NCBI GenBank assembly: GCA_903840315.1
Contig: CAIMFK010000001.1
Span: 1 to 53,223 of the forward strand
Direction: 5' to 3'
DNA: 53,223 bases
Origin: an uncultured Candidatus Saccharibacteria bacterium
GTDB lineage: Bacteria > Patescibacteriota > Saccharimonadia > Saccharimonadales > UBA4665
Of the stretch, positions 1 to 53,223 are shown in pieces. Positions within the stretch are counted from its first letter, which is position 1, and each line of letters begins with the position of its first letter. Position numbers and translations under genes: made by a program. The notes under the pieces were generated by a model, which was not told where the DNA came from, searched no databases, and saw only the letters and a program-made list of their open reading frames with translations.

Positions 1-180
1 AAGATAAAGCTATTCGCTGACAATCCGCTTGCTCCCACGCTGCGCAACCACGCCCTGAAAGGCAAGTACAAAGAGTACCGTAGCATTGATATTACAGGTG
101 ATGTCAGGGCGTTGTACCTACAGCAGGACAATGAAGCTATAATTGACGCCGTAGGCACGCACAGCCAGTTATACGGCTAA
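1..180 (+). CDS. RelE/StbE-family toxin, C-terminal part (cut by window edge)
   Basis: The open frame enters from the left edge and ends in TAA at 178-180, giving 59 residues. The segment with HALKGKYKEYRSIDITGDVR, then RALY and GTHSQLYG at the very end, matches the C-terminal half of RelE/StbE (YafQ-like) ribosome-dependent mRNA interferases. In these the LKG...YRSI.ITGD.R strand pairs form the active face. The start and the partner antitoxin lie outside the window. It sits beside a pilin-like gene and a recombinase remnant, so it belongs to the accessory block at this tRNA-Glu. Confidence 0.75.
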   Translation, partial: KIKLFADNPLAPTLRNHALKGKYKEYRSIDITGDVRALYLQQDNEAIIDAVGTHSQLYG

Positions 181-190
181 GCACAAAGGA

Positions 191-1054
191 TTATTGGACT
201 GAGTTAAGGAGTAGTACTGTATCCTTATACAAATCCGTACCAGTATAGCCACTCATATTGAACACTGACGGGTAGCCATTGCCAGCTGAGTCATCGGTAG
301 AGTCAACGGTAATTTGATAAGTCTTACCGTTAGCTACTACAAAACCTTGTTCGGTCATTGTGCCACTACTACCATCATACGACTGGTTCGTTACAAGTCC
401 TTGCGTGGGGAGCTTATTGGTCACATTTTTAATGGTGTTAAGCTGACTGAGGAATGTTAGGTATTTACCACTGAATAAACCAGATGTAACCTGCCCACTT
501 GTCTTGAGATAGTTATATGGTGTCGGCTGGTTATACCCAACGCCACCGCTATAAGACAGGTACTCAGAAGTGGATATGGTGAACTCCTTGATAGTAACCG
601 TGTAACTGTTTGATTTGCTGTAGCTGGCTGGTGGGTTTACGAAAGCTCCTGTCGTAGTAGGCACGCTATTTGGATTTATAGAAACAGCCGTACCCCAAAC
701 TGCCCTATCTTGCCCAAAGTTCCCAGCCGTAGCAGTCCAGTCGGCAGGATACTTGAAGTTAAAATCAGTGCCAGTGTAAGTTTGCCACCCAGTGTAGGGG
801 TCAGGGGCTGTGGGAGTTTTTGCTTGTGTAGATGCGGTTGGTTTAGTAGTAGTCGTGCTGGCAACAGGCGTTGGTTTAGTCTTGTTATGGTTCTTGTAGA
901 CCATAAAGCCCACAACACCAATAAGTACCACAATAACCAGCACGAGAATGCCCTCAAGCGCTCCAAAAGCTGCGCGAAATTCAGGACTCAATTGGTAACT
1001 TGGAGCTACAGCGCATAGACGCTGGCAGCGAAGTGAGTAATAAGGAGCAAACAA
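191..1054 (-). CDS. Pilin-like or single-pass secreted protein with Thr-rich linker
   Basis: The protein has a class III (prepilin-type) signal, AFGALEGILVLVIVV, with Glu at +5 if cleavage precedes Phe. It is followed by one hydrophobic helix, a Thr/Pro/Ala-rich linker and a roughly 200-residue extracellular domain opening with FNFKYPADW, as in PsbP-like surface domains. The substrate is unknown. The first 25-30 residues are antisense to a serine recombinase remnant and look unlike a normal prepilin leader, so the original start was probably lost at a recombination junction near 955-975. A TTG at 991 is an alternative start giving 266 residues. No clear ribosome-binding site was seen. Confidence 0.6.
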   Translation of the reverse strand: MFAPYYSLRCQRLCAVAPSYQLSPEFRAAFGALEGILVLVIVVLIGVVGFMVYKNHNKTKPTPVASTTTTKPTASTQAKTPTAPDPYTGWQTYTGTDFNFKYPADWTATAGNFGQDRAVWGTAVSINPNSVPTTTGAFVNPPASYSKSNSYTVTIKEFTISTSEYLSYSGGVGYNQPTPYNYLKTSGQVTSGLFSGKYLTFLSQLNTIKNVTNKLPTQGLVTNQSYDGSSGTMTEQGFVVANGKTYQITVDSTDDSAGNGYPSVFNMSGYTGTDLYKDTVLLLNSVQ

Positions 1055-1296
1055 TCGATAGTGCCGTGATGTTCTTAACGAACGCGGATGAGTTCTGGAA
1101 CTTGGGTGATTTACAGGTACGGAAAGGCATTCAAGACCTAATATTCCCTGACGGATTGTACTTTAGTTGCTCTGACGGTTTTGGAACTGCTACTTTGAGT
1201 CAATCTCATCTGTTAATAGAAAAAGTCACCAATAATGGTGACTTAAGTCCTAATGTGGTGATCCCAAGGGGAATCGAACCCCTGTGTCCAGGATGA
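958..1296 (+). pseudogene. Serine recombinase (integrase), C-terminal remnant
   Basis: This frame opens after a stop at 934-936 and has no proper start. It reads ALQKLREIQDSIGNLE (coiled-coil segment), then NADEFWNLGDLQVRKGIQ, LIFPDGLYFS and GTATLSQ. That is the usual C-terminus of large serine recombinases (W..ad...R..lq.liFP.Gl), whose catalytic N-terminal and zinc domains are missing here. The frame then runs through a hairpin into the antisense of tRNA-Glu and stops at 1294-1296. The last 30 residues are therefore tRNA-derived, which is typical of an integrase next to its tRNA attachment site. I read it as a dead relic. Confidence 0.7.
1217..1244 (-). terminator. Intrinsic terminator downstream of tRNA-Glu
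   Basis: A perfect 8-bp stem, AAGTCACC/GGTGACTT, has a 6-nt loop. Read on the minus strand it is followed by a run of five T and then C. It lies 12 nt beyond the tRNA 3' end and fits a rho-independent terminator. Confidence 0.75.
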
Positions 1297-1330
1297 AAAC
1301 CTGGTATCCTAACCGCTAGATGATGGGACC
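1256..1330 (-). tRNA. tRNA-Glu (anticodon TTC)
   Basis: The cloverleaf is complete. The acceptor GGTCCCA pairs with TGGGATC, the anticodon stem CCAGG/CCTGG holds the loop TTTTCAT (anticodon TTC), the T-arm is AGGGG-TTCGATT-CCCCT, the discriminator is A, and CCA is encoded. It is the likely attachment site for the adjacent recombinase relic. Confidence 0.95.
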
Positions 1331-1377
1331 AAATTGTTAAAAATACTTGTAAATTTTACCATAACAGGGAGGAAATT

Positions 1378-1412
1378 AAAATACCCTAGGGTTCAGCCTA
1401 GGGTATTTTTTA
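1378..1412. terminator. Bidirectional hairpin terminator
   Basis: A 13-bp stem, AAATACCCTAGGG-type arms at 1378-1390 and 1397-1409, has a 6-nt loop. There are T-runs on the plus strand (1406-1412) and a shorter T-rich tail on the minus strand. On the minus strand it sits about 90 nt beyond the stop of the anchored PKD protein and probably ends that transcript. Confidence 0.75.
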
Positions 1413-1500
1413 CTTAAGAGAGCGGTCAGTCATTGCTCGTTAAGTTAAACATATCATATGTGGAATAAAAATTCTAGTGTTTATCCACAACTATGGTAGT

Positions 1501-2610
1501 TTACTTGGCTGAAAATACTCTCATATATGCTCTGTGCGCTAAAGCTGCAATTAATGTAACTGCTGCAAAAATACCAATCATATCTCCAGGACCAGTGTTA
1601 ACTAGATTTTTTGGAGGAGTAACAGGAGTTACTGGATTTACAGGCTGGTTCTTTATTGTAACTATAGCCACACATCCATTGCTCGTTACATATCCAGTTG
1701 AAGTATCAAGAGTCACTCTTACGTGATATGTGCCATCAGCTGAATATACGTGTGAGTAAGGTAATTGACTAGTTTTTATAGTTGCCTTATTGCCGTCTCC
1801 AAAATCTAACATTAGGTTGGCTACGGTTGAATCACCTGCTGTAAAGCCAACACTTTTAACTCTTACTGTTCTGTAGTCACTATCAAGTGTTATTAGATTA
1901 CATGTAGGAGGAACTGGAGGCTTCTGAGGGACAACAACCTTAACAGCTAGAACAACATATACTCTTTCATCCCAACAGCCCCATACATCACCAGGAACCT
2001 TTTCGCTTTGAATTGAAGCTCCGCTAGTAATGATTGAATCGCTTAGAGGCAATACGCCAGATCCAATACTATATTGACTTGCTGAACCAGTAATATATTG
2101 TAGCTCGACAGGTTGACCATTACAGATAATTGAAACTTTATCGCTAATTGTTGTAGCATTATTGGCACTTAATGTTGCAGTTGGACTAAAAGTTGTTGCT
2201 GCTGTATTTGCGTCAGGTAAAGCAACCTGTACTTTTGCACCATGCATTACACTTTGTCCTGTACCATTGTTGTTTTCGTACTGACTTGCACCGTTGTGAA
2301 CGTAAATATGTAGTTGAATAATCTGGTTATTAGTACAGCTTGAATTCACAGGATCCGTAAATGGAGTTGTTCCTTCATTCATATTGCCATTAACCGGAAC
2401 TCTACCTTGGAAGAAATCTTGTTCTCCATTAGATGGCATTGGTGCCGGTAAGTTACTTCCACTGAATACGTTAAACGCTGGGACTGGTGAAGGAGGAGTA
2501 GTTGGACCAGAATATGGTATGTCTGCATGAGACACGCCCGTAGCAATAAAGGCTACCGCAGCAAAACTTGCTATGGCTAATGTAATTTTTTTAGTAAAGT
2601 TAAATTTCAT
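1501..2610 (-). CDS. Secreted PKD-domain protein with LPXTG-like C-terminal anchor
   Basis: The N-terminus is a Sec signal peptide (MKFNFTKK, a hydrophobic run, then SHA before the mature part). Residues about 240-320 form a PKD-like Ig fold with DFGDGNKATI, YSHVYSADGTYHVRVT and a later TSNGC strand. The C-terminus has a Pro/Val linker, LVNTGPGD, a membrane helix and a short basic tail, which is the layout of a sortase sorting signal with LVNTG in place of LPXTG. The ribosome site AAAGG lies before ATG, and a TAGAAT box is just upstream. It follows the lipoprotein gene by 22 nt. The likely role is cell-surface display or adhesion; the ligand is unknown. Confidence 0.75.
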   Translation of the reverse strand: MKFNFTKKITLAIASFAAVAFIATGVSHADIPYSGPTTPPSPVPAFNVFSGSNLPAPMPSNGEQDFFQGRVPVNGNMNEGTTPFTDPVNSSCTNNQIIQLHIYVHNGASQYENNNGTGQSVMHGAKVQVALPDANTAATTFSPTATLSANNATTISDKVSIICNGQPVELQYITGSASQYSIGSGVLPLSDSIITSGASIQSEKVPGDVWGCWDERVYVVLAVKVVVPQKPPVPPTCNLITLDSDYRTVRVKSVGFTAGDSTVANLMLDFGDGNKATIKTSQLPYSHVYSADGTYHVRVTLDTSTGYVTSNGCVAIVTIKNQPVNPVTPVTPPKNLVNTGPGDMIGIFAAVTLIAALAHRAYMRVFSAK

Positions 2611-2632
2611 AATATATATCCTTTATTCTAAG

Positions 2633-3766
2633 TTAATTACAGATTACGTATGGTGGGTTAGGTGTACATCCTGGATTTGGACCCTTCGGAAGAGTTGTTG
2701 TAGTCTCAGGAATTGTAGTGGTGGTTGTTGGAGGTGTAGGAATTGTAGTAGTTGTTGTGGTTTCACCAGTACCACCACCATTGCCACCGCCGTTACCGCC
2801 GCCATTACCGCTGTTTCCCGAGCCTGAACCACTACCTGAATTACCTTTATTGCCACTGTTAGAGCCAGCTCCACTACCACTGTTACCGCCATTATTACCA
2901 GAGCCTCCGTTAGGACCAGTATTGGCACTTGATCCGTTACCATTTTTACTCGATGAGTTTCCAGCTAATGAAATTATTCCTTGAACATAAATGTAACCCT
3001 GATCGGTTATTAGAACTGAGTTATAGCCGGGCTTATCAGCTTTTCGGCTTTTAAATTCAACACCCTTAAGTGAGGCAGTTAAATGAACTTGCTCTAAGAT
3101 TAAATCAGAACCACTATTTGTTTTAATGTGGTTATTTGAAGTGTCTCGAGTTGGTACTAACTGAGTAACTACCTGACCGCTGCCAGCCCAATTACTATTC
3201 CAGTTACCATCTTCATTCAATACAGTAAAAGCTGAGTTACATGCAGTTTGTTGGGCTTCATTTCCACCACTCACAGAACTAAATGATGCTACTGATACCG
3301 CGAATTGATCTTGGTAATTATAGGTATTTGGTTTAGAGGTTCCATTTTCTGAAGGAACAGTAATTGCAGAAGTAATTGCTGCCAATGAACCGATATCACC
3401 TTTACCTGCAAGTGGACCATTAGAGCCAAAAAGACTCTCAATGTAGCTTTTAGTAGTGGTATTGCTATCTACAGTCCCCTTTGGTAAAAATGCAGCACTA
3501 TTATATTTAGATGAATCAGCTGCAGAATTGGCATTATTAAAAGTAGTACAATTTGCTTTAGCTTGAGAAGCAGTTACTTCTGGATTGGCAGGACTTCCAT
3601 TATGACTAGAGCCACAACCGGCGGCCAATAAACTCATAGCGCCAATAGTTCCAGCAGCTAAAATTCTAGCTGAATTATTTTTTGCTGTGTTGAATGCTCT
3701 TTGAGCTATATTTTGTGTATTGGTTGCAGCATCAACTGCTGGACTAAGTCTTTCCATTTTTTCCAT
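2633..3766 (-). CDS. Predicted surface lipoprotein with Gly/Asn/Ser- and Thr-rich tail
   Basis: A lipobox, SLLAAGC, places the lipidated Cys at residue 51 after an unusually long N-terminal region. The middle of the protein (about 70-270) is a folded domain I do not recognise. It is followed by about 60 residues of Gly, Asn and Ser, then a Thr/Pro tract with runs such as TTTTTTIPTPPTTTTTIP, and a final pair of Cys in GCTPNPPYVICN. Such low-complexity stalks lift domains off the cell surface. It heads a two-gene minus-strand unit with the PKD protein. The GC-rich repeats of the stalk create long spurious frames on the other strand. Confidence 0.7.
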   Translation of the reverse strand: MEKMERLSPAVDAATNTQNIAQRAFNTAKNNSARILAAGTIGAMSLLAAGCGSSHNGSPANPEVTASQAKANCTTFNNANSAADSSKYNSAAFLPKGTVDSNTTTKSYIESLFGSNGPLAGKGDIGSLAAITSAITVPSENGTSKPNTYNYQDQFAVSVASFSSVSGGNEAQQTACNSAFTVLNEDGNWNSNWAGSGQVVTQLVPTRDTSNNHIKTNSGSDLILEQVHLTASLKGVEFKSRKADKPGYNSVLITDQGYIYVQGIISLAGNSSSKNGNGSSANTGPNGGSGNNGGNSGSGAGSNSGNKGNSGSGSGSGNSGNGGGNGGGNGGGTGETTTTTTIPTPPTTTTTIPETTTTLPKGPNPGCTPNPPYVICN

Positions 3767-3894
3767 ATCAATCTCTCTTATAAATTAATTAAATTAACTT
3801 CATTTATAGAGGCCTTTATATCCCAAAAAACTACTCTTCTTATACCCATATATATTATCACAGCATTGGACTTTTGTCAATATTATTGTAATGC

Positions 3895-4737
3895 TTATAA
3901 TCTGTTAATTGCATCTGCTATCTGTCGATCTGCCGCATTAAGGCTAAATCCACTTGTCTCTTTTTTGTCGCTTATTACTCTTGCTACGCTAATACCTATT
4001 CTCTTTAGTCTGTCTACTATTACCTCGTCATGTTTTTTTAAGCCCTCATTAAAAGAATCTACATCTCTATCTTTCCAAAGTCGTATCTCTCTTGAACCAC
4101 CCACTCCTAGCACGGCTTTTCGGCCTCTTAATTCATTGATATCTACATCATATTGATGATTTACTTTTATGCCCACTGTTCTTAAAAACATATGACCTAC
4201 ATCCTGAAGAGGAAGTCTTTCAAAATCACTAATAATAAAAGCTAGCCCATTCATACACAAGTCTGCTGTTTTTGTAGCAGCAATCAATGGATTATCTGTA
4301 TCTTTAATTGAATTTGCCCCTAATTTAAGCAGCTCTTGACTAAGTTCTAAATCATCACCTATGACATAGCAATTAATCCTATCTCGTATTGCTGGCATTG
4401 CTCTAGATATCTCACCAATAAGTGTGCTAGCTAGTTTTGATTTAATTTCAAAGATATCGGACCTAGATCCTTCTTTAGAATTATGAAGGATTATGTTGGC
4501 TTCGATTGGTCGACTTGGAATCACCTGCCTTACATATGGCATACCGGTAATCATGCTCATTGTTGACATGGGATCTATATCCAGTGGAGTGTGTTTTGTT
4601 GGATCATATTCGGATTCACCAATCTTTACGCCACTAACTCCAGTCTTAATATCAAAACTGTTATGTCTTCCCCTGGAATCGAATAGGTTTGAAGGAAGCT
4701 CGGCTAATGCTGATTCTGTCTGGATAAATTTAGGCAT
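3895..4737 (-). CDS. DUF58-family protein of a MoxR/VWA gene set
   Basis: At 280 residues it resembles DUF58 proteins, which accompany MoxR ATPases and VWA proteins in Bat-like loci. An early segment with SFDIKTGVSGVKIGESEYDP precedes the VWA-like core, which includes AFIISDFERLPLQDVG. There is no evident transmembrane segment. It begins 10 nt after the MoxR stop and ends the operon VWA-MoxR-DUF58. The family's exact biochemistry is not settled; it is thought to work with MoxR in envelope-related protein maturation. The family call rests mainly on gene order and the core segment. Confidence 0.6.
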   Translation of the reverse strand: MPKFIQTESALAELPSNLFDSRGRHNSFDIKTGVSGVKIGESEYDPTKHTPLDIDPMSTMSMITGMPYVRQVIPSRPIEANIILHNSKEGSRSDIFEIKSKLASTLIGEISRAMPAIRDRINCYVIGDDLELSQELLKLGANSIKDTDNPLIAATKTADLCMNGLAFIISDFERLPLQDVGHMFLRTVGIKVNHQYDVDINELRGRKAVLGVGGSREIRLWKDRDVDSFNEGLKKHDEVIVDRLKRIGISVARVISDKKETSGFSLNAADRQIADAINRL

Positions 4738-4747
4738 GGATTACTCC

Positions 4748-5740
4748 TTAAGCTGTAACTTTATCGACGAAATTTGCTATTTCTTTTTCAACATTTTCGC
4801 TTGTTACTAGTGAACCAAGTCTTGCTGCTGCAGATAAATGTACTGCTTGTCGCAAATGTTCAACTGTTGGCTGACCACCAGAGAATAGGCCTAACACTTT
4901 AGCAACCTGTCCGATTTGTCCATAAAGACGGCTTGTCTCATCAATACCAAAGTCATTTTTATATAAACTTATTGCTCTATCAATAGCTCCTATTGCTAAA
5001 TCATTAATTTGATCAGGCAATAGTGTATTATTGGCGGCATCTCGAATTCTCAAAAGATCTTTAGTGCTAATTATTGACTTGATAGTTGATGGATTTGGTT
5101 TATTTCCATTGATAAGTTGTCTTTTGCTGGACTGAGTTAGATCATGTCCCATGACTGCTCCAACCTTGTTTCTCGAGGCATATGCAGCAGATACTTTGAA
5201 TGTAGCCTGATGAACTTCAGCTGGGTTCATGGTGGATATTAGCAGCATTAAACTGTCTAGAGCAACTCTACCCGAAGTGGTGGTTAGCGCTCCTTCTTCT
5301 GGAGCTTCAAGCAATGCATTAATTGCGAGTGGATTAATTCTAGTTAACTCATCTGCAAAGATAATCTTGGTGTTTGGCTTAATTATAGGTTCAATAGTAT
5401 GTATAGAAGATTTTTTAGTAGAAGTTCCATCGATTATTTCTTCACTTTCTATAATTGTTTTTCCGCCGACTAATCTTATTGGTTGAAGTTCAGCATCAGT
5501 AGGAATACGACTCACATCCTCAGGTTCAATATCGGAGACTATTCTTGGAAGATAATTTGCAAGGGTTGTTTTACCGCCTCCAGGTATACCTGAAAACATT
5601 ACAGTACCAACAACTAGACCAACTAACGCAGCTTTTTTTGCTAGCTGTTCGTCATACAATACTTTCCCTAATTGCTCAGTACCATTTTCATGATAGCTTT
5701 GGGATAGTTGATAAATTTCTGGTAATACTTCTTTATTCAT
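4748..5740 (-). CDS. MoxR-type AAA+ ATPase
   Basis: A cytosolic AAA+ ATPase of 330 residues. Walker A is GIPGGGKTT, Walker B is KIIFADELTR, and sensor 1 is LISTMNPAEV. The layout NPLAINALLEAPEEG between Walker B and sensor 1 is typical of MoxR/RavA-like chaperone ATPases. The ATG has AAAGGAAAT just upstream. It lies between the VWA membrane protein and the DUF58 protein, the standard partner set, and probably remodels or loads its VWA partner. Confidence 0.85.
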   Translation of the reverse strand: MNKEVLPEIYQLSQSYHENGTEQLGKVLYDEQLAKKAALVGLVVGTVMFSGIPGGGKTTLANYLPRIVSDIEPEDVSRIPTDAELQPIRLVGGKTIIESEEIIDGTSTKKSSIHTIEPIIKPNTKIIFADELTRINPLAINALLEAPEEGALTTTSGRVALDSLMLLISTMNPAEVHQATFKVSAAYASRNKVGAVMGHDLTQSSKRQLINGNKPNPSTIKSIISTKDLLRIRDAANNTLLPDQINDLAIGAIDRAISLYKNDFGIDETSRLYGQIGQVAKVLGLFSGGQPTVEHLRQAVHLSAAARLGSLVTSENVEKEIANFVDKVTA

Positions 5741-5762
5741 TGTGATTTCCTTTCAATCGTAA

Positions 5763-6689
5763 TTATTTTCCAGTTATATTTCTGTCGAATTTAATATATC
5801 TTCGATTTGCGGCTAAACTTACAAATGCACCTAAGCTAATAACAGAGAAAATCAAGGCTATATCCCGTACATTTCCAGTTGCAGACTTCCGATTACTAGA
5901 AGCAGTTTCATTTATTGATGCATATATTTTATCTGCAATTTTTGCTCTTTTATCCACTGATGGGCTTTGCCAGAAATTACCGCCAGTGCTTGTTGCGAGC
6001 TTATTTAGATCTGATGATGTTTGGTCTTGTGACGAAGATACGTCTACAGTAAATACAGGAATGTTGCCAGATTTAGCCAAAGATACAGCTGAGTCCACTG
6101 ATCCAACAGAGTTGTCATCCGAAATAACAAGCACAGCATTACTCTTATTTGAGTTTTTTGAATCTCCCTGGTTACTACTAATTTGAGTAAGTGCGGATGT
6201 TAAAGCCTGATCGAGCGGTGCTATGCCAAATGGATTGTCGGATGCAACTGACTCAGGCTTAGATACAATCACCTGACCAGATCCTGCTATCAAAACCTTG
6301 GAATCGAAATTTTTATTTCCAGAAAATGAAGATGCAATAGAATTAACTGATTCTATAGACCCATCACCTATGGTGTAGCCAGAATGATCAACCACTATCT
6401 CGATGCTCGAGGGCTCTTTAATCTTAGCGTTAGTTCCTTGAAATAACATTCCTACTGAACCACCAAGAAAAGCACCGGTAAGAGCAAGTGGTGCGATAAA
6501 TCTGCTAGCATTTTTTTGAATCTTAGAGAATTTGGTAGATGAATTAATTTCATCGGCTGTAGTCTCGTGAGACAAAGATAGACCTCCAAGATTTTCACTA
6601 GCCTTTTTAACAGACAGAGTGTCAACCGCTAGACCTGCAATATATCCAACTGCAACTCCAGGAACAACAAGTGGGAATTGTTCTAACAT
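5763..6689 (-). CDS. Membrane-anchored VWA-domain protein (BatA-like)
   Basis: Two hydrophobic segments near the N-terminus (about 7-23 and 68-85) and one near the C-terminus (about 275-293) flank a VWA domain (about 95-255). The MIDAS start reads IEIVVDHSGYT, so the usual DxSxS is only partly kept, and the later acidic position appears as VLVISDDNSVG. The order membrane-VWA-membrane resembles BatA/BatB. It opens the operon with MoxR and DUF58, and a TATAAT box ends 7 nt before its ATG. Metal binding may be weakened. The ligand is unknown. Confidence 0.75.
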   Translation of the reverse strand: MLEQFPLVVPGVAVGYIAGLAVDTLSVKKASENLGGLSLSHETTADEINSSTKFSKIQKNASRFIAPLALTGAFLGGSVGMLFQGTNAKIKEPSSIEIVVDHSGYTIGDGSIESVNSIASSFSGNKNFDSKVLIAGSGQVIVSKPESVASDNPFGIAPLDQALTSALTQISSNQGDSKNSNKSNAVLVISDDNSVGSVDSAVSLAKSGNIPVFTVDVSSSQDQTSSDLNKLATSTGGNFWQSPSVDKRAKIADKIYASINETASSNRKSATGNVRDIALIFSVISLGAFVSLAANRRYIKFDRNITGK

Positions 6690-6696
6690 TTGAGTT

Positions 6697-6702
6697 ATTA
6701 TA
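6697..6702 (-). promoter_or_regulatory. -10 box of the VWA-MoxR-DUF58 operon, leaderless type
   Basis: A perfect TATAAT on the minus strand is separated by 7 nt from the ATG at 6689. A start site at the usual distance falls on or next to the ATG, and no Shine-Dalgarno sequence could fit. Confidence 0.65.
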
Positions 6703-6728
6703 CGTTTATATTGCTATTTTGTCAATAT

Positions 6729-8891
6729 TTAGCTCTTGTTTGTTTTGGGTAAACTGAAGCCAAAAGTACTGCCTACATTCTCCTTGGTAGAGAATATTAT
6801 TGAACCGCCCTGAGCGATAATAACCTTTTTAGCCATGAATAGCCCCAGCCCAGTTCCATCTGGCCGTGCTTTCTTAGCATTTTCTGCACGATAAAACTTA
6901 GTGAAGAGATGATGCGAAACTGACGCCGGAACACCTATTCCCGTATCAATCACTCTCAGCTCAACATTCGATGTTTTTTCCTCAAGTTCAATCGTTATTT
7001 TGTCTCCGGGCGGAGTGTAATAAATTGCGTTGTCTAGAAAATTCATTATTACTTGTCTTGTTTTTATTTCATCTATATTTAAAATTGGGAAATTAGCAGG
7101 TTTTTTGTAATAAATCTTCAGGTCTCTAGCTTTTGCAGTATCTTCAAGCAAATCAATTTCCTCTGTAATTATTTTAGAAAGATCACAGTCGGTTCTTTCA
7201 ATCACAAACTTACCAGTTTGTAGCCTAGAAATGTTCAATAGATCAGAAATTAAGTAAACCATTCTCTGCGAGCTATCAAAAGCCTGTGACAGCATTTTCC
7301 TTTGCTGATCTGAAATCTTTCCGACATCACCCTCAAGTACCATGCTCACATAGCCCTTAACTGAAGTTAATGGAGTTCTCAGCTGATGCGAAGCCATACT
7401 AATAAAATCATCCTTATTAGCATCAAGGACCTTAAGTTTTGAATTAGCTTTTGTTAATTGCCTAGTTGCAACATCAATCTTTTCTTGCAACGTCTGATTA
7501 AAGCTTTCAATCTCTTTAAACCTTATGGCGTTTTGTAAGGATATGGCTATCTCATCTGCTGCAATTCTCAGGAATCTTTTATCTGTTTCATTGTATAGAG
7601 ATCCAGCCTCTTTATTGCCAACAAAGATAAAGCCTAGATCTTTTTTGTCAGTTCTAAGCCTAATAACAATAGATATATTTTGCTCTGCGAGAAACTTTTT
7701 TAGATGCTGATTCCTCTCTTCTATCAGCTCATCCGCGACTATTAGGGTATCCTTCATCGAAGATAATGTTTCGACTGCATCCTTATATAAACTTTTTTGA
7801 GCGACATAAAGTACATACTGAATTGTTGTAGGCCTTAAGGCTTGTGAAAGAATTTTTTTACTTCCTTCAGTGATGTAATTTAAATCCACACTACCAACGA
7901 GCATATTGCTTAATTTATCTAGAATTATTTGGGGCTCATAGTAACCTCTGTAAAATAATTTATTCGCAATTCTATTGAAGATATTTTTCAAAGGCTGGAA
8001 GGCAATTGCAACTAATAGGTTTGATAAAACTAGTATCGCAATTGCGCCTGCGGCTAAGTTTGCCCCAAGTAAATGAGTAGTAATTAGAAGCACAGGAACT
8101 ATAAGTATCAACGCTACTGCTACGAGCGTTATTAAGTAACCTAAAGATCGCACAATCACTAGTCGTATATCAAAAAGTTTATGTTTTACAATTGCATAGC
8201 TAGATATTCCAACCAAAAATGCTATTCCTAAGTATGAAATATCTCCCGAATATAAATTTATAGTTTTTGATTTTGTTAACAATGGAACTAGTAAGTTACT
8301 TACAACCACCATCAACGATGCAACTAATAAACCAATAAGAATAAATGCTATTTGAGACTTTTCGTCAGATCTTGCGCGCCTGTAGCCGATTATTAGCTGT
8401 AAAAGTCCGAAAAGAACCATAAACCCAAGCAATGCTCCGTAGATTTCAAATCCACTTCCATAACTTAGAGATAATGAATTCTGGCTATAGCCGATAGTTA
8501 CAACCTTGGAAGATAATGTCGAAAAAGACAGCAGAAGAGATGCAACAATTATTGAAATTTCATATATGGTATTTATTTCGGAGGCGACATTTTGGTAAAT
8601 CAGCCTATATGCAAAATAAACGAAACTACCAGCTAGTAGTGGACCTAGGAAAAAATCACCATGACTGAAGAATACTGAGTAATGGTGTGTTTTAAAGTTT
8701 GCGCCAATGTAATTTGAAATCATCCAGGCTCCAACTACAAATGAGAAAACAGCAAACGACCAATTTAGCCTGAGCTTATAGTTCCTAAGAAGAACCAGGA
8801 TTCCAATTCCCCACATTGAAATAACAATAAGGCCTGTGAAAATATTCAAAAACATTACCATTATGGTAGTATCTTTTGAATCAAGTATCAA
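6729..8891 (-). CDS. Multi-pass membrane sensor histidine kinase
   Basis: The protein has 720 residues. There are about eight hydrophobic helices in residues 10-300 (a 7TM-like sensory region), a GAF-like domain at about 320-460, a coiled coil, then HisKA with MASHQLRTPLTSVKGY (His502), and HATPase with N-box NFLDNA (617-622), G1 DTGIGVP and G2 GTGLGL. All catalytic motifs are intact. The start is a TTG that overlaps the stop of the upstream gene (TTGA), so translation is probably coupled. No response regulator is adjacent in the operon. The two receiver proteins divergent at 10711-11536 are the obvious partners. Confidence 0.92.
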   Translation of the reverse strand: MILDSKDTTIMVMFLNIFTGLIVISMWGIGILVLLRNYKLRLNWSFAVFSFVVGAWMISNYIGANFKTHHYSVFFSHGDFFLGPLLAGSFVYFAYRLIYQNVASEINTIYEISIIVASLLLSFSTLSSKVVTIGYSQNSLSLSYGSGFEIYGALLGFMVLFGLLQLIIGYRRARSDEKSQIAFILIGLLVASLMVVVSNLLVPLLTKSKTINLYSGDISYLGIAFLVGISSYAIVKHKLFDIRLVIVRSLGYLITLVAVALILIVPVLLITTHLLGANLAAGAIAILVLSNLLVAIAFQPLKNIFNRIANKLFYRGYYEPQIILDKLSNMLVGSVDLNYITEGSKKILSQALRPTTIQYVLYVAQKSLYKDAVETLSSMKDTLIVADELIEERNQHLKKFLAEQNISIVIRLRTDKKDLGFIFVGNKEAGSLYNETDKRFLRIAADEIAISLQNAIRFKEIESFNQTLQEKIDVATRQLTKANSKLKVLDANKDDFISMASHQLRTPLTSVKGYVSMVLEGDVGKISDQQRKMLSQAFDSSQRMVYLISDLLNISRLQTGKFVIERTDCDLSKIITEEIDLLEDTAKARDLKIYYKKPANFPILNIDEIKTRQVIMNFLDNAIYYTPPGDKITIELEEKTSNVELRVIDTGIGVPASVSHHLFTKFYRAENAKKARPDGTGLGLFMAKKVIIAQGGSIIFSTKENVGSTFGFSLPKTNKS

Positions 8892-9493
8892 CTAATCTGT
8901 TGTTCGGTGTTGTTAGAATTGGCTGTATTTTTGATTCCGTTTAGAATCATTTTTCTAAATGTTACTGTGGCTGCCAGATCCAAGGCGCCAAAACTTAGAG
9001 CGCCCCATGCTTCTGGTGGAAGATATTTCATGACCCCAACAGTTAGCACACCAAATTCTGCGACTGCAGCCGTGGTATTTGTCCAAAATCCAATCTTGAA
9101 CATTTTACTGTTATCAGCATGAGTAGCTATATCTTTAAATTGATTTTTGATTTTTAAAGGATTCCGAACTTTTACACCTACAGCACCCAACGCTAAAGCC
9201 GCTCCGCCAATCCATGCCGCTTCACCAGCAACAAGACCAGACCCAACCCATGGAGCCGCATCAATAACTTTATGCTCTAATTCATGCAAGGGATTTACGG
9301 CTAATGTCACAGCTATACTTCCAGCAAAAGCGGCGACAGCAATTTTATTCCTTTGCCTGACAATTACTTCCTTAGATCTAGAAAAAATTCCTTTTTGATC
9401 TGGATTATCTGCTGATAATGAAGTATCAGCATTGGAAATACTTTCAACGTAATTCAAATCAGAAGAGTTATTATATTGTTCGTTATTTTCCAT
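8888..9493 (-). CDS. Predicted membrane protein, unknown function
   Basis: I do not recognise a family in these 201 residues. The first 45 residues are polar and acidic. They are followed by about four hydrophobic segments: IAVAAFAGSIAVTLAVN, a Gly/Ala-rich stretch around GSGLVAGEAAWIGGAALALG, TTAAVAEFGVLTVGVM, and one near ALSFGALDLAATVTF. It begins 5 nt after the GNAT gene and overlaps the histidine kinase start by 4 nt, so it is probably co-expressed with the kinase and might be an accessory sensor subunit. Confidence 0.6.
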   Translation of the reverse strand: MENNEQYNNSSDLNYVESISNADTSLSADNPDQKGIFSRSKEVIVRQRNKIAVAAFAGSIAVTLAVNPLHELEHKVIDAAPWVGSGLVAGEAAWIGGAALALGAVGVKVRNPLKIKNQFKDIATHADNSKMFKIGFWTNTTAAVAEFGVLTVGVMKYLPPEAWGALSFGALDLAATVTFRKMILNGIKNTANSNNTEQQIS

Positions 9494-9498
9494 TATTT

Positions 9499-10557
9499 CT
9501 AAAATACCTTTTGAGTCAATTTATGTGAATGAGACATTGCTCTCAACGCAGATCCCACTATCGTAGTAATTGGTCTAAATGCCAATTTTTTCGGTATTGG
9601 ATTTTTGTACGCACACATTACACCATAATTTAAGGATTGTCCATCCTGATATGCATCTGGAACTAGTTTTACAAATTCACAGCCAACTGACGCATAAAGC
9701 CTTAAAAGCCTGTCCTGAGGCACTTCTTTTCCATCTATATTTTTTGTAGTTCGGAAATATTCGTTTGCATAATCATCTAACTGTTCTTTTGTTAGGGAAG
9801 TAAAATCTTGATTACGTTTTTTAGACTGACGCTTAACCCAATTCCTTAAACCGGGTAATCTACTTTCAAAAAATCCTTGGTCATAGCCTTCTTTAATGAA
9901 CTTCCCTATTACATTTGCTATAAGCATATTTTGACCACCCGACAAAGAGCCCTCCGGCAAAACAGAAAGACTGACGACATAGATATTCTTACCTTTAGGA
10001 TCAAACATTGTTTCGAGAGTTCCATTATCTGTAATCTCTTCCCAAGATGTGAATTCTTCTGGCTTTTTGCTAGTAGGACAAGCCATAATGAATCCAACTA
10101 TTTTGCCATGATTTTCAAGTACCTGGCACCAGTCATTATCTATTTTTTCTAATCTACCTCGAAATTTTTCAATAAGACTAGCTCTCCACTCATCTTCCGG
10201 AACATCATAGTCTTTATATACGGCATTAAATGCCCTTATATCGACGTCGACTAATTCTTCAACATCATCTATGGTTGCTCTCCTAATTGTGAGCTTTTTA
10301 GGTTTATCTATCTCTTTTTTTTCATCTTTGGGACTTGTTGATTGAGCGGGCGATGGAGCGGTAAATGGTTGGTTTGGACTATCCTCTTCAGAATAAAGTC
10401 CCTCCAAAACCATTCTCGACTCATCTATTAAAGCCAATTTATCGGTTTCAGTATATTCAGTTGTTGAAGTCTCTAATTCAAATACTTCAGGAGATGTCTC
10501 TTGATCATAAAAATTTTCGCTATTTTGGAATTTTTCTGGATTGTCCATATTGTTCAC
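9499..10557 (-). CDS. GNAT-family acetyltransferase with acidic N-terminal extension
   Basis: The first 95 residues are acidic and probably disordered. A GNAT-like fold follows from KLTIRRATIDDVEELVD, through a strand carrying KIVGFIMACP, to YVVSLSVLPEGSLSGGQNML. The latter occupies the acetyl-CoA binding beta4-alpha3 region, although the classic R/QxxGxG/A is altered to SLSGGQ. The C-terminal third is family-specific. The ribosome site AGAAGGTG precedes the ATG. It heads a three-gene operon ending in the sensor kinase, which is an unusual pairing. The substrate is unknown. Confidence 0.7.
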   Translation of the reverse strand: MNNMDNPEKFQNSENFYDQETSPEVFELETSTTEYTETDKLALIDESRMVLEGLYSEEDSPNQPFTAPSPAQSTSPKDEKKEIDKPKKLTIRRATIDDVEELVDVDIRAFNAVYKDYDVPEDEWRASLIEKFRGRLEKIDNDWCQVLENHGKIVGFIMACPTSKKPEEFTSWEEITDNGTLETMFDPKGKNIYVVSLSVLPEGSLSGGQNMLIANVIGKFIKEGYDQGFFESRLPGLRNWVKRQSKKRNQDFTSLTKEQLDDYANEYFRTTKNIDGKEVPQDRLLRLYASVGCEFVKLVPDAYQDGQSLNYGVMCAYKNPIPKKLAFRPITTIVGSALRAMSHSHKLTQKVF

Positions 10558-10568
10558 CTTCTAAACAA

Positions 10569-10615
10569 AAACGAAACTGGAGCACAATAGTAAAAAAGCG
10601 CACCCAGTTTCGTTT
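10569..10615 (-). promoter_or_regulatory. Leader hairpin with T-tract before the GNAT-kinase operon
   Basis: Perfect 12-bp arms (AAACGAAACTGG and its complement) enclose a 23-nt loop. On the minus strand the right arm is followed by TTTTTGTTT, and then at once by the ribosome site AGAAGG of the GNAT gene. Because the genes on the other side are divergent, this terminator-like element can only act within the operon's own leader, which suggests attenuation. Confidence 0.5.
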
Positions 10616-10631
10616 ATCTTCTAAAATACGA

Positions 10632-10649
10632 ATTCTTAATAATAAGAAT
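10632..10649. promoter_or_regulatory. Palindrome between divergent signalling operons
   Basis: Seven-bp arms ATTCTTA/TAAGAAT are separated by ATAA. It sits in the intergenic region between the GNAT-kinase operon and the response regulators. A TATGAT and a TATAGT -10 candidate for the plus strand lie just to the right. It is a plausible operator, but purely AT-rich chance symmetry is possible. Confidence 0.35.
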
Positions 10650-10710
10650 GATATGATGATTATAGTATAAAGACAGCCTTAAAGCAAATGCTTAAATTGG
10701 AGTAGCCTGG

Positions 10711-11097
10711 ATGCGAAAAGTTGCAATAGTAGAAGACAATCAGCCAATTAGAGAGATGTATGAAATAAAACTGAAAAACTCAGGCTATGAGGTGCATACT
10801 GCGAGCAACGGCCAAGAAGGAATTGAGCTACTTGAAAAAATACGTCCCGATTTAGTTCTATTAGATATTAGAATGCCCGTCATGAACGGAGATGAGATGC
10901 TTGCAAAACTGAGAGAAACAGATTGGGGCTCACTTTTAAAAGTCATAATTTTAACGAATCTTAGTAAGGATGAAGCTCCATCTATTTTAAAATTTTTAAA
11001 TATTGAAAGATACATAGTAAAAGCGCACTACACACCCACTCAAGTATTAAATGTTATTGACGAAGTAATCGATAATATGTACAAAAAGCATAAATAA
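10711..11097 (+). CDS. Single-domain response regulator (receiver only)
   Basis: A CheY-like receiver of 128 residues. The acidic pair is Glu8/Asp9, the phosphoacceptor is Asp52 in LVLLDIRMPVMNGDEM, the Thr is in VIILTNLS, and the conserved Lys is in YIVKAHYTP. There is no output domain. GGAG lies about 10 nt before the ATG. It is followed 19 nt later by a close paralogue and then murD. It is the likely phosphorylation partner of the divergent histidine kinase. Confidence 0.92.
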   Translation: MRKVAIVEDNQPIREMYEIKLKNSGYEVHTASNGQEGIELLEKIRPDLVLLDIRMPVMNGDEMLAKLRETDWGSLLKVIILTNLSKDEAPSILKFLNIERYIVKAHYTPTQVLNVIDEVIDNMYKKHK

Positions 11098-11116
11098 TCG
11101 TAAACTAAACTTAACT

Positions 11117-11536
11117 ATGAAGAAGATTGCCATCATAGAAGACGATCAGGCCATATCTCAAATGTATCGAATGAAATTTGAAAACGAGGGCTATGAGGTT
11201 GAGACGGCTGAAAATGGTGAAATTGGACTCGAATTAATTAAAAAAATGAAGCCAGATATGATTCTACTGGATGTTATGATGCCGGTCATGAATGGAGATG
11301 AGATGCTTGCTAAACTTCGTAGTGAACCATGGGGAAAAGACACAAAAGTTATAATACTTACCAATATTGGTGAGCAAGAATTACCTAAGAACGTTGCGAG
11401 CTTAGATGTGCTAGATGTTATCTTAAAAGCCGAACTCACTCCTAGACAAGTTGCCGATAAGGTAAAAAAAGAACTTGGTGAACTGAGCGGAAAATTATTA
11501 TCTAATCAAATACGCGAAAATTCTCAACAAGCCTAA
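11117..11536 (+). CDS. Single-domain response regulator, tandem paralogue
   Basis: A receiver domain with Glu8/Asp9/Asp10, phosphoacceptor Asp52 in MILLDVMMPVMNGDEML, and VIILTNIG. The Lys sits in VILKAELTP. It shares the blocks EDxQxIxxMY, NGxxGxEL and the whole PVMNGDEMLAKLR stretch with the preceding gene, so the pair arose by tandem duplication. About 20 polar residues extend the C-terminus. Its stop overlaps the murD start by one base (TAATG), linking signalling output to a wall-synthesis gene in one transcript. Confidence 0.92.
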   Translation: MKKIAIIEDDQAISQMYRMKFENEGYEVETAENGEIGLELIKKMKPDMILLDVMMPVMNGDEMLAKLRSEPWGKDTKVIILTNIGEQELPKNVASLDVLDVILKAELTPRQVADKVKKELGELSGKLLSNQIRENSQQA

Positions 11537-12834
11537 TGAAAATTGCAATAATCGGTTATGGACTTCAGGGTGTATCTTCATACAATTACTGGCGAGACGG
11601 TAATGAAATTACTATTTGTGATCAAAATAACATTGAAAATACTCCCGAGGATGCAAACCTACAAATTGGAGAGAACTATTTAAAAAATTTAGATCAGTTT
11701 GATCTAATTGTCAGGTCACCTAGCGTACATCCGCGAGATATTATTGATGCAAACGGGCCAGACATTACGATAAAAGTTACTACTAATACTAATGAATTCT
11801 TTAAAGTCTGCCCTACTAAAAATATAATTGGCGTTACTGGAACAAAAGGAAAAGGTACGACTAGTACGCTCATAACCAGAATATTAGAGGCTGATGGCAA
11901 AACCGTACATCTTGGCGGAAATATTGGAACTCCGCCCCTTGAAATGCTAGATGCAGGAATAGAAGCTGATGACTGGGTAGTTCTAGAATTGGCAAATTTT
12001 CAGCTAATAGATTTAGAATATTCGCCACACATTGCCGTATGCCTTATGGTTGTGCCAGAACATTTGGATTGGCATGAATCCATGGATGAATATACTGATG
12101 CGAAGCAGCAATTATTCAATCATCAAACGGAAGAAGATATAGCTATCTATTATTCTGAAAATGAAATATCTAAAAAAGTTGCCAGCTCATCTAAAGGCAC
12201 AAAAATTGCTTACTTTAAGGCTCCTGGTGCGCATATAGAGAAGGATACTATAGCCATAGATGAAAATATATTGTGCAATATCAATGAAGTAAAATTGCTT
12301 GGAAAACATAATTTGCAAAACATTTGCGCAGCAGTAACAGCAGTATGGCCGATTACAAAAAATGTTAACGCAATTAGTTCTTCACTTCGCAAATTTACTG
12401 GCTTAGAGCACAGAATCGAACTAGTCAGAGAATTTAATGGTGTTAAGTATTATGATGACTCCTTCGCAACAACTCCTGAAGCAGCAATTGTTGCGCTACA
12501 GGCATTCAAGGAACCAAAAATATTAATTCTTGGTGGATCTGATAAGGGCGCAGAATTTGATAATCTCGCCAAAGAAGTTTCTGAGAATAATGTGAAACAC
12601 GTTGTTTTAATAGGATATACTGCCGAAAAAATTAGGAAATCATTAGATAAAATTGGTTATTCAGACTATTCGGATGGAGGCGACAGTATTGAAGAGATAG
12701 TGGACGAAGCTACAAAATATGCATCATCTGGCGATGTGGTTTTATTATCTACCGGATGCGCAAGTTTTGGTTTATTTAAAGACTATAAAAATAGAGGAGA
12801 TAAGTTTAAGCAAGCTGTTCTAGAACTCTCTTAA
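11536..12834 (+). CDS. murD: UDP-N-acetylmuramoyl-L-alanine:D-glutamate ligase
   Basis: A cytosolic ATP-dependent ligase adding D-Glu to UDP-MurNAc-L-Ala in peptidoglycan precursor synthesis. It has a Rossmann-like N-terminus (IAIIGYGLQGVSS), the Mur ATP loop GVTGTKGKGTTSTLI, a central block with PEHLDWHESMDEY, and a C-terminal domain with EHRIELV, YYDDSFATTPEA and ILILGGSDKGAEF. At 432 residues it has family length. It is translationally coupled to the second response regulator. Its 3' end overlaps the convergent murI, whose product makes the D-Glu substrate. Confidence 0.95.
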   Translation: MKIAIIGYGLQGVSSYNYWRDGNEITICDQNNIENTPEDANLQIGENYLKNLDQFDLIVRSPSVHPRDIIDANGPDITIKVTTNTNEFFKVCPTKNIIGVTGTKGKGTTSTLITRILEADGKTVHLGGNIGTPPLEMLDAGIEADDWVVLELANFQLIDLEYSPHIAVCLMVVPEHLDWHESMDEYTDAKQQLFNHQTEEDIAIYYSENEISKKVASSSKGTKIAYFKAPGAHIEKDTIAIDENILCNINEVKLLGKHNLQNICAAVTAVWPITKNVNAISSSLRKFTGLEHRIELVREFNGVKYYDDSFATTPEAAIVALQAFKEPKILILGGSDKGAEFDNLAKEVSENNVKHVVLIGYTAEKIRKSLDKIGYSDYSDGGDSIEEIVDEATKYASSGDVVLLSTGCASFGLFKDYKNRGDKFKQAVLELS

Positions 12835-13453
12835 GCTGTTCTATAACAGGTTTTTCTGGTTGAATCACTCTCGCGCGATCACCCGCAACTGAAACAATTT
12901 CATCTTCAATCCAGTGATAATGAGTACAACCGAGAACTATTACGTCTGCACCTTCTTCGCAGACCAGATTAGTCAGATTACGAATTTCGTCATGGTCAAT
13001 CTCATTATTTTCAATCATGAGTGACCAATTGGAACAATCTGGCTCAATGACTCTTATGTTTTTTGCATAGTTATTTTTCAGCCATTCATATCTCTTACTG
13101 CCAAGGGTTGCTGGTGTAGCACAAACAGCAATTATTTTAGATTTTGTTAATTCAGCTGCTGGTTTAATCATGGGCTCCATAGCTATTAATGGAACGTCTA
13201 TGATCTTTCTTAAGTCTTCAATAATATTTGTTGATAGGGTGTTGCATGCTATGACAATAGTCTTGCATCCTTCCTCAACCATATCTTTTAATATTGGAGC
13301 AGAAAGAGTTAGTAATTGCTCCGGTGTCTTACTGCCATAAGGTAAGTTTTTTGAATCATTCCGAAAGATAACTTCAATATCTGGTAGTTCACTTTTAATA
13401 GCATTAACTACTGATAAGCCGCCTATTCCTGAGTCGAATACACCAATAACCAT
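12806..13453 (-). CDS. murI: Glutamate racemase (short form)
   Basis: The enzyme makes D-glutamate for the MurD step. It has the start GVFDSGIGGLSV, PYGSKTPEQL, the catalytic Cys in VIACNTLS and the second catalytic Cys in VLGCTHYHW. At 215 residues it is clearly shorter than typical MurI (about 265). The missing length is mainly between and after the two catalytic blocks, yet both catalytic Cys are present. It starts 1 nt after folD ends, and its last 29 bp overlap murD on the other strand. Confidence 0.9.
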   Translation of the reverse strand: MVIGVFDSGIGGLSVVNAIKSELPDIEVIFRNDSKNLPYGSKTPEQLLTLSAPILKDMVEEGCKTIVIACNTLSTNIIEDLRKIIDVPLIAMEPMIKPAAELTKSKIIAVCATPATLGSKRYEWLKNNYAKNIRVIEPDCSNWSLMIENNEIDHDEIRNLTNLVCEEGADVIVLGCTHYHWIEDEIVSVAGDRARVIQPEKPVIEQLKRVLEQLA

Positions 13454-13454
13454 T

Positions 13455-14261
13455 TCAAATACTCATTCTGACAGCTTTAAGAACATTTTCAAATAGCGCA
13501 CATACTGTAAGGGGACCAACTCCACCTTTGGTTGGGGTAATTATCAAATCGGATCTTTGATAAACGTCAGCATCTAAATCACCAACAGTCCCACTTTTTT
13601 CACTAGCAACTCCAGCATCAACGATTACACTTTTTGGTGATATCATTTCAGAATTAATGAGTCCTGGTTTGCCAGTGGCAGTGACAATAATATCGGAATT
13701 AAGACATTTCTTTTTTAAATCTTCAGTGGATTTATCTGCGACATCAACATCTAAACCTGAGTCCAGAAGCATTTTATATAATGGTGCGCCGACTAATTTA
13801 CCCTTACCTACTAATAATATTTTCTTATTCCGTAAATCCACGTTGAATCCCGCCAATAACCACAAAATTGCCGTTGGAGTAGCTGGGTCAAATTTAGTAG
13901 ATTTCGCTAATGCATCAACGTCCTTATTTGAACTAACGAGATTGATTATTTCATCTGTTTCAGCTTCATTTTCGATGGGAAGTTGGATAATGATTCCATG
14001 CACCTTATTGTCTTGATTTAAAGAGCTTATTTTATCTCTTGCCTCATTTTGTTCAATTCTGTAAATATCAACATCTATACCTATTTCTGAACCATACTTT
14101 TTTTTCAGACTTACATATACATTTATTGTTGGATCGTCTTTTAGCTGTATTATGGCTAGTTTTGGTCTTATTCCCCTTGCCTGAACTAAACTTCTAACGT
14201 CTCTAGATTGACGCTGCTTTATATATTCTGCCAGTTCTCTTCCGTTTAATATCTTATTCAT
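13455..14261 (-). CDS. folD: Bifunctional methylene-THF dehydrogenase/cyclohydrolase
   Basis: FolD interconverts 5,10-methylene-, methenyl- and 10-formyl-tetrahydrofolate. Visible blocks are RPKLAIIQLKDDPT, YVSLKKKYGSEIGI (with the catalytic Tyr and Lys), GIIIQLPI, the dinucleotide loop LLVGKGKLVGAP in place of the common VGRS..VG.P, and TPTKGGVGPLTVCAL near the end. At 268 residues it is slightly short. A TACAAT box lies 8 nt before its ATG, so the folD-murI transcript is probably leaderless. It works with GlyA and DHFR elsewhere in this window. Confidence 0.93.
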   Translation of the reverse strand: MNKILNGRELAEYIKQRQSRDVRSLVQARGIRPKLAIIQLKDDPTINVYVSLKKKYGSEIGIDVDIYRIEQNEARDKISSLNQDNKVHGIIIQLPIENEAETDEIINLVSSNKDVDALAKSTKFDPATPTAILWLLAGFNVDLRNKKILLVGKGKLVGAPLYKMLLDSGLDVDVADKSTEDLKKKCLNSDIIVTATGKPGLINSEMISPKSVIVDAGVASEKSGTVGDLDADVYQRSDLIITPTKGGVGPLTVCALFENVLKAVRMSI

Positions 14262-14376
14262 TTAAGGCTATTGTAGCATGTTAACAGATGAGAGCTAATA
14301 GAATATATATAAATTCAGGTTTAACTCAGCAAGCCATCATATATTTAAAAAGTCAATTAATCAAAAGGAAATTATT

Positions 14377-14760
14377 ATGATTAAAAACAAGTTATTAATT
14401 GGTGCAGCGGGAATTTCAGCAGCTACCGGATTAATACTAGGCTCAACCGCCCTTGTAAGCGCCAGTACAACAACCAAAACTAGTAATACCAATAAAATTG
14501 CTCGCGAAGTTATTCAGTCTGACAGATTAGATGCTCAGGCAAAGGTGCTTGGCATGACAAAAGATCAGTTAGTATCTAGCCTAAAGAGCACCACCATGAA
14601 AGATTTAATTAGCCAAAAAGGCTTAACTAAGGATGCTTTTAAGCAACAAGTTCAGTCTGAAGTAATTAATGAATTAAAAGCTCAAGGCTATAGCTCTGAC
14701 CAAATAACAAACCTCCAAAATAAGGACCACGGGAAAAAACATCATAAAGACATTCAATAA
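14377..14760 (+). CDS. Small secreted protein, unknown function
   Basis: A Sec signal peptide (MIKNKLLIGAAG to VSAS) leads to about 95 mature residues. These contain two short helical repeats of the kind LGMTKDQLVSSLKSTTMKDL and KGLTKDAFKQQV, a pattern seen in small secreted DUF2680/YckD-like proteins (LG...eL...L..G.s...ia...G). The C-terminus is His/Lys-rich (KDHGKKHHKDI), which could bind metal or nucleic acid. AAAGGAAA precedes the ATG. It is a single gene ended by a clear terminator. Confidence 0.65.
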   Translation: MIKNKLLIGAAGISAATGLILGSTALVSASTTTKTSNTNKIAREVIQSDRLDAQAKVLGMTKDQLVSSLKSTTMKDLISQKGLTKDAFKQQVQSEVINELKAQGYSSDQITNLQNKDHGKKHHKDIQ

Positions 14761-15387
14761 TTAACGCGAATGAATAAAGGGACTCTGCTTAACATGAGTC
14801 CCTTTTTTAATTTGATCGCATATTGATTGAGCAACAGATTTTCTAGATACAGAATTCCATGGCATTGGTCTTTTCTTGTCTAGTAGGTACTTATTTTCAT
14901 CTAAATTATTCATCCTAGGAGAACGAATAACCGTCCAATCCAAGCTACTGTGTGCAAGTTGTTTTATGTGATCCTCTCCATCAGAAAGAACTTTACTAGC
15001 TAAGATACTAAAAATAAAATGAGAAATCTTTTCTATAGGTTTTTGGATTTCTCCATCAACTAATGCATCGGAGCCGGTCAAAGATATGATTCGAAAGATA
15101 TGAAGCCTTTTCATGGATGGAATTATTTTATCCATAGCCAATGTCAGAACTTTATTTGATTCCGTGCCCCAACTACCCAAACAACTAATTATTACATTTT
15201 TTCCTTTCAGTATTGGGTCAACTCTATCGCCGCCAGTTACATCAAACTTTATAACTTTTAAATTTTTATGATTGCTAAATGGATTATGCGCATGCACGAC
15301 TGCCAATACTTCATGGCCATCAACTAACAAGTTTCTGACAACAAGTCTACCTATTTTTCCAGAAGCACCAAAAACAACAATCTTCAT
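14761..15387 (-). CDS. NAD(P)-binding atypical SDR (NmrA/BLVRB-like)
   Basis: A Rossmann fold begins with VVFGASGKIGRLVVRNLL, an atypical GxxGxxG signature, followed by GHEVLAVVH, and VIISCLGSWG in the position of the strand that lines the cofactor. LDWTVIRSPRM resembles the tail motif of the NAD(P)H-binding/BLVRB group. At 208 residues it has family length. The catalytic YxxxK of classical SDRs is absent. The substrate is unknown. Its stop directly abuts that of the convergent small secreted protein. Confidence 0.75.
   Translation of the reverse strand: MKIVVFGASGKIGRLVVRNLLVDGHEVLAVVHAHNPFSNHKNLKVIKFDVTGGDRVDPILKGKNVIISCLGSWGTESNKVLTLAMDKIIPSMKRLHIFRIISLTGSDALVDGEIQKPIEKISHFIFSILASKVLSDGEDHIKQLAHSSLDWTVIRSPRMNNLDENKYLLDKKRPMPWNSVSRKSVAQSICDQIKKGTHVKQSPFIHSR
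14776..14808 (+). terminator. Terminator of the small secreted protein gene, inside the opposing gene
   Basis: Ten-bp arms AAAGGGACTC/GAGTCCCTTT enclose a 10-nt loop and are followed by more T on the plus strand. The whole hairpin lies within the last 16 codons of the convergent SDR gene, so those codons are constrained by both functions. Confidence 0.8.
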
Positions 15388-15440
15388 CCTATTATTTAAG
15401 CATAAGATTAATAAAAATACAGATATCTAGTCAATAGACA

Positions 15441-15446
15441 TATAAT
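15441..15446 (+). promoter_or_regulatory. -10 box of tsaC, leaderless type
   Basis: A perfect TATAAT ends 6 nt before the ATG at 15453. With standard spacing, transcription would start on the A of the start codon. No ribosome-binding site is possible. Confidence 0.7.
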
Positions 15447-15452
15447 AGTGAG

Positions 15453-16049
15453 ATGAAAATATTCAAGAACATAAATGATTCAGAAATCGCAAAGCTATTG
15501 ATTGGTGGAGATATTGGCATTATACCCACAGATACGGTGTATGGATTTGCATGTAAAGCCGATAATCCTACGGCCACAAAATTACTTTATGACACCAAGA
15601 GAAAACATGAGACTAAACCGGGAACTATTATTGCTGCAAATGTATCCCAGCTGATAGATTTGGGATTCGATAGGGATGAACTTAAGTTTGCACGGGAAAT
15701 TCTTAATGCGGGAGTTAGTGTGATAATGAAAATAAACGCTCATCGATCATATCTTAATTTTGGAATTAATACTCAGGCAGCAAGAATTATAGTCACAGGA
15801 AATCTGCATGATCTGCTTAAAATCACTGGACCATTAATAACTTCAAGCGCCAACAAGCCTGGTCAAGAACCAATTAAGTCTATTGAACAGGGTAAAGATA
15901 TTTTCGGAGAAGAAATCTCATTTTATGTTGACGGAGGATACATAAATAGTAGACCTTCAACTATTCTAAAAATAAATAAGGGTAAGGTCGAATTAGTAAG
16001 AAATGGGTCAGTAGATGTAAGCAAATTCCTTAAGCAAAATCTAAGATAG
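15453..16049 (+). CDS. tsaC: Threonylcarbamoyl-AMP synthase (YrdC/Sua5 family)
   Basis: This enzyme makes threonylcarbamoyl-AMP from Thr, bicarbonate and ATP for the t6A modification of ANN-decoding tRNAs. The diagnostic start GGDIGIIPTDTVYGFACKA is followed by KRKHETKPGTII and by PLITSSANKPGQEP. At 198 residues it is the compact YrdC form without the Sua5 C-terminal domain. It has its own promoter and precedes the LCP gene. Its pathway partners TsaE and TsaB are encoded at 33286-34157. Confidence 0.93.
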   Translation: MKIFKNINDSEIAKLLIGGDIGIIPTDTVYGFACKADNPTATKLLYDTKRKHETKPGTIIAANVSQLIDLGFDRDELKFAREILNAGVSVIMKINAHRSYLNFGINTQAARIIVTGNLHDLLKITGPLITSSANKPGQEPIKSIEQGKDIFGEEISFYVDGGYINSRPSTILKINKGKVELVRNGSVDVSKFLKQNLR

Positions 16050-16129
16050 ATGAAGTACCATTCAAGGATAAACAAAAACCAAAAAAAGATGTGATTAAGT
16101 CCTAGAAATAGGTATAATAGTTAAGTTTA

Positions 16130-17776
16130 ATGGAAAAATCACCTCACAAAACCAACCGAGTAAAATCAAGAACCGTTGATGGTTTTGTTAGGCCACGACT
16201 ATATCAATCAAGAACAAATAGACCTACTAGTGTTCAAGTAAATAGACCAATAAAGGCTAAGCCAAAAATAGAGCCTGTAAAGAATATTGCTTCGAAACCA
16301 AATTATCCAAGCACTTACATAAATCCTAAAGCAAAAGAGGAAATGAATAGACCTAGACGTTCAGTAATTGAGAGAAATAAATCATCAGAGACTTCCAAGC
16401 CAGAAGTTACTAAAAGTCTTATTTATAGACGCATAGTGGCTAGTATCCTGGCAATAATATTAATTGTTATTTACTCAACTGGTGGTTATCTTGGTTTTAG
16501 GCTTCTTAAAACATCTCAAAAGGTTTTTGGAGGATCGATAATATCTAATGTTGGAGATATCTTAGGAAGCGGAACAATTCTTGACGGTGAAAAAACTGGC
16601 CGAGTAAATATTTTACTTGCTGGTGATTCAGCAGATGACCCAAATCACCAGGGTGCAGATTTGACTGATTCAATTCTAATATTAAGTATTAATACTAAAG
16701 ATAAGTCTGCCTTTTTACTAAGCATACCTCGAGATTTATGGGTAAAATTGCCTCCTGGAGACTGGCCTGGAACAACTTATCAAAAAATAAACGCCGCCAA
16801 TGAAATTAAGAACTTTAATCAGCCTGGCTATCCAAAGGGTGGAATGGGGGCTTTATCATATGTAATTCAGAATGAAATAGGTATTCCTATAAATTACTAT
16901 GGGCTTATAAACTACACAGCTTTTAGAGATGCTGTTGATGCAGTGGGTGGAGTTACGATTACGATTAACAGTCCCGACCCAAGAGGTATAAGAGATTCCA
17001 ACACCAACACAAAACTTCCTAATGGCCCAGTAACTCTAAATGGAACTCAAGCCTTGAATCTAGCTAGGTCTAGAGGGGATGGAGTGATTACTTATGGTTT
17101 TCCTAATTCAGACTTCAACAGAACTCAATACCAGCGACAATTGCTTATTGCAGTGGCACAAAAAGCTCAATCTGCAGGTGTAGTAAGTAATCCATCCAAG
17201 ATAAGCAATCTATTCAATGTCCTTGGAAATAATATCTCCACCAACCTGAACCTAGCCGATGTATTGAAATTAATATCAATAGGCAAAAATATTAATCCGA
17301 ATAATGTTGAGTCTAATTCATTCTGCTCCACTATGACAGTTGGAATTAAAGATTGTACTGTACCAATACTTCAGTCGTACAGCGATCCAGGAACGGGAGA
17401 ATCTGCTCTATCACCTGTTGCTGGAGTAGATAATTATAGTCAATTAGCTCAATACTATAAAAAATTAACCTCAAATAATCCCGTAGTAAAGGAAGGTGCA
17501 AATGTAGTGGTTCTAAATGGAACTAATACTTCAGGGCTGGCTACAAAAGTAACAGATGATCTAATTTCTAGGGGCTTGTTTGTTAGCTCAACTGGCGATG
17601 CATCAAGCACCTATCCCAAAACCACAATTTATGATTATTCCAATGGAAAATATCCAGCAACATTAACCCTGCTCAAATCATTATATGGCTATAACGTTTC
17701 GACAAAACAAACAGAAGGCTACTATTCTTCTAACTTCGTAGTTGTACTAGGAAGTAATTATTCAACAAAACCTTAA
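16130..17776 (+). CDS. LytR-CpsA-Psr family protein with LytR_C domain
   Basis: A basic, Pro-rich cytosolic region (1-100) is followed by one membrane helix (about 103-125). An extracellular LCP domain (about 155-330) has NILLAGDSADDPN, DLTDSILILS and the SIPRDLWVKLP motif with the catalytic Arg, plus ARSRGDG. The C-terminal LytR_C domain (about 450-545) includes VVVLNGTNTSGLATKV. LCP enzymes transfer undecaprenyl-linked glycopolymers to peptidoglycan. At 548 residues it is long because of both extensions. A TATAAT at 16113-16118 lies 11 nt before the ATG, leaving almost no leader. Confidence 0.92.
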   Translation: MEKSPHKTNRVKSRTVDGFVRPRLYQSRTNRPTSVQVNRPIKAKPKIEPVKNIASKPNYPSTYINPKAKEEMNRPRRSVIERNKSSETSKPEVTKSLIYRRIVASILAIILIVIYSTGGYLGFRLLKTSQKVFGGSIISNVGDILGSGTILDGEKTGRVNILLAGDSADDPNHQGADLTDSILILSINTKDKSAFLLSIPRDLWVKLPPGDWPGTTYQKINAANEIKNFNQPGYPKGGMGALSYVIQNEIGIPINYYGLINYTAFRDAVDAVGGVTITINSPDPRGIRDSNTNTKLPNGPVTLNGTQALNLARSRGDGVITYGFPNSDFNRTQYQRQLLIAVAQKAQSAGVVSNPSKISNLFNVLGNNISTNLNLADVLKLISIGKNINPNNVESNSFCSTMTVGIKDCTVPILQSYSDPGTGESALSPVAGVDNYSQLAQYYKKLTSNNPVVKEGANVVVLNGTNTSGLATKVTDDLISRGLFVSSTGDASSTYPKTTIYDYSNGKYPATLTLLKSLYGYNVSTKQTEGYYSSNFVVVLGSNYSTKP

Positions 17777-17946
17777 CTTATTTTTGAATCTATTGCGTCT
17801 TTTTCTTCTTCAGTATTAAAAACTGCTACTTCTTGAACAGAATTTTCTTTGTGAGATTGTTCCAATTTCCAACCAACATAAGCGACTACTGAAAATAGCA
17901 ATAATCCGACTGAGATTTTCAATAATAGAGTAAAGTTCGGAGACAT
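17773..17946 (-). CDS. Small single-pass membrane protein (57 residues)
   Basis: It starts MSPNFTLLLK, with AAGGAAT just before the ATG. One hydrophobic helix spans about residues 6-25 and includes ISVGLLLFSVVAYVGW. It is followed by a polar, acidic tail (KLEQSHKENSVQEV, then FNTEEEKDAIDSKIS). I recognise no family. It is convergent with the LCP gene and the two stop codons share one TTAA. The ribosome site, the helix and the charge pattern support a real gene. A role near LCP function is only a guess. Confidence 0.6.
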   Translation of the reverse strand: MSPNFTLLLKISVGLLLFSVVAYVGWKLEQSHKENSVQEVAVFNTEEEKDAIDSKIS

Positions 17947-18010
17947 ATATTCCTTATTTTTATTTTTATATTCTACTTATTAGGTTAAGTTAGGTGAAAT
18001 TTACTGTCAA

Positions 18011-18472
18011 TTATTTTCTGTTGTAAATTTCAAATCTGAAACTGGTGCCATCTTCATTTTCATTGTCAGTTGACGAGGATAAATAAAAATCATTTTCGAA
18101 TTCAGGAAAAAATTTAGTGCACTTAAAATCACCATAAATTCTTGTTAAATATACCTTATCGGTATAATCGAGCATTTGTTGATAAACTTTTTCGCCCCCA
18201 ATTACCCATAAGTCATTATTGTTCTTTATAATATCTTCGATTTTATCGATTTTTGCAAAGCCTTCACGTAAATTTTCCAGATGAGTTAGGACATAATTTT
18301 TTTTAGATGATGGCGGTTCTTGTAATTCATCATATACTCCCCTACCCATCAAAATATTTGAATCCTTAATTTTGTCTCTGTAATACTTTTTGTCGGCTTC
18401 AACACTCCACGGCAACCCATGCTCGTCAGCAATACCCATCTTAGAATCTACTGCGACAATAATATTAATCAT
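18011..18472 (-). CDS. folA: Dihydrofolate reductase
   Basis: It reduces dihydrofolate to tetrahydrofolate with NADPH. The N-terminus MINIIVAVDSKMGIADEHGL contains the usual Met20-loop region, followed by PW, then NILMGRGVYDEL, the NADPH-binding LWVIGGEKVYQQML, and VYLTRIYGDFKCTKFFPEF. At 153 residues it has normal bacterial length. A TATAAT lies 6 nt before the ATG (leaderless type). Together with folD and glyA it shows an active one-carbon folate cycle. Confidence 0.93.
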   Translation of the reverse strand: MINIIVAVDSKMGIADEHGLPWSVEADKKYYRDKIKDSNILMGRGVYDELQEPPSSKKNYVLTHLENLREGFAKIDKIEDIIKNNNDLWVIGGEKVYQQMLDYTDKVYLTRIYGDFKCTKFFPEFENDFYLSSSTDNENEDGTSFRFEIYNRK

Positions 18473-18478
18473 ACCAAT

Positions 18479-18484
18479 ATTATA
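18479..18484 (-). promoter_or_regulatory. -10 box of folA, leaderless type
   Basis: A perfect TATAAT on the minus strand is followed after 6 nt by the ATG at 18472. Confidence 0.65.
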
Positions 18485-18556
18485 TATCTAAATTATTCAT
18501 AAGACTGATATTTTTTTACAAGCGTGGATTATATTGATATGATTTAAATTAAGCTT

Positions 18557-19999
18557 ATGGCAAAAAAAATAGTAGAAAAAGTAATTAACGCTCCAGCCCA
18601 GGCACTGGAAATGGGTGTTAATCAGGGTCAAAAATTAGCCAAAAATACTATGGAAGCCCCTGGTAAAGCTATAGCCATGAGTAAGGACCAGGGACAAAAA
18701 ATAGCCAATGCCATGCCAACCTCTGCAAAAAATTCATATAAAAAGGCCAAAGCCTACTGGTATATGCTAGGTCCTGGACTCACTACGGGAGCATCAGACG
18801 ATGATCCATCGGGCATTGCTACATATTCCCAAACTGGTGCGCAATATGGTTTTAGCCTACTATGGATGTCCATTATTACCATGCCACTAATGTCCGTTGT
18901 TCAGGAAATGTGTGCTCGAATTGGATTAGTTACCGGCCGAGGACTTGCTGGAAATATTAGAAAGCATTTTCCCAGATCAGTATTATACGTATCAACTATT
19001 TTATTATTCGCAGCAAACACATTCAATATTGGTGCCGATATAGGTGCTATGGCTCAAGCCGTTCAGTTACTTCTTCCAAAAGTTGGAACAACAATTTTAG
19101 TTGTAGGTTTTACCGTCCTTATACTTTTGCTACAGATATTCACTCCCTACGTCAAATATGCAGTTTACTTAAAATGGTTAGCCTTAGTTTTATTTGCTTA
19201 TATAATTTCAGCAATCCTAACAAAACCTCACTGGATTAGTATTCTTCACTATAGCTTAATACCGCACATTCAATTTACTAAAGATCAACTTCTTCTAATC
19301 TGTGCTATCTTGGGTACAACAATTTCTCCTTATTTATTTTTCTGGCAAACATCTCAGGAAGTAGATAATGAAGTAGCCGAGGGCAAAACCACACTTAAGA
19401 TGAGAATGGGTTCTGACAAAAAACAGATTAGAAGAATGAGAATTGATGTCTGGTCAGGAATGATACTTTCAAATATTGTAATGTTCTTTATTATTACTGC
19501 CTGCGCGACAACCTTGTTTAATAATGGGATTCATACAATTGGAACTGCAGCTGATGCAGCTAAGGCACTAAAACCTTTAGCTGGTAACGCTACATATTAT
19601 TTATTTGCCTTTGGAATAGTGGGCACAGGACTACTAGCTATCCCAGTTCTTGCAGGTTCAAGCTCCTATGCAATTAGCGAAAGTCTCGGAAAAAAACAGG
19701 GACTTAATCACAAGCTAAGCCAAGCACATACCTTCTATGGCATTATTATTATTTCGATGCTTGTTGGGCTTGCGTTTAATTTTATAGGGCTTAATCCAAT
19801 AAAAGCTCTTATATACTCTGCAGTTGCAAATGGTATCGTAGCTCCTATTATCTTAATAATAATAATGCTGCTTGCTACTGATAAAAAAATTATGGGTGAA
19901 TGGAAAAACGGAAGACTCTCTACGATTATTGGTTGGTCTACCACAGGACTCATGGTAATCGCCGGTATCGGAGCAATATATGCTCTTTTCCCACAATAA
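18557..19999 (+). CDS. NRAMP-like divalent metal transporter, divergent
   Basis: A membrane transporter with about 11 hydrophobic helices. Helix 1 carries GPGLTTGASDDDPSGIATYS, in which the canonical NRAMP DPGN reads DPSG. Helix 6 carries GTTISPYLFFWQTSQEVDNE in place of the usual MPH motif, so the metal-coordinating Met is missing. That puts it in the NRAMP-related branch whose substrate may be Mg2+ or Mn2+ rather than Fe2+. The first 58 residues are a soluble extension made of two imperfect copies of a unit with NQGQKLA and KDQGQKIA. At 480 residues it is longer than typical MntH for that reason. Confidence 0.8.
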   Translation: MAKKIVEKVINAPAQALEMGVNQGQKLAKNTMEAPGKAIAMSKDQGQKIANAMPTSAKNSYKKAKAYWYMLGPGLTTGASDDDPSGIATYSQTGAQYGFSLLWMSIITMPLMSVVQEMCARIGLVTGRGLAGNIRKHFPRSVLYVSTILLFAANTFNIGADIGAMAQAVQLLLPKVGTTILVVGFTVLILLLQIFTPYVKYAVYLKWLALVLFAYIISAILTKPHWISILHYSLIPHIQFTKDQLLLICAILGTTISPYLFFWQTSQEVDNEVAEGKTTLKMRMGSDKKQIRRMRIDVWSGMILSNIVMFFIITACATTLFNNGIHTIGTAADAAKALKPLAGNATYYLFAFGIVGTGLLAIPVLAGSSSYAISESLGKKQGLNHKLSQAHTFYGIIIISMLVGLAFNFIGLNPIKALIYSAVANGIVAPIILIIIMLLATDKKIMGEWKNGRLSTIIGWSTTGLMVIAGIGAIYALFPQ

Positions 20000-20079
20000 A
20001 TTTAAATAACTTAAGCTTTTTCACAGAATCATTATTTACCATATTAATGTATCAATTTTCTAAAGAAAGGAGTCTTGAT

Positions 20080-20241
20080 ATGTTAAATAAAAAATATATA
20101 ATTCAGCAGTTCGATGATCTTGGTTCGCAGCAATTTAAGAGGAAGCAGAAATTCCTAAGAAAACTTGAAGTCAAATTATACTTTTCTCAAATAAAAAGAA
20201 ATCGAGGAAAAAAAGGAAAAATGGAACTTTTTCTACAATAA
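20080..20241 (+). CDS. Small basic protein (53 residues), unknown
   Basis: A strong ribosome site (AAAGGAG) lies 7 nt before the ATG. The product starts MLNKKYIIQQFDDLG and is rich in Lys and Arg (FKRKQKFLRKLEVKLY, then KRNRGKKGKM). No family is recognised. It lies between the NRAMP-like gene and the PP2C-like gene. The well-placed ribosome site is the main support. A nucleic-acid-binding role would fit the charge but is unproven. Confidence 0.5.
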   Translation: MLNKKYIIQQFDDLGSQQFKRKQKFLRKLEVKLYFSQIKRNRGKKGKMELFLQ

Positions 20242-20294
20242 AATAAACAATCTAGACATTGACTTGGTTATGCTTTTTATGAGATAACCAAACC

Positions 20295-20978
20295 ATGCCA
20301 AATGATTATTTAGATGTGGGATTATCGAAAAAACTACTAAAGGGTCAAGACGTTGCGCTATCTAATCATGACCTAAATTTGTTTGCAGTATTTGATGGTA
20401 TAGGCAACAATGAAAATTCGCTCGAAGCTGCACTAATTGCTTCTCAAAGCATTAAGGCAAGTGTAGAAAGAAACGAAGATAAGTCTGTTCAGAACTCACC
20501 AAACATGCTGGTCAATGCAATAGTTGAAGCGCATCAAGAAATAGTCATAGAGAGCAGGTTTAGGCCCATGGGAACAACAACTGCTTCTATGGTTAAGCTA
20601 ACCAAAAATGGTAAATCAATGTTTATGGCTTGGGTTTCTATTGGTGACTCCAGGGTTTATATAAAAAACGGTACTTCTCCATTAATGATGCTTAGTAGAG
20701 ATGAAAGTAGCGGAATCTACGTAGATAATTGTATTGGTGATGAAAAGCACTTCCATGGAGTGACACAGGAAGGATTATTGGAAGTATCTGAGGGCGCTGA
20801 GATTGTTATTGTAAGCGACGGTGTCGTTGGTAGCTCTGAAGAAGATTCTCTAAAGTTGAGCGATATTGAACATGCACTAGAAATATCTAAAAGCGCTCAA
20901 GCTGCTAGTGATGAATTGATCGCAATTTCCAAAAAAGCAGACGATAAAACTGCGATAGTTATTAGGACAAAAGCCTAG
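20295..20978 (+). CDS. PP2C-like (PPM) protein phosphatase, divergent
   Basis: The motifs follow the metal-dependent PP2C order: NLFAVFDGIGNN (Asp-Gly of motif 2), MGTTTASMV, WVSIGDSRVYI, EIVIVSDGVVGS, and ADDKTAIVI in the place of the final DN.T. At 227 residues it is compact. The early RSxRGxxR-type motif is not obvious, so metal coordination may be altered. It would reverse Ser/Thr phosphorylation, but no Ser/Thr kinase is in the window. Its stop forms a shared CTAG with the convergent next gene. Confidence 0.75.
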   Translation: MPNDYLDVGLSKKLLKGQDVALSNHDLNLFAVFDGIGNNENSLEAALIASQSIKASVERNEDKSVQNSPNMLVNAIVEAHQEIVIESRFRPMGTTTASMVKLTKNGKSMFMAWVSIGDSRVYIKNGTSPLMMLSRDESSGIYVDNCIGDEKHFHGVTQEGLLEVSEGAEIVIVSDGVVGSSEEDSLKLSDIEHALEISKSAQAASDELIAISKKADDKTAIVIRTKA

Positions 20979-21256
20979 TATAGATCGCCATTTTGATCGA
21001 GTTCGTTAATTATGGTCATGTTTCGATCGTAATTAAATATGCTTCCGGTTAAAAGAATGAATTCATTTGGATCTATATCTTGACCTATTCCAATGAAACC
21101 TATGTTACGAGCGAACAAAACTGCCTCAAGTGCTCTTTCTTGACGCTCAACGGGAACCCATCGCTCTATAATACGCATAAGTGCATCAGGATTTTTTGGA
21201 TCAATATTTACTTTAATAAAATCGACCCTGTCACTATAGTCATAGCCTTTTCGCAT
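20975..21256 (-). CDS. Conserved-looking hypothetical protein (93 residues)
   Basis: A small soluble alpha/beta protein that I cannot assign. It contains VDFIKVNIDPKNPDALMRI, a charged helix with RQERALEAVLFARN, then GFIGIGQDIDPNEFILLTG. A TATAAT lies only 2 nt before the annotated ATG, so the true start might be slightly downstream. It overlaps the PP2C-like gene by 4 bp. Confidence 0.5.
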   Translation of the reverse strand: MRKGYDYSDRVDFIKVNIDPKNPDALMRIIERWVPVERQERALEAVLFARNIGFIGIGQDIDPNEFILLTGSIFNYDRNMTIINELDQNGDLY

Positions 21257-21356
21257 AGATTATAGATTACTCGCATATCATTTATTTGCAAGCATATGCA
21301 TAATGTTGCTTTTTTGTTATTTATATGTTATAGTAGATTGATTAAAAGGATAGTTG

Positions 21357-21788
21357 ATGAGTGAACGTTTAAGAGGACCTAGAAAAAGTCCAGAAATAAG
21401 AAGAAGAGAATTAGCTGATTATTTAGTCAATACTAGTAAGCCTATATCTGAAGATGGACTTATTAGAGCAACCGTATCTTTAACAGATGCAAATGAGGCT
21501 ACCGGAAATCATTGCGGATCAACAAATAGGGACCGTAATTGGCCAAGAGAAAGAATTTTGCAAGAATGTTCCAGCATTGATGGACTGGAAGTTCTTAAGA
21601 CTCCTGGTATGGTATTTAAATTAACAGACACATTAGAAAATCAAACACTTGTAGCTTCAATTGATGCAGACAAACTACCCGATTCTATTATTAATACTGT
21701 TAATGAAATTGCTGAAACTCTAGATTCTGGTCAGCTAATGGCGTTGGCAAGCTACATTGTTCAAAATGTAGCTAATAAATCTGAATAA
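21357..21788 (+). CDS. Hypothetical soluble protein (143 residues)
   Basis: The ATG at 21357 is chosen over a TTG one codon earlier because AAAAGGA then lies 6 nt upstream. The N-terminus is very basic (MSERLRGPRKSPEIRRREL) and may bind nucleic acid. The remainder resembles a winged-helix-sized domain (DYLVNTSKPISEDGLIRATV, then NWPRERILQECSSIDGLEVL) followed by an acidic helical tail. I assign no family with confidence. Confidence 0.5.
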   Translation: MSERLRGPRKSPEIRRRELADYLVNTSKPISEDGLIRATVSLTDANEATGNHCGSTNRDRNWPRERILQECSSIDGLEVLKTPGMVFKLTDTLENQTLVASIDADKLPDSIINTVNEIAETLDSGQLMALASYIVQNVANKSE

Positions 21789-21793
21789 ATACT

Positions 21794-21870
21794 TGGTGCG
21801 CCCGGCAGGATTCGAACCTGCGACCTTCTGGTTCGAAGCCAGACACTCTAATCCGCTGAGCTACGGGCGC
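21794..21870 (-). tRNA. tRNA-Arg (anticodon TCG)
   Basis: A full cloverleaf: acceptor GCGCCCG/CGGGCGC, D-arm GCTC/GAGT, anticodon stem TCTGG/CCAGA with loop CTTCGAA (anticodon TCG), T-loop TTCGAAT, discriminator A and encoded CCA. Confidence 0.95.
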
Positions 21871-21882
21871 ATTTAGAGTGCA

Positions 21883-23202
21883 TTATACATTATTGGAGCG
21901 CAAATTACCTACTCCTGTTGTAGTGAGATTAGTATTTAATGATTTACCCGTTAAATCGATAAATGTATTTTTATCATTAATTAGGGCTTGTGGGAGTATT
22001 TGATCAGACTTCGTAACTAAACCAGGAACTCGTTTAGTTGCTGTTCCAATTGTTAAAAACTCAACTAAATTGTTGTCCAGATGATATATGTAAGTTTTAA
22101 TACCCAGAACATCATCAGCACCAATTTCATCAGCTTGTTCTTTTACTCTTTTAAACGATTCTTCTCTCGCTTGATAGAGCAACTGAGTGAGAGTATTTAC
22201 TTCTCCGTGTACTAAGCTTCTAAGGGCTGCTTTTATATTTCCGACAACTCCTAATGAAAAAACTGAAGTACCTAAGATTAATTTCATCGGAGCATAGCCA
22301 AGCTTTGTAATGTTCCAAGTCTCTTCTGCAGTAAGATCGCTAGTAATTACTCCTCCACATGCTTCGGCAAGCGATGCTAGTTGTTCGTTATATGATGCAG
22401 TGCCAACCATAACCATCTCCTCAACCCCATTCTTGCCTATAGGAACTACAGTGGTTTTTATTCCGACGACACTATTCGCTCCAGCTGCTTTAGCCTCATC
22501 TATTATTCTTTGAAGAGCTATGTATCTAGTAGTATTGAATATTCCACTATATTGAGTGATTTCACCCTTAAACATTTCTTTGAATTCACCAACAATATTT
22601 TTTCCAATTCCGATTGAATACGCGACGTTTCCGAAAACAAATTTAATTGGCATGTATCCTGCATCAACTTGGCAGTAAAATTCTTGACCGTCGGATGAAG
22701 ATGTAATTGAGGGCGTTAACTTGCCATCGCTTCTATGTATCGTAGACCCAATTGACAGAAATTCTATATTACCTGGATGAAATATGAGTTCGCTTGTTAC
22801 ACCAGTAGCACCATTACCTTGATTTTGACCTATTTCTTCTTCAAGATCTTTAATGGCCTCAACTCTTCCCTTGGCAATCATATTTGTAATTTGCTTAATT
22901 TCACCGCCAAGAACGGATTTAATTCCTGCGATTTCACCGCCAATAATACCAATTGCAACAACACTATTGCCGACAACTATATTACCGGGCTTATAGCCAA
23001 TTCGATCGAGACAGAACATTTCATTGCCAGAAAGACCTGTGTATACAGTTCCGGGAAGATTAACAGAACCTTCAGGGGCAATTGGTGGCAACTCAGAATG
23101 ACTGGTTTCTTGAGACTGCGAATCAGGATATGATTGCATCATTGGCTCGTTTTGGTATGCCCTAATTACGTCTTCAGGTAATTGATGATTATCTTCTTGC
23201 AT
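21883..23202 (-). CDS. Triple YbjQ/UPF0145-domain protein
   Basis: The ATG at 23202 is chosen because AAAAGGGGATTT lies upstream. A disordered N-terminus (1-60) is followed by three tandem domains (about 66-155, 181-268 and 299-390). Each has a hydrophobic strand (IVVGNSVVAIGIIGG; FVFGNVAYSIGIGKN; LILGTSVFSLGVVGN), a Gly-Glu helix (GGEIKQIT; KGEITQYS; HGEVNTLT), a charged Ala-rich helix, GA..V.GI, and a closing strand ending in G(S/T)A-like motifs. This is the YbjQ heavy-metal-binding-like fold, which normally forms pentamers from single domains. Function is unknown. It follows the XRE-DUF3467 regulator by 25 nt. Confidence 0.75.
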   Translation of the reverse strand: MQEDNHQLPEDVIRAYQNEPMMQSYPDSQSQETSHSELPPIAPEGSVNLPGTVYTGLSGNEMFCLDRIGYKPGNIVVGNSVVAIGIIGGEIAGIKSVLGGEIKQITNMIAKGRVEAIKDLEEEIGQNQGNGATGVTSELIFHPGNIEFLSIGSTIHRSDGKLTPSITSSSDGQEFYCQVDAGYMPIKFVFGNVAYSIGIGKNIVGEFKEMFKGEITQYSGIFNTTRYIALQRIIDEAKAAGANSVVGIKTTVVPIGKNGVEEMVMVGTASYNEQLASLAEACGGVITSDLTAEETWNITKLGYAPMKLILGTSVFSLGVVGNIKAALRSLVHGEVNTLTQLLYQAREESFKRVKEQADEIGADDVLGIKTYIYHLDNNLVEFLTIGTATKRVPGLVTKSDQILPQALINDKNTFIDLTGKSLNTNLTTTGVGNLRSNNV

Positions 23203-23227
23203 AAAACTAAATCCCCTTTTAAATGGC

Positions 23228-23770
23228 CTATTCGGCTGGTTTTTGTTTTGTCTGATTACTTTTATTAAAATTCTCAGATTGAGCAATTGTTTTTTCAAGA
23301 ATTTTCGCGAATTCCTTAGCCTGCTCTTTGCTCATGCCTATTCTGGATATTGTTTGTTGTTGGTATTGTCCGTTTGGCTGCTGAAAGAAATTTATAACAA
23401 TACCATTTGTATTGGCAACAATTTCTGTCTTGTCGCTATATACAATCCTATTATCCATAGGAACTAACATTAGAATTGGTGGATACTTGGATAAATCCTG
23501 ATCGTTCTTATCTGAATCAAGACTTTCGTAGCCAGCTAGGGACCATACTCTGTTTGCCTCATCATCTTCAATATTAAAGTGGGAAATTAGCAACAATAGT
23601 AGCTCTTGGGTTGGTCTTTTTCTTCCCTCTTCAATGGAAATTAATTGCTTTTCATCAATTTCCACAGATCCACTAACCTCTGAAATGCTTTGGTTTTTGT
23701 TCTGTCTAATTCTTTGCAACTTCAAACCAAGGCTCTTATAAGGTGTGTTGCTTTTTTTCTCCATACTCAT
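23228..23770 (-). CDS. XRE-type HTH protein with C-terminal DUF3467-like domain
   Basis: Residues about 10-70 form a Cro/CI-type HTH (LGLKLQRIRQNKNQSISEVS, then VEIDEKQLISIEEGRKRPTQ). Residues about 110-168 read RIVYSDKTEIVANTNGIVIN, then QQQTISRIGMSKEQAKEFAK, which fits DUF3467 (antisigma-like small domain with MS..hAk.l). I start at 23770 because a TAGAAT box ends 7 nt upstream. It is divergent from murB, and a palindrome lies between the two promoters, so control of its own gene and murB is plausible. Confidence 0.75.
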   Translation of the reverse strand: MSMEKKSNTPYKSLGLKLQRIRQNKNQSISEVSGSVEIDEKQLISIEEGRKRPTQELLLLLISHFNIEDDEANRVWSLAGYESLDSDKNDQDLSKYPPILMLVPMDNRIVYSDKTEIVANTNGIVINFFQQPNGQYQQQTISRIGMSKEQAKEFAKILEKTIAQSENFNKSNQTKQKPAE

Positions 23771-23790
23771 TAATTTAATTCTAGCCCTAA

Positions 23791-23808
23791 CTTGCATAGC
23801 CATGCAAG
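23791..23808. promoter_or_regulatory. Palindromic operator candidate between XRE regulator and murB
   Basis: Seven-bp arms CTTGCAT/ATGCAAG flank AGCC. It lies between the TAGAAT box of the XRE gene and the TATAAT of murB (23819-23824), where a Cro/CI-like dimer would block both promoters. Confidence 0.5.
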
Positions 23809-23831
23809 TAAAAAAAGATATAATAGAATTA

Positions 23832-24857
23832 ATGGTTATAGAAAAAAATACAGATTTACGATTATTTTCAACAATGCGGCTCGGAGGTAAAGCCAAGTAC
23901 AGTGCCAGAATTGAAAACAAAAATGATCTAATCAGGGCTGTGAACTTTGCTAAGGAAAATAATCTTCCAATTATTTGTGTTGGCAAAGGTAGCAACATCA
24001 TATGGAGAGATGAAGGTTTTAATGGACTTTTAATAATCAATGAAATTAAAGGCATTAGATTTGAAGATAATGGGGACCACGTACTAGCATCCTCTGGATC
24101 GGGAGAAATATGGGATGATCTTGTCACAAAGTCCGTTGAATTAAATCTTTCCGGTATTGAATCCTTGGCTTTAATTCCAGGAACAACCGGAGCAACTCCG
24201 GTACAGAATGTTGGAGCATATGGCCAAGAGGTTTCTGATACTATTTCAGAAATTGAAATGTTTGACCTTCAAAATGGTCAATTCGTCACAATTAAAACAG
24301 AAGACTGCGATTTTGGATACAGAACAAGTCGTTTCAAAAAACAAGACAAAAACAGATTTATAATCATTAATGTTAATTTTAAATTATCCAAGGACTATCC
24401 AAATCTACCTCTATATCCGGCGGTTCAAAATTACCTAGACGATAACGACATTAAGGTAATTAGTCCATCCGTTGTTAGAAATGCAGTAATAGCAATTAGA
24501 AGCGCTAAATTGCCAGATCCTGCGGAAGTAGCCAACAATGGCTCCTTCTTTTCAAATCCAGTTATCGATGAATCGGACTTTATCGAAATTCAAAAAAAAT
24601 ATGAAGATATTGTTTATTGGCAAACAAGCGATGGAAAATATAAATTATCCGCAGCCTGGTTAATTGACAAAGCAGGTTTTTCAAATTTCGAAGACGAGGA
24701 AACTGGAATGGCTACATGGCCCACTCAATCACTTGTCATTGTTAATCGCAGCGCCAATAGTACAAAAAGTTTACTAAATTTCAGAGATAAGATTTTTAGT
24801 AAGGTTGAATCATTGTTCGGTATTAAACTAGAACAAGAGCCCGAGCTTCTGCCTTAA
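23832..24857 (+). CDS. murB: UDP-N-acetylenolpyruvoylglucosamine reductase
   Basis: A flavoenzyme reducing the MurA product to UDP-MurNAc. Blocks visible are the FAD site STMRLGGKAKYSA, ICVGKGSNIIWRDEGFNGLL, LALIPGTTGATPVQNVGAYG, FGYRTSRFKK, and the catalytic Ser in NNGSFFSNPV, with AAWLIDKAGF near the end. The ATG at 23832 is chosen since TATAAT ends 7 nt upstream and family homology starts there. At 341 residues it is the long (type I) form. Its stop shares TTAA with glyA. Confidence 0.95.
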   Translation: MVIEKNTDLRLFSTMRLGGKAKYSARIENKNDLIRAVNFAKENNLPIICVGKGSNIIWRDEGFNGLLIINEIKGIRFEDNGDHVLASSGSGEIWDDLVTKSVELNLSGIESLALIPGTTGATPVQNVGAYGQEVSDTISEIEMFDLQNGQFVTIKTEDCDFGYRTSRFKKQDKNRFIIINVNFKLSKDYPNLPLYPAVQNYLDDNDIKVISPSVVRNAVIAIRSAKLPDPAEVANNGSFFSNPVIDESDFIEIQKKYEDIVYWQTSDGKYKLSAAWLIDKAGFSNFEDEETGMATWPTQSLVIVNRSANSTKSLLNFRDKIFSKVESLFGIKLEQEPELLP

Positions 24858-26131
24858 TTATCGCTAGGTAATGGGAATTTTTTAGAAAATTCTACTACTT
24901 CTTCTCTGATCTTTTCTAAATCTTCAAGACTATTTCTAGATTCAATGGATCGCTTCATCCAATCTGCAATTTTTTGCATATCTTTTTCTTTGAGACCTCT
25001 AGTCGTTATTGCTGGGGTGCCGAGTCGAAGTCCACTTGGCCTAAATGGAGGTAATTTATCATCGGGAATTGAGTTACAATTTGCAGTTAGGCCAATTTTA
25101 TCAAAAATCTCTTGAGCTTCTCGCCCATCAATACCAAAGCTGCTAGGCATATCGATCATAATTAGATGATTATCCGTACCGCCGGTTACAAGCTTGAAGC
25201 CTTCACTAATTAAATCAGAGGCAAGCTGTTTTGAATTTTTTAAAACCTGCTTTGCGTATTCCTTAAACTCAGGCCTTAAGGCTTCTTCGAATGCTACAGC
25301 TTTTGCAAGGATATTGTTCATATGAGGACCGCCCTGCATGCCCGGAAAAACTTCTCTATCAATAAGCGTTGGTAAATTTTCAATTGTTTTTTCGGGAGCT
25401 TTTAATGGATTAGAAACTATACCTTTGCTTAGAATTAGACCACCTCTTGGTCCTCTTAAAGTTTTATGAGTTGTTGTAGTCATAATATGGAATCCAAAAT
25501 CAAGTGGATTTGGTAAAGCCTTACCTGCGATAAGACCGGCAATATGAGCCATATCTGCCATAAGAACTGCACCAACTTCGTTGCCGATATCTACAAATTT
25601 TTGATAATCTAAGCTTCTTGGGTAGCCGCTAAATCCAGCAATAATTAATTTAGGCTTTTCTCTCAATGCAACCTTTCGCATTTCCTCATAATCTATTTCA
25701 CCAGTTTCAACATCAGATAAGCCATACCTTACAAATCTATACAATTTAGCACTAGACGTAACGGGAGCTCCATGGGTTAAGTGACCTCCATGATCGAGAC
25801 GCATTGCCAATATTGTATCTCCAGGATTGAGCCAAGCCTGATAAACAGCAATATTGGCTGGGGCACCACTGTGTGGCTGAACATTGGCATGGTCGGCGCC
25901 AAACAACTCTTTAGCTCTTTCGATTGCTAAAGCTTCAACCTTATCTGTATTTTCTTGTCCGCCATAGTATCTTTTTCCAGGATAGCCCTCAGAATATTTA
26001 TTTGTAAATATACTGCCCAGAGCAGTTAATACGTCCTTGGAAACATAGTTTTCACTAGGTATTAATTCAAGACCATCTCTTTGTCTTGTTTCTTCAGCAT
26101 CAAGCAATTCCTGTAAAATTTTATCCTTCAA
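24854..26131 (-). CDS. glyA: Serine hydroxymethyltransferase
   Basis: A PLP enzyme converting Ser and THF to Gly and methylene-THF. Seen are ELIPSENYVSKDVL, NKYSEGYPGKRYYGG, HANVQPHSGAPANIAVYQA, MADMAHIAGLIAG, and the PLP Lys in TTTTHKTLRGPRGG, with SGLRLGTPAITTRGL near the end. At 425 residues it has family length. The start is TTG with AAGGAG 6 nt before it, one of the clear Shine-Dalgarno starts here. It feeds FolD and the folate cycle. Confidence 0.95.
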   Translation of the reverse strand: MKDKILQELLDAEETRQRDGLELIPSENYVSKDVLTALGSIFTNKYSEGYPGKRYYGGQENTDKVEALAIERAKELFGADHANVQPHSGAPANIAVYQAWLNPGDTILAMRLDHGGHLTHGAPVTSSAKLYRFVRYGLSDVETGEIDYEEMRKVALREKPKLIIAGFSGYPRSLDYQKFVDIGNEVGAVLMADMAHIAGLIAGKALPNPLDFGFHIMTTTTHKTLRGPRGGLILSKGIVSNPLKAPEKTIENLPTLIDREVFPGMQGGPHMNNILAKAVAFEEALRPEFKEYAKQVLKNSKQLASDLISEGFKLVTGGTDNHLIMIDMPSSFGIDGREAQEIFDKIGLTANCNSIPDDKLPPFRPSGLRLGTPAITTRGLKEKDMQKIADWMKRSIESRNSLEDLEKIREEVVEFSKKFPLPSDN

Positions 26132-26240
26132 GAGAATCTCCTTAAAAAGTTATATTTTTATTGTAGCAATTAGTTTTGAATGAGCATATAATAAAAATCA
26201 CCGGATAAAAAACAAAAACACAATTTAATACTACAAGTGA

Positions 26241-26246
26241 TATAAT
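26241..26246 (+). promoter_or_regulatory. -10 box of HTH-murA
   Basis: TATAAT lies 9 nt before the ATG at 26256. The leader is at most about 3 nt. Confidence 0.6.
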
Positions 26247-26255
26247 TATTTTTAT

Positions 26256-27779
26256 ATGAATGACAATAATACTCAAATTGGCGAATTAATTTCTCATATA
26301 AGGCATGAAAAAGGCTTAACTCAAGCTGCTTTTGCTAGCCTATTAGGCACTAGTCAATCTGCTATCAACAGAATTGAGCACGGCAAACAAAATCTTAGCA
26401 TAGAAACTATAGCAAGGATTAGTGATGTCTTAAATCAACAAATAGTTAGCTTATCTAGTGGATCAATTAGTTTACGTATCGAAGGTGGTCATGAACTAAG
26501 GGGTGAGATTGCGGTTAAAACCAGCAAGAACGCTGTTGTTGGTCTTTTATGTGCCTGTCTGATAAATAAGGGAACTACAACCATAAAGAAAGCTCCTAGA
26601 ATTGAGGAAGTAAACAGATTAGTTGAAGTGCTAAAAAGTATTGGTGCATCTGTACGTTGGATTAATGAAACTGATTTAGAAATTAAACCACCTCAAACAA
26701 TTGATTTGAGCAAGATGGATAAAGCTGCTGCTCGAAAAACTAGAAGTGTAATAATGTTCATTGGGTCCATGATGCATAGCTTAAAGGAGTTCAACATCCC
26801 TTACGCTGGAGGCTGTGAACTAGGAAGAAGAAGTGTTTTGCCCCACATATATGCACTCGAAGAGTTTGGAGTAGATATTGACACAGTAAGTGGACATTAC
26901 AAAGTTAAGGTTAAAAAGAGTCTACCTAAAAGAACTGTTGTACTGTATGAATCTGGAGACACCACAACTGAAAATGCCCTATTTGCTGCTGCAGGGTTTG
27001 ATGGCGAAACCACAATAAAAATGGCAAGTGCAAATTATTCAGTACAAGACATATGCTACTACCTTGAAAAACTTGGAGTCAAAATTGAAGGCATCGGAAC
27101 CACAACACTAAAAGTTAAGGGTTCTAGCTATATTAAGAAAAATGTTACCTATTATCCAAGTGAGGACCCTGTTGAAGCCATGACATTCATAGCAGCTGCT
27201 GTGACCACAGACTCCTCTATCACCGTAAAAAGAGTTCCAATTGAATTTGTTGAATTAGAACTTTTAAAGCTTGAGAAAATGGGACTTAAATACAAATACG
27301 GAGAAATATACAAGGCAGATAACAAAAAAACCGACTTGGTTGATTTGAAGATATATAAGCATAACGGAACTCTTAAGGCAGCTGAAGAAAAAATCTATGG
27401 ACGTCCGTTCCCCGGATTAAACATAGACAATCTTCCCTACTTCGTTCCGATTGCTGCAGTTGCAAAAGGAAAGACTTTGATTCATGACTGGGTATACGAA
27501 GATAGAGCCCTAATGTTCACTGAAATGAAAAAAATTGGCGTAGATCTCGATTTAGCTGATCCTCACAGGGTTTTTGTTAATGGACCCACAAAATGGAGAG
27601 CAGCAGACTTGGTTTGTCCATCAGGAATTAGGCCAGCAGTAATGATTCTAATTGGAATGCTAGCAGCTGGTGGCACCAGTACATTAAGAAATGTTTATAC
27701 TATAAATAGGGGGTATGAAGACTTGGCTGCAAGACTGAATAGTCTTGGTGCTAAAATTACAGTTTTACATGGTCTATAA
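26256..27779 (+). CDS. murA: UDP-GlcNAc 1-carboxyvinyltransferase with fused N-terminal XRE HTH
   Basis: Residues 6-62 are a complete Cro/CI-type HTH (IGELISHIRHEKGLTQAAFA, then GTSQSAINRIEHGKQNLSIE). From residue about 70 a full MurA follows: RIEGGHELRGEIAVKTSKNA, PRIEEVNRLVEVLKSIGA, the catalytic-loop Cys in AGGCELGRRS, then EDPVEAMTFIAA, RPFPGLNIDNLPYFVP and TINRGYEDL. MurA transfers enolpyruvate to UDP-GlcNAc, the first committed step to peptidoglycan. The total of 507 residues equals a normal MurA plus the HTH. The frame is continuous, with no frameshift or second start needed. The fusion suggests a DNA-binding, possibly self-regulating enzyme. Confidence 0.93.
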   Translation: MNDNNTQIGELISHIRHEKGLTQAAFASLLGTSQSAINRIEHGKQNLSIETIARISDVLNQQIVSLSSGSISLRIEGGHELRGEIAVKTSKNAVVGLLCACLINKGTTTIKKAPRIEEVNRLVEVLKSIGASVRWINETDLEIKPPQTIDLSKMDKAAARKTRSVIMFIGSMMHSLKEFNIPYAGGCELGRRSVLPHIYALEEFGVDIDTVSGHYKVKVKKSLPKRTVVLYESGDTTTENALFAAAGFDGETTIKMASANYSVQDICYYLEKLGVKIEGIGTTTLKVKGSSYIKKNVTYYPSEDPVEAMTFIAAAVTTDSSITVKRVPIEFVELELLKLEKMGLKYKYGEIYKADNKKTDLVDLKIYKHNGTLKAAEEKIYGRPFPGLNIDNLPYFVPIAAVAKGKTLIHDWVYEDRALMFTEMKKIGVDLDLADPHRVFVNGPTKWRAADLVCPSGIRPAVMILIGMLAAGGTSTLRNVYTINRGYEDLAARLNSLGAKITVLHGL

Positions 27780-27794
27780 ATCGTAATTTAATGT

Positions 27795-27800
27795 TATAAT
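27795..27800 (+). promoter_or_regulatory. -10 box of the tRNA-Gly/Arg/His cluster
   Basis: A perfect TATAAT lies 17 nt before the first base of tRNA-Gly. No other promoter is evident before the downstream ATPase. Confidence 0.65.
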
Positions 27801-27817
27801 ATATTTTTGTTAAGCAT

Positions 27818-27892
27818 GCGGGTGTCGTATAGTGGCTAATATGCTAGCCTTCCAAGCTTGAGACGCGAGTTCGATTCTCGCCACCCGCACCA
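27818..27892 (+). tRNA. tRNA-Gly (anticodon TCC)
   Basis: Acceptor GCGGGTG/CACCCGC, anticodon loop CTTCCAA (TCC), T-loop TTCGATT, and encoded CCA. There is one T-T mismatch in the anticodon stem. Confidence 0.93.
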
Positions 27893-27903
27893 AAACAAAT
27901 GCC

Positions 27904-27980
27904 GCCCTGATAGCTCAGTTGGATAGAGCAGGAGACTTCTAAGCTCAAGGTCGGGGGTTCGAATCCCTCTCAGGGCACCA
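27904..27980 (+). tRNA. tRNA-Arg (anticodon TCT)
   Basis: Acceptor GCCCTGA/TCAGGGC, D-stem GCTC/GAGC, anticodon loop CTTCTAA (TCT), T-loop TTCGAAT, and encoded CCA. The anticodon stem GGAGA/GCTCA has non-Watson-Crick pairs at both ends (G27-A43 and A31-G39). Confidence 0.92.
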
Positions 27981-27998
27981 TTACTTAACAATACATAC

Positions 27999-28076
27999 GG
28001 CGGGAGTAGCTCAATTGGTTAGAGCGTCGGGTTGTGGTTCCGAAGGCCGTGGGTTCAATTCCCATCTCTCGCCCCA
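27999..28076 (+). tRNA. tRNA-His (anticodon GTG)
   Basis: The loop TTGTGGT in stem TCGGG/TCCGA gives anticodon GTG. The extra 5' G (position -1) is encoded and faces discriminator C, as in bacterial tRNA-His. CCA is encoded. The ATPase start codon follows only 16 nt after the tRNA. Confidence 0.95.
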
Positions 28077-28092
28077 ATATAAAAAGGATTCG

Positions 28093-29943
28093 ATGAAACA
28101 AATTTCTGTACTTTGGGTATTTCTGAAAAAATATAAACTTTTCGCATTTGCACTTTTGTCGCTAATAATCGGAATTGCCTTATACTTTTCAAATCTTCCC
28201 AAAGAAACAAAATATTTATTATCATTTATAGCCATAGCAGAAACAGTTCCTTTAATTTGGGGAATGATTCAAGATTTACGAGTCGGTACTTATGGAGTTG
28301 ATATTCTTGCTGCAACAGCAATTATTAGCTCTATTGTTATCGGACAATACTGGGCTGCAATTGTTATAGTCATAATGTTAACTGGTGGAGAAGCCCTAGA
28401 AGACTATGCCGAAAATAGGGCAGAAAAAGAAATTGATGCACTACTTAAGAGAGCTCCTCAAATTGCTCATGTTCTGAGAGGTGGTAAAGTAATGGATGTT
28501 AGGGTTTCCAAGGTTGAGACAAATAATAAGATAATTATAAAGCCCGGTGAATTGGTTCCTGTTGATGCAGTAATCATTGAAGGCACTGCCACTTTCGATC
28601 AATCAAGCCTGACCGGTGAAAGTGTGCCGGTGAGTAAAAAAGTTGGCGACAATTTACTGAGCGGTTCAGTAAATATGGATGGAGCAATAACTGCAAAGGC
28701 TTTGCGGCCTGCCTCAGAATCTCAATATGAGCAAATAATTAAGCTTGTTAAATCTGCCCAAAATAGTCAGACACCATTCGTTAGATTGGCAGACAGATAT
28801 AGTATTCCTTTTACTGCGATATCATTCATGATTGCTATTGGTGCCTGGATTCTAAGCCACCAAGCAATAAGATTTGTTGAGGTTCTAGTAGTCGCAACCC
28901 CCTGTCCCCTTATCCTTGCAGCGCCAATCGCAGTTATTTCTGGCATGAGTCGAGCAGCCAAGAATGGAATTATAATTAAATCGGGAGGGTCACTTGAAAG
29001 ACTTGCAGAGGCAACATCCATTGCCTTCGATAAAACAGGAACCCTGACAACAGGAATAGCTCAGATAAAAGAAGTTAAAGCATTTGGAAGAAACAAAAAG
29101 AATGATGTTCTAAAACTGGCCGGGTCTCTCGAACAAAATTCGAATCATGTATTAGCTGTTTCCATAGTTAATGAAACCAAGAGATTAAAAATAAAATTAA
29201 CAAAAGCCACTGGAATTAAAAATTTTTCAGGAACTGGCATGAGTGGTAAGGTTTCTGGAAAACTAGTTATGATTGGAAATATCAATATGATTAAAAATAA
29301 CAATATAGGGGTGCCGAAAAATATTAATCTGAAATCTAATAAAGACACGATTACTTACGTTGCGATTGATTCGCAATTAATTGGATCTATAAGTTTTGAT
29401 GACAAAATAAGGCCTGAGTCAAAAAATACAATTGCCAGACTTAGAAAATTAGGTTTCAAAAATACGATTCTCATAACCGGCGACTTAGAAAGTAAAGCTA
29501 AAGCCGTTGCAAAAAAACTAGGAATAGAAAAAGTTATTGCGAGTGCGCTTCCAGGGGATAAGATTAATGCCATAGAAGATAATGAATTGAGACCAATTGT
29601 ATTTGTGGGTGACGGAGTCAATGACGCACCAGTATTAACCGCTGCTGACGTCGGCATAGCCTTAGGAGCACAAGGACAAACTGCTGCCAGTGAGTCTGCA
29701 GATATGGTCATTATGCTTGATGATTTTAGTAAGGTTGCAAAAGCTAGAGAAATCGCCAAACGAACATTCTCTATCGCACAGCAAAGCATATTAATTGGAA
29801 TAGCAATGAGCTTAGTTTTAATGCTAGTATTTGCAACTGGTAAATTTCCACCAGTTTATGGAGCATTACTGCAGGAACTAGTTGACGTATTTGTAATCTT
29901 TAATGCTCTAAGAGCACATCAAGAGATAAAGACTAGAAATTAG
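28093..29943 (+). CDS. P1B-type heavy-metal-translocating ATPase (TPC motif)
   Basis: The ATG at 28093 is chosen because AAAAGGA lies just upstream; an open frame extends back into tRNA-His only by chance. The 616 residues show N-terminal helices, the actuator loop DQSSLTGESVPV, the membrane metal motif VATPCPLILAAP (TPC at 269-271), the phosphorylation site FDKTGTLT (Asp313), the nucleotide-binding region around NSNHVLAVSIV (His-Val in place of HP), and VFVGDGVNDAPVLTAADVGI. There is no N-terminal metal-binding domain. TPC instead of CPC or SPC leaves the metal uncertain. It lies 16 nt after tRNA-His without its own visible promoter. Confidence 0.9.
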   Translation: MKQISVLWVFLKKYKLFAFALLSLIIGIALYFSNLPKETKYLLSFIAIAETVPLIWGMIQDLRVGTYGVDILAATAIISSIVIGQYWAAIVIVIMLTGGEALEDYAENRAEKEIDALLKRAPQIAHVLRGGKVMDVRVSKVETNNKIIIKPGELVPVDAVIIEGTATFDQSSLTGESVPVSKKVGDNLLSGSVNMDGAITAKALRPASESQYEQIIKLVKSAQNSQTPFVRLADRYSIPFTAISFMIAIGAWILSHQAIRFVEVLVVATPCPLILAAPIAVISGMSRAAKNGIIIKSGGSLERLAEATSIAFDKTGTLTTGIAQIKEVKAFGRNKKNDVLKLAGSLEQNSNHVLAVSIVNETKRLKIKLTKATGIKNFSGTGMSGKVSGKLVMIGNINMIKNNNIGVPKNINLKSNKDTITYVAIDSQLIGSISFDDKIRPESKNTIARLRKLGFKNTILITGDLESKAKAVAKKLGIEKVIASALPGDKINAIEDNELRPIVFVGDGVNDAPVLTAADVGIALGAQGQTAASESADMVIMLDDFSKVAKAREIAKRTFSIAQQSILIGIAMSLVLMLVFATGKFPPVYGALLQELVDVFVIFNALRAHQEIKTRN

Positions 29944-30583
29944 ATAACCAATAAATTACCACTATAGGTATTAGCAAATTGTCTATTCCACTAGTACTCA
30001 GGCTTTCAATAAAAGTTAAGAACGGTGGAAACAAAATTACAGTTGCTAGGCTAGGTAATTGATTCGAAAAAGCATAATAGGCTACCAATATTATCAGTGC
30101 ACATATATAAAAAACTAAAGAACCAATAAGAGATTTCTTGGCACCAAATACAGTATACTTTGTACTTTTTCCATATTTCTTACCCAAGATTGCTGCTAGT
30201 CCATCAGAAATACTAAGATTTAGTATTGCTACAAGAAAAATATACTTATTGGTGGTTAATAAACTTGCTACTAGAATTCCAATAGAAAAATATAGCTCGC
30301 CATGGCTTTGACGATCTAATTTCTTAACACTTTTAAATATTGTAAATTTTCTAGAGAAGAACTTAATTTTACGAACTATAAAGACTGATATTATGAAGCC
30401 CAGAGCTAAAGATATGATCAAATACCTAGGTAGGAAGAAAGGCCAAAATGCTATAAATGTACCTAAAGATATATGGAGGAATTTTCTTACAGTTTCGTGT
30501 GTGAATTTTTTACTTCGCCAAAGATATTCTGTTATAAAAAATAAAATAGCTATTCCCGCTATTACAAAAACTAGATTTAACAT
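29933..30583 (-). CDS. SEC59/DGK1/VTE5-like membrane CTP-dependent lipid kinase
   Basis: A polytopic membrane protein of 216 residues with the family marks ETVRKFLHISLGTFIAF, then LNLSISDGLAAILGKKYGKS and GAKKSLIGSLVF (Asp-Gly, Gly-Lys and Lys-Ser..Gly-Ser blocks of the dolichol/diacylglycerol/phytol kinase group). It probably phosphorylates an isoprenoid alcohol or diacylglycerol. TAGAAT ends 6 nt before the ATG (leaderless type). Its 3' end overlaps the convergent ATPase by 11 bp. Confidence 0.8.
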   Translation of the reverse strand: MLNLVFVIAGIAILFFITEYLWRSKKFTHETVRKFLHISLGTFIAFWPFFLPRYLIISLALGFIISVFIVRKIKFFSRKFTIFKSVKKLDRQSHGELYFSIGILVASLLTTNKYIFLVAILNLSISDGLAAILGKKYGKSTKYTVFGAKKSLIGSLVFYICALIILVAYYAFSNQLPSLATVILFPPFLTFIESLSTSGIDNLLIPIVVIYWLSNF

Positions 30584-30643
30584 ATTTATATTCTACTTGT
30601 GTTTTTCAGAAGTACAATATAAATAGATTATATTATTACGTTA

Positions 30644-30720
30644 TGGTCGGAGTGGCCGGACTCGAACCGGCGACCTCTGCGTCCCAAACGCAGCGCGCTA
30701 GCCAACTGTGCCACACTCCG
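30644..30720 (-). tRNA. tRNA-Pro (anticodon TGG)
   Basis: Acceptor CGGAGTG paired with CACTCCG, anticodon stem CTGCG/CGCAG with loop TTTGGGA (TGG), T-loop TTCGAGT, and encoded CCA. Confidence 0.95.
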
Positions 30721-30763
30721 ACAATTACGTGACTTTCATTATAACTAAAAATTGACTCCTCTA

Positions 30764-31558
30764 CTAGAGTATTTTTTGAATCTGTTTTATATCTTTAGCT
30801 AGGAATGTCTTGTCGTCGATATCTGCAAGAACGGCATTAAACTGAAGCCTTCCTTCATCTTCTAACATATTCATGGATGGTACATTATTTTTCCAACGAT
30901 TAATAATTACGTCCAACTTAACACCCAGGCTGGAATCTAGCGATCCACACATGCCTACGTCAGTGATATGAGCAGTCCCCTTAGGTAAAACCATGGCATC
31001 GGCAGTTGGTATGTGCCAATGATCTCCAACAACCAGTGAGGCACGTCCATCGAGAAAGTATCCAATGACTTTTTTCTCACTTGAATAATCACCATGAAAA
31101 TTAACCACAGTAATAATATCTTCGTTTGAAAATTCTTCCAAAATATTATCTATGACCTTGAGTGGATTATCGGTCTTATTATTAGCATCTCTGCCTACTA
31201 TTTGACCCAATAAACTTACTACCAATATTTTCTGGCCTTTTTTTTCTATTACCTTATACCCAAGACCTGGAGTGGAGATTGGATAATTTGCAGGTCTTAT
31301 TATTGGTTCTTCAGGGTTAGATAGTGAAGGATAAATAGTGTCTTTTGCTAGAGACCAATTTCCACCAGTGAAAAAATCTATGCCAAGTTTTTTCAACTCC
31401 AAGTAATCGATGAGATTGATGCCTTTACCACTAGATACGTTCTCTGCCTGAGCAATAACTAAATCAATCTTCTCTTTTTTTCGTAGGTCAGGAAGAATGC
31501 GTGAGACTGCTTCAATCCCACGTTCTCCCATAATATCGCCCACATAAAGTATTCTCAT
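30764..31558 (-). CDS. ymdB: YmdB-family metallophosphoesterase
   Basis: A dinuclear metallophosphoesterase of 264 residues. The first metal motif is ILYVGDIMGERG, followed by AQAENVSSGKGI, TGGNWSLAKD, VVNFHGDYSSEK, VVGDHWHIPTAD and ITDVGMCGSLDSSLG. These blocks match YmdB/TIGR00282, a 2',3'-cyclic-nucleotide phosphodiesterase. It begins 13 nt after rny, a conserved neighbourhood: in Bacillus YmdB associates with RNase Y and affects RNA turnover and biofilm genes. The usual His in TGGNHxW is here Trp-Ser (TGGNWSL), a possible metal-site change. Confidence 0.9.
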   Translation of the reverse strand: MRILYVGDIMGERGIEAVSRILPDLRKKEKIDLVIAQAENVSSGKGINLIDYLELKKLGIDFFTGGNWSLAKDTIYPSLSNPEEPIIRPANYPISTPGLGYKVIEKKGQKILVVSLLGQIVGRDANNKTDNPLKVIDNILEEFSNEDIITVVNFHGDYSSEKKVIGYFLDGRASLVVGDHWHIPTADAMVLPKGTAHITDVGMCGSLDSSLGVKLDVIINRWKNNVPSMNMLEDEGRLQFNAVLADIDDKTFLAKDIKQIQKIL

Positions 31559-31571
31559 AAAAACAACTTAT

Positions 31572-33086
31572 CTATTTAGCGAACTCAATTGCTCGTGTTT
31601 CTCGAATAACATTAACCTTGATTGTGCCTGGGTATTGCATAGTAGATTCGATCTTAGTAGCGATATCTCTGGAGAGTTTTATAGCACTAAGATCATCAAT
31701 CTTCTCAGGTTTAACAATTACCCTTATTTCACGTCCGGCACTAATGGCGTAGGCCTTGTCTATGCCGTCGAAGCTAGTAGCAACATTTTCAAGATCTTTC
31801 ATTCTTTCAACGAAGTTTTCAGCAGATATGTTTCTGGCACCGGGTCGAGAAGCACTTATGGCGTCAACTACTCTTATAATTATTGCCTCGACGGTAGTTG
31901 CCTCAACATCATCATGATGGGCTTCTGCAGCGTGCGCAACGGCTTCAGGGGCACCATATTTTCTCAGCATTTCACCGCTGATATGATGATGCTTGCCTTC
32001 CATCTTGTGCGTAAGAGCTTTACCTAGATCGTGAACGAGTGCTGCATATTTTGTAGTTTTAACATCTGCACCAACTTCTTCTGCTATAAGACCAGCAATG
32101 TGAGCCATTTCAGTTGAATGCTTAAGAACATTTTGGCCATAACTTGTACGGAATTTTAATTCACCAAGTAATTGAAGAATGTCTTTAGGGATACCAGCTA
32201 TGCCAACTTCTCTTGCGGCGTCTTCGCCAGCCCTAATAACATCTTTTTTAACATTCATTTGTGCCTTCTGAACTAATTCTTCAATCTTGGCAGGATGTAT
32301 TCTTCCATCCTTCATTAGAAGCTCTATTGCTTGTCGAGCAATCTCTCTTCTAATAGGATCAAATGAACTTAGAACAATATATCCTGGTGTATCATCAACC
32401 ATAATGTCGACACCAGTGGCTTTTTGAAGTGCTTGAATATTTCGGCCTTCTTTACCGATAATTCTTCCCTTCATTTCATCATCTCCAAGCTTTAGGCTTG
32501 TAACTGTTCGATCGGCTGTTACCTCGCTAGCCATTCTCTCCATTGCAGCTGTGATAATAACTGCAGCTTGGTCTTCTGCTGATTCTTTAGCTTCAGCCTG
32601 TAATTTTACGATTAGACCAGCTAAATCTTCTTTGATGTCTCGTTCAGTCATCGCCATTAATTTATCTGCGGCATCAGCCTTAGTAAGCTTAGCTATTTTT
32701 TCAAGCTTATCCTGTTGCTTAAGTCTGATATCTCTAATGTCGTTCTTGAGTTGATCAAGCTCAGCTTCACTCTTTCGAAGTTTTTCGCTTCTTTTATCTA
32801 GATCTTCTAGTTTTTTATCTATTGACTCCTCGCGCTGGATAAGTCTATTTTCCAGGTTCTTAATTTCTCTTCTTCTGTCCTGTTCAGCGTTTTTTGCTTC
32901 TTCTGCTATATCTAATGCTTTTTTCCTTGCATCATTTACTAATTTATCTGCTTCTTTTTTAGCTTTATCTAGCTCTTTTTTTATAGCCTCCTCAGCATTT
33001 CCTGTTTTTCTCTTGCTGATCACCGTGTTGGCACCAAAACCAACACCAAGACCGGCCACTGCCAGTACAATGGTTAATATATCCAT
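31572..33086 (-). CDS. rny: Ribonuclease Y
   Basis: The membrane-anchored endoribonuclease initiating mRNA decay. The start at 33086 is preferred because AAAGGAC lies 6 nt upstream and MDILTIVLAVAGLGVGFGAN then begins the membrane anchor. A long charged coiled coil (about 30-190) is followed by a KH domain with GRIIGKEGRNIQALQKATGV and an HD domain with AALVHDLGKALTH and AHAAEAHHDDVEA. At 504 residues it has normal length. It is in an operon with ymdB. Confidence 0.95.
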   Translation of the reverse strand: MDILTIVLAVAGLGVGFGANTVISKRKTGNAEEAIKKELDKAKKEADKLVNDARKKALDIAEEAKNAEQDRRREIKNLENRLIQREESIDKKLEDLDKRSEKLRKSEAELDQLKNDIRDIRLKQQDKLEKIAKLTKADAADKLMAMTERDIKEDLAGLIVKLQAEAKESAEDQAAVIITAAMERMASEVTADRTVTSLKLGDDEMKGRIIGKEGRNIQALQKATGVDIMVDDTPGYIVLSSFDPIRREIARQAIELLMKDGRIHPAKIEELVQKAQMNVKKDVIRAGEDAAREVGIAGIPKDILQLLGELKFRTSYGQNVLKHSTEMAHIAGLIAEEVGADVKTTKYAALVHDLGKALTHKMEGKHHHISGEMLRKYGAPEAVAHAAEAHHDDVEATTVEAIIIRVVDAISASRPGARNISAENFVERMKDLENVATSFDGIDKAYAISAGREIRVIVKPEKIDDLSAIKLSRDIATKIESTMQYPGTIKVNVIRETRAIEFAK

Positions 33087-33211
33087 TATTGTCCTTTCTA
33101 TCGGTGCAGATTTATTCTTCCACAATCGCTATCACTTCTCTAGTAAAAAAATAAATCTGATTTTCGAATTAAATACTTGAAATTTATGGTTAATAGTTTG
33201 GAATGCTCCCA

Positions 33212-33254
33212 AAAAATATTCGCTATTCCTGAGTATTACTATAAATATTTTTTC
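33212..33254 (-). terminator. AT-only inverted repeat in the tsaB-rny gap
   Basis: Ten-bp arms AAAAAATATT/AATATTTTTT are separated by 23 nt. They lie 30 nt beyond the tsaB stop. A weak terminator for tsaE-tsaB is possible. Nothing else is recognised in the 199-nt gap 33087-33285 apart from AT-rich sequence. Confidence 0.3.
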
Positions 33255-33285
33255 AATAATTAGCAAACACTAGCTTTTACTATTG

Positions 33286-33693
33286 TTACTTTTTTGGAGT
33301 TGTTATGTGAACTGGGGCGCCATAATGAGGCATGGCCATATTTCCGATTGGCGCACTACTAATTTTCTCTAAGCCTTTTTCTATCCAATCCTCTGAACTC
33401 GTGCCTATAATCGGAATAGATAAGCCATATGCTAGTGCATTTGCTGTGCTAATTCCTATTCGGAGACCCGTAAAACTTCCGGGGCCTTCGTAACAAATAA
33501 TCCCATCTAAGTTTGCGTAGGCGATAGCATTATCTCCAAGAATCAAATTAATGTTCGGTAATAAGGTTTCAGATAAGCGTCTGTGTGCTTGCCATTTTCT
33601 GTAAGATAATTGCTTAACATGTTTAGTATTGTCTATTTCAAAAATTCCAATTTCTGCCTCGGGATTATCCGTTCTTATTACAAGAATTTTCAT
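33286..33693 (-). CDS. tsaB: TsaB-like protein, N-terminal lobe only
   Basis: The N-terminal actin-like lobe is intact: ILVIRTDNPEAEIGIFEI, the SETLLPNINLIL helix and the hallmark EGPGSFTGLRIGISTANALA. At 135 residues it lacks most of the second lobe (family about 220), yet it ends with PHYGAPVHITTPKK, which resembles the usual C-terminal P.Y.r.P..t.PK tail, as if the middle were deleted. TsaB supports the TsaC-TsaD-TsaE t6A machinery. It overlaps tsaE by 4 bp. This could be a CPR minimal form or a decayed gene. Confidence 0.8.
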   Translation of the reverse strand: MKILVIRTDNPEAEIGIFEIDNTKHVKQLSYRKWQAHRRLSETLLPNINLILGDNAIAYANLDGIICYEGPGSFTGLRIGISTANALAYGLSIPIIGTSSEDWIEKGLEKISSAPIGNMAMPHYGAPVHITTPKK

Positions 33694-34157
33694 GCTCTTA
33701 GTTCCTTAATTAAATACTCGAGATTATCCGGATAAGTAATTTCTACCCTCCTTGCATTCTCACTAATTGGACTTAATTTAATAATCACTCTTCGTTCTGG
33801 CAAAACATCCGAAAAATTGGAACCCCACTCAATAATAGTAACTGAATTATCATCTATATAGTGATCCGATAGTTCATTAGCTATAAGCCCCTCATCGTCT
33901 AGCCTGTATAAATCATAATGATGAATAGTAAATTTGGGAGTTTTGTATTCTTTGGAAACAACGAAAGTAGGACTTGATACATGCTCTTTTGAGCCTGAAG
34001 CACTAACAATACTCTTAACCAGAGTCGTTTTTCCACTACCTAAATCGCCACTCAATTCAACAACTTCACCACCAATCAGACTTTTGCCAAGCTTGGCGCC
34101 TAGATTATTGGTTTCGGATAAACTATTGAGTATTAATTCGAATTTATTTTGATTCAT
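33690..34157 (-). CDS. tsaE: tRNA threonylcarbamoyladenosine biosynthesis ATPase TsaE
   Basis: A small P-loop ATPase. Walker A is SGDLGSGKTTLVKSIVSA, switch-like HVSSPTFVVSKEY, then IHHYDLYRLDDEG and VTIIEWGSNFSDVLP, all family blocks. At 155 residues it has normal length. TAGAAT lies 9 nt before the ATG. Coupled to tsaB by a 4-bp overlap, it regulates the TsaBD complex in t6A synthesis. Confidence 0.93.
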   Translation of the reverse strand: MNQNKFELILNSLSETNNLGAKLGKSLIGGEVVELSGDLGSGKTTLVKSIVSASGSKEHVSSPTFVVSKEYKTPKFTIHHYDLYRLDDEGLIANELSDHYIDDNSVTIIEWGSNFSDVLPERRVIIKLSPISENARRVEITYPDNLEYLIKELRA

Positions 34158-34318
34158 AACAGATTCATTCTAACTGTTATGATATATTGCCACAACCCAA
34201 TAACTAGTAAATAGTCGCCAAGAATAGAGAATCGTTGTCCATAAAGAAAACTTTATTGCCAAATAAAATAACCATTTGCGAAATATGGTAAATTGTTGTT
34301 TTTACTGCTGTTTTATTA

Positions 34319-34324
34319 TATAAT
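34319..34324 (+). promoter_or_regulatory. -10 box of the DUF1704 gene, leaderless type
   Basis: TATAAT ends 6 nt before the ATG at 34331. Confidence 0.65.
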
Positions 34325-34330
34325 ATATTT

Positions 34331-35653
34331 ATGGAAAAGATTCCTTCTGTTAAGATTTTGGAAAGTATTAGGCCAGAAAATGCTGGGCAAGGCGATAATT
34401 CTCTTAGCTATGTAAATATAAGCAAGGCCGTTGCTGAATATTCACTAACTCACGCTGATAGATCTAGTGCTTTTTGGGAAAGTGAAGAGGGATCTATTGA
34501 TGAGCTTTCGAGAGCGCATCAGTTAGCGGCCGAATACTTAGTGAGGACAAGCATGAAGGCAATAAGCTCGGATCGGGGAAACGACGAGCTTTGGGCTGCT
34601 AGATTTACTGAGAGCTCAAAGGATTTATATGGTGAGCCGGATAGATCGGAAGTAATATCCTTGATGTTAGATGATTTTGCTTTTTATGAATCTCAACTTC
34701 ACAATCGAAATATAGATAAAATTAACCTTAATAAGCTGCTTAATCACTATTGGGGCATTTTCAGAATGTCTGTTACTGCTGAGCAAATAAACAATAGTAG
34801 TGAAAAAAGAATGCCTATTTCAGAATCTACCAAAAAATACGGTGAATATTTAAAAGAAAAATATAATTATATCTTTGATTTGGTAGATAATTCGGAATTT
34901 GAATCTTATGGACCAGATGAACTTAACGATATATTTTCAAGAAGTCTTGAACTATTGTCTCAAAATGACGATGAAGCATGGACTGAATGGAGCGCAGAAA
35001 TTAAGGAAGGAACTAGCACTTCTGTTTCGGCAAGCTCCAAAAAAATCAATATAGCTTCTTCAAGAAGTAGGGCATCAAAAAAAGAAGTTAGGGGCTTATT
35101 GGCGCATGAACTCTTAACTCATGCAATTAGAGCCAAAAATGGTTTTAAAGCTGAAGACGAAAAACTTGCAACAGGTCTACCACAATATTTGGATGCCGAG
35201 GAAGGGCTAGGTATTTTAAGTGAATTTGCTGTGACAGGGGATTTCCCTGAAAGAGCTAGAGAAAGATATATAGATATAGCATTGGCTCTGGGTACAATAA
35301 ACGGAAAGCCTCTTAGCAGAATCGAACTATTTAATATTAGTTTTTCAAGGGCTCAATTAATGAATGAGCTTTCCGATGAACCTATAGAACTTGATAAATT
35401 AATAAAAACAACCTGGACTCATATAGATAGAATCTATAGAGGGGGAAGAGGTGATTCTTCTACTTCTAGTCAAGCGGTATTTACCAAGGATATCGCTTAC
35501 TATGATGGGTACAAAAAAATTAGAGATTATTTAGACCAATCCATTCGCAATGGCAAAGACATTGAGCAAATATTCGAATACTTAACTCTTGGCAAATTCA
35601 ATCCTACAAATCCTGTACACATTCAATATGTGAAGCAAAGCATTGCTGACTAA
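34331..35653 (+). CDS. DUF1704 (MATCAP/KIAA0895-like) metallopeptidase
   Basis: A zinc-peptidase-like protein of 440 residues. The active-site block is RGLLAHELLTHAIRAKNG, with HExxxH at 259-264, followed by TGLPQYLDAEEGLGILSEF, which is the QEGLA-type motif carrying the third ligand Glu (290/291). RIYRGGRG and AVFTKDIAYYDGY near the end also match the family. Eukaryotic MATCAP removes C-terminal Tyr from tubulin. Bacterial substrates are unknown. There is no signal peptide, so it is cytosolic. The N-terminal 200 residues are helical and less conserved. Confidence 0.8.
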   Translation: MEKIPSVKILESIRPENAGQGDNSLSYVNISKAVAEYSLTHADRSSAFWESEEGSIDELSRAHQLAAEYLVRTSMKAISSDRGNDELWAARFTESSKDLYGEPDRSEVISLMLDDFAFYESQLHNRNIDKINLNKLLNHYWGIFRMSVTAEQINNSSEKRMPISESTKKYGEYLKEKYNYIFDLVDNSEFESYGPDELNDIFSRSLELLSQNDDEAWTEWSAEIKEGTSTSVSASSKKINIASSRSRASKKEVRGLLAHELLTHAIRAKNGFKAEDEKLATGLPQYLDAEEGLGILSEFAVTGDFPERARERYIDIALALGTINGKPLSRIELFNISFSRAQLMNELSDEPIELDKLIKTTWTHIDRIYRGGRGDSSTSSQAVFTKDIAYYDGYKKIRDYLDQSIRNGKDIEQIFEYLTLGKFNPTNPVHIQYVKQSIAD

Positions 35654-35673
35654 TATTTTATTGTTAACTGAGT

Positions 35674-35679
35674 TATAAT
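35674..35679 (+). promoter_or_regulatory. -10 box of the PRC-barrel gene, leaderless type
   Basis: TATAAT ends 6 nt before the ATG at 35686. Confidence 0.65.
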
Positions 35680-35685
35680 TAGATA

Positions 35686-36204
35686 ATGTTGCGCTTATCG
35701 CTTACCTTTAGTGAGCTTCCTATTCTATCTCTCAGAACAGGTACTGAAGTTGCATTAATAAAAAGGCCTCTTATCAATCCTGACAATCTAAAAATTGAGG
35801 GATTTTATGTTGAGGACTTGTTCGATAAAAAACTCGACCTCATCTTACTCACTCAAGATATTAGAGAAATATTAATCAATGGCTTTGCAATTAATGACCA
35901 TGAGGTATTAACTCATCCATCAGAATTACACAGATTAAAAAAAGTCATAGAAAATAACATAAATCCAATTAGCAAGCCCGTTATCACAGAATCAAAAAAG
36001 AGACTAGGGAAGCTAACTGAATTCGCAGTTGATGATCAAAGCTTCTATATTCAAAAAATATATGTCAGTCAATCAATATTAAAAAATATTACAGGAGCAA
36101 GCTTAATATTGGATCGAAATCAAATAGTTGATGTGACTAATTCAAGTGTAGTAGTTAAGGATAATCATGTAATGGTTTCTGCTAGTGCACCTCAGCCAGC
36201 TTGA
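35686..36204 (+). CDS. Double PRC-barrel domain protein
   Basis: Two small beta-barrel domains are visible. The first (about 8-80) has LPILSLRTGTEVALIKRPLI and KIEGFYVED. The second (about 105-165) has KRLGKLTEFAVDDQSFYIQK, IYVSQSILKN and a closing QIVDVTNSSVVV strand. PRC barrels occur in RimM and photosynthetic reaction-centre H subunits and mediate protein or RNA contacts. The role here is unknown. Its 3' end overlaps recX by 13 bp on the opposite strand. Confidence 0.75.
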   Translation: MLRLSLTFSELPILSLRTGTEVALIKRPLINPDNLKIEGFYVEDLFDKKLDLILLTQDIREILINGFAINDHEVLTHPSELHRLKKVIENNINPISKPVITESKKRLGKLTEFAVDDQSFYIQKIYVSQSILKNITGASLILDRNQIVDVTNSSVVVKDNHVMVSASAPQPA

Positions 36205-36797
36205 TCAGTAAGCACATTTTTTATTTCAGAATAATGAAAGCCTTGCCTAATCAAATATTGCATTAGCTTCTGATTATCCTGAAACCGTGTAAGCTTTCTT
36301 TTTTTCTCAACAATGACTTTTAGGGACTCAATTTCATCTGGCTGCGTTTCTTCGAAGGCCTGACTTATTATTTCCTTATTAATTCCTTTAATTTTTAGTT
36401 CGTTAATCAACTTAGTTTTAGAACTTGGTCGCAGTAACTGTCTGTTTTGGATCCAGCTTATGGAAAATGCTAAATCATTTATATATTTTTTTTCGCTTAA
36501 CTTGTTAAGTATTATATCGGCCTGGTCGGTAGGGCAGTTATGTTTCTTCAGGTAGGTTCTAATCTCATATTCGCTTCGAGATCTCAGAGAGAGCAAATTA
36601 AGAATTCTTTGGTAGAACTTATCTAGCTCAGAACTCTCTTGAAGGCTCTTTACCTCTTCTGCGCTAAGCTCTTGTCCCACAGTAATCTTAGCCTCTAGCA
36701 AGGCTAGATCGCTCAATGAAAAAGAATATTCACCATTAATGTAAATCGAATATCTAGAGCTATTCTTTTTTTGGGTGGTAATTTTAGTTATTGTCAT
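36192..36797 (-). CDS. recX: RecA regulator RecX
   Basis: Composed of helical RecX repeats: LLSLRSRSEYEIRTYLKKHN, then EKKYINDLAFSISWIQNRQL, LRPSSKTKLINELKIKGI and a last repeat ending in YLIRQGFHYSEIKNVL. The N-terminal beta region (SSRYSIYINGEYSFSLSDLA) is typical of the long Gram-positive-like form. RecX limits RecA filament growth. It lies 27 nt after recA beyond a hairpin. Confidence 0.9.
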   Translation of the reverse strand: MTITKITTQKKNSSRYSIYINGEYSFSLSDLALLEAKITVGQELSAEEVKSLQESSELDKFYQRILNLLSLRSRSEYEIRTYLKKHNCPTDQADIILNKLSEKKYINDLAFSISWIQNRQLLRPSSKTKLINELKIKGINKEIISQAFEETQPDEIESLKVIVEKKRKLTRFQDNQKLMQYLIRQGFHYSEIKNVLTDQAG

Positions 36798-36812
36798 CTA
36801 TAAGGCAGGCAT

Positions 36813-36840
36813 AAAAGCTGCTGATCAAACTGCAGCTTTT
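36813..36840 (-). terminator. Hairpin between recA and recX
   Basis: Nine-bp arms AAAAGCTGC/GCAGCTTTT have a 10-nt loop and overlap the recA stop. Only four T follow on the minus strand. It fits a leaky terminator reducing recX relative to recA, as described for Escherichia coli recA-recX. Confidence 0.55.
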
Positions 36841-37820
36841 ATTTTCTTTGCAATCTCATCCATTACTTTTGGATTATTGTTTAGGTACTGCTTAGAAGCT
36901 TCTCTTCCCTGACCGATTTTTTCTCCGCCATAAGAGAACCAAGCCCCTGCTTTTTCAACTATATTCTTATTAACTGCTAGGTCTAAAATATCTCCACTCT
37001 TTGAAATACCTTCGTTAAACATGATATCGAACTCTGCTTCTCTGAAAGGTGGAGCAATTTTATTCTTAACTACTTTAACTCGAGTTCTATTTCCTATTGC
37101 TTGATCGCCCTGTTTAATTTGCGAAATTCTTCGTATGTCCATTCGAACACTCGCATAAAATTTAAGTGCATTTCCGCCGGTAGTAGTTTCAGGGTTACCA
37201 AACATTACACCAATTTTCATTCTTATTTGGTTAATAAAAATTACTGTTGTATTAGACCTTGATATAACTCCAGTCAACTTTCGTAGCGCCTGACTCATTA
37301 ATCTAGCTTGGAGCCCCATGTGAGAGTCTCCCATCTCACCTTCAATTTCGGCCCGAGGAACTAATGCTGCTACCGAGTCAACAACAATTAAATCTACTGC
37401 ATTTGATCGGACAAGTGTCTCAGTTATTTCTAGTGCCTGCTCACCATTGTCTGGCTGAGACAACAGTAAGTTGTCAGTATCTACACCAATCTTTTTAGCG
37501 TATTCAGGATCTAAGGCATGTTCTGCGTCAATAAACGCTGCAGTTCCGCCAGCTTTTTGAATTTCAGCGATTGCATGAAGAGTTAAGGTTGTCTTACCAG
37601 AACTTTCAGGACCATAAATTTCTATAATTCTACCTTTTGGCAACCCGCCGCCAAGAGCTAGATCTAAGCTAATACTTCCCGTAGGAATTGTTTCAACTTT
37701 TGCAACTTGATTCTCACCAAGTTTCATAATTGAGCCCTTACCAAATTGCTTCTCAATTGTTTCGAGGGCTAGGCCTAAAGCCTTACTTTTTCCTTCGGTA
37801 TTTTTTTTATCTTCAGCCAT
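36825..37820 (-). CDS. recA: Recombinase A
   Basis: The homologous recombination ATPase. Walker A is [19 protein letters not shown], Walker B region [21 protein letters not shown], loop L1 [16 protein letters not shown], and L2 region [20 protein letters not shown]. The start at 37820 is preferred to one six codons upstream because GGGAGG lies just before it. At 331 residues it is slightly shorter than typical, with a trimmed acidic tail. No SOS box was seen upstream. Confidence 0.97.
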
Positions 37821-37918
37821 TTTTATATCCTCCCTCAAGAATTTGATATTATGCCATTATTATATCAAAATAATCTATGAACCAATAAAGATTACTTAGG
37901 GTAAATTCTTTTTTCTTA

Positions 37919-37924
37919 TATAAT
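37919..37924 (+). promoter_or_regulatory. -10 box that decides the start of the PilB-like gene
   Basis: TATAAT overlaps the first in-frame ATG at 37923 and ends 7 nt before the second ATG at 37932. The second ATG is therefore the likely start of a leaderless mRNA. Confidence 0.6.
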
Positions 37925-37931
37925 GAAACAA

Positions 37932-39194
37932 ATGGGTGGATCAATAATTGACAACAAGCTAGTCGTAAGCTCAATAGAACATATGGTAGTCAAAGGTAGA
38001 AGCCTTGGTGCAAGCTTTGTGCATATCGAGCCAAGGGCAAACCACATACTTATTAGGTACAGAGTGGGCAACGAATTAGTTCTTGGTTCAAAACTTCCAC
38101 TGGACGTTTATGAACAATTACTCATAACTCTAAAAAATAAGTCTGGATTAGACACTAAAAAAACTAAAAAGATAACTGAAGGTAAAATTAATATTTCCGA
38201 AAATTCAGAATCAATTATTATGAGTATCCTGCCTATATTTAATGGAGAAAAAATAGTTTTTGATTTAAGACAGGGGAATGCGAGCGACAGAAAAGAAAGC
38301 CTTCTTGAGTCAGGTTATTGGGGTAAAAATCTATATCTATTAAATAAAAGCTCACAAAAAACCGAGGGCTTAATAATCATCTCAAGCCAGGATCCACTGG
38401 GCAGCATACAATCAATTTCTAACATAGCGAACAACCTTGAATATCAAGGCATACAAATGGCGAGCTTAGGATCACATATTCAAGCGCAATTACCCAAGTC
38501 ATTAACAATTTCTACTAGCCCGAATCATGATAATGATCATAGGCTTGCAGATCACCAAAGTCTTAAAATTCTTTTAAAAAGAAATCCTGATGCCATTTTT
38601 ATTAGCTACCCTAGCGAATCAAAGGTTTTCAACCTAGCCCTAAAAGAAGCTGAAAATAAATTAATATGCATTGCATTAAATTCTGACAACTGTGCTGGAA
38701 TTTTATCTAAACTAATAAAAATAAGTGAAATACATGAGCTTAAAAACATTAGTGTAATTTGCTCTCAAAAAAATGTAAAAAGATTATGCGCAAATTGTCG
38801 TGAAAGCTTCAAGCCTAGTAAAAAAATGATTGAATCAATCCTCTTAAGAACAGGTAAGAACAACCAAGAAATCGGCTCGCTGGAAGCTGAAGCAATGGAA
38901 GATGGTATTGGTGACCATATGAAACATACAAGCTCTGATGAGCACAGCATTCATCAATTATTCAAGGCAAAAAAAGGCGGCTGTATTGAATGTGGGCACA
39001 CTGGCTACATCGGCAATATTAATATAGTAGAGTTATTAGACTTCAATAGAGATAGAGTCTCGCTCATGATTCATAAGAATAATTTAAGCCCTAAAAGAAT
39101 AAGTGAATATTTATCCGAATCCGGTTTTATTAATATGCAAACAGATTGCCTCATAAAAGCATTAAGGGGCTTAATAGAATATAGCGAATTTTAG
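37932..39194 (+). CDS. PilB/GspE-like protein lacking ATPase motifs
   Basis: The fold is recognisable: LGASFVHIEPRANHILIRYR (family ASDIHIEP...VRFR), a later LKRNPDAIFISYPSESKV aligned with Walker B, CANC, and CIECGHTGYIGNINIVELL matching the zinc-binding Cys tetrad and GYxGR region. But Walker A is replaced by IIISSQDPLGSIQSIS, with no GxxGxGKT, and the Walker B Gly-Glu is replaced. The protein should not hydrolyse ATP. At 420 residues it lacks the N-terminal MshEN domain. It lies 25 nt before a pilin gene, so a regulatory or structural role in a type IV pilus is likely. Confidence 0.75.
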   Translation: MGGSIIDNKLVVSSIEHMVVKGRSLGASFVHIEPRANHILIRYRVGNELVLGSKLPLDVYEQLLITLKNKSGLDTKKTKKITEGKINISENSESIIMSILPIFNGEKIVFDLRQGNASDRKESLLESGYWGKNLYLLNKSSQKTEGLIIISSQDPLGSIQSISNIANNLEYQGIQMASLGSHIQAQLPKSLTISTSPNHDNDHRLADHQSLKILLKRNPDAIFISYPSESKVFNLALKEAENKLICIALNSDNCAGILSKLIKISEIHELKNISVICSQKNVKRLCANCRESFKPSKKMIESILLRTGKNNQEIGSLEAEAMEDGIGDHMKHTSSDEHSIHQLFKAKKGGCIECGHTGYIGNINIVELLDFNRDRVSLMIHKNNLSPKRISEYLSESGFINMQTDCLIKALRGLIEYSEF

Positions 39195-39219
39195 CTATCA
39201 ACTGATAATATAGAGTTAC

Positions 39220-39678
39220 ATGAAGGATAAAACTTTACTGGATGATCAATCGGGCTTTAAGTTATTTGAGCTAGTTTTAATATTCGCTATTATTGGTATC
39301 TTACTTGCAGTAATTATAAGCTCCTACTCTGGTATTCAAGCAAAAAACCGCAATAACGACAGACAGAAAAATATTACTCTTTTGCAAAAGAATCTTGAAC
39401 TTTACTTTGCATATTCAGGTAATTATCCAACTCTTGCAGAAATTAATAATTCAAATTGGCTCAGCAATAATATGAAGTATTTAGATCAGAATATACTAAG
39501 AGATCCAAAGTCAACTTCTAATAAACTTGTTAATATTCCAACGAAAAATAAATATTCATATAATGTTACTTCTATTAATGGCACAAACTGTGACAATACA
39601 TCGGTTAAATGCACAAAATATATTCTAACGGCTGAATACGAAGGCGGCGGAAAGTTTACCGCAAGCAGCTTAAATTAG
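39220..39678 (+). CDS. Type IV pilin-like protein
   Basis: A class III signal with cleavage after Gly in DDQSG, then FKLFELVLIFAIIGILLAV, with Glu at +5 and a hydrophobic alpha1 helix. A globular domain follows (GNYPTLAEINNSNWLSNNM, then two Cys in TNCDNTSVKCTKY that may pair) and a YILTAEYEGGG strand as in major pseudopilin-like proteins. It lies 25 nt after the dead PilB paralogue, and its stop is 2 nt from the convergent ruvB stop. Confidence 0.85.
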   Translation: MKDKTLLDDQSGFKLFELVLIFAIIGILLAVIISSYSGIQAKNRNNDRQKNITLLQKNLELYFAYSGNYPTLAEINNSNWLSNNMKYLDQNILRDPKSTSNKLVNIPTKNKYSYNVTSINGTNCDNTSVKCTKYILTAEYEGGGKFTASSLN

Positions 39679-39680
39679 AA

Positions 39681-40688
39681 TTAGCCCTCTAGATTCTTTT
39701 CTTTACCGAGATGTGTGTAGGCCTTATTTGTTACCTGCCTTCCCCTAGGTGTTCTTTGAAGGAATCCAATTTGCATTAAATATGGCTCAATGAAATCTTC
39801 AATTGTGCCTCTCTCTTCTGATATTAGGGCGCTAATAGTCTCAACTCCAACCGGCCCACCATCATAATGTTCAATTATTGCATCAAGCAAAAGCCTATCC
39901 GCCGAATCAAGTCCCCTACTATCAATATCTAATAGCTTTAGTGTTTCTGTAGTAATTTTAGTGTCTATAATTCCATCGCCATTAACATCTGCATAATCTC
40001 TAACTCTTTTAAGTAATCTATTTGCAATTCTAGGGGTGAGCCGTGAACGTTCTGCTAGAACCTCAGCCGCCTCAGGCTTTAGCTTAACACCGAGAATCGA
40101 TGAAGCCCTTTGGAGAATATCTTCTATCTCTTTGGGTGAATAAAATTCAAGGCGATGGATCATCCCAAATCTATCTCTTAAAGGTGCGGCTAATGAGCCG
40201 GTTTTTGTGGTTGCGCCTATTATTGTGAATTTTGGAAGATCTAATCTAATACTTCTGGCACTTGGACCTTTTCCTAGCATGATATCAAGCTTAAAATCTT
40301 CCATAGCACTATACAGAACTTCTTCCACTACTCGGTGAAGTCTATGTATTTCGTCTATAAAAAGTATATCGCCGTCTTGTAGATTGGTAATTAAACTCGC
40401 AAGATCCCCTGCTCGCTCAATAGCTGGCCCGCTGGTGATTCGAAGTTGAGAACCCATCTCATTGGCAATAACTGTAGCCATCGTGGTCTTACCGAGCCCA
40501 GGAGGGCCATACAAAAGAACATGGTCAAGTGTATCCTCACGTTTTTTAGCAGCTGCGATAGCGAGCTTCAAATTTTCCTTAAGTTTTTCTTGGCCAATAT
40601 AATTATCGAAATTATGAGGCCTTAGTGTTTGCTCTAACTCCTTATCGATTTCAGGATCTTCGGTTGTATCGACTATTCTGTCAATCAT
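39681..40688 (-). CDS. ruvB: Holliday junction branch-migration ATPase RuvB
   Basis: An AAA+ motor. [20 protein letters not shown], Walker [19 protein letters not shown], Walker [17 protein letters not shown], sensor 1 [11 protein letters not shown], arginine-finger region [14 protein letters not shown], and the winged C-terminus with [20 protein letters not shown]. At 335 residues it is full length. It overlaps ruvA by 4 bp at the end of the yebC-ruvCAB operon. Confidence 0.97.
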
Positions 40689-41272
40689 CTTTTATTACCT
40701 TTTAGAGCTAATTTGATTCTTTGTTCAACAGACAATGATTCATCAATGTCTTTGAGTGCACTAACTGCATCATTCTGACTATAGCCAAGACTTATAAGGG
40801 CCTGGGTTGCCTCATCTGAAATTAAATAATTACTACTAGTTAGAATATCAGTTCCACTGAGATCGCTTGCCACCATTCCAACTTTATCTTTGAGATCTAC
40901 TACAACTCTCTCAGCCAGTCTTTTGCCTACGCCGTTAGCTTTAGATATCAATGCAGTGTTTCCAGTTGCTATAGCGCCCCTTACATCCTTTGCATTGCCA
41001 ACATTTAAAATACTCAGTGCCATTTTAGGCCCTACACCATTTACTGAAAGTAGTTGTTCGAATAAATTCTTGGTTTCGAGTTTTACGAAACCAAATAAAT
41101 CATGGCTATTTTCCCTTATATGATCGTAAATATAAAATTTAGCCTGAGAATCAAGGTTTGAAGCGCCAAAATCTTCACTTGTTACATTAAGTCCATAACC
41201 TACACCACCTGCCTCGACAACAACTAGGTCTCCGATTTTTTCGCTTATTTTTCCATTTATTGTAGCAATCAT
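40685..41272 (-). CDS. ruvA: Holliday junction DNA-binding subunit RuvA
   Basis: An OB-like N-terminus ([20 protein letters not shown], then GYGLNVT), HhH motifs in [19 protein letters not shown] and [20 protein letters not shown], and a C-terminal UBA-like domain with [17 protein letters not shown]. It tetramerises on the junction and recruits RuvB. At 195 residues it has normal length. Confidence 0.96.
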
Positions 41273-41279
41273 AAATACA

Positions 41280-41753
41280 TTATCTCACAGTAATCGAACA
41301 AGTTATCGCAGCAGCTAGCGCATCGGCACAATCATCAGGCTTTGGAACTTCCTTTAGATTCAATAATATCTTAACCATTTCCTGAATCTGTTTTTTATCA
41401 GCTCGACCATAGCCAGTTAATGCTTGCTTAATTTGAAGTGGAGTAAACTCATAGAGTTCCATGTTATTCTTCTCGCCCAGTAGCAAAACAACTCCTCTGG
41501 CCTGAGAAACTGTCATAGCAGTAGTAACATTCTGAGCAAAAAAAAGTTTTTCTACAGACATTATCGTAGGTTTATGCTCTTTAATAATTAACTCAAGTTC
41601 GTTATAAATTGTTAAAAGCCTTTGACTATCTGTTTCGGTGGATGGAGTTCTGATCACTCCAGCATCTATCATCCTAGCTTTTCCACCTGGCTGAGCATCA
41701 ATTACTCCAAATCCTAAAATACCTGTTCCTGGGTCAATGCCCAATATTCTCAT
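41280..41753 (-). CDS. ruvC: Holliday junction resolvase RuvC
   Basis: An RNase H-fold nuclease with acidic residues in ILGIDPGTGILGFG, SVEKLFFAQNVTTAMTVSQA and KPDDCADALAAAI. It starts 1 nt after yebC ends and lies 7 nt before ruvA. At 157 residues it has normal length. Confidence 0.96.
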   Translation of the reverse strand: MRILGIDPGTGILGFGVIDAQPGGKARMIDAGVIRTPSTETDSQRLLTIYNELELIIKEHKPTIMSVEKLFFAQNVTTAMTVSQARGVVLLLGEKNNMELYEFTPLQIKQALTGYGRADKKQIQEMVKILLNLKEVPKPDDCADALAAAITCSITVR

Positions 41754-41754
41754 A

Positions 41755-42483
41755 TTAGTCTACCAATTCTTCAGGTATTTCGAAGTTGGTATGAATATTA
41801 GTTACTTCATCTATGTCTTCTAGAGCGTCCATCAGTCTAATAATTTTTCCAGCAGTTTCCTTATCTTCGATATCGACTGTATTACCAGGCAAATAAGTAA
41901 GTTCAGCTTCTAGAATTTCAATATTTTCGGCTTTAATTTGATCTCTTACTTTAGCAAGTTCTTTTTGATCAGTATATATAACCATTTCATCATCTTCGTC
42001 TCTAATGTCATCAACGCCTAAATCCATGAGCTGAAGCAACAGGTCATCACCCTTTCCCTTAATCCTAATCATTCCTTTTCTGGAGAACTGGAAAGCAACT
42101 GCTCCCTGTTCAGCCATCCTACCGCCATGCTTAGAAAAAGCTAATCTCACTTCAGGTAAAGTACGATTTATATTATCGGTAGCTGCCTCAACTAGAATTG
42201 CCACGCCCTTCGGGCCGTATCCTTCATACATAACTTCAGTAATTTGAGCTCCGCCCAACTTACCTGAACCTCGATCAATTGATCTTTGGATGTTTGCAAG
42301 AGGCATATTAGCAGCTTTAGCTTTATCTACAGCTAATCTTAATGCGAAGTTCGTGTCGGGATCACCTCCACCCTTTGCGGCAACCGCAATAGCATTCCCT
42401 ATTTTTGTGAACAAAGCTCCACGCGCCGCATCTTTAGCACCTTTTTGTCTTTTAATTGTTGACCACTTTGAATGTCCGGACAT
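41755..42483 (-). CDS. yebC: YebC/TACO1-family protein
   Basis: Starts MSGHSKWSTIKRQKGAKDAA, the family hallmark, followed by NPDxN-type GGDPDTNFALRLAVDKAKA, NMPLANIQRSIDRGSG and YEGYGPKGVAILVEA. Family members act as transcriptional regulators or help ribosomes at difficult sequences. At 242 residues it is full length. It heads the ruv operon, a widespread association. Confidence 0.95.
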   Translation of the reverse strand: MSGHSKWSTIKRQKGAKDAARGALFTKIGNAIAVAAKGGGDPDTNFALRLAVDKAKAANMPLANIQRSIDRGSGKLGGAQITEVMYEGYGPKGVAILVEAATDNINRTLPEVRLAFSKHGGRMAEQGAVAFQFSRKGMIRIKGKGDDLLLQLMDLGVDDIRDEDDEMVIYTDQKELAKVRDQIKAENIEILEAELTYLPGNTVDIEDKETAGKIIRLMDALEDIDEVTNIHTNFEIPEELVD

Positions 42484-42544
42484 ATAGATACCTAATAACT
42501 TAAATTATATCTGTTATTATACAATATAATTGATTTTTTGATAA

Positions 42545-43309
42545 CTATTTACTGGATAGTTTTGGAATAAAGGCTGGTGTTTTTTTAGCGTATTTTTTCC
42601 ACTCAGGATCATCTTGCCATCTTTTTTCCACCATAGGTATCCCCGAAACCTTAGTAAGAAGAAATGTTATGAGCACTGGACTTATTACAGAATATACACC
42701 GTATTTAGACGCCCCCAATGAAATGATAAAGATTCCAGTCCACATTGCTGCCTCACCAAAGTAATTCGGATGTCTAGTTAATGACCAAAGTCCAGTTTGC
42801 ATATATTTACTTGGTTTTTTTGGCAGCTTCAGGAATTCATCAAGCTGATAATCTCCTACAACTTCGAACAAATAACCGATCAGCCAAATAACCATTCCTA
42901 TGCCAAAAATCCAATAATTTACAGTTTTTGGAAATAGATTAGTCATTAATACTGGAGCTGAAATTGTATATATTATTAACCCCTGAAGCATGAATACTTG
43001 AAAAAAGCTCCTCAAATAAAAGTACTTCCATTCTTTTCTCCAAGCAGCATATCTAAAGTCCTCCGGTTTTCCGTGGTTTCTGATACCAATTCTTATTGCC
43101 AACCTTACTCCCCACAGCAACACCAAAAGCGATGTAATTGTTGCAAAAATTTGACCATGATTTTGAATCAAACTTACAAGGGCAACTAAAATAAATCCAC
43201 CGCCGTAACCAATATCGGCTATAGCATTATTCTTTTTAACTACAGCAACTACAAATAGTGTTGACATGTAAATTAGAAGACATACTGCTGACAATAAAAA
43301 TAAATTCAT
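42545..43309 (-). CDS. DUF1295 membrane protein (steroid 5-alpha reductase-like)
   Basis: Six to seven membrane helices. The C-terminal region with QTGLWSLTRHPNYFGEAAMW is the RHPNY-type motif shared by DUF1295 and isoprenylcysteine methyltransferase-like enzymes, and an upstream DFRYAAWRKEW matches DUF1295. A role as a lipid or isoprenoid reductase is possible. It follows the DUF2177 gene by 7 nt; the pair commonly co-occurs in bacteria. Confidence 0.8.
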   Translation of the reverse strand: MNLFLLSAVCLLIYMSTLFVVAVVKKNNAIADIGYGGGFILVALVSLIQNHGQIFATITSLLVLLWGVRLAIRIGIRNHGKPEDFRYAAWRKEWKYFYLRSFFQVFMLQGLIIYTISAPVLMTNLFPKTVNYWIFGIGMVIWLIGYLFEVVGDYQLDEFLKLPKKPSKYMQTGLWSLTRHPNYFGEAAMWTGIFIISLGASKYGVYSVISPVLITFLLTKVSGIPMVEKRWQDDPEWKKYAKKTPAFIPKLSSK

Positions 43310-43316
43310 AAAAAAC

Positions 43317-43730
43317 CTAAAATAGCTTTTTTATAATCACAAAAGCAATTAACGAAACTAATGTTGAAAGCACAGAACCCCAAATTAGATCGACAACAGT
43401 AAGACTCTTTGGCCAGTTTTTTAGAGTTGCAAGGTTTGTTAAATCATAAGTTGCATATGTAATGAATCCAAATAGCAGAGCTCTAGTAACTAAAGTCTTG
43501 ATGGAATTGGCACTCAATCCAGGTAAAATTACGAAATATAAAAGGCCAAATATGAAGACTGCATAGAAAAGAATAGCCGCACTCCAAATTGGATTTTTGG
43601 TCATCATTCCGCCCAAATTCTTTTGATAAAAATTCTTTGCAATTAAACCTAACCAAGTAAGGTCAATTGCCAAAAAAGCACCTAAGCTAATAAAATAAGC
43701 TACTATTTGCTGTGAAAAACTTAAACCCAT
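43317..43730 (-). CDS. DUF2177 membrane protein
   Basis: A four-helix membrane protein of 137 residues with FLAIDLTWLGLIAKNFYQKN, GGMMTKNPIWSAAILFYAVF and GFITYATYDLTNLATLKNWP, all characteristic of DUF2177. Function is unknown. It is upstream of the DUF1295 protein in the same unit. Confidence 0.85.
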   Translation of the reverse strand: MGLSFSQQIVAYFISLGAFLAIDLTWLGLIAKNFYQKNLGGMMTKNPIWSAAILFYAVFIFGLLYFVILPGLSANSIKTLVTRALLFGFITYATYDLTNLATLKNWPKSLTVVDLIWGSVLSTLVSLIAFVIIKKLF

Positions 43731-43767
43731 AATTTATCTCCTTTAACCATAAGTATACTATTAAATA

Positions 43768-44802
43768 TTATATTTTATATTTAGTAATCATTTTTTTGAT
43801 TTTCGATCTAGACTCATCGTCTATATTAAGTTCGTCTAGCAACGCCAACGACTGGTTAAAATAATTATTGATTATTTCTGCCGAGGACTTATCTGCTTCA
43901 TATTTTTCAAAAATTCTAATAATTGATCTCATATCAACATTAGATATATCTTTTTTTCCGAATATTGAGTCAATATACTCATGATCATCTTTGCTGCATC
44001 TATTAATGACGAATATATATGGAGATGATACTTTACCCTGCTTAAAATCTCTATATTTTTCTCTAATATCAAAAGCTGATTTATTAACAAAATAATCTGA
44101 GTAGTCATCTACTAGCTGATAATAAACACCGAAACTTTGGCTAAATTTTTCTATATTTTGAATCTCATTTTCATCTAATTTTGCAATTATAGCTGCCAGT
44201 TTCATGGGCAGTAAAATGGAATATAATGATGTTTTTAGAGTATGAATTTCTATCAAATCCTTTATTTCAAGTGTAGGACTTAATGTTTTAATATTGAGCG
44301 AATCGAGTAATTGGCCGCTAACCACACCTTCATTAATCTCAGAAAAAAGCTTAATTATTTCAATTTTTATTTCAGAATTTATATTTTTATCGTTTGAGAT
44401 AATTTCATAGACAAATGAGAACATGACATCACCAGCAAGTAAAGCTAAGGAATCTGATATAGTCTTATCTAAATTAGAAAATTCCTTAGCATAATAGCCT
44501 GATATATTCGGGCCATCATATCTAATAAAATCTTGGTCAATAATATCGTCATGAACCAAAAGAAATTGGTGATAAATTTCTAATGCTACGGCTAAATCAA
44601 TATATTTTTCAGAATCGCTGACACCATAAGCGGAGAGAGTAAGAAAAAATAGCTCAGGACGAGAACGTTTGCCCCCTCTCATGATTAGATCATTTATGGC
44701 TTTGTATAGCTCTAAAATTCTGGGATTTTTAGAACCTTTAGATTTCAAATTAAAAAATGAATCAATTTTTTTGTTAGTAGCTTCTACCAATTTAAGAATC
44801 AT
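43768..44802 (-). CDS. Polyprenyl diphosphate synthase
   Basis: Trans-isoprenyl synthase fold. The first Asp-rich motif is FLLVHDDIIDQDFIRYDGPN and the second is YYQLVDDYSDYF. There is also GGKRSRPELFFLTL at the substrate site and GDVMFSFVYEII between. It condenses IPP onto allylic diphosphates; chain length cannot be told here. At 344 residues it is slightly long. Together with the SEC59-like kinase it suggests isoprenoid handling or salvage. Confidence 0.88.
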   Translation of the reverse strand: MILKLVEATNKKIDSFFNLKSKGSKNPRILELYKAINDLIMRGGKRSRPELFFLTLSAYGVSDSEKYIDLAVALEIYHQFLLVHDDIIDQDFIRYDGPNISGYYAKEFSNLDKTISDSLALLAGDVMFSFVYEIISNDKNINSEIKIEIIKLFSEINEGVVSGQLLDSLNIKTLSPTLEIKDLIEIHTLKTSLYSILLPMKLAAIIAKLDENEIQNIEKFSQSFGVYYQLVDDYSDYFVNKSAFDIREKYRDFKQGKVSSPYIFVINRCSKDDHEYIDSIFGKKDISNVDMRSIIRIFEKYEADKSSAEIINNYFNQSLALLDELNIDDESRSKIKKMITKYKI

Positions 44803-44820
44803 TTATGATTAGTTTTGCGA

Positions 44821-45528
44821 TTAAACACTTCGGCCTATAAGGTGACCAATAAATGCTGTTACGGCCATTGCTACACCACCACCCAAGAATACTCTAGCGG
44901 CAGCCCACATCCTATTACCACCGCCCAAGAATGCTCCAACTGCACCAGATATAGCTAACGCTACTAGAGAAAATATTACTATATACAGCGAGCTATCTGA
45001 ACCATGAAATATTAGGGCGGCTACAATTGGGACAAATGCACCGAGAGAAAACGCTGTAGCCGATGCTAAAGCTGCTTGTACTGGATTAGAAAGATCTTCG
45101 TGGTCAATACCAATTTCATCTCTAAGATGGGCAGCTAGAGCATCATGGTTGTGTAACTCAACAGCAACCTGCTTCGCGAGCTTTGGGCTTAGTCCACGGT
45201 CTTCGTAAATTGCAGCTAATTCTTCAAGCTCTTCATCAGGATTGGCTTCTAGAGATTTCTTCTCAATTATTATATCTGCCTTTTCAGAGTCTCTTTGTGA
45301 GCTTACAGATACATATTCACCGGCAGCCATCGATAGGGCTCCAGCAACCAGTCCAGCAATACCTGCGGTCATTATAATTGAATTTGTTGCATGGGCCGAT
45401 GCAACACCGAGCATAATACTTGAAACTGACACTAGACCGTCGTCAACTCCTAGTACTGCAGCTCTTAGCCAGGCGCTTCTATGGGATTTATGTGGTTCTT
45501 CGGGGTGTAATGTAATAGATTTATTCAT
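44821..45528 (-). CDS. VIT1/CCC1-family metal transporter
   Basis: Five membrane helices. The first region has SAWLRAAVLGVDDGLVSVSS, followed by AGLVAGALSMAAGEYVSVSS and the charged metal-binding loop (DSEKADIIIEKKSLEANPDE, then LHNHDALAAHLRDE), with NPVQAALASATAFSLGAFVP after it. Family members move Fe2+ or Mn2+ out of the cytosol. It is a single gene. Confidence 0.9.
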   Translation of the reverse strand: MNKSITLHPEEPHKSHRSAWLRAAVLGVDDGLVSVSSIMLGVASAHATNSIIMTAGIAGLVAGALSMAAGEYVSVSSQRDSEKADIIIEKKSLEANPDEELEELAAIYEDRGLSPKLAKQVAVELHNHDALAAHLRDEIGIDHEDLSNPVQAALASATAFSLGAFVPIVAALIFHGSDSSLYIVIFSLVALAISGAVGAFLGGGNRMWAAARVFLGGGVAMAVTAFIGHLIGRSV

Positions 45529-45581
45529 TAGTTAAGTATACCAAAAAAACAAATAATATTGTTTGTGGTGATTTAATTTAC

Positions 45582-45587
45582 TATGAT
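45582..45587 (+). promoter_or_regulatory. -10 box of the 45594 gene, leaderless type
   Basis: TATGAT ends 6 nt before the ATG at 45594. Confidence 0.55.
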
Positions 45588-45593
45588 GGAATT

Positions 45594-46160
45594 ATGGAAC
45601 AAGAAAAAGATAGAAAAATAGATCCTAGGGCTCAGTTAACATTTATCGCAAGAAACACCATTGATGGTCTTTTTAAAACTGCTGCCGAAAGAACAAATAC
45701 GCCAAAAGATAATCAATATTTAAGTTTTTCGTTTAATGAAAAACCAATAAATATAGACATTGCGGGAGCAGACGGCATAATATTATCCGATTTGCATATC
45801 GGTGACGCTAGAAATGTTTATGAATTAGGGGTTCAATTATTCCAAGATGGATCACCTTTTGAATTTGAAGAAGCACTTTCAGGAGATGCCCACGCACCAG
45901 ATTATTATGGGGTTTATTTTTATCAGGAATATCCGCCTTTTATGGCACCTTCTCAATGGATTTATAATAATGTAGGACATTCCGAGCTGGAACATAATGT
46001 TAGGACTTATTTAGAAAGAGTTAAAGATGGCCAAATGCCAGCACCAAAATATTTAACTCCAGAAGAAGCCGAAAGTCTTTCTGGCATATTTCAATATGAC
46101 CTAGCAGAAAGAATAGACTACAGCGAACTACTTCATGAATATGGTCGCTCAGAAAACTAA
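45594..46160 (+). CDS. Hypothetical soluble acidic protein (188 residues)
   Basis: I recognise no family. A basic start (MEQEKDRKIDPRAQLTFIAR) is followed by a beta-rich part with INIDIAGADGIILSDLHIGD, an aromatic-rich segment (APDYYGVYFYQEYPPFM), and a helical C-terminus with YLTPEEAESLSGIFQYDLAE. No signal or membrane segment is present. It is convergent with the HIT gene, with one base between the stops. Confidence 0.55.
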   Translation: MEQEKDRKIDPRAQLTFIARNTIDGLFKTAAERTNTPKDNQYLSFSFNEKPINIDIAGADGIILSDLHIGDARNVYELGVQLFQDGSPFEFEEALSGDAHAPDYYGVYFYQEYPPFMAPSQWIYNNVGHSELEHNVRTYLERVKDGQMPAPKYLTPEEAESLSGIFQYDLAERIDYSELLHEYGRSEN

Positions 46161-46161
46161 T

Positions 46162-46554
46162 CTATAATTGCTCGAAAACTTCTTCAACCTCAATGAATTG
46201 ATTTGTGTGATGACTATTTAAATCAATGCCATCATTTTTGTAGCGCGGAACTAAATGCATATGAAAGTGAAAAACATCCTGGTGTGCAATAGCTCCGCTT
46301 GACTGTCTCAAGTTAAATCCTTCTGCTCCAAGTTTTTTAGAATATCTGATTGCAAGATTCTTTGAGGCAACGGCGACTCTCTCTAGGCTTTTATTGTCTA
46401 TATCTAATATATCCACAAAATGTTTTTTGGGGATGATAAGAGTATGTCCCTTAGATAGTGGATTAATATCTAGAAAGGCAAAAACTAGATCGTCTTCAAA
46501 AACCTTATAACTACTTATTTCGCCATTAATTATTTTGCAAAATATACAGTCCAT
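46162..46554 (-). CDS. HIT-family nucleotide hydrolase/transferase
   Basis: Starts MDCIFCKIINGEISSYKVFE, then LDINPLSKGHTLIIPKKHF and the catalytic triad HFHMHLVPRY. It is the Hint/HinT-like branch, which hydrolyses nucleoside phosphoramidates or AMP-linked molecules. The Cys in CIFC suggests the zinc-binding type. At 130 residues it has normal length. Confidence 0.93.
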   Translation of the reverse strand: MDCIFCKIINGEISSYKVFEDDLVFAFLDINPLSKGHTLIIPKKHFVDILDIDNKSLERVAVASKNLAIRYSKKLGAEGFNLRQSSGAIAHQDVFHFHMHLVPRYKNDGIDLNSHHTNQFIEVEEVFEQL

Positions 46555-46600
46555 AAATCCAATTGTACCAATTTAATTATTAATGTTTATAATCGAAAAC

Positions 46601-47107
46601 ATGAATAGCGCAGAAAATTCAAAAAATACATATACCGAAAAACTTAATCAAATCCGAACGACATTAAGTTCAATAGAAAAATTTAAGACTAGCAAAGGAT
46701 CAATTTATAAATATACAGGCCTGGGAGAAACGGAAAGATTCAAAGCCATATCAGGCGAAACCTATAGCCGTTCAGGCTTAACAATTTTTGTGCGCCCAGA
46801 TCCCTATCTTGAGCAAGAATTTTTATTAGCTTATCAGCACAAAGACCCTTCAAAAAAAACTGATGTGTGGGTTGCAGAATTAGAACAAGAAAACATATTT
46901 AGGTTTATATGGAGTATTAATGACATTAAGGATCCAAATAATGTCTTTTTAGTAATCTCCAACAACAACGAGATAGTTAAGTCCACAAAAGCTGAATTAA
47001 TTCCGAGCATAGGAGCAATACCCTTCGAAATATCAAAATTTAATATTAATAACAAGCCCATGGCCTATAGGCATATGGGAAATGAAATATCAGAAATTAG
47101 TCAATAA
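46601..47107 (+). CDS. Hypothetical protein (168 residues)
   Basis: The ATG at 46601 is preferred to one six codons earlier because TATAAT (46588-46593) ends 7 nt before it. The product is soluble, with YTEKLNQIRTTLSSIEKFKT, then GSIYKYTGLGETERFKA and a mixed alpha/beta remainder. No family is recognised. It is convergent with the next gene. Confidence 0.55.
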   Translation: MNSAENSKNTYTEKLNQIRTTLSSIEKFKTSKGSIYKYTGLGETERFKAISGETYSRSGLTIFVRPDPYLEQEFLLAYQHKDPSKKTDVWVAELEQENIFRFIWSINDIKDPNNVFLVISNNNEIVKSTKAELIPSIGAIPFEISKFNINNKPMAYRHMGNEISEISQ

Positions 47108-47124
47108 TAGGCAGATTAGAAAAT

Positions 47125-47544
47125 CTATACTTCTATAAAATTGCCGCCCCAATAGTAGGCATTTTGGCCAGAAATTAATTTTGCACCCTTGACTCTTTCA
47201 TCGGGAATTTTTCTCAAAACACTGAGCAGAGCAACGTCAGACTCTGAAATTAAACCGTTCTGGTCAATCCTTTGGAAAATATCTTTAATTGTTCCGGCAA
47301 AACCGTTTTCTACTAGCGCACAGTCCTGGGCTGACATATTTTGATATAAAGCCTTAGACCTAGCCTCTTCAATTTCTTCAGAAGAAGCATCGACTCCTAA
47401 TTTATAAATTGCATCCTTTAGCTTATCTGGAACTAATTCAGGCCTCCAATAAACCTTCACAGTGGCCTCTGCAGGAATTCCGCTAATTACTTGTCTATAT
47501 TCGCCATAAAGTGGGTGTAGTTGTTCGAAATGTGTTTTTTCCAT
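47125..47544 (-). CDS. Hypothetical protein (139 residues)
   Basis: Soluble and helical. Includes PLYGEYRQVISGIPAEATVK, YWRPELVPDKLKDAIYKLG and an acidic helix SSEEIEEARSKALYQN, and ends GQNAYYWGGNFIEV. TATACT lies 9 nt before the ATG. I cannot assign a function. Confidence 0.55.
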   Translation of the reverse strand: MEKTHFEQLHPLYGEYRQVISGIPAEATVKVYWRPELVPDKLKDAIYKLGVDASSEEIEEARSKALYQNMSAQDCALVENGFAGTIKDIFQRIDQNGLISESDVALLSVLRKIPDERVKGAKLISGQNAYYWGGNFIEV

Positions 47545-47607
47545 AGAAGCAAAAGTATATAATTGCTAAATATTTTATGCAAGCGTAATCATAATATAAA
47601 TTATAAT

Positions 47608-48065
47608 TTATACAGATAGCTGAGAAATAATCAGCTTCTTCATTCCCATCATAGACTGGATGGCTTCCGGCCTACCGCCCATCAATTCACCCATATTTTC
47701 AGGTATTATTTGCCGGCTTATTCCAAACTTATCTTTGCACCATCCACACTGTTCGGATTCTGGATAATGAGATAGTTTTGACCACAAATAATCAATTTCA
47801 GATTGGTCCTTACATGGCACAACCAGAGATATGGCCTCATTGAATTTATAACGAGGACCGCCATCAATGCACATAAATTGATTGCCATTTAGTTCAAAAA
47901 TACCTGTGATAACCTTTCCGGCCATTCCTTTGAAATGTTCATCCATTGATTCATCTGATAGCGTTCGATGTGAATAATCTTTGAGTTTCCAAAAACTGAT
48001 GTATAGAAATTCATCGCCTCTTCAGCGTTATTGTCAAACCACAAAGAAGGTGTAATTTTCTTCAT
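47608..48065 (-). pseudogene. VOC-family (PhnB/3-dmu-9_3-mt-like) gene with frameshift
   Basis: The reading begins MKKITPSLWFDNNAEEAMNF, YTSVFGNSKIIHIERY in one frame from the ATG at 48065 (TATACT 6 nt upstream). It continues in another frame after about 47955-47965 as GKVITGIFELNGNQFMCIDG, KFNEAISLVVPC, ESEQCGWCKDKFGISRQIIP. Joined, these make the full roughly 150-residue family protein. A single-base indel is the simplest explanation; no slippery run suggests programmed shifting. The downstream part alone (from ATG 47946) would lack the first beta-alpha unit. Confidence 0.75.
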
Positions 48066-48109
48066 ATGCTGAGTATAGCAAAAAACAGAAACATTAATCT
48101 TTGTATTTT

Positions 48110-48167
48110 ATGGACTCAAAAAAGATTCGCTGTAATAAAAATGCTTAATTAGACTCCATCGTTAGCT
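48110..48167 (+). repeat. Possible degenerate cassette repeat (copy 0)
   Basis: ATGGA at 48110 and CGCTGTAATAA at 48128 keep the exact spacing of the core repeat found at 48571 (15 of 30 positions match). CGTTAGCT at 48160-48167 matches the right arm of copies at 49685 and 50481. The stop of the DUF1801 gene falls inside it, as in other copies. The call is tentative. Confidence 0.35.
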
Positions 48168-48519
48168 GGGATATGGATTGTTTGATAAGTAATTCGAGTT
48201 TAGGTTCGCTGATTTTTTCATTTTGTTTTAAATCGATTGCTCTTGATTTTTTTGACTCTAAGCCATTATTAAATAATTTGTCTTTATCATCTAATAATGC
48301 ACCATTTTGTATGAAATTATATTTCGTATGCGCCTTAAACGATGACATAGCAAATATTATTTTATTATTATGCAAAAATGCTGGTACGCCCCATTTTATT
48401 TCTTCAGACATCTCTGGATATACTTTGTGAACTAATTTTCGGAAAAGTTTTAAATTATTAGCTTGCCAGTCGGGAAACTTATCGATGTATTCATCTACAT
48501 TTTTTGAGCTATTTTGCAT
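48145..48519 (-). CDS. DUF1801 (YdhG-like) domain protein
   Basis: NVDEYIDKFPDWQANNLKLF, then RKLVHKVYPEMSEEIKWGVPAFLHNNKIIF is the DUF1801 signature (iReli....pe..E.ikWg.P.f...g). The start at 48519 is chosen because TATAAT (48526-48531) ends 6 nt before it; an ATG two codons earlier touches the -10 box. Function is unknown. Such genes are frequent mobile cargo. Confidence 0.8.
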   Translation of the reverse strand: MQNSSKNVDEYIDKFPDWQANNLKLFRKLVHKVYPEMSEEIKWGVPAFLHNNKIIFAMSSFKAHTKYNFIQNGALLDDKDKLFNNGLESKKSRAIDLKQNEKISEPKLELLIKQSISQLTMESN

Positions 48520-48556
48520 AATCATATTATAACAGCAGAGACAATCTATCTCTGTT

Positions 48557-48640
48557 CAAGCATAAGCATATTGGAGGGCCATCATAAACGCTATTACAAC
48601 TGAATTTCGTGCTTCAGTAATGATAACGACAGGATGAAAC
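48557..48640 (+). repeat. Cassette repeat copy A
   Basis: The core at 48571-48600 starts TTGGAGGGCCATCATAAACG and ends CTATTACAAC. It is preceded by CAAGCATAAGCATA, nearly identical to copy E. A hairpin ACTGAA/TTCAGT follows, and then AATGATAACGAC. The yoeB stop (48614) lies inside. Confidence 0.8.
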
Positions 48641-48874
48641 TCTTATCTCTTCTTCGTTGACGATATATACCAATCGGTGCTCATCATTGATTCTTCGTGA
48701 CCACGCGCCCGACAAATCACCTTTTAGTGGCTCTGGCTTGCCAATGCCTGCAAGGGGATCTCGCTGACATTCTTTCAAAAGATGGTTAAGCTTTTTCAGC
48801 AGCTGCTTGTCGTGCCCTTGCCAATAAAGATACTCTTCCCATGCTTGAGTTGTGAAAGTAAGTCTTCGCCCCAC
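48614..48874 (-). CDS. yoeB: YoeB/Txe-family mRNA interferase toxin
   Basis: An 86-residue RelE-fold toxin: LTFTTQAWEEYLYWQGHDKQ, LLKECQRDPLAGIGKPEPLK, WSRRINDEHRLVYIV and the C-terminal CRYHY carrying the active-site His-Tyr. It cleaves mRNA in the ribosome. It begins 3 nt after yefM. Its stop lies within repeat copy A. Confidence 0.95.
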   Translation of the reverse strand: MGRRLTFTTQAWEEYLYWQGHDKQLLKKLNHLLKECQRDPLAGIGKPEPLKGDLSGAWSRRINDEHRLVYIVNEEEIRVSSCRYHY

Positions 48875-48877
48875 CGA

Positions 48878-49132
48878 TTAGTCCTCTATTAGCTCGTGCG
48901 CCTCTACGTTTCCTGCACGAGCGTTTTCTATCGACTTCAAGAGACGCTTTGCGTTGGCCGGACTACGGAGGAGGTATTCGGTTTCCGAGTACGAGTTAAA
49001 GGTATTCAGTGGTATGACAACAACAGAAACATTATCTCCACGTGTTACCACTAGTGGTTCCTGGTCTTGGTCGATTTCATCAACGTATCGTTTTATGTCT
49101 TTTCGAAAATTTGAAATGGATGCTATTTTCAT
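48878..49132 (-). CDS. yefM: YefM/Phd-family antitoxin
   Basis: MKIASISNFRKDIKRYVDEI, then EPLVVTRGDNVSVVVIPLNT and a C-terminal toxin-binding tail with EYLLRSPANAKRLLKSIENA. At 84 residues it has family length. AAGGAG lies 8 nt before the ATG, one of the few Shine-Dalgarno starts among the cassettes. Three evenly spaced TGTAC boxes upstream are the probable autoregulatory operator. Confidence 0.95.
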   Translation of the reverse strand: MKIASISNFRKDIKRYVDEIDQDQEPLVVTRGDNVSVVVIPLNTFNSYSETEYLLRSPANAKRLLKSIENARAGNVEAHELIED

Positions 49133-49133
49133 T

Positions 49134-49163
49134 TGTACTACTCCTTGTACTTAAAATTGTACA
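49134..49163. promoter_or_regulatory. YefM-type operator: three TGTAC boxes at 12-bp period
   Basis: TGTACT (49134-49139), TGTACT (49146-49151) and TGTACA (49158-49163) start exactly 12 bp apart just upstream of yefM and cover the ribosome site and the TACAAT -10 box. TGTACA palindromes are the known YefM-YoeB operator core in Escherichia coli. Confidence 0.7.
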
Positions 49164-49244
49164 TAAGTTTTACACAAATGTCAATATATTTTGCGTGGGT
49201 ACAACAAAAAACTCCCCAAACAGTGTAGTTTAAGAATAAGTGAT

Positions 49245-49310
49245 ATGGAGGCCCATTGTCTTGTCTATCGCAAATATAATCAACAGTGGTCAACAGCGAC
49301 TAACGATTTT
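49245..49310 (+). repeat. Cassette repeat copy B
   Basis: The core at 49245-49274 reads ATGGAGGCCCATTGTC, then CTATCGCAAA, preceded by AAGAATAAGTGAT. It matches copy D at 19 of 30 positions. The original stop of the DUF4287 pseudogene (49300-49302) lies inside. Confidence 0.65.
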
Positions 49311-49580
49311 TGATATCGTCTAATCGTAATTCGTTACTATCGTCACTATGTGTGCCGCCACTATTGACATGTTTATCACTTATTTTGGCACTATTTTTTA
49401 TTATCGTAACTAAAGCCATAGGTGCCCACGACCCAAATCAAAATCACTTTTAAGCCAATCGATTATTTCACCAGACTTAGTATCTTTGCAGAAGCCTTTT
49501 GCGTGGGCTGAATCAATGAGTTCCTGGGGCGTTTTGCCTGTTTTAGTTTCAATATTATCTAAGTATGCTTGAAATGAGAT
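49300..49580 (-). pseudogene. DUF4287-domain gene, start codon lost and frameshifted
   Basis: Read from 49580 the frame begins ISFQAYLDNIETKTGKTPQE, the exact family N-terminus except that the initiator Met is ATC. It continues with LIDSAHAKGFCKDTKSG, EIIDWLKSDFDLGRGH, then shifts frame near 49425 (in GGGCACCTATGG). In the new frame MALVTIIKN, KHVNSGGTHSDDSNELRLDD continue the domain to a stop at 49300. A TATAAT lies 6 nt before the ATC, exactly where this genome places leaderless start codons. Two lesions make decay likely, although ATC initiation cannot be fully excluded. Confidence 0.75.
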
Positions 49581-49684
49581 ATTTGAATTATACCATCAGG
49601 GACTAGAACTAAATAGCAGATACAAATTAGTGGCAATAGAATAGAAGTGTTTCTATTGGAACTAACTGGTATCTGTTTATATAT

Positions 49685-49780
49685 ATGGAGGGGCGTGTGT
49701 GACGTTATTGCAACTAGGCTTAAATTGAATAAAGAGATATTTATTGTCACTTTTAGTGCCAGCAATGGTCGTTAGCTAAA
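49685..49780 (+). repeat. Cassette repeat copy C
   Basis: The core at 49685-49714 reads ATGGAGGGGCGTGTGTGACG, then TTATTGCAAC (19 of 30 match copy D). The right arm AATGGTCGTTAGCT ends about 20 nt before the vapC stop. The rest of the gap 49581-49801 is AT-rich with no further gene. Confidence 0.7.
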
Positions 49781-49801
49781 ACTATAATTAGCTTCTATAA
49801 A

Positions 49802-50200
49802 TCAAGTTTGTGCATCTATAACAAGTAGTCCATTTAATCCTGAATTTAGAATATTATTATCACTTGTTACTAATGTCATGTTCTTAGAAATTGCCTGTGC
49901 AGTGATAGCAAAATCAAATGGATCTGCTTGAAGCATATTCTTCTGATTAACGAATTGTCTTGCCGCTAGGGTATCGTACCTTAGCTCTAGGAGTCTACCT
50001 TCAGAGATTTCTTTGTCGACGTCATTAAATTCTATCTTTAGCTTACCTAGCTTAACCTTAATACTGCATTCAAATATGCTTAAGTTTGACACATAGACTT
50101 TATTTGAAGGATTGGCTATAACGCTACGTGACCTAGTTCCTAAACGCATATCGTCTGAAACCCACCAAATAAAGGCGTTGGTGTCTAAAAGAACTACCAC
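49802..50200 (-). CDS. vapC: VapC-type PIN-domain toxin
   Basis: A PIN nuclease: VLLDTNAFIWW (first Asp), SIFECSIKVKLGKLKI (Glu), DPFDFAITAQAISKN (Asp) and LVTSDNNIL (final Asp). At 132 residues it has normal length. It follows its antitoxin by 1 nt. Confidence 0.93.
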   Translation of the reverse strand: MVVLLDTNAFIWWVSDDMRLGTRSRSVIANPSNKVYVSNLSIFECSIKVKLGKLKIEFNDVDKEISEGRLLELRYDTLAARQFVNQKNMLQADPFDFAITAQAISKNMTLVTSDNNILNSGLNGLLVIDAQT

Positions 50201-50201
50201 G

Positions 50202-50438
50202 TTATTTAGCCTTTACTGTATCCCAAAGACTTGCCATTGGAGCATCAAAATCATTACTCGTCCAAACCTTACCTTTTAGTGCACCTGGTGTGCGGGGTTG
50301 CTGGGCTTCGGCTAAAGGGACAATCTTGGCAACAACCTTACCATGTTTGCCAAGTAATATTTCCTGACCGCTAGCAACCTTGTCTAGGTACTTGGAGTAA
50401 TTTGTTTTTAAATCGTGAACATTTACTAAATCTGTCAT
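50202..50438 (-). CDS. Phd/YefM-type antitoxin of VapC
   Basis: VNVHDLKTNYSKYLDKVASG, then EILLGKHGKVVAKIVPLAEA is the Phd/YefM N-terminal DNA-binding domain. A Pro-rich hinge and the tail VWTSNDFDAPMASLWDTV bind the toxin. TATTAT ends 6 nt before the ATG, so the operon mRNA is probably leaderless. Confidence 0.92.
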   Translation of the reverse strand: MTDLVNVHDLKTNYSKYLDKVASGQEILLGKHGKVVAKIVPLAEAQQPRTPGALKGKVWTSNDFDAPMASLWDTVKAK

Positions 50439-50480
50439 AACTAAATAATAGCAAAAAGGACTAAGTTAGTCAATATTATT

Positions 50481-50555
50481 ATTTGAGGGCTATCGTAGAC
50501 GCTATCGCAACCATGTTTATTACTAATATCACTGCTGTCGGTAATGGTTAGCTTT
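50481..50555 (+). repeat. Cassette repeat copy D
   Basis: The core at 50481-50510 reads TTTGAGGGCTATCGTAGACG, then CTATCGCAAC when aligned with copy A (24 of 30 identical). CAACCAT and AATGGTTAGCT form an imperfect inverted pair around the variable middle. The YdeI-like stop (50529) lies inside. Confidence 0.8.
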
Positions 50556-51104
50556 AATACCTTGTTCTGCAAGTTCGACCGTTTGATTAATTCGTCTTAA
50601 TTTAGTTTCATCTTGTTTGGCAGAATAAATCCATTCTAAAATAATACGTTTTGAAGAAGGTGGAAAATTATCATAGTTTTCTTTGGCAACCACATGAGTT
50701 TTAAAAAGTTCTTCCATTTCTTTTGGAACAATAAATTTATCAGAATGATTTAAAGTATCCCATGCTCCATTGGTTTTTGCTTTCTTTATAGCTTCCAAAC
50801 CAGCAGGCTGCATCAACTTTTGCTCTATCAATTTCTTAACACGAACTTTATTTGACTTAGACCAAGCACTCCGTGGATTTCGTTTGCTTATATAAAGTTT
50901 TGTCCTTTTTTCATCAACTTTTCTTGGTCGACTATCTACCCAGCCATAGCAAAGTGCTACTTCAACAATATCATCGTATGATAGCCTATCATTTCTACCC
51001 TTATCGTAAACGAGCCAAATTGACTTATAATTATCATGATTTCTGTCTAGCCATTTGTGCCATGATTTCCTGTCTATTGCGTAAAACTGTTCTGCTTTGT
51101 CCAT
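50529..51104 (-). CDS. YdeI/OmpD-associated (OmdA-like) protein
   Basis: Starting at 51104 (TATTAT 6 nt upstream; the longer frame overlaps repeat E flank), the product has AIDRKSWHKWLDRNHDNYKS, VEVALCYGWVDSRPRKVDEK, LYISKRNPRSAWSKSNKVRV and NFPPSSKRIILEWIYSAKQ. These are the typical blocks of the YdeI family, found in stress or bacteriocin-protection contexts; biochemical function is unknown. At 191 residues it has family length. Confidence 0.88.
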   Translation of the reverse strand: MDKAEQFYAIDRKSWHKWLDRNHDNYKSIWLVYDKGRNDRLSYDDIVEVALCYGWVDSRPRKVDEKRTKLYISKRNPRSAWSKSNKVRVKKLIEQKLMQPAGLEAIKKAKTNGAWDTLNHSDKFIVPKEMEELFKTHVVAKENYDNFPPSSKRIILEWIYSAKQDETKLRRINQTVELAEQGIKANHYRQQ

Positions 51105-51148
51105 ATAAAAATAATACCAAACAAAAAACTCCTCTACTAAAAGGAGTT

Positions 51149-51192
51149 TAAGCATAAGCGTATTGGAGGGCTATGTTGCCGATTCGTGGAAC
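51149..51192 (+). repeat. Cassette repeat copy E
   Basis: The flank AGCATAAGCGTA plus TTGGAGGGCTAT repeats copy A almost exactly. The second half of the core is diverged (17 of 30 match copy D) and no right arm is visible. It lies 5' of the YdeI-like gene and marks the turn to plus-strand cargo. Confidence 0.7.
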
Positions 51193-51304
51193 TCTCTCAA
51201 TCCTGACCTACTTCAAATGCACTACAAACTAAAGGGTTTTTAGATATAGATTTAACTAAGGGGGTACCATCTGAGTTAACTTTGCGAGAAGACTCTTGAC
51301 ATAA

Positions 51305-51332
51305 ATGTATACATAGCATACAATGTATACAT
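51305..51332. promoter_or_regulatory. Twin palindromic operator of the RHH-PIN operon
   Basis: Two perfect ATGTATACAT palindromes (51305-51314 and 51323-51332) are 18 bp apart. They flank TACAAT (51319-51324), with the second covering the start codon. This is the layout expected for an autorepressing ribbon-helix-helix antitoxin on a leaderless promoter. Confidence 0.7.
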
Positions 51333-51582
51333 GAGTAAAATCCAATATACAATTAGAAATATTCCTGACCCTGTCGATAAGGTTATCAGAAAACGTTCAA
51401 AGCAATCGGGAAGATCGTTTAATCAGACAGTTGTAGATATTCTATCTCTACAAACTTTTGGTACTACAGAAATAGCTAAAGATAATAACTTTGACTGGTT
51501 ATATAATAAAAACACCCTTGACGATTCTTTTGATGAGGCAATAAAGGATATCTCAAAACTAGATAAGGAACTTTGGAAGTAA
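51331..51582 (+). CDS. Ribbon-helix-helix antitoxin (FitA/VapB-like)
   Basis: IQYTIRNIPDPVDKVIRKRS, then KQSGRSFNQTVVDIL is a ribbon-helix-helix fold (beta strand, turn, two helices) as in FitA-type antitoxins. The C-terminal part (NNFDWLYNKNTLDDSFDEAI) should bind the PIN toxin. At 83 residues it has family length. TACAAT ends 6 nt before the ATG. Confidence 0.88.
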   Translation: MSKIQYTIRNIPDPVDKVIRKRSKQSGRSFNQTVVDILSLQTFGTTEIAKDNNFDWLYNKNTLDDSFDEAIKDISKLDKELWK

Positions 51583-51587
51583 GTTTT

Positions 51588-51977
51588 ATGTCTTTCACAT
51601 TAGATACTAGTGCATACTCTGCATTTAACCGTGGAGATAATAGTTTGAGAGTATGGTTTAGCATAGATAATGATATTATCGTGCCCATTATAGTTGTAGG
51701 CGAATTACGCGCAGGTTTTGCTGCTGGTACCAAGCAGAAAGAAAATGAAGAACTTTTGCAAAGGTTTCTTGATAGTCCCAATGTATATGTTCAGACCATA
51801 ACAGACAAGACTACGCTAATATACTCACAAATTTATCTCAAGCTCCGAGAAAAAGGGAAACGAATTGGTACAAATGATATGTGGATTGCTGCAATAGCGC
51901 TTGAACTAGATAATGAACTACTGACCTTGGATGACGACTTTAAAAACGTACCAAATCTAATGCTGTGCTCTATATAA
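51588..51977 (+). CDS. PIN-domain toxin (FitB/VapC-like)
   Basis: FTLDTSAYSAFNRGD (first Asp), IIVVGELRAGFAAGTK (Glu), IGTNDMWIAAIALELD (Asp) and LLTLDDDFKNVPNL (Asp) form the PIN active site. The ATG at 51588 is chosen over an upstream TTG because GGAAGTAAG precedes it. It begins 5 nt after its antitoxin and ends 8 nt before repeat F. Confidence 0.93.
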   Translation: MSFTLDTSAYSAFNRGDNSLRVWFSIDNDIIVPIIVVGELRAGFAAGTKQKENEELLQRFLDSPNVYVQTITDKTTLIYSQIYLKLREKGKRIGTNDMWIAAIALELDNELLTLDDDFKNVPNLMLCSI

Positions 51978-51985
51978 GATAAGTT

Positions 51986-52061
51986 TTGGAGGGCTACCGT
52001 ACTGTCTATATCAACCATAATTAAGATAGGGAATTATCAGTTTTTGTAATTTAGCTTAATA
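51986..52061 (+). repeat. Cassette repeat copy F
   Basis: The core at 51986-52015 reads TTGGAGGGCTACCGTACTGT, then CTATATCAAC plus CAT (22 of 30 match copy D). It is followed by a hairpin ATAATT/AATTAT and the right arm GTAATTTAGCTTAATA, close to GTAATGGTTAGCTTTAATA of copy D. The rest of the gap to 52155 is AT-rich promoter-like sequence. Confidence 0.75.
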
Positions 52062-52155
52062 AATTGTAATCACTTTTCAGTTTATTGACTAACTTTCAGC
52101 TAATATTAATCTTCCTTTATTAGTATTGCTAGTATTAATCTAATTAGCATGTATT

Positions 52156-53097
52156 TTGAATAAGAACAAAGAAAGATATCAAAACTACTATTATCGCAGC
52201 AATATTGCGGATATTAGAGTGGAGAAAAAGACCAATTATACTAAAAGATACATATTATCTTTCTTACTATTATTAAGTATTGGTTTATTTGCAGGAGACA
52301 GGTTTTATCACAATCATGCAAAAGCACTATCTTTAAGTGATAGTAAAGTAGTTAAAACATCTTCTGTTGCTCTTCAGACACCAATTAGAAATAGTAATTC
52401 ATTGGTAACCTTAAATAATTCCGTTAACTCTGTAATAAACAATAATCCAGGAATTACTTTTGGCGTTTCTATAAATAATATAAACGACGGAAGCCAACTT
52501 AACTATGGACAGACCGGACCAATGACTTCAGCAAGTGTCAGTAAGATACTTACAGCAACTGACTTTTTGAAACAAGTTGAACTAGGTAATGAAAGTATAG
52601 ATGAAACTCTTGATGATGGTAATAAAGCAAGTGTCGACTTAAATTCTATGATTACTGTGAGTGACGACAATGCTTGGGAGGCTCTCAATGATGAAGTAAG
52701 CTATTCACAACTTCAAACTTATGCAGACCAACTTGGTCTTACAAGCTATGATGCGGACACTAATAGCCTAAGTCCAAGCGATACTGCGGATTTATTAACT
52801 CGATTATATGAAGGTAAATTGCTTAACGCTTCTGACACCCAATTAGTACTTTCCTATATGCTAAATGCAAATTATAGAACGTATATTATTCCTGCTGTCC
52901 CAAGCTACGACACGGTTTATCACAAAGTAGGTTTTATCGATGACGATGTTAATGACACGGCCATTATTACAAATGGTAAACAAACTATTGTTTTATCTAT
53001 CTATACTGACGGCAATGGTTCGTATGATTGGACAGCTAGGGCGTCGTTGATACAGAAAATAACAACGGCCGTATTAAATTATTACAAATTAAATTAA
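52156..53097 (+). CDS. Class A beta-lactamase-like serine hydrolase, membrane-anchored
   Basis: A basic N-terminus and one helix (about 31-48, YILSFLLLLSIGLFAGD) anchor a periplasm-side domain. It has the catalytic tetrad SVSK (Ser127, Lys130) in MTSASVSKILTATDF, VSDDNAWEAL in place of the SDN motif, and HKVGF in place of KTG. The fold group includes class A beta-lactamases and PBP-like hydrolases of Gram-positives (PF13354). The altered SDN and KTG motifs leave lactamase activity open. The start is TTG; the nearest ATG is out of frame. It is the largest cargo of the cassette array. Confidence 0.8.
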   Translation: MNKNKERYQNYYYRSNIADIRVEKKTNYTKRYILSFLLLLSIGLFAGDRFYHNHAKALSLSDSKVVKTSSVALQTPIRNSNSLVTLNNSVNSVINNNPGITFGVSINNINDGSQLNYGQTGPMTSASVSKILTATDFLKQVELGNESIDETLDDGNKASVDLNSMITVSDDNAWEALNDEVSYSQLQTYADQLGLTSYDADTNSLSPSDTADLLTRLYEGKLLNASDTQLVLSYMLNANYRTYIIPAVPSYDTVYHKVGFIDDDVNDTAIITNGKQTIVLSIYTDGNGSYDWTARASLIQKITTAVLNYYKLN

Positions 53098-53212
53098 AAG
53101 AGCGTGATTTATATCTAACTCTAAGCGGGAATAGAACTTCTCAAAAGATATAAAACGGGGTATATTTACAACAACTTAGATTTAAGCTCTAATGATTATC
53201 TTTTAATCGTAA

Positions 53213-53223
53213 TTGGAGGGCCA
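53213..53223 (+). repeat. Cassette repeat copy G, cut by the window edge
   Basis: TTGGAGGGCCA is identical to the first 11 bases of copy A. The rest is beyond the window, so at least one more unit probably follows. Confidence 0.65.

Follow-up and report, generated by a model that had tools for sequence, protein, structure and literature searches.

Architecture of the xre-murA locus

The window, the whole 53,223-nucleotide stretch analysed here, comes from an uncultured Candidatus Saccharibacteria bacterium and harbours the sole MurA-family gene of its genome, xre-murA (26256..27779, + strand), which starts with ATG and encodes a protein of 507 amino acids. The product opens with an XRE/Cro-CI helix-turn-helix (HTH) domain (residues 8–60, 26277..26435, +), matched by Pfam HTH_3 at residues 15–60 (E 2e-12, 47.4 bits against a cut-off of 23), in which the recognition helix region, TSQSAINRIE, spans residues 32–41 (26349..26378, +). 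A flexible linker (residues 60–71, 26433..26468, +) leads into the MurA domain (residues 72–505, 26469..27770, +), delimited by NCBIfam, alignment and structure matches; PRK09369, the NCBIfam MurA model, covers residues 72–503, and Pfam EPSP_synthase residues 76–491 (E 4.4e-43). The AlphaFold2 model (mean pLDDT 89.3) has four helices within residues 2–59, then the disordered linker, with pLDDT below 50 at residues 64–69, and finally a MurA fold, and its top Foldseek matches are solved MurA structures. Profiles and model together place an EPSP-synthase fold across the whole enzyme domain.

There is no in-frame ATG, GTG or TTG between codons 2 and 124 of xre-murA, so that a complete MurA could not be translated separately from a standard codon, and a separate internal start is ruled out as its source. 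A preliminary description of this DNA had proposed that HTH and MurA form one continuous frame; this is confirmed, with an intact HTH, a linker and a full MurA all contained in the gene.

The divergent neighbour of xre-murA is glyA (24854..26131, −), beyond which lies murB (23745..24857, +), encoding the next step of the pathway, both identified from the ORF list and Pfam. The gene order murB-glyA-xre-murA is conserved in Saccharibacteria. The listed murB start is provisional, and the actual one probably lies further inside the frame; the listed start is overlapped by an ORF containing an XRE-like stretch (23228–24127, −) that runs divergently to murB. Directly 3′ of xre-murA, three tRNA-like sequences were spotted by eye (27818–28075, +).

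The enzyme domain retains the MurA catalytic residues

Equivalents of E. coli K22, N23, R91, C115, R120, D305, R331, R371 and R397 are all present in XRE-MurA, and these nine catalytic positions are conserved in 113 of the 113 subfamily members compared. The counterpart of Cys115 in the catalytic loop is C187 (codon 26814..26816, +); with the other catalytic residues also in place, the earlier claim of a complete MurA with its loop cysteine is borne out.

XRE-MurA has its fold and conserved catalytic residues in common with canonical MurA (TIGR01072; E. coli MurA), but its TIGR01072 score falls short of the cut-off (293.5 against 392.7 bits), and it carries the N-terminal HTH and has P[PS][GA][IL]RP (residues 455–459, 27618..27632, +) in place of the TDLR motif with D369. 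Comparison across the subfamily showed that TDLR is absent from all its members, fused and unfused, with the same replacement. In the 751-kb genome, protein and Pfam searches returned just one EPSP-synthase-family gene; four Mur ligases are encoded there too, besides the murB of the window. Because no other gene in the genome could supply the MurA step, XRE-MurA is very probably active as a MurA.

A predicted operator overlaps the xre-murA promoter

An extended −10 element, TGATATAAT (26238..26246, +), ends 9 nt before the xre-murA ATG, and no Shine-Dalgarno sequence was seen ahead of this start codon. The −10-to-ATG distance is conserved among relatives, which supports the leaderless promoter suggested in the preliminary description, although a generic sigma-70 scan gave no −35/−10 pair at this promoter.

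Overlapping the −10 is a predicted operator, AATACTACAAGTGATATA (26227..26244); its left arm is weak, its right arm good. Upstream of fused genes the consensus is an 18-bp palindrome, TATAYCR-N4-YGRTATA, which mostly starts 26–31 bp before the ATG and likewise overlaps the extended −10; some other Patescibacteria have two copies ∼62–72 bp apart. Arms matching at six or more of seven positions with a 4-bp gap occur in 55 of 97 upstream regions against 15.2 in shuffles, and perfect palindromes with this gap in 17 of 97 against 1.1 (even gap sizes are also enriched, as expected with one shared centre). Chance palindromes are ruled out by the shuffles and the fixed position. At the same promoter position the actinobacterial genes have a counterpart, ATCTCA-N4-TGAGAT. 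Promoter conservation by itself is an insufficient explanation, since it accounts neither for the left arm nor for the palindrome seen in Actinobacteria, nor for the loss of the palindrome together with the HTH.

The HTH domain and the operator change together

When palindromes were scored at a fixed threshold and mapped onto the tree, a site accompanied 56 of 63 intact fusions (the remaining seven having none at the threshold used) and 0 of 23 genes with an absent or decayed HTH, loci L070 and L056 being counted as fused in these tallies. In seven phylogenetically independent pairs, HTH and site change together in an average of ∼6.6 and oppositely never (p 0.016). No palindrome accompanies the four loci whose recognition helix has decayed (L105, L128, L072 and L093). 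Covariation is also seen at Ser33, which opens the recognition helix: Thr replaces it in three proteins, each from a different family, and in all three the half-site reads AGC instead of AYC, a form found at none of the 79 remaining Patescibacteria sites. The recognition helix is near-invariant across phyla, and the dN/dS of the HTH is 0–0.06 where saturation allows a value, indicating purifying selection.

These comparisons support a specific palindromic target for the XRE domain. The preliminary description had envisaged an enzyme that binds DNA and sets the transcription of wall genes. DNA binding is strongly supported on comparative grounds, namely the palindrome in the promoter of the gene itself, its loss with the HTH, the half-site covariation and purifying selection; the wider role is not upheld, the evidence pointing to the enzyme's own gene only. 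Decay of the recognition residues across relatives, named at the outset as the observation that would speak against a regulatory HTH, is not found in most of them.

Distribution and evolution of the fusion

A survey of MurA architecture across Patescibacteria, proposed earlier as a check, found the fusion throughout the window's order (a match from HTH to C-terminus in 32 of 32 genomes, among 380 Patescibacteria-level relatives sampled) and in several other families. Further families possess this MurA subfamily but no HTH, and for the majority of the 380 relatives the only MurA is a distant one (∼30–37% identity). Named relatives are mostly Candidatus Saccharibacteria. A close relative was also found in 12 of 296 genomes sampled from Actinomycetota, the phylum of Raineyella, with full length in eleven of the twelve, and in one Streptomyces and one Nonomuraea record.

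A MurA-domain tree sets the subfamily apart from canonical MurA with full support, and the branches that diverge first within the subfamily are unfused. The fusion appears to have been gained once (support 83/85), with subsequent losses and at least eight fused/unfused changes on the tree. The actinobacterial loci (L072, L076, L077 and L083–L092) branch inside one Saccharibacteria family, f2 (supports 96/87 and 91/98). Trees uniting Saccharibacteria without the actinobacterial rows were rejected (p-AU 2.6e-62 and 7.2e-40), in tests whose groups were defined once the tree was known and whose actinobacterial rows differ in amino-acid composition. Since the tree puts the actinobacterial copies within a single Saccharibacteria family, it suggests that gene and operator were transferred from Saccharibacteria to Actinobacteria.

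Targets and proposed mechanism

Exact copies of ATCTCAN4TGAGAT occur once in seven of eight actinobacterial genomes (3.6–9.7 Mb) and twice in the eighth, and in every one of them the xre-murA promoter is among the sites; the reversed control occurs in none of the eight. The strict palindrome is present in exact form in 23 of 61 genomes of the window's order, and twelve of the loci retrieved proved to be at xre-murA. No site scoring 18 or more was found at murB in the longer Saccharibacteria loci scanned. A regulon motif search of the window's genome had no power (55 sites at two or fewer mismatches, the reversed control giving 76). Because the palindrome is essentially unique to the xre-murA promoter in the eight actinobacterial genomes, and no site of that score was found at murB in the Saccharibacteria loci scanned, the supported target is xre-murA itself, and the best reading of these site patterns is that XRE-MurA would be a dedicated autoregulator, not a general wall regulator.

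Palindromes were also observed beside RNA genes. The 23S-5S rRNA spacers of six Saccharibacteria genomes, L198 (G693), L199 (G687), L222 (G712), L212 (G713), L208 (G704) and L178 (G679), contain one or two copies, and in five of the six ATGGAC[AT]TC[AG]AC lies between the palindrome and 5S. The spacer palindrome is real in a minority of genomes and absent from that of the window; it might mark a second target, be the site of a different XRE protein or form an RNA hairpin. Two further Saccharibacteria genomes have exact palindromes close to tRNA genes (L175 position 1500, L158 position 1500).

We consider it likely, judging from sequence comparison, that XRE-MurA is an autoregulator which, through the operator at its own promoter, limits its own synthesis by blocking RNA polymerase. 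The XRE domain of the enzyme would bind the palindrome at the leaderless promoter, most likely as a dimer; an 18-bp palindrome suits an XRE dimer. Protein bound over the −10 would block RNA polymerase, and the enzyme would thereby hold down its own production. Autorepression is the simplest reading because of the overlap between operator and −10 and because several relatives have a TTGAC-like −35 immediately upstream of the operator; judged by the position of the site, the effect is probably repression rather than activation. A substrate or product of MurA might alter DNA binding, and sensing of such a ligand is plausible if speculative. Simple concentration feedback would need no ligand.

A broader possibility is that the protein is a ligand-gated regulator of the wall pathway, sensing UDP-GlcNAc or PEP and setting several wall genes. 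The domain logic fits, the enzyme-repressors PutA and BirA provide precedents (PMC6978683) and murB is close by in a conserved gene order, but the essentially single operator per actinobacterial genome and the lack of a site scoring 18 or more at murB in the Saccharibacteria loci scanned make this unlikely. It could also be that a free-standing XRE regulator binds the palindrome while the fused HTH has some other role, as other XRE genes are present (one of them beside murB in the window) and similar palindromes occur in some 23S-5S spacers; yet the operator is lost with the fused HTH, varies in step with one residue of that domain and accompanies the gene into Actinobacteria, and we find this explanation quite improbable. 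That the HTH is a passive fold (for stability, dimer formation or nucleoid localization) and the palindrome an ordinary promoter feature seems very improbable, for while the HTH is absent or decayed in several related lineages and the right arm looks like an extended −10, a −10 element does not account for the left arm, the actinobacterial sites lack a TATAAT arm and the near-invariant recognition helix sits in a domain under purifying selection.

Relation to known systems

Streptomyces-type loci have the XRE-MurA architecture of the window, at 55–57% identity, and their promoters have a palindrome at the same place as in Saccharibacteria. In the two genomes checked, the gene adjoins aconitase, as does SCO5998, which lies beside SCO5999 (PMC12161575). 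On the basis of this neighbour gene, rather than of the SCO5998 sequence, Streptomyces-type XRE-MurA appears to be MurA2 (SCO5998/sven5810/vnz_28735). MurA2 is a second MurA beside the canonical one, whereas XRE-MurA of the window is the only one. Published work places MurA2 among the targets of BldM-WhiI (PMC4125116), reports SigB dependence for SCO5998 (PMC8346170) and counts it as one of two enzymes of this kind in Streptomyces coelicolor (PMC12161575), while overexpression of murA2 did not reproduce a whiI phenotype (PMC11005364); the relevant portions of these four papers make no mention of an HTH or of autoregulation of MurA2. Autoregulation by XRE-MurA can be extended to an enzyme-plus-operator module that moved from Saccharibacteria to Actinobacteria and there turned into MurA2, a reading we offer tentatively and with the balance somewhat against it.

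Among characterized proteins, BirA and PutA are enzyme-repressors, or trigger enzymes: metabolic enzymes that use a DNA-binding part to regulate a gene within their own pathway (PMC6978683), as is predicted here for XRE-MurA. They differ from it in enzyme and in DNA-binding fold, and their control by ligand is established. PRK08154 (NF006015), an XRE-shikimate-kinase-like family whose model matches the HTH of XRE-MurA, likewise has an XRE HTH N-terminal to an enzyme-like domain, but that domain is a different one and the family is by name a regulator of benzoate catabolism, not the MurA of the cell. No description of an XRE-MurA fusion was found in the literature covered, which takes in only a minority of subscription journals, and the literature search found no peptidoglycan biosynthetic enzyme binding its own promoter; to our knowledge none is known to do so.

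Taken together, the XRE-MurA fusion is real and widespread and probably functional, and it would be an enzyme-repressor in kind, placed where wall synthesis begins. It offers a concrete candidate circuit for the control of wall synthesis in Saccharibacteria, and it predicts a hidden regulatory role for Streptomyces MurA2, already studied as a developmental target. Actinobacteria include known hosts of Saccharibacteria, and the tree suggests that gene and operator moved jointly from Saccharibacteria into the phylum of these hosts.
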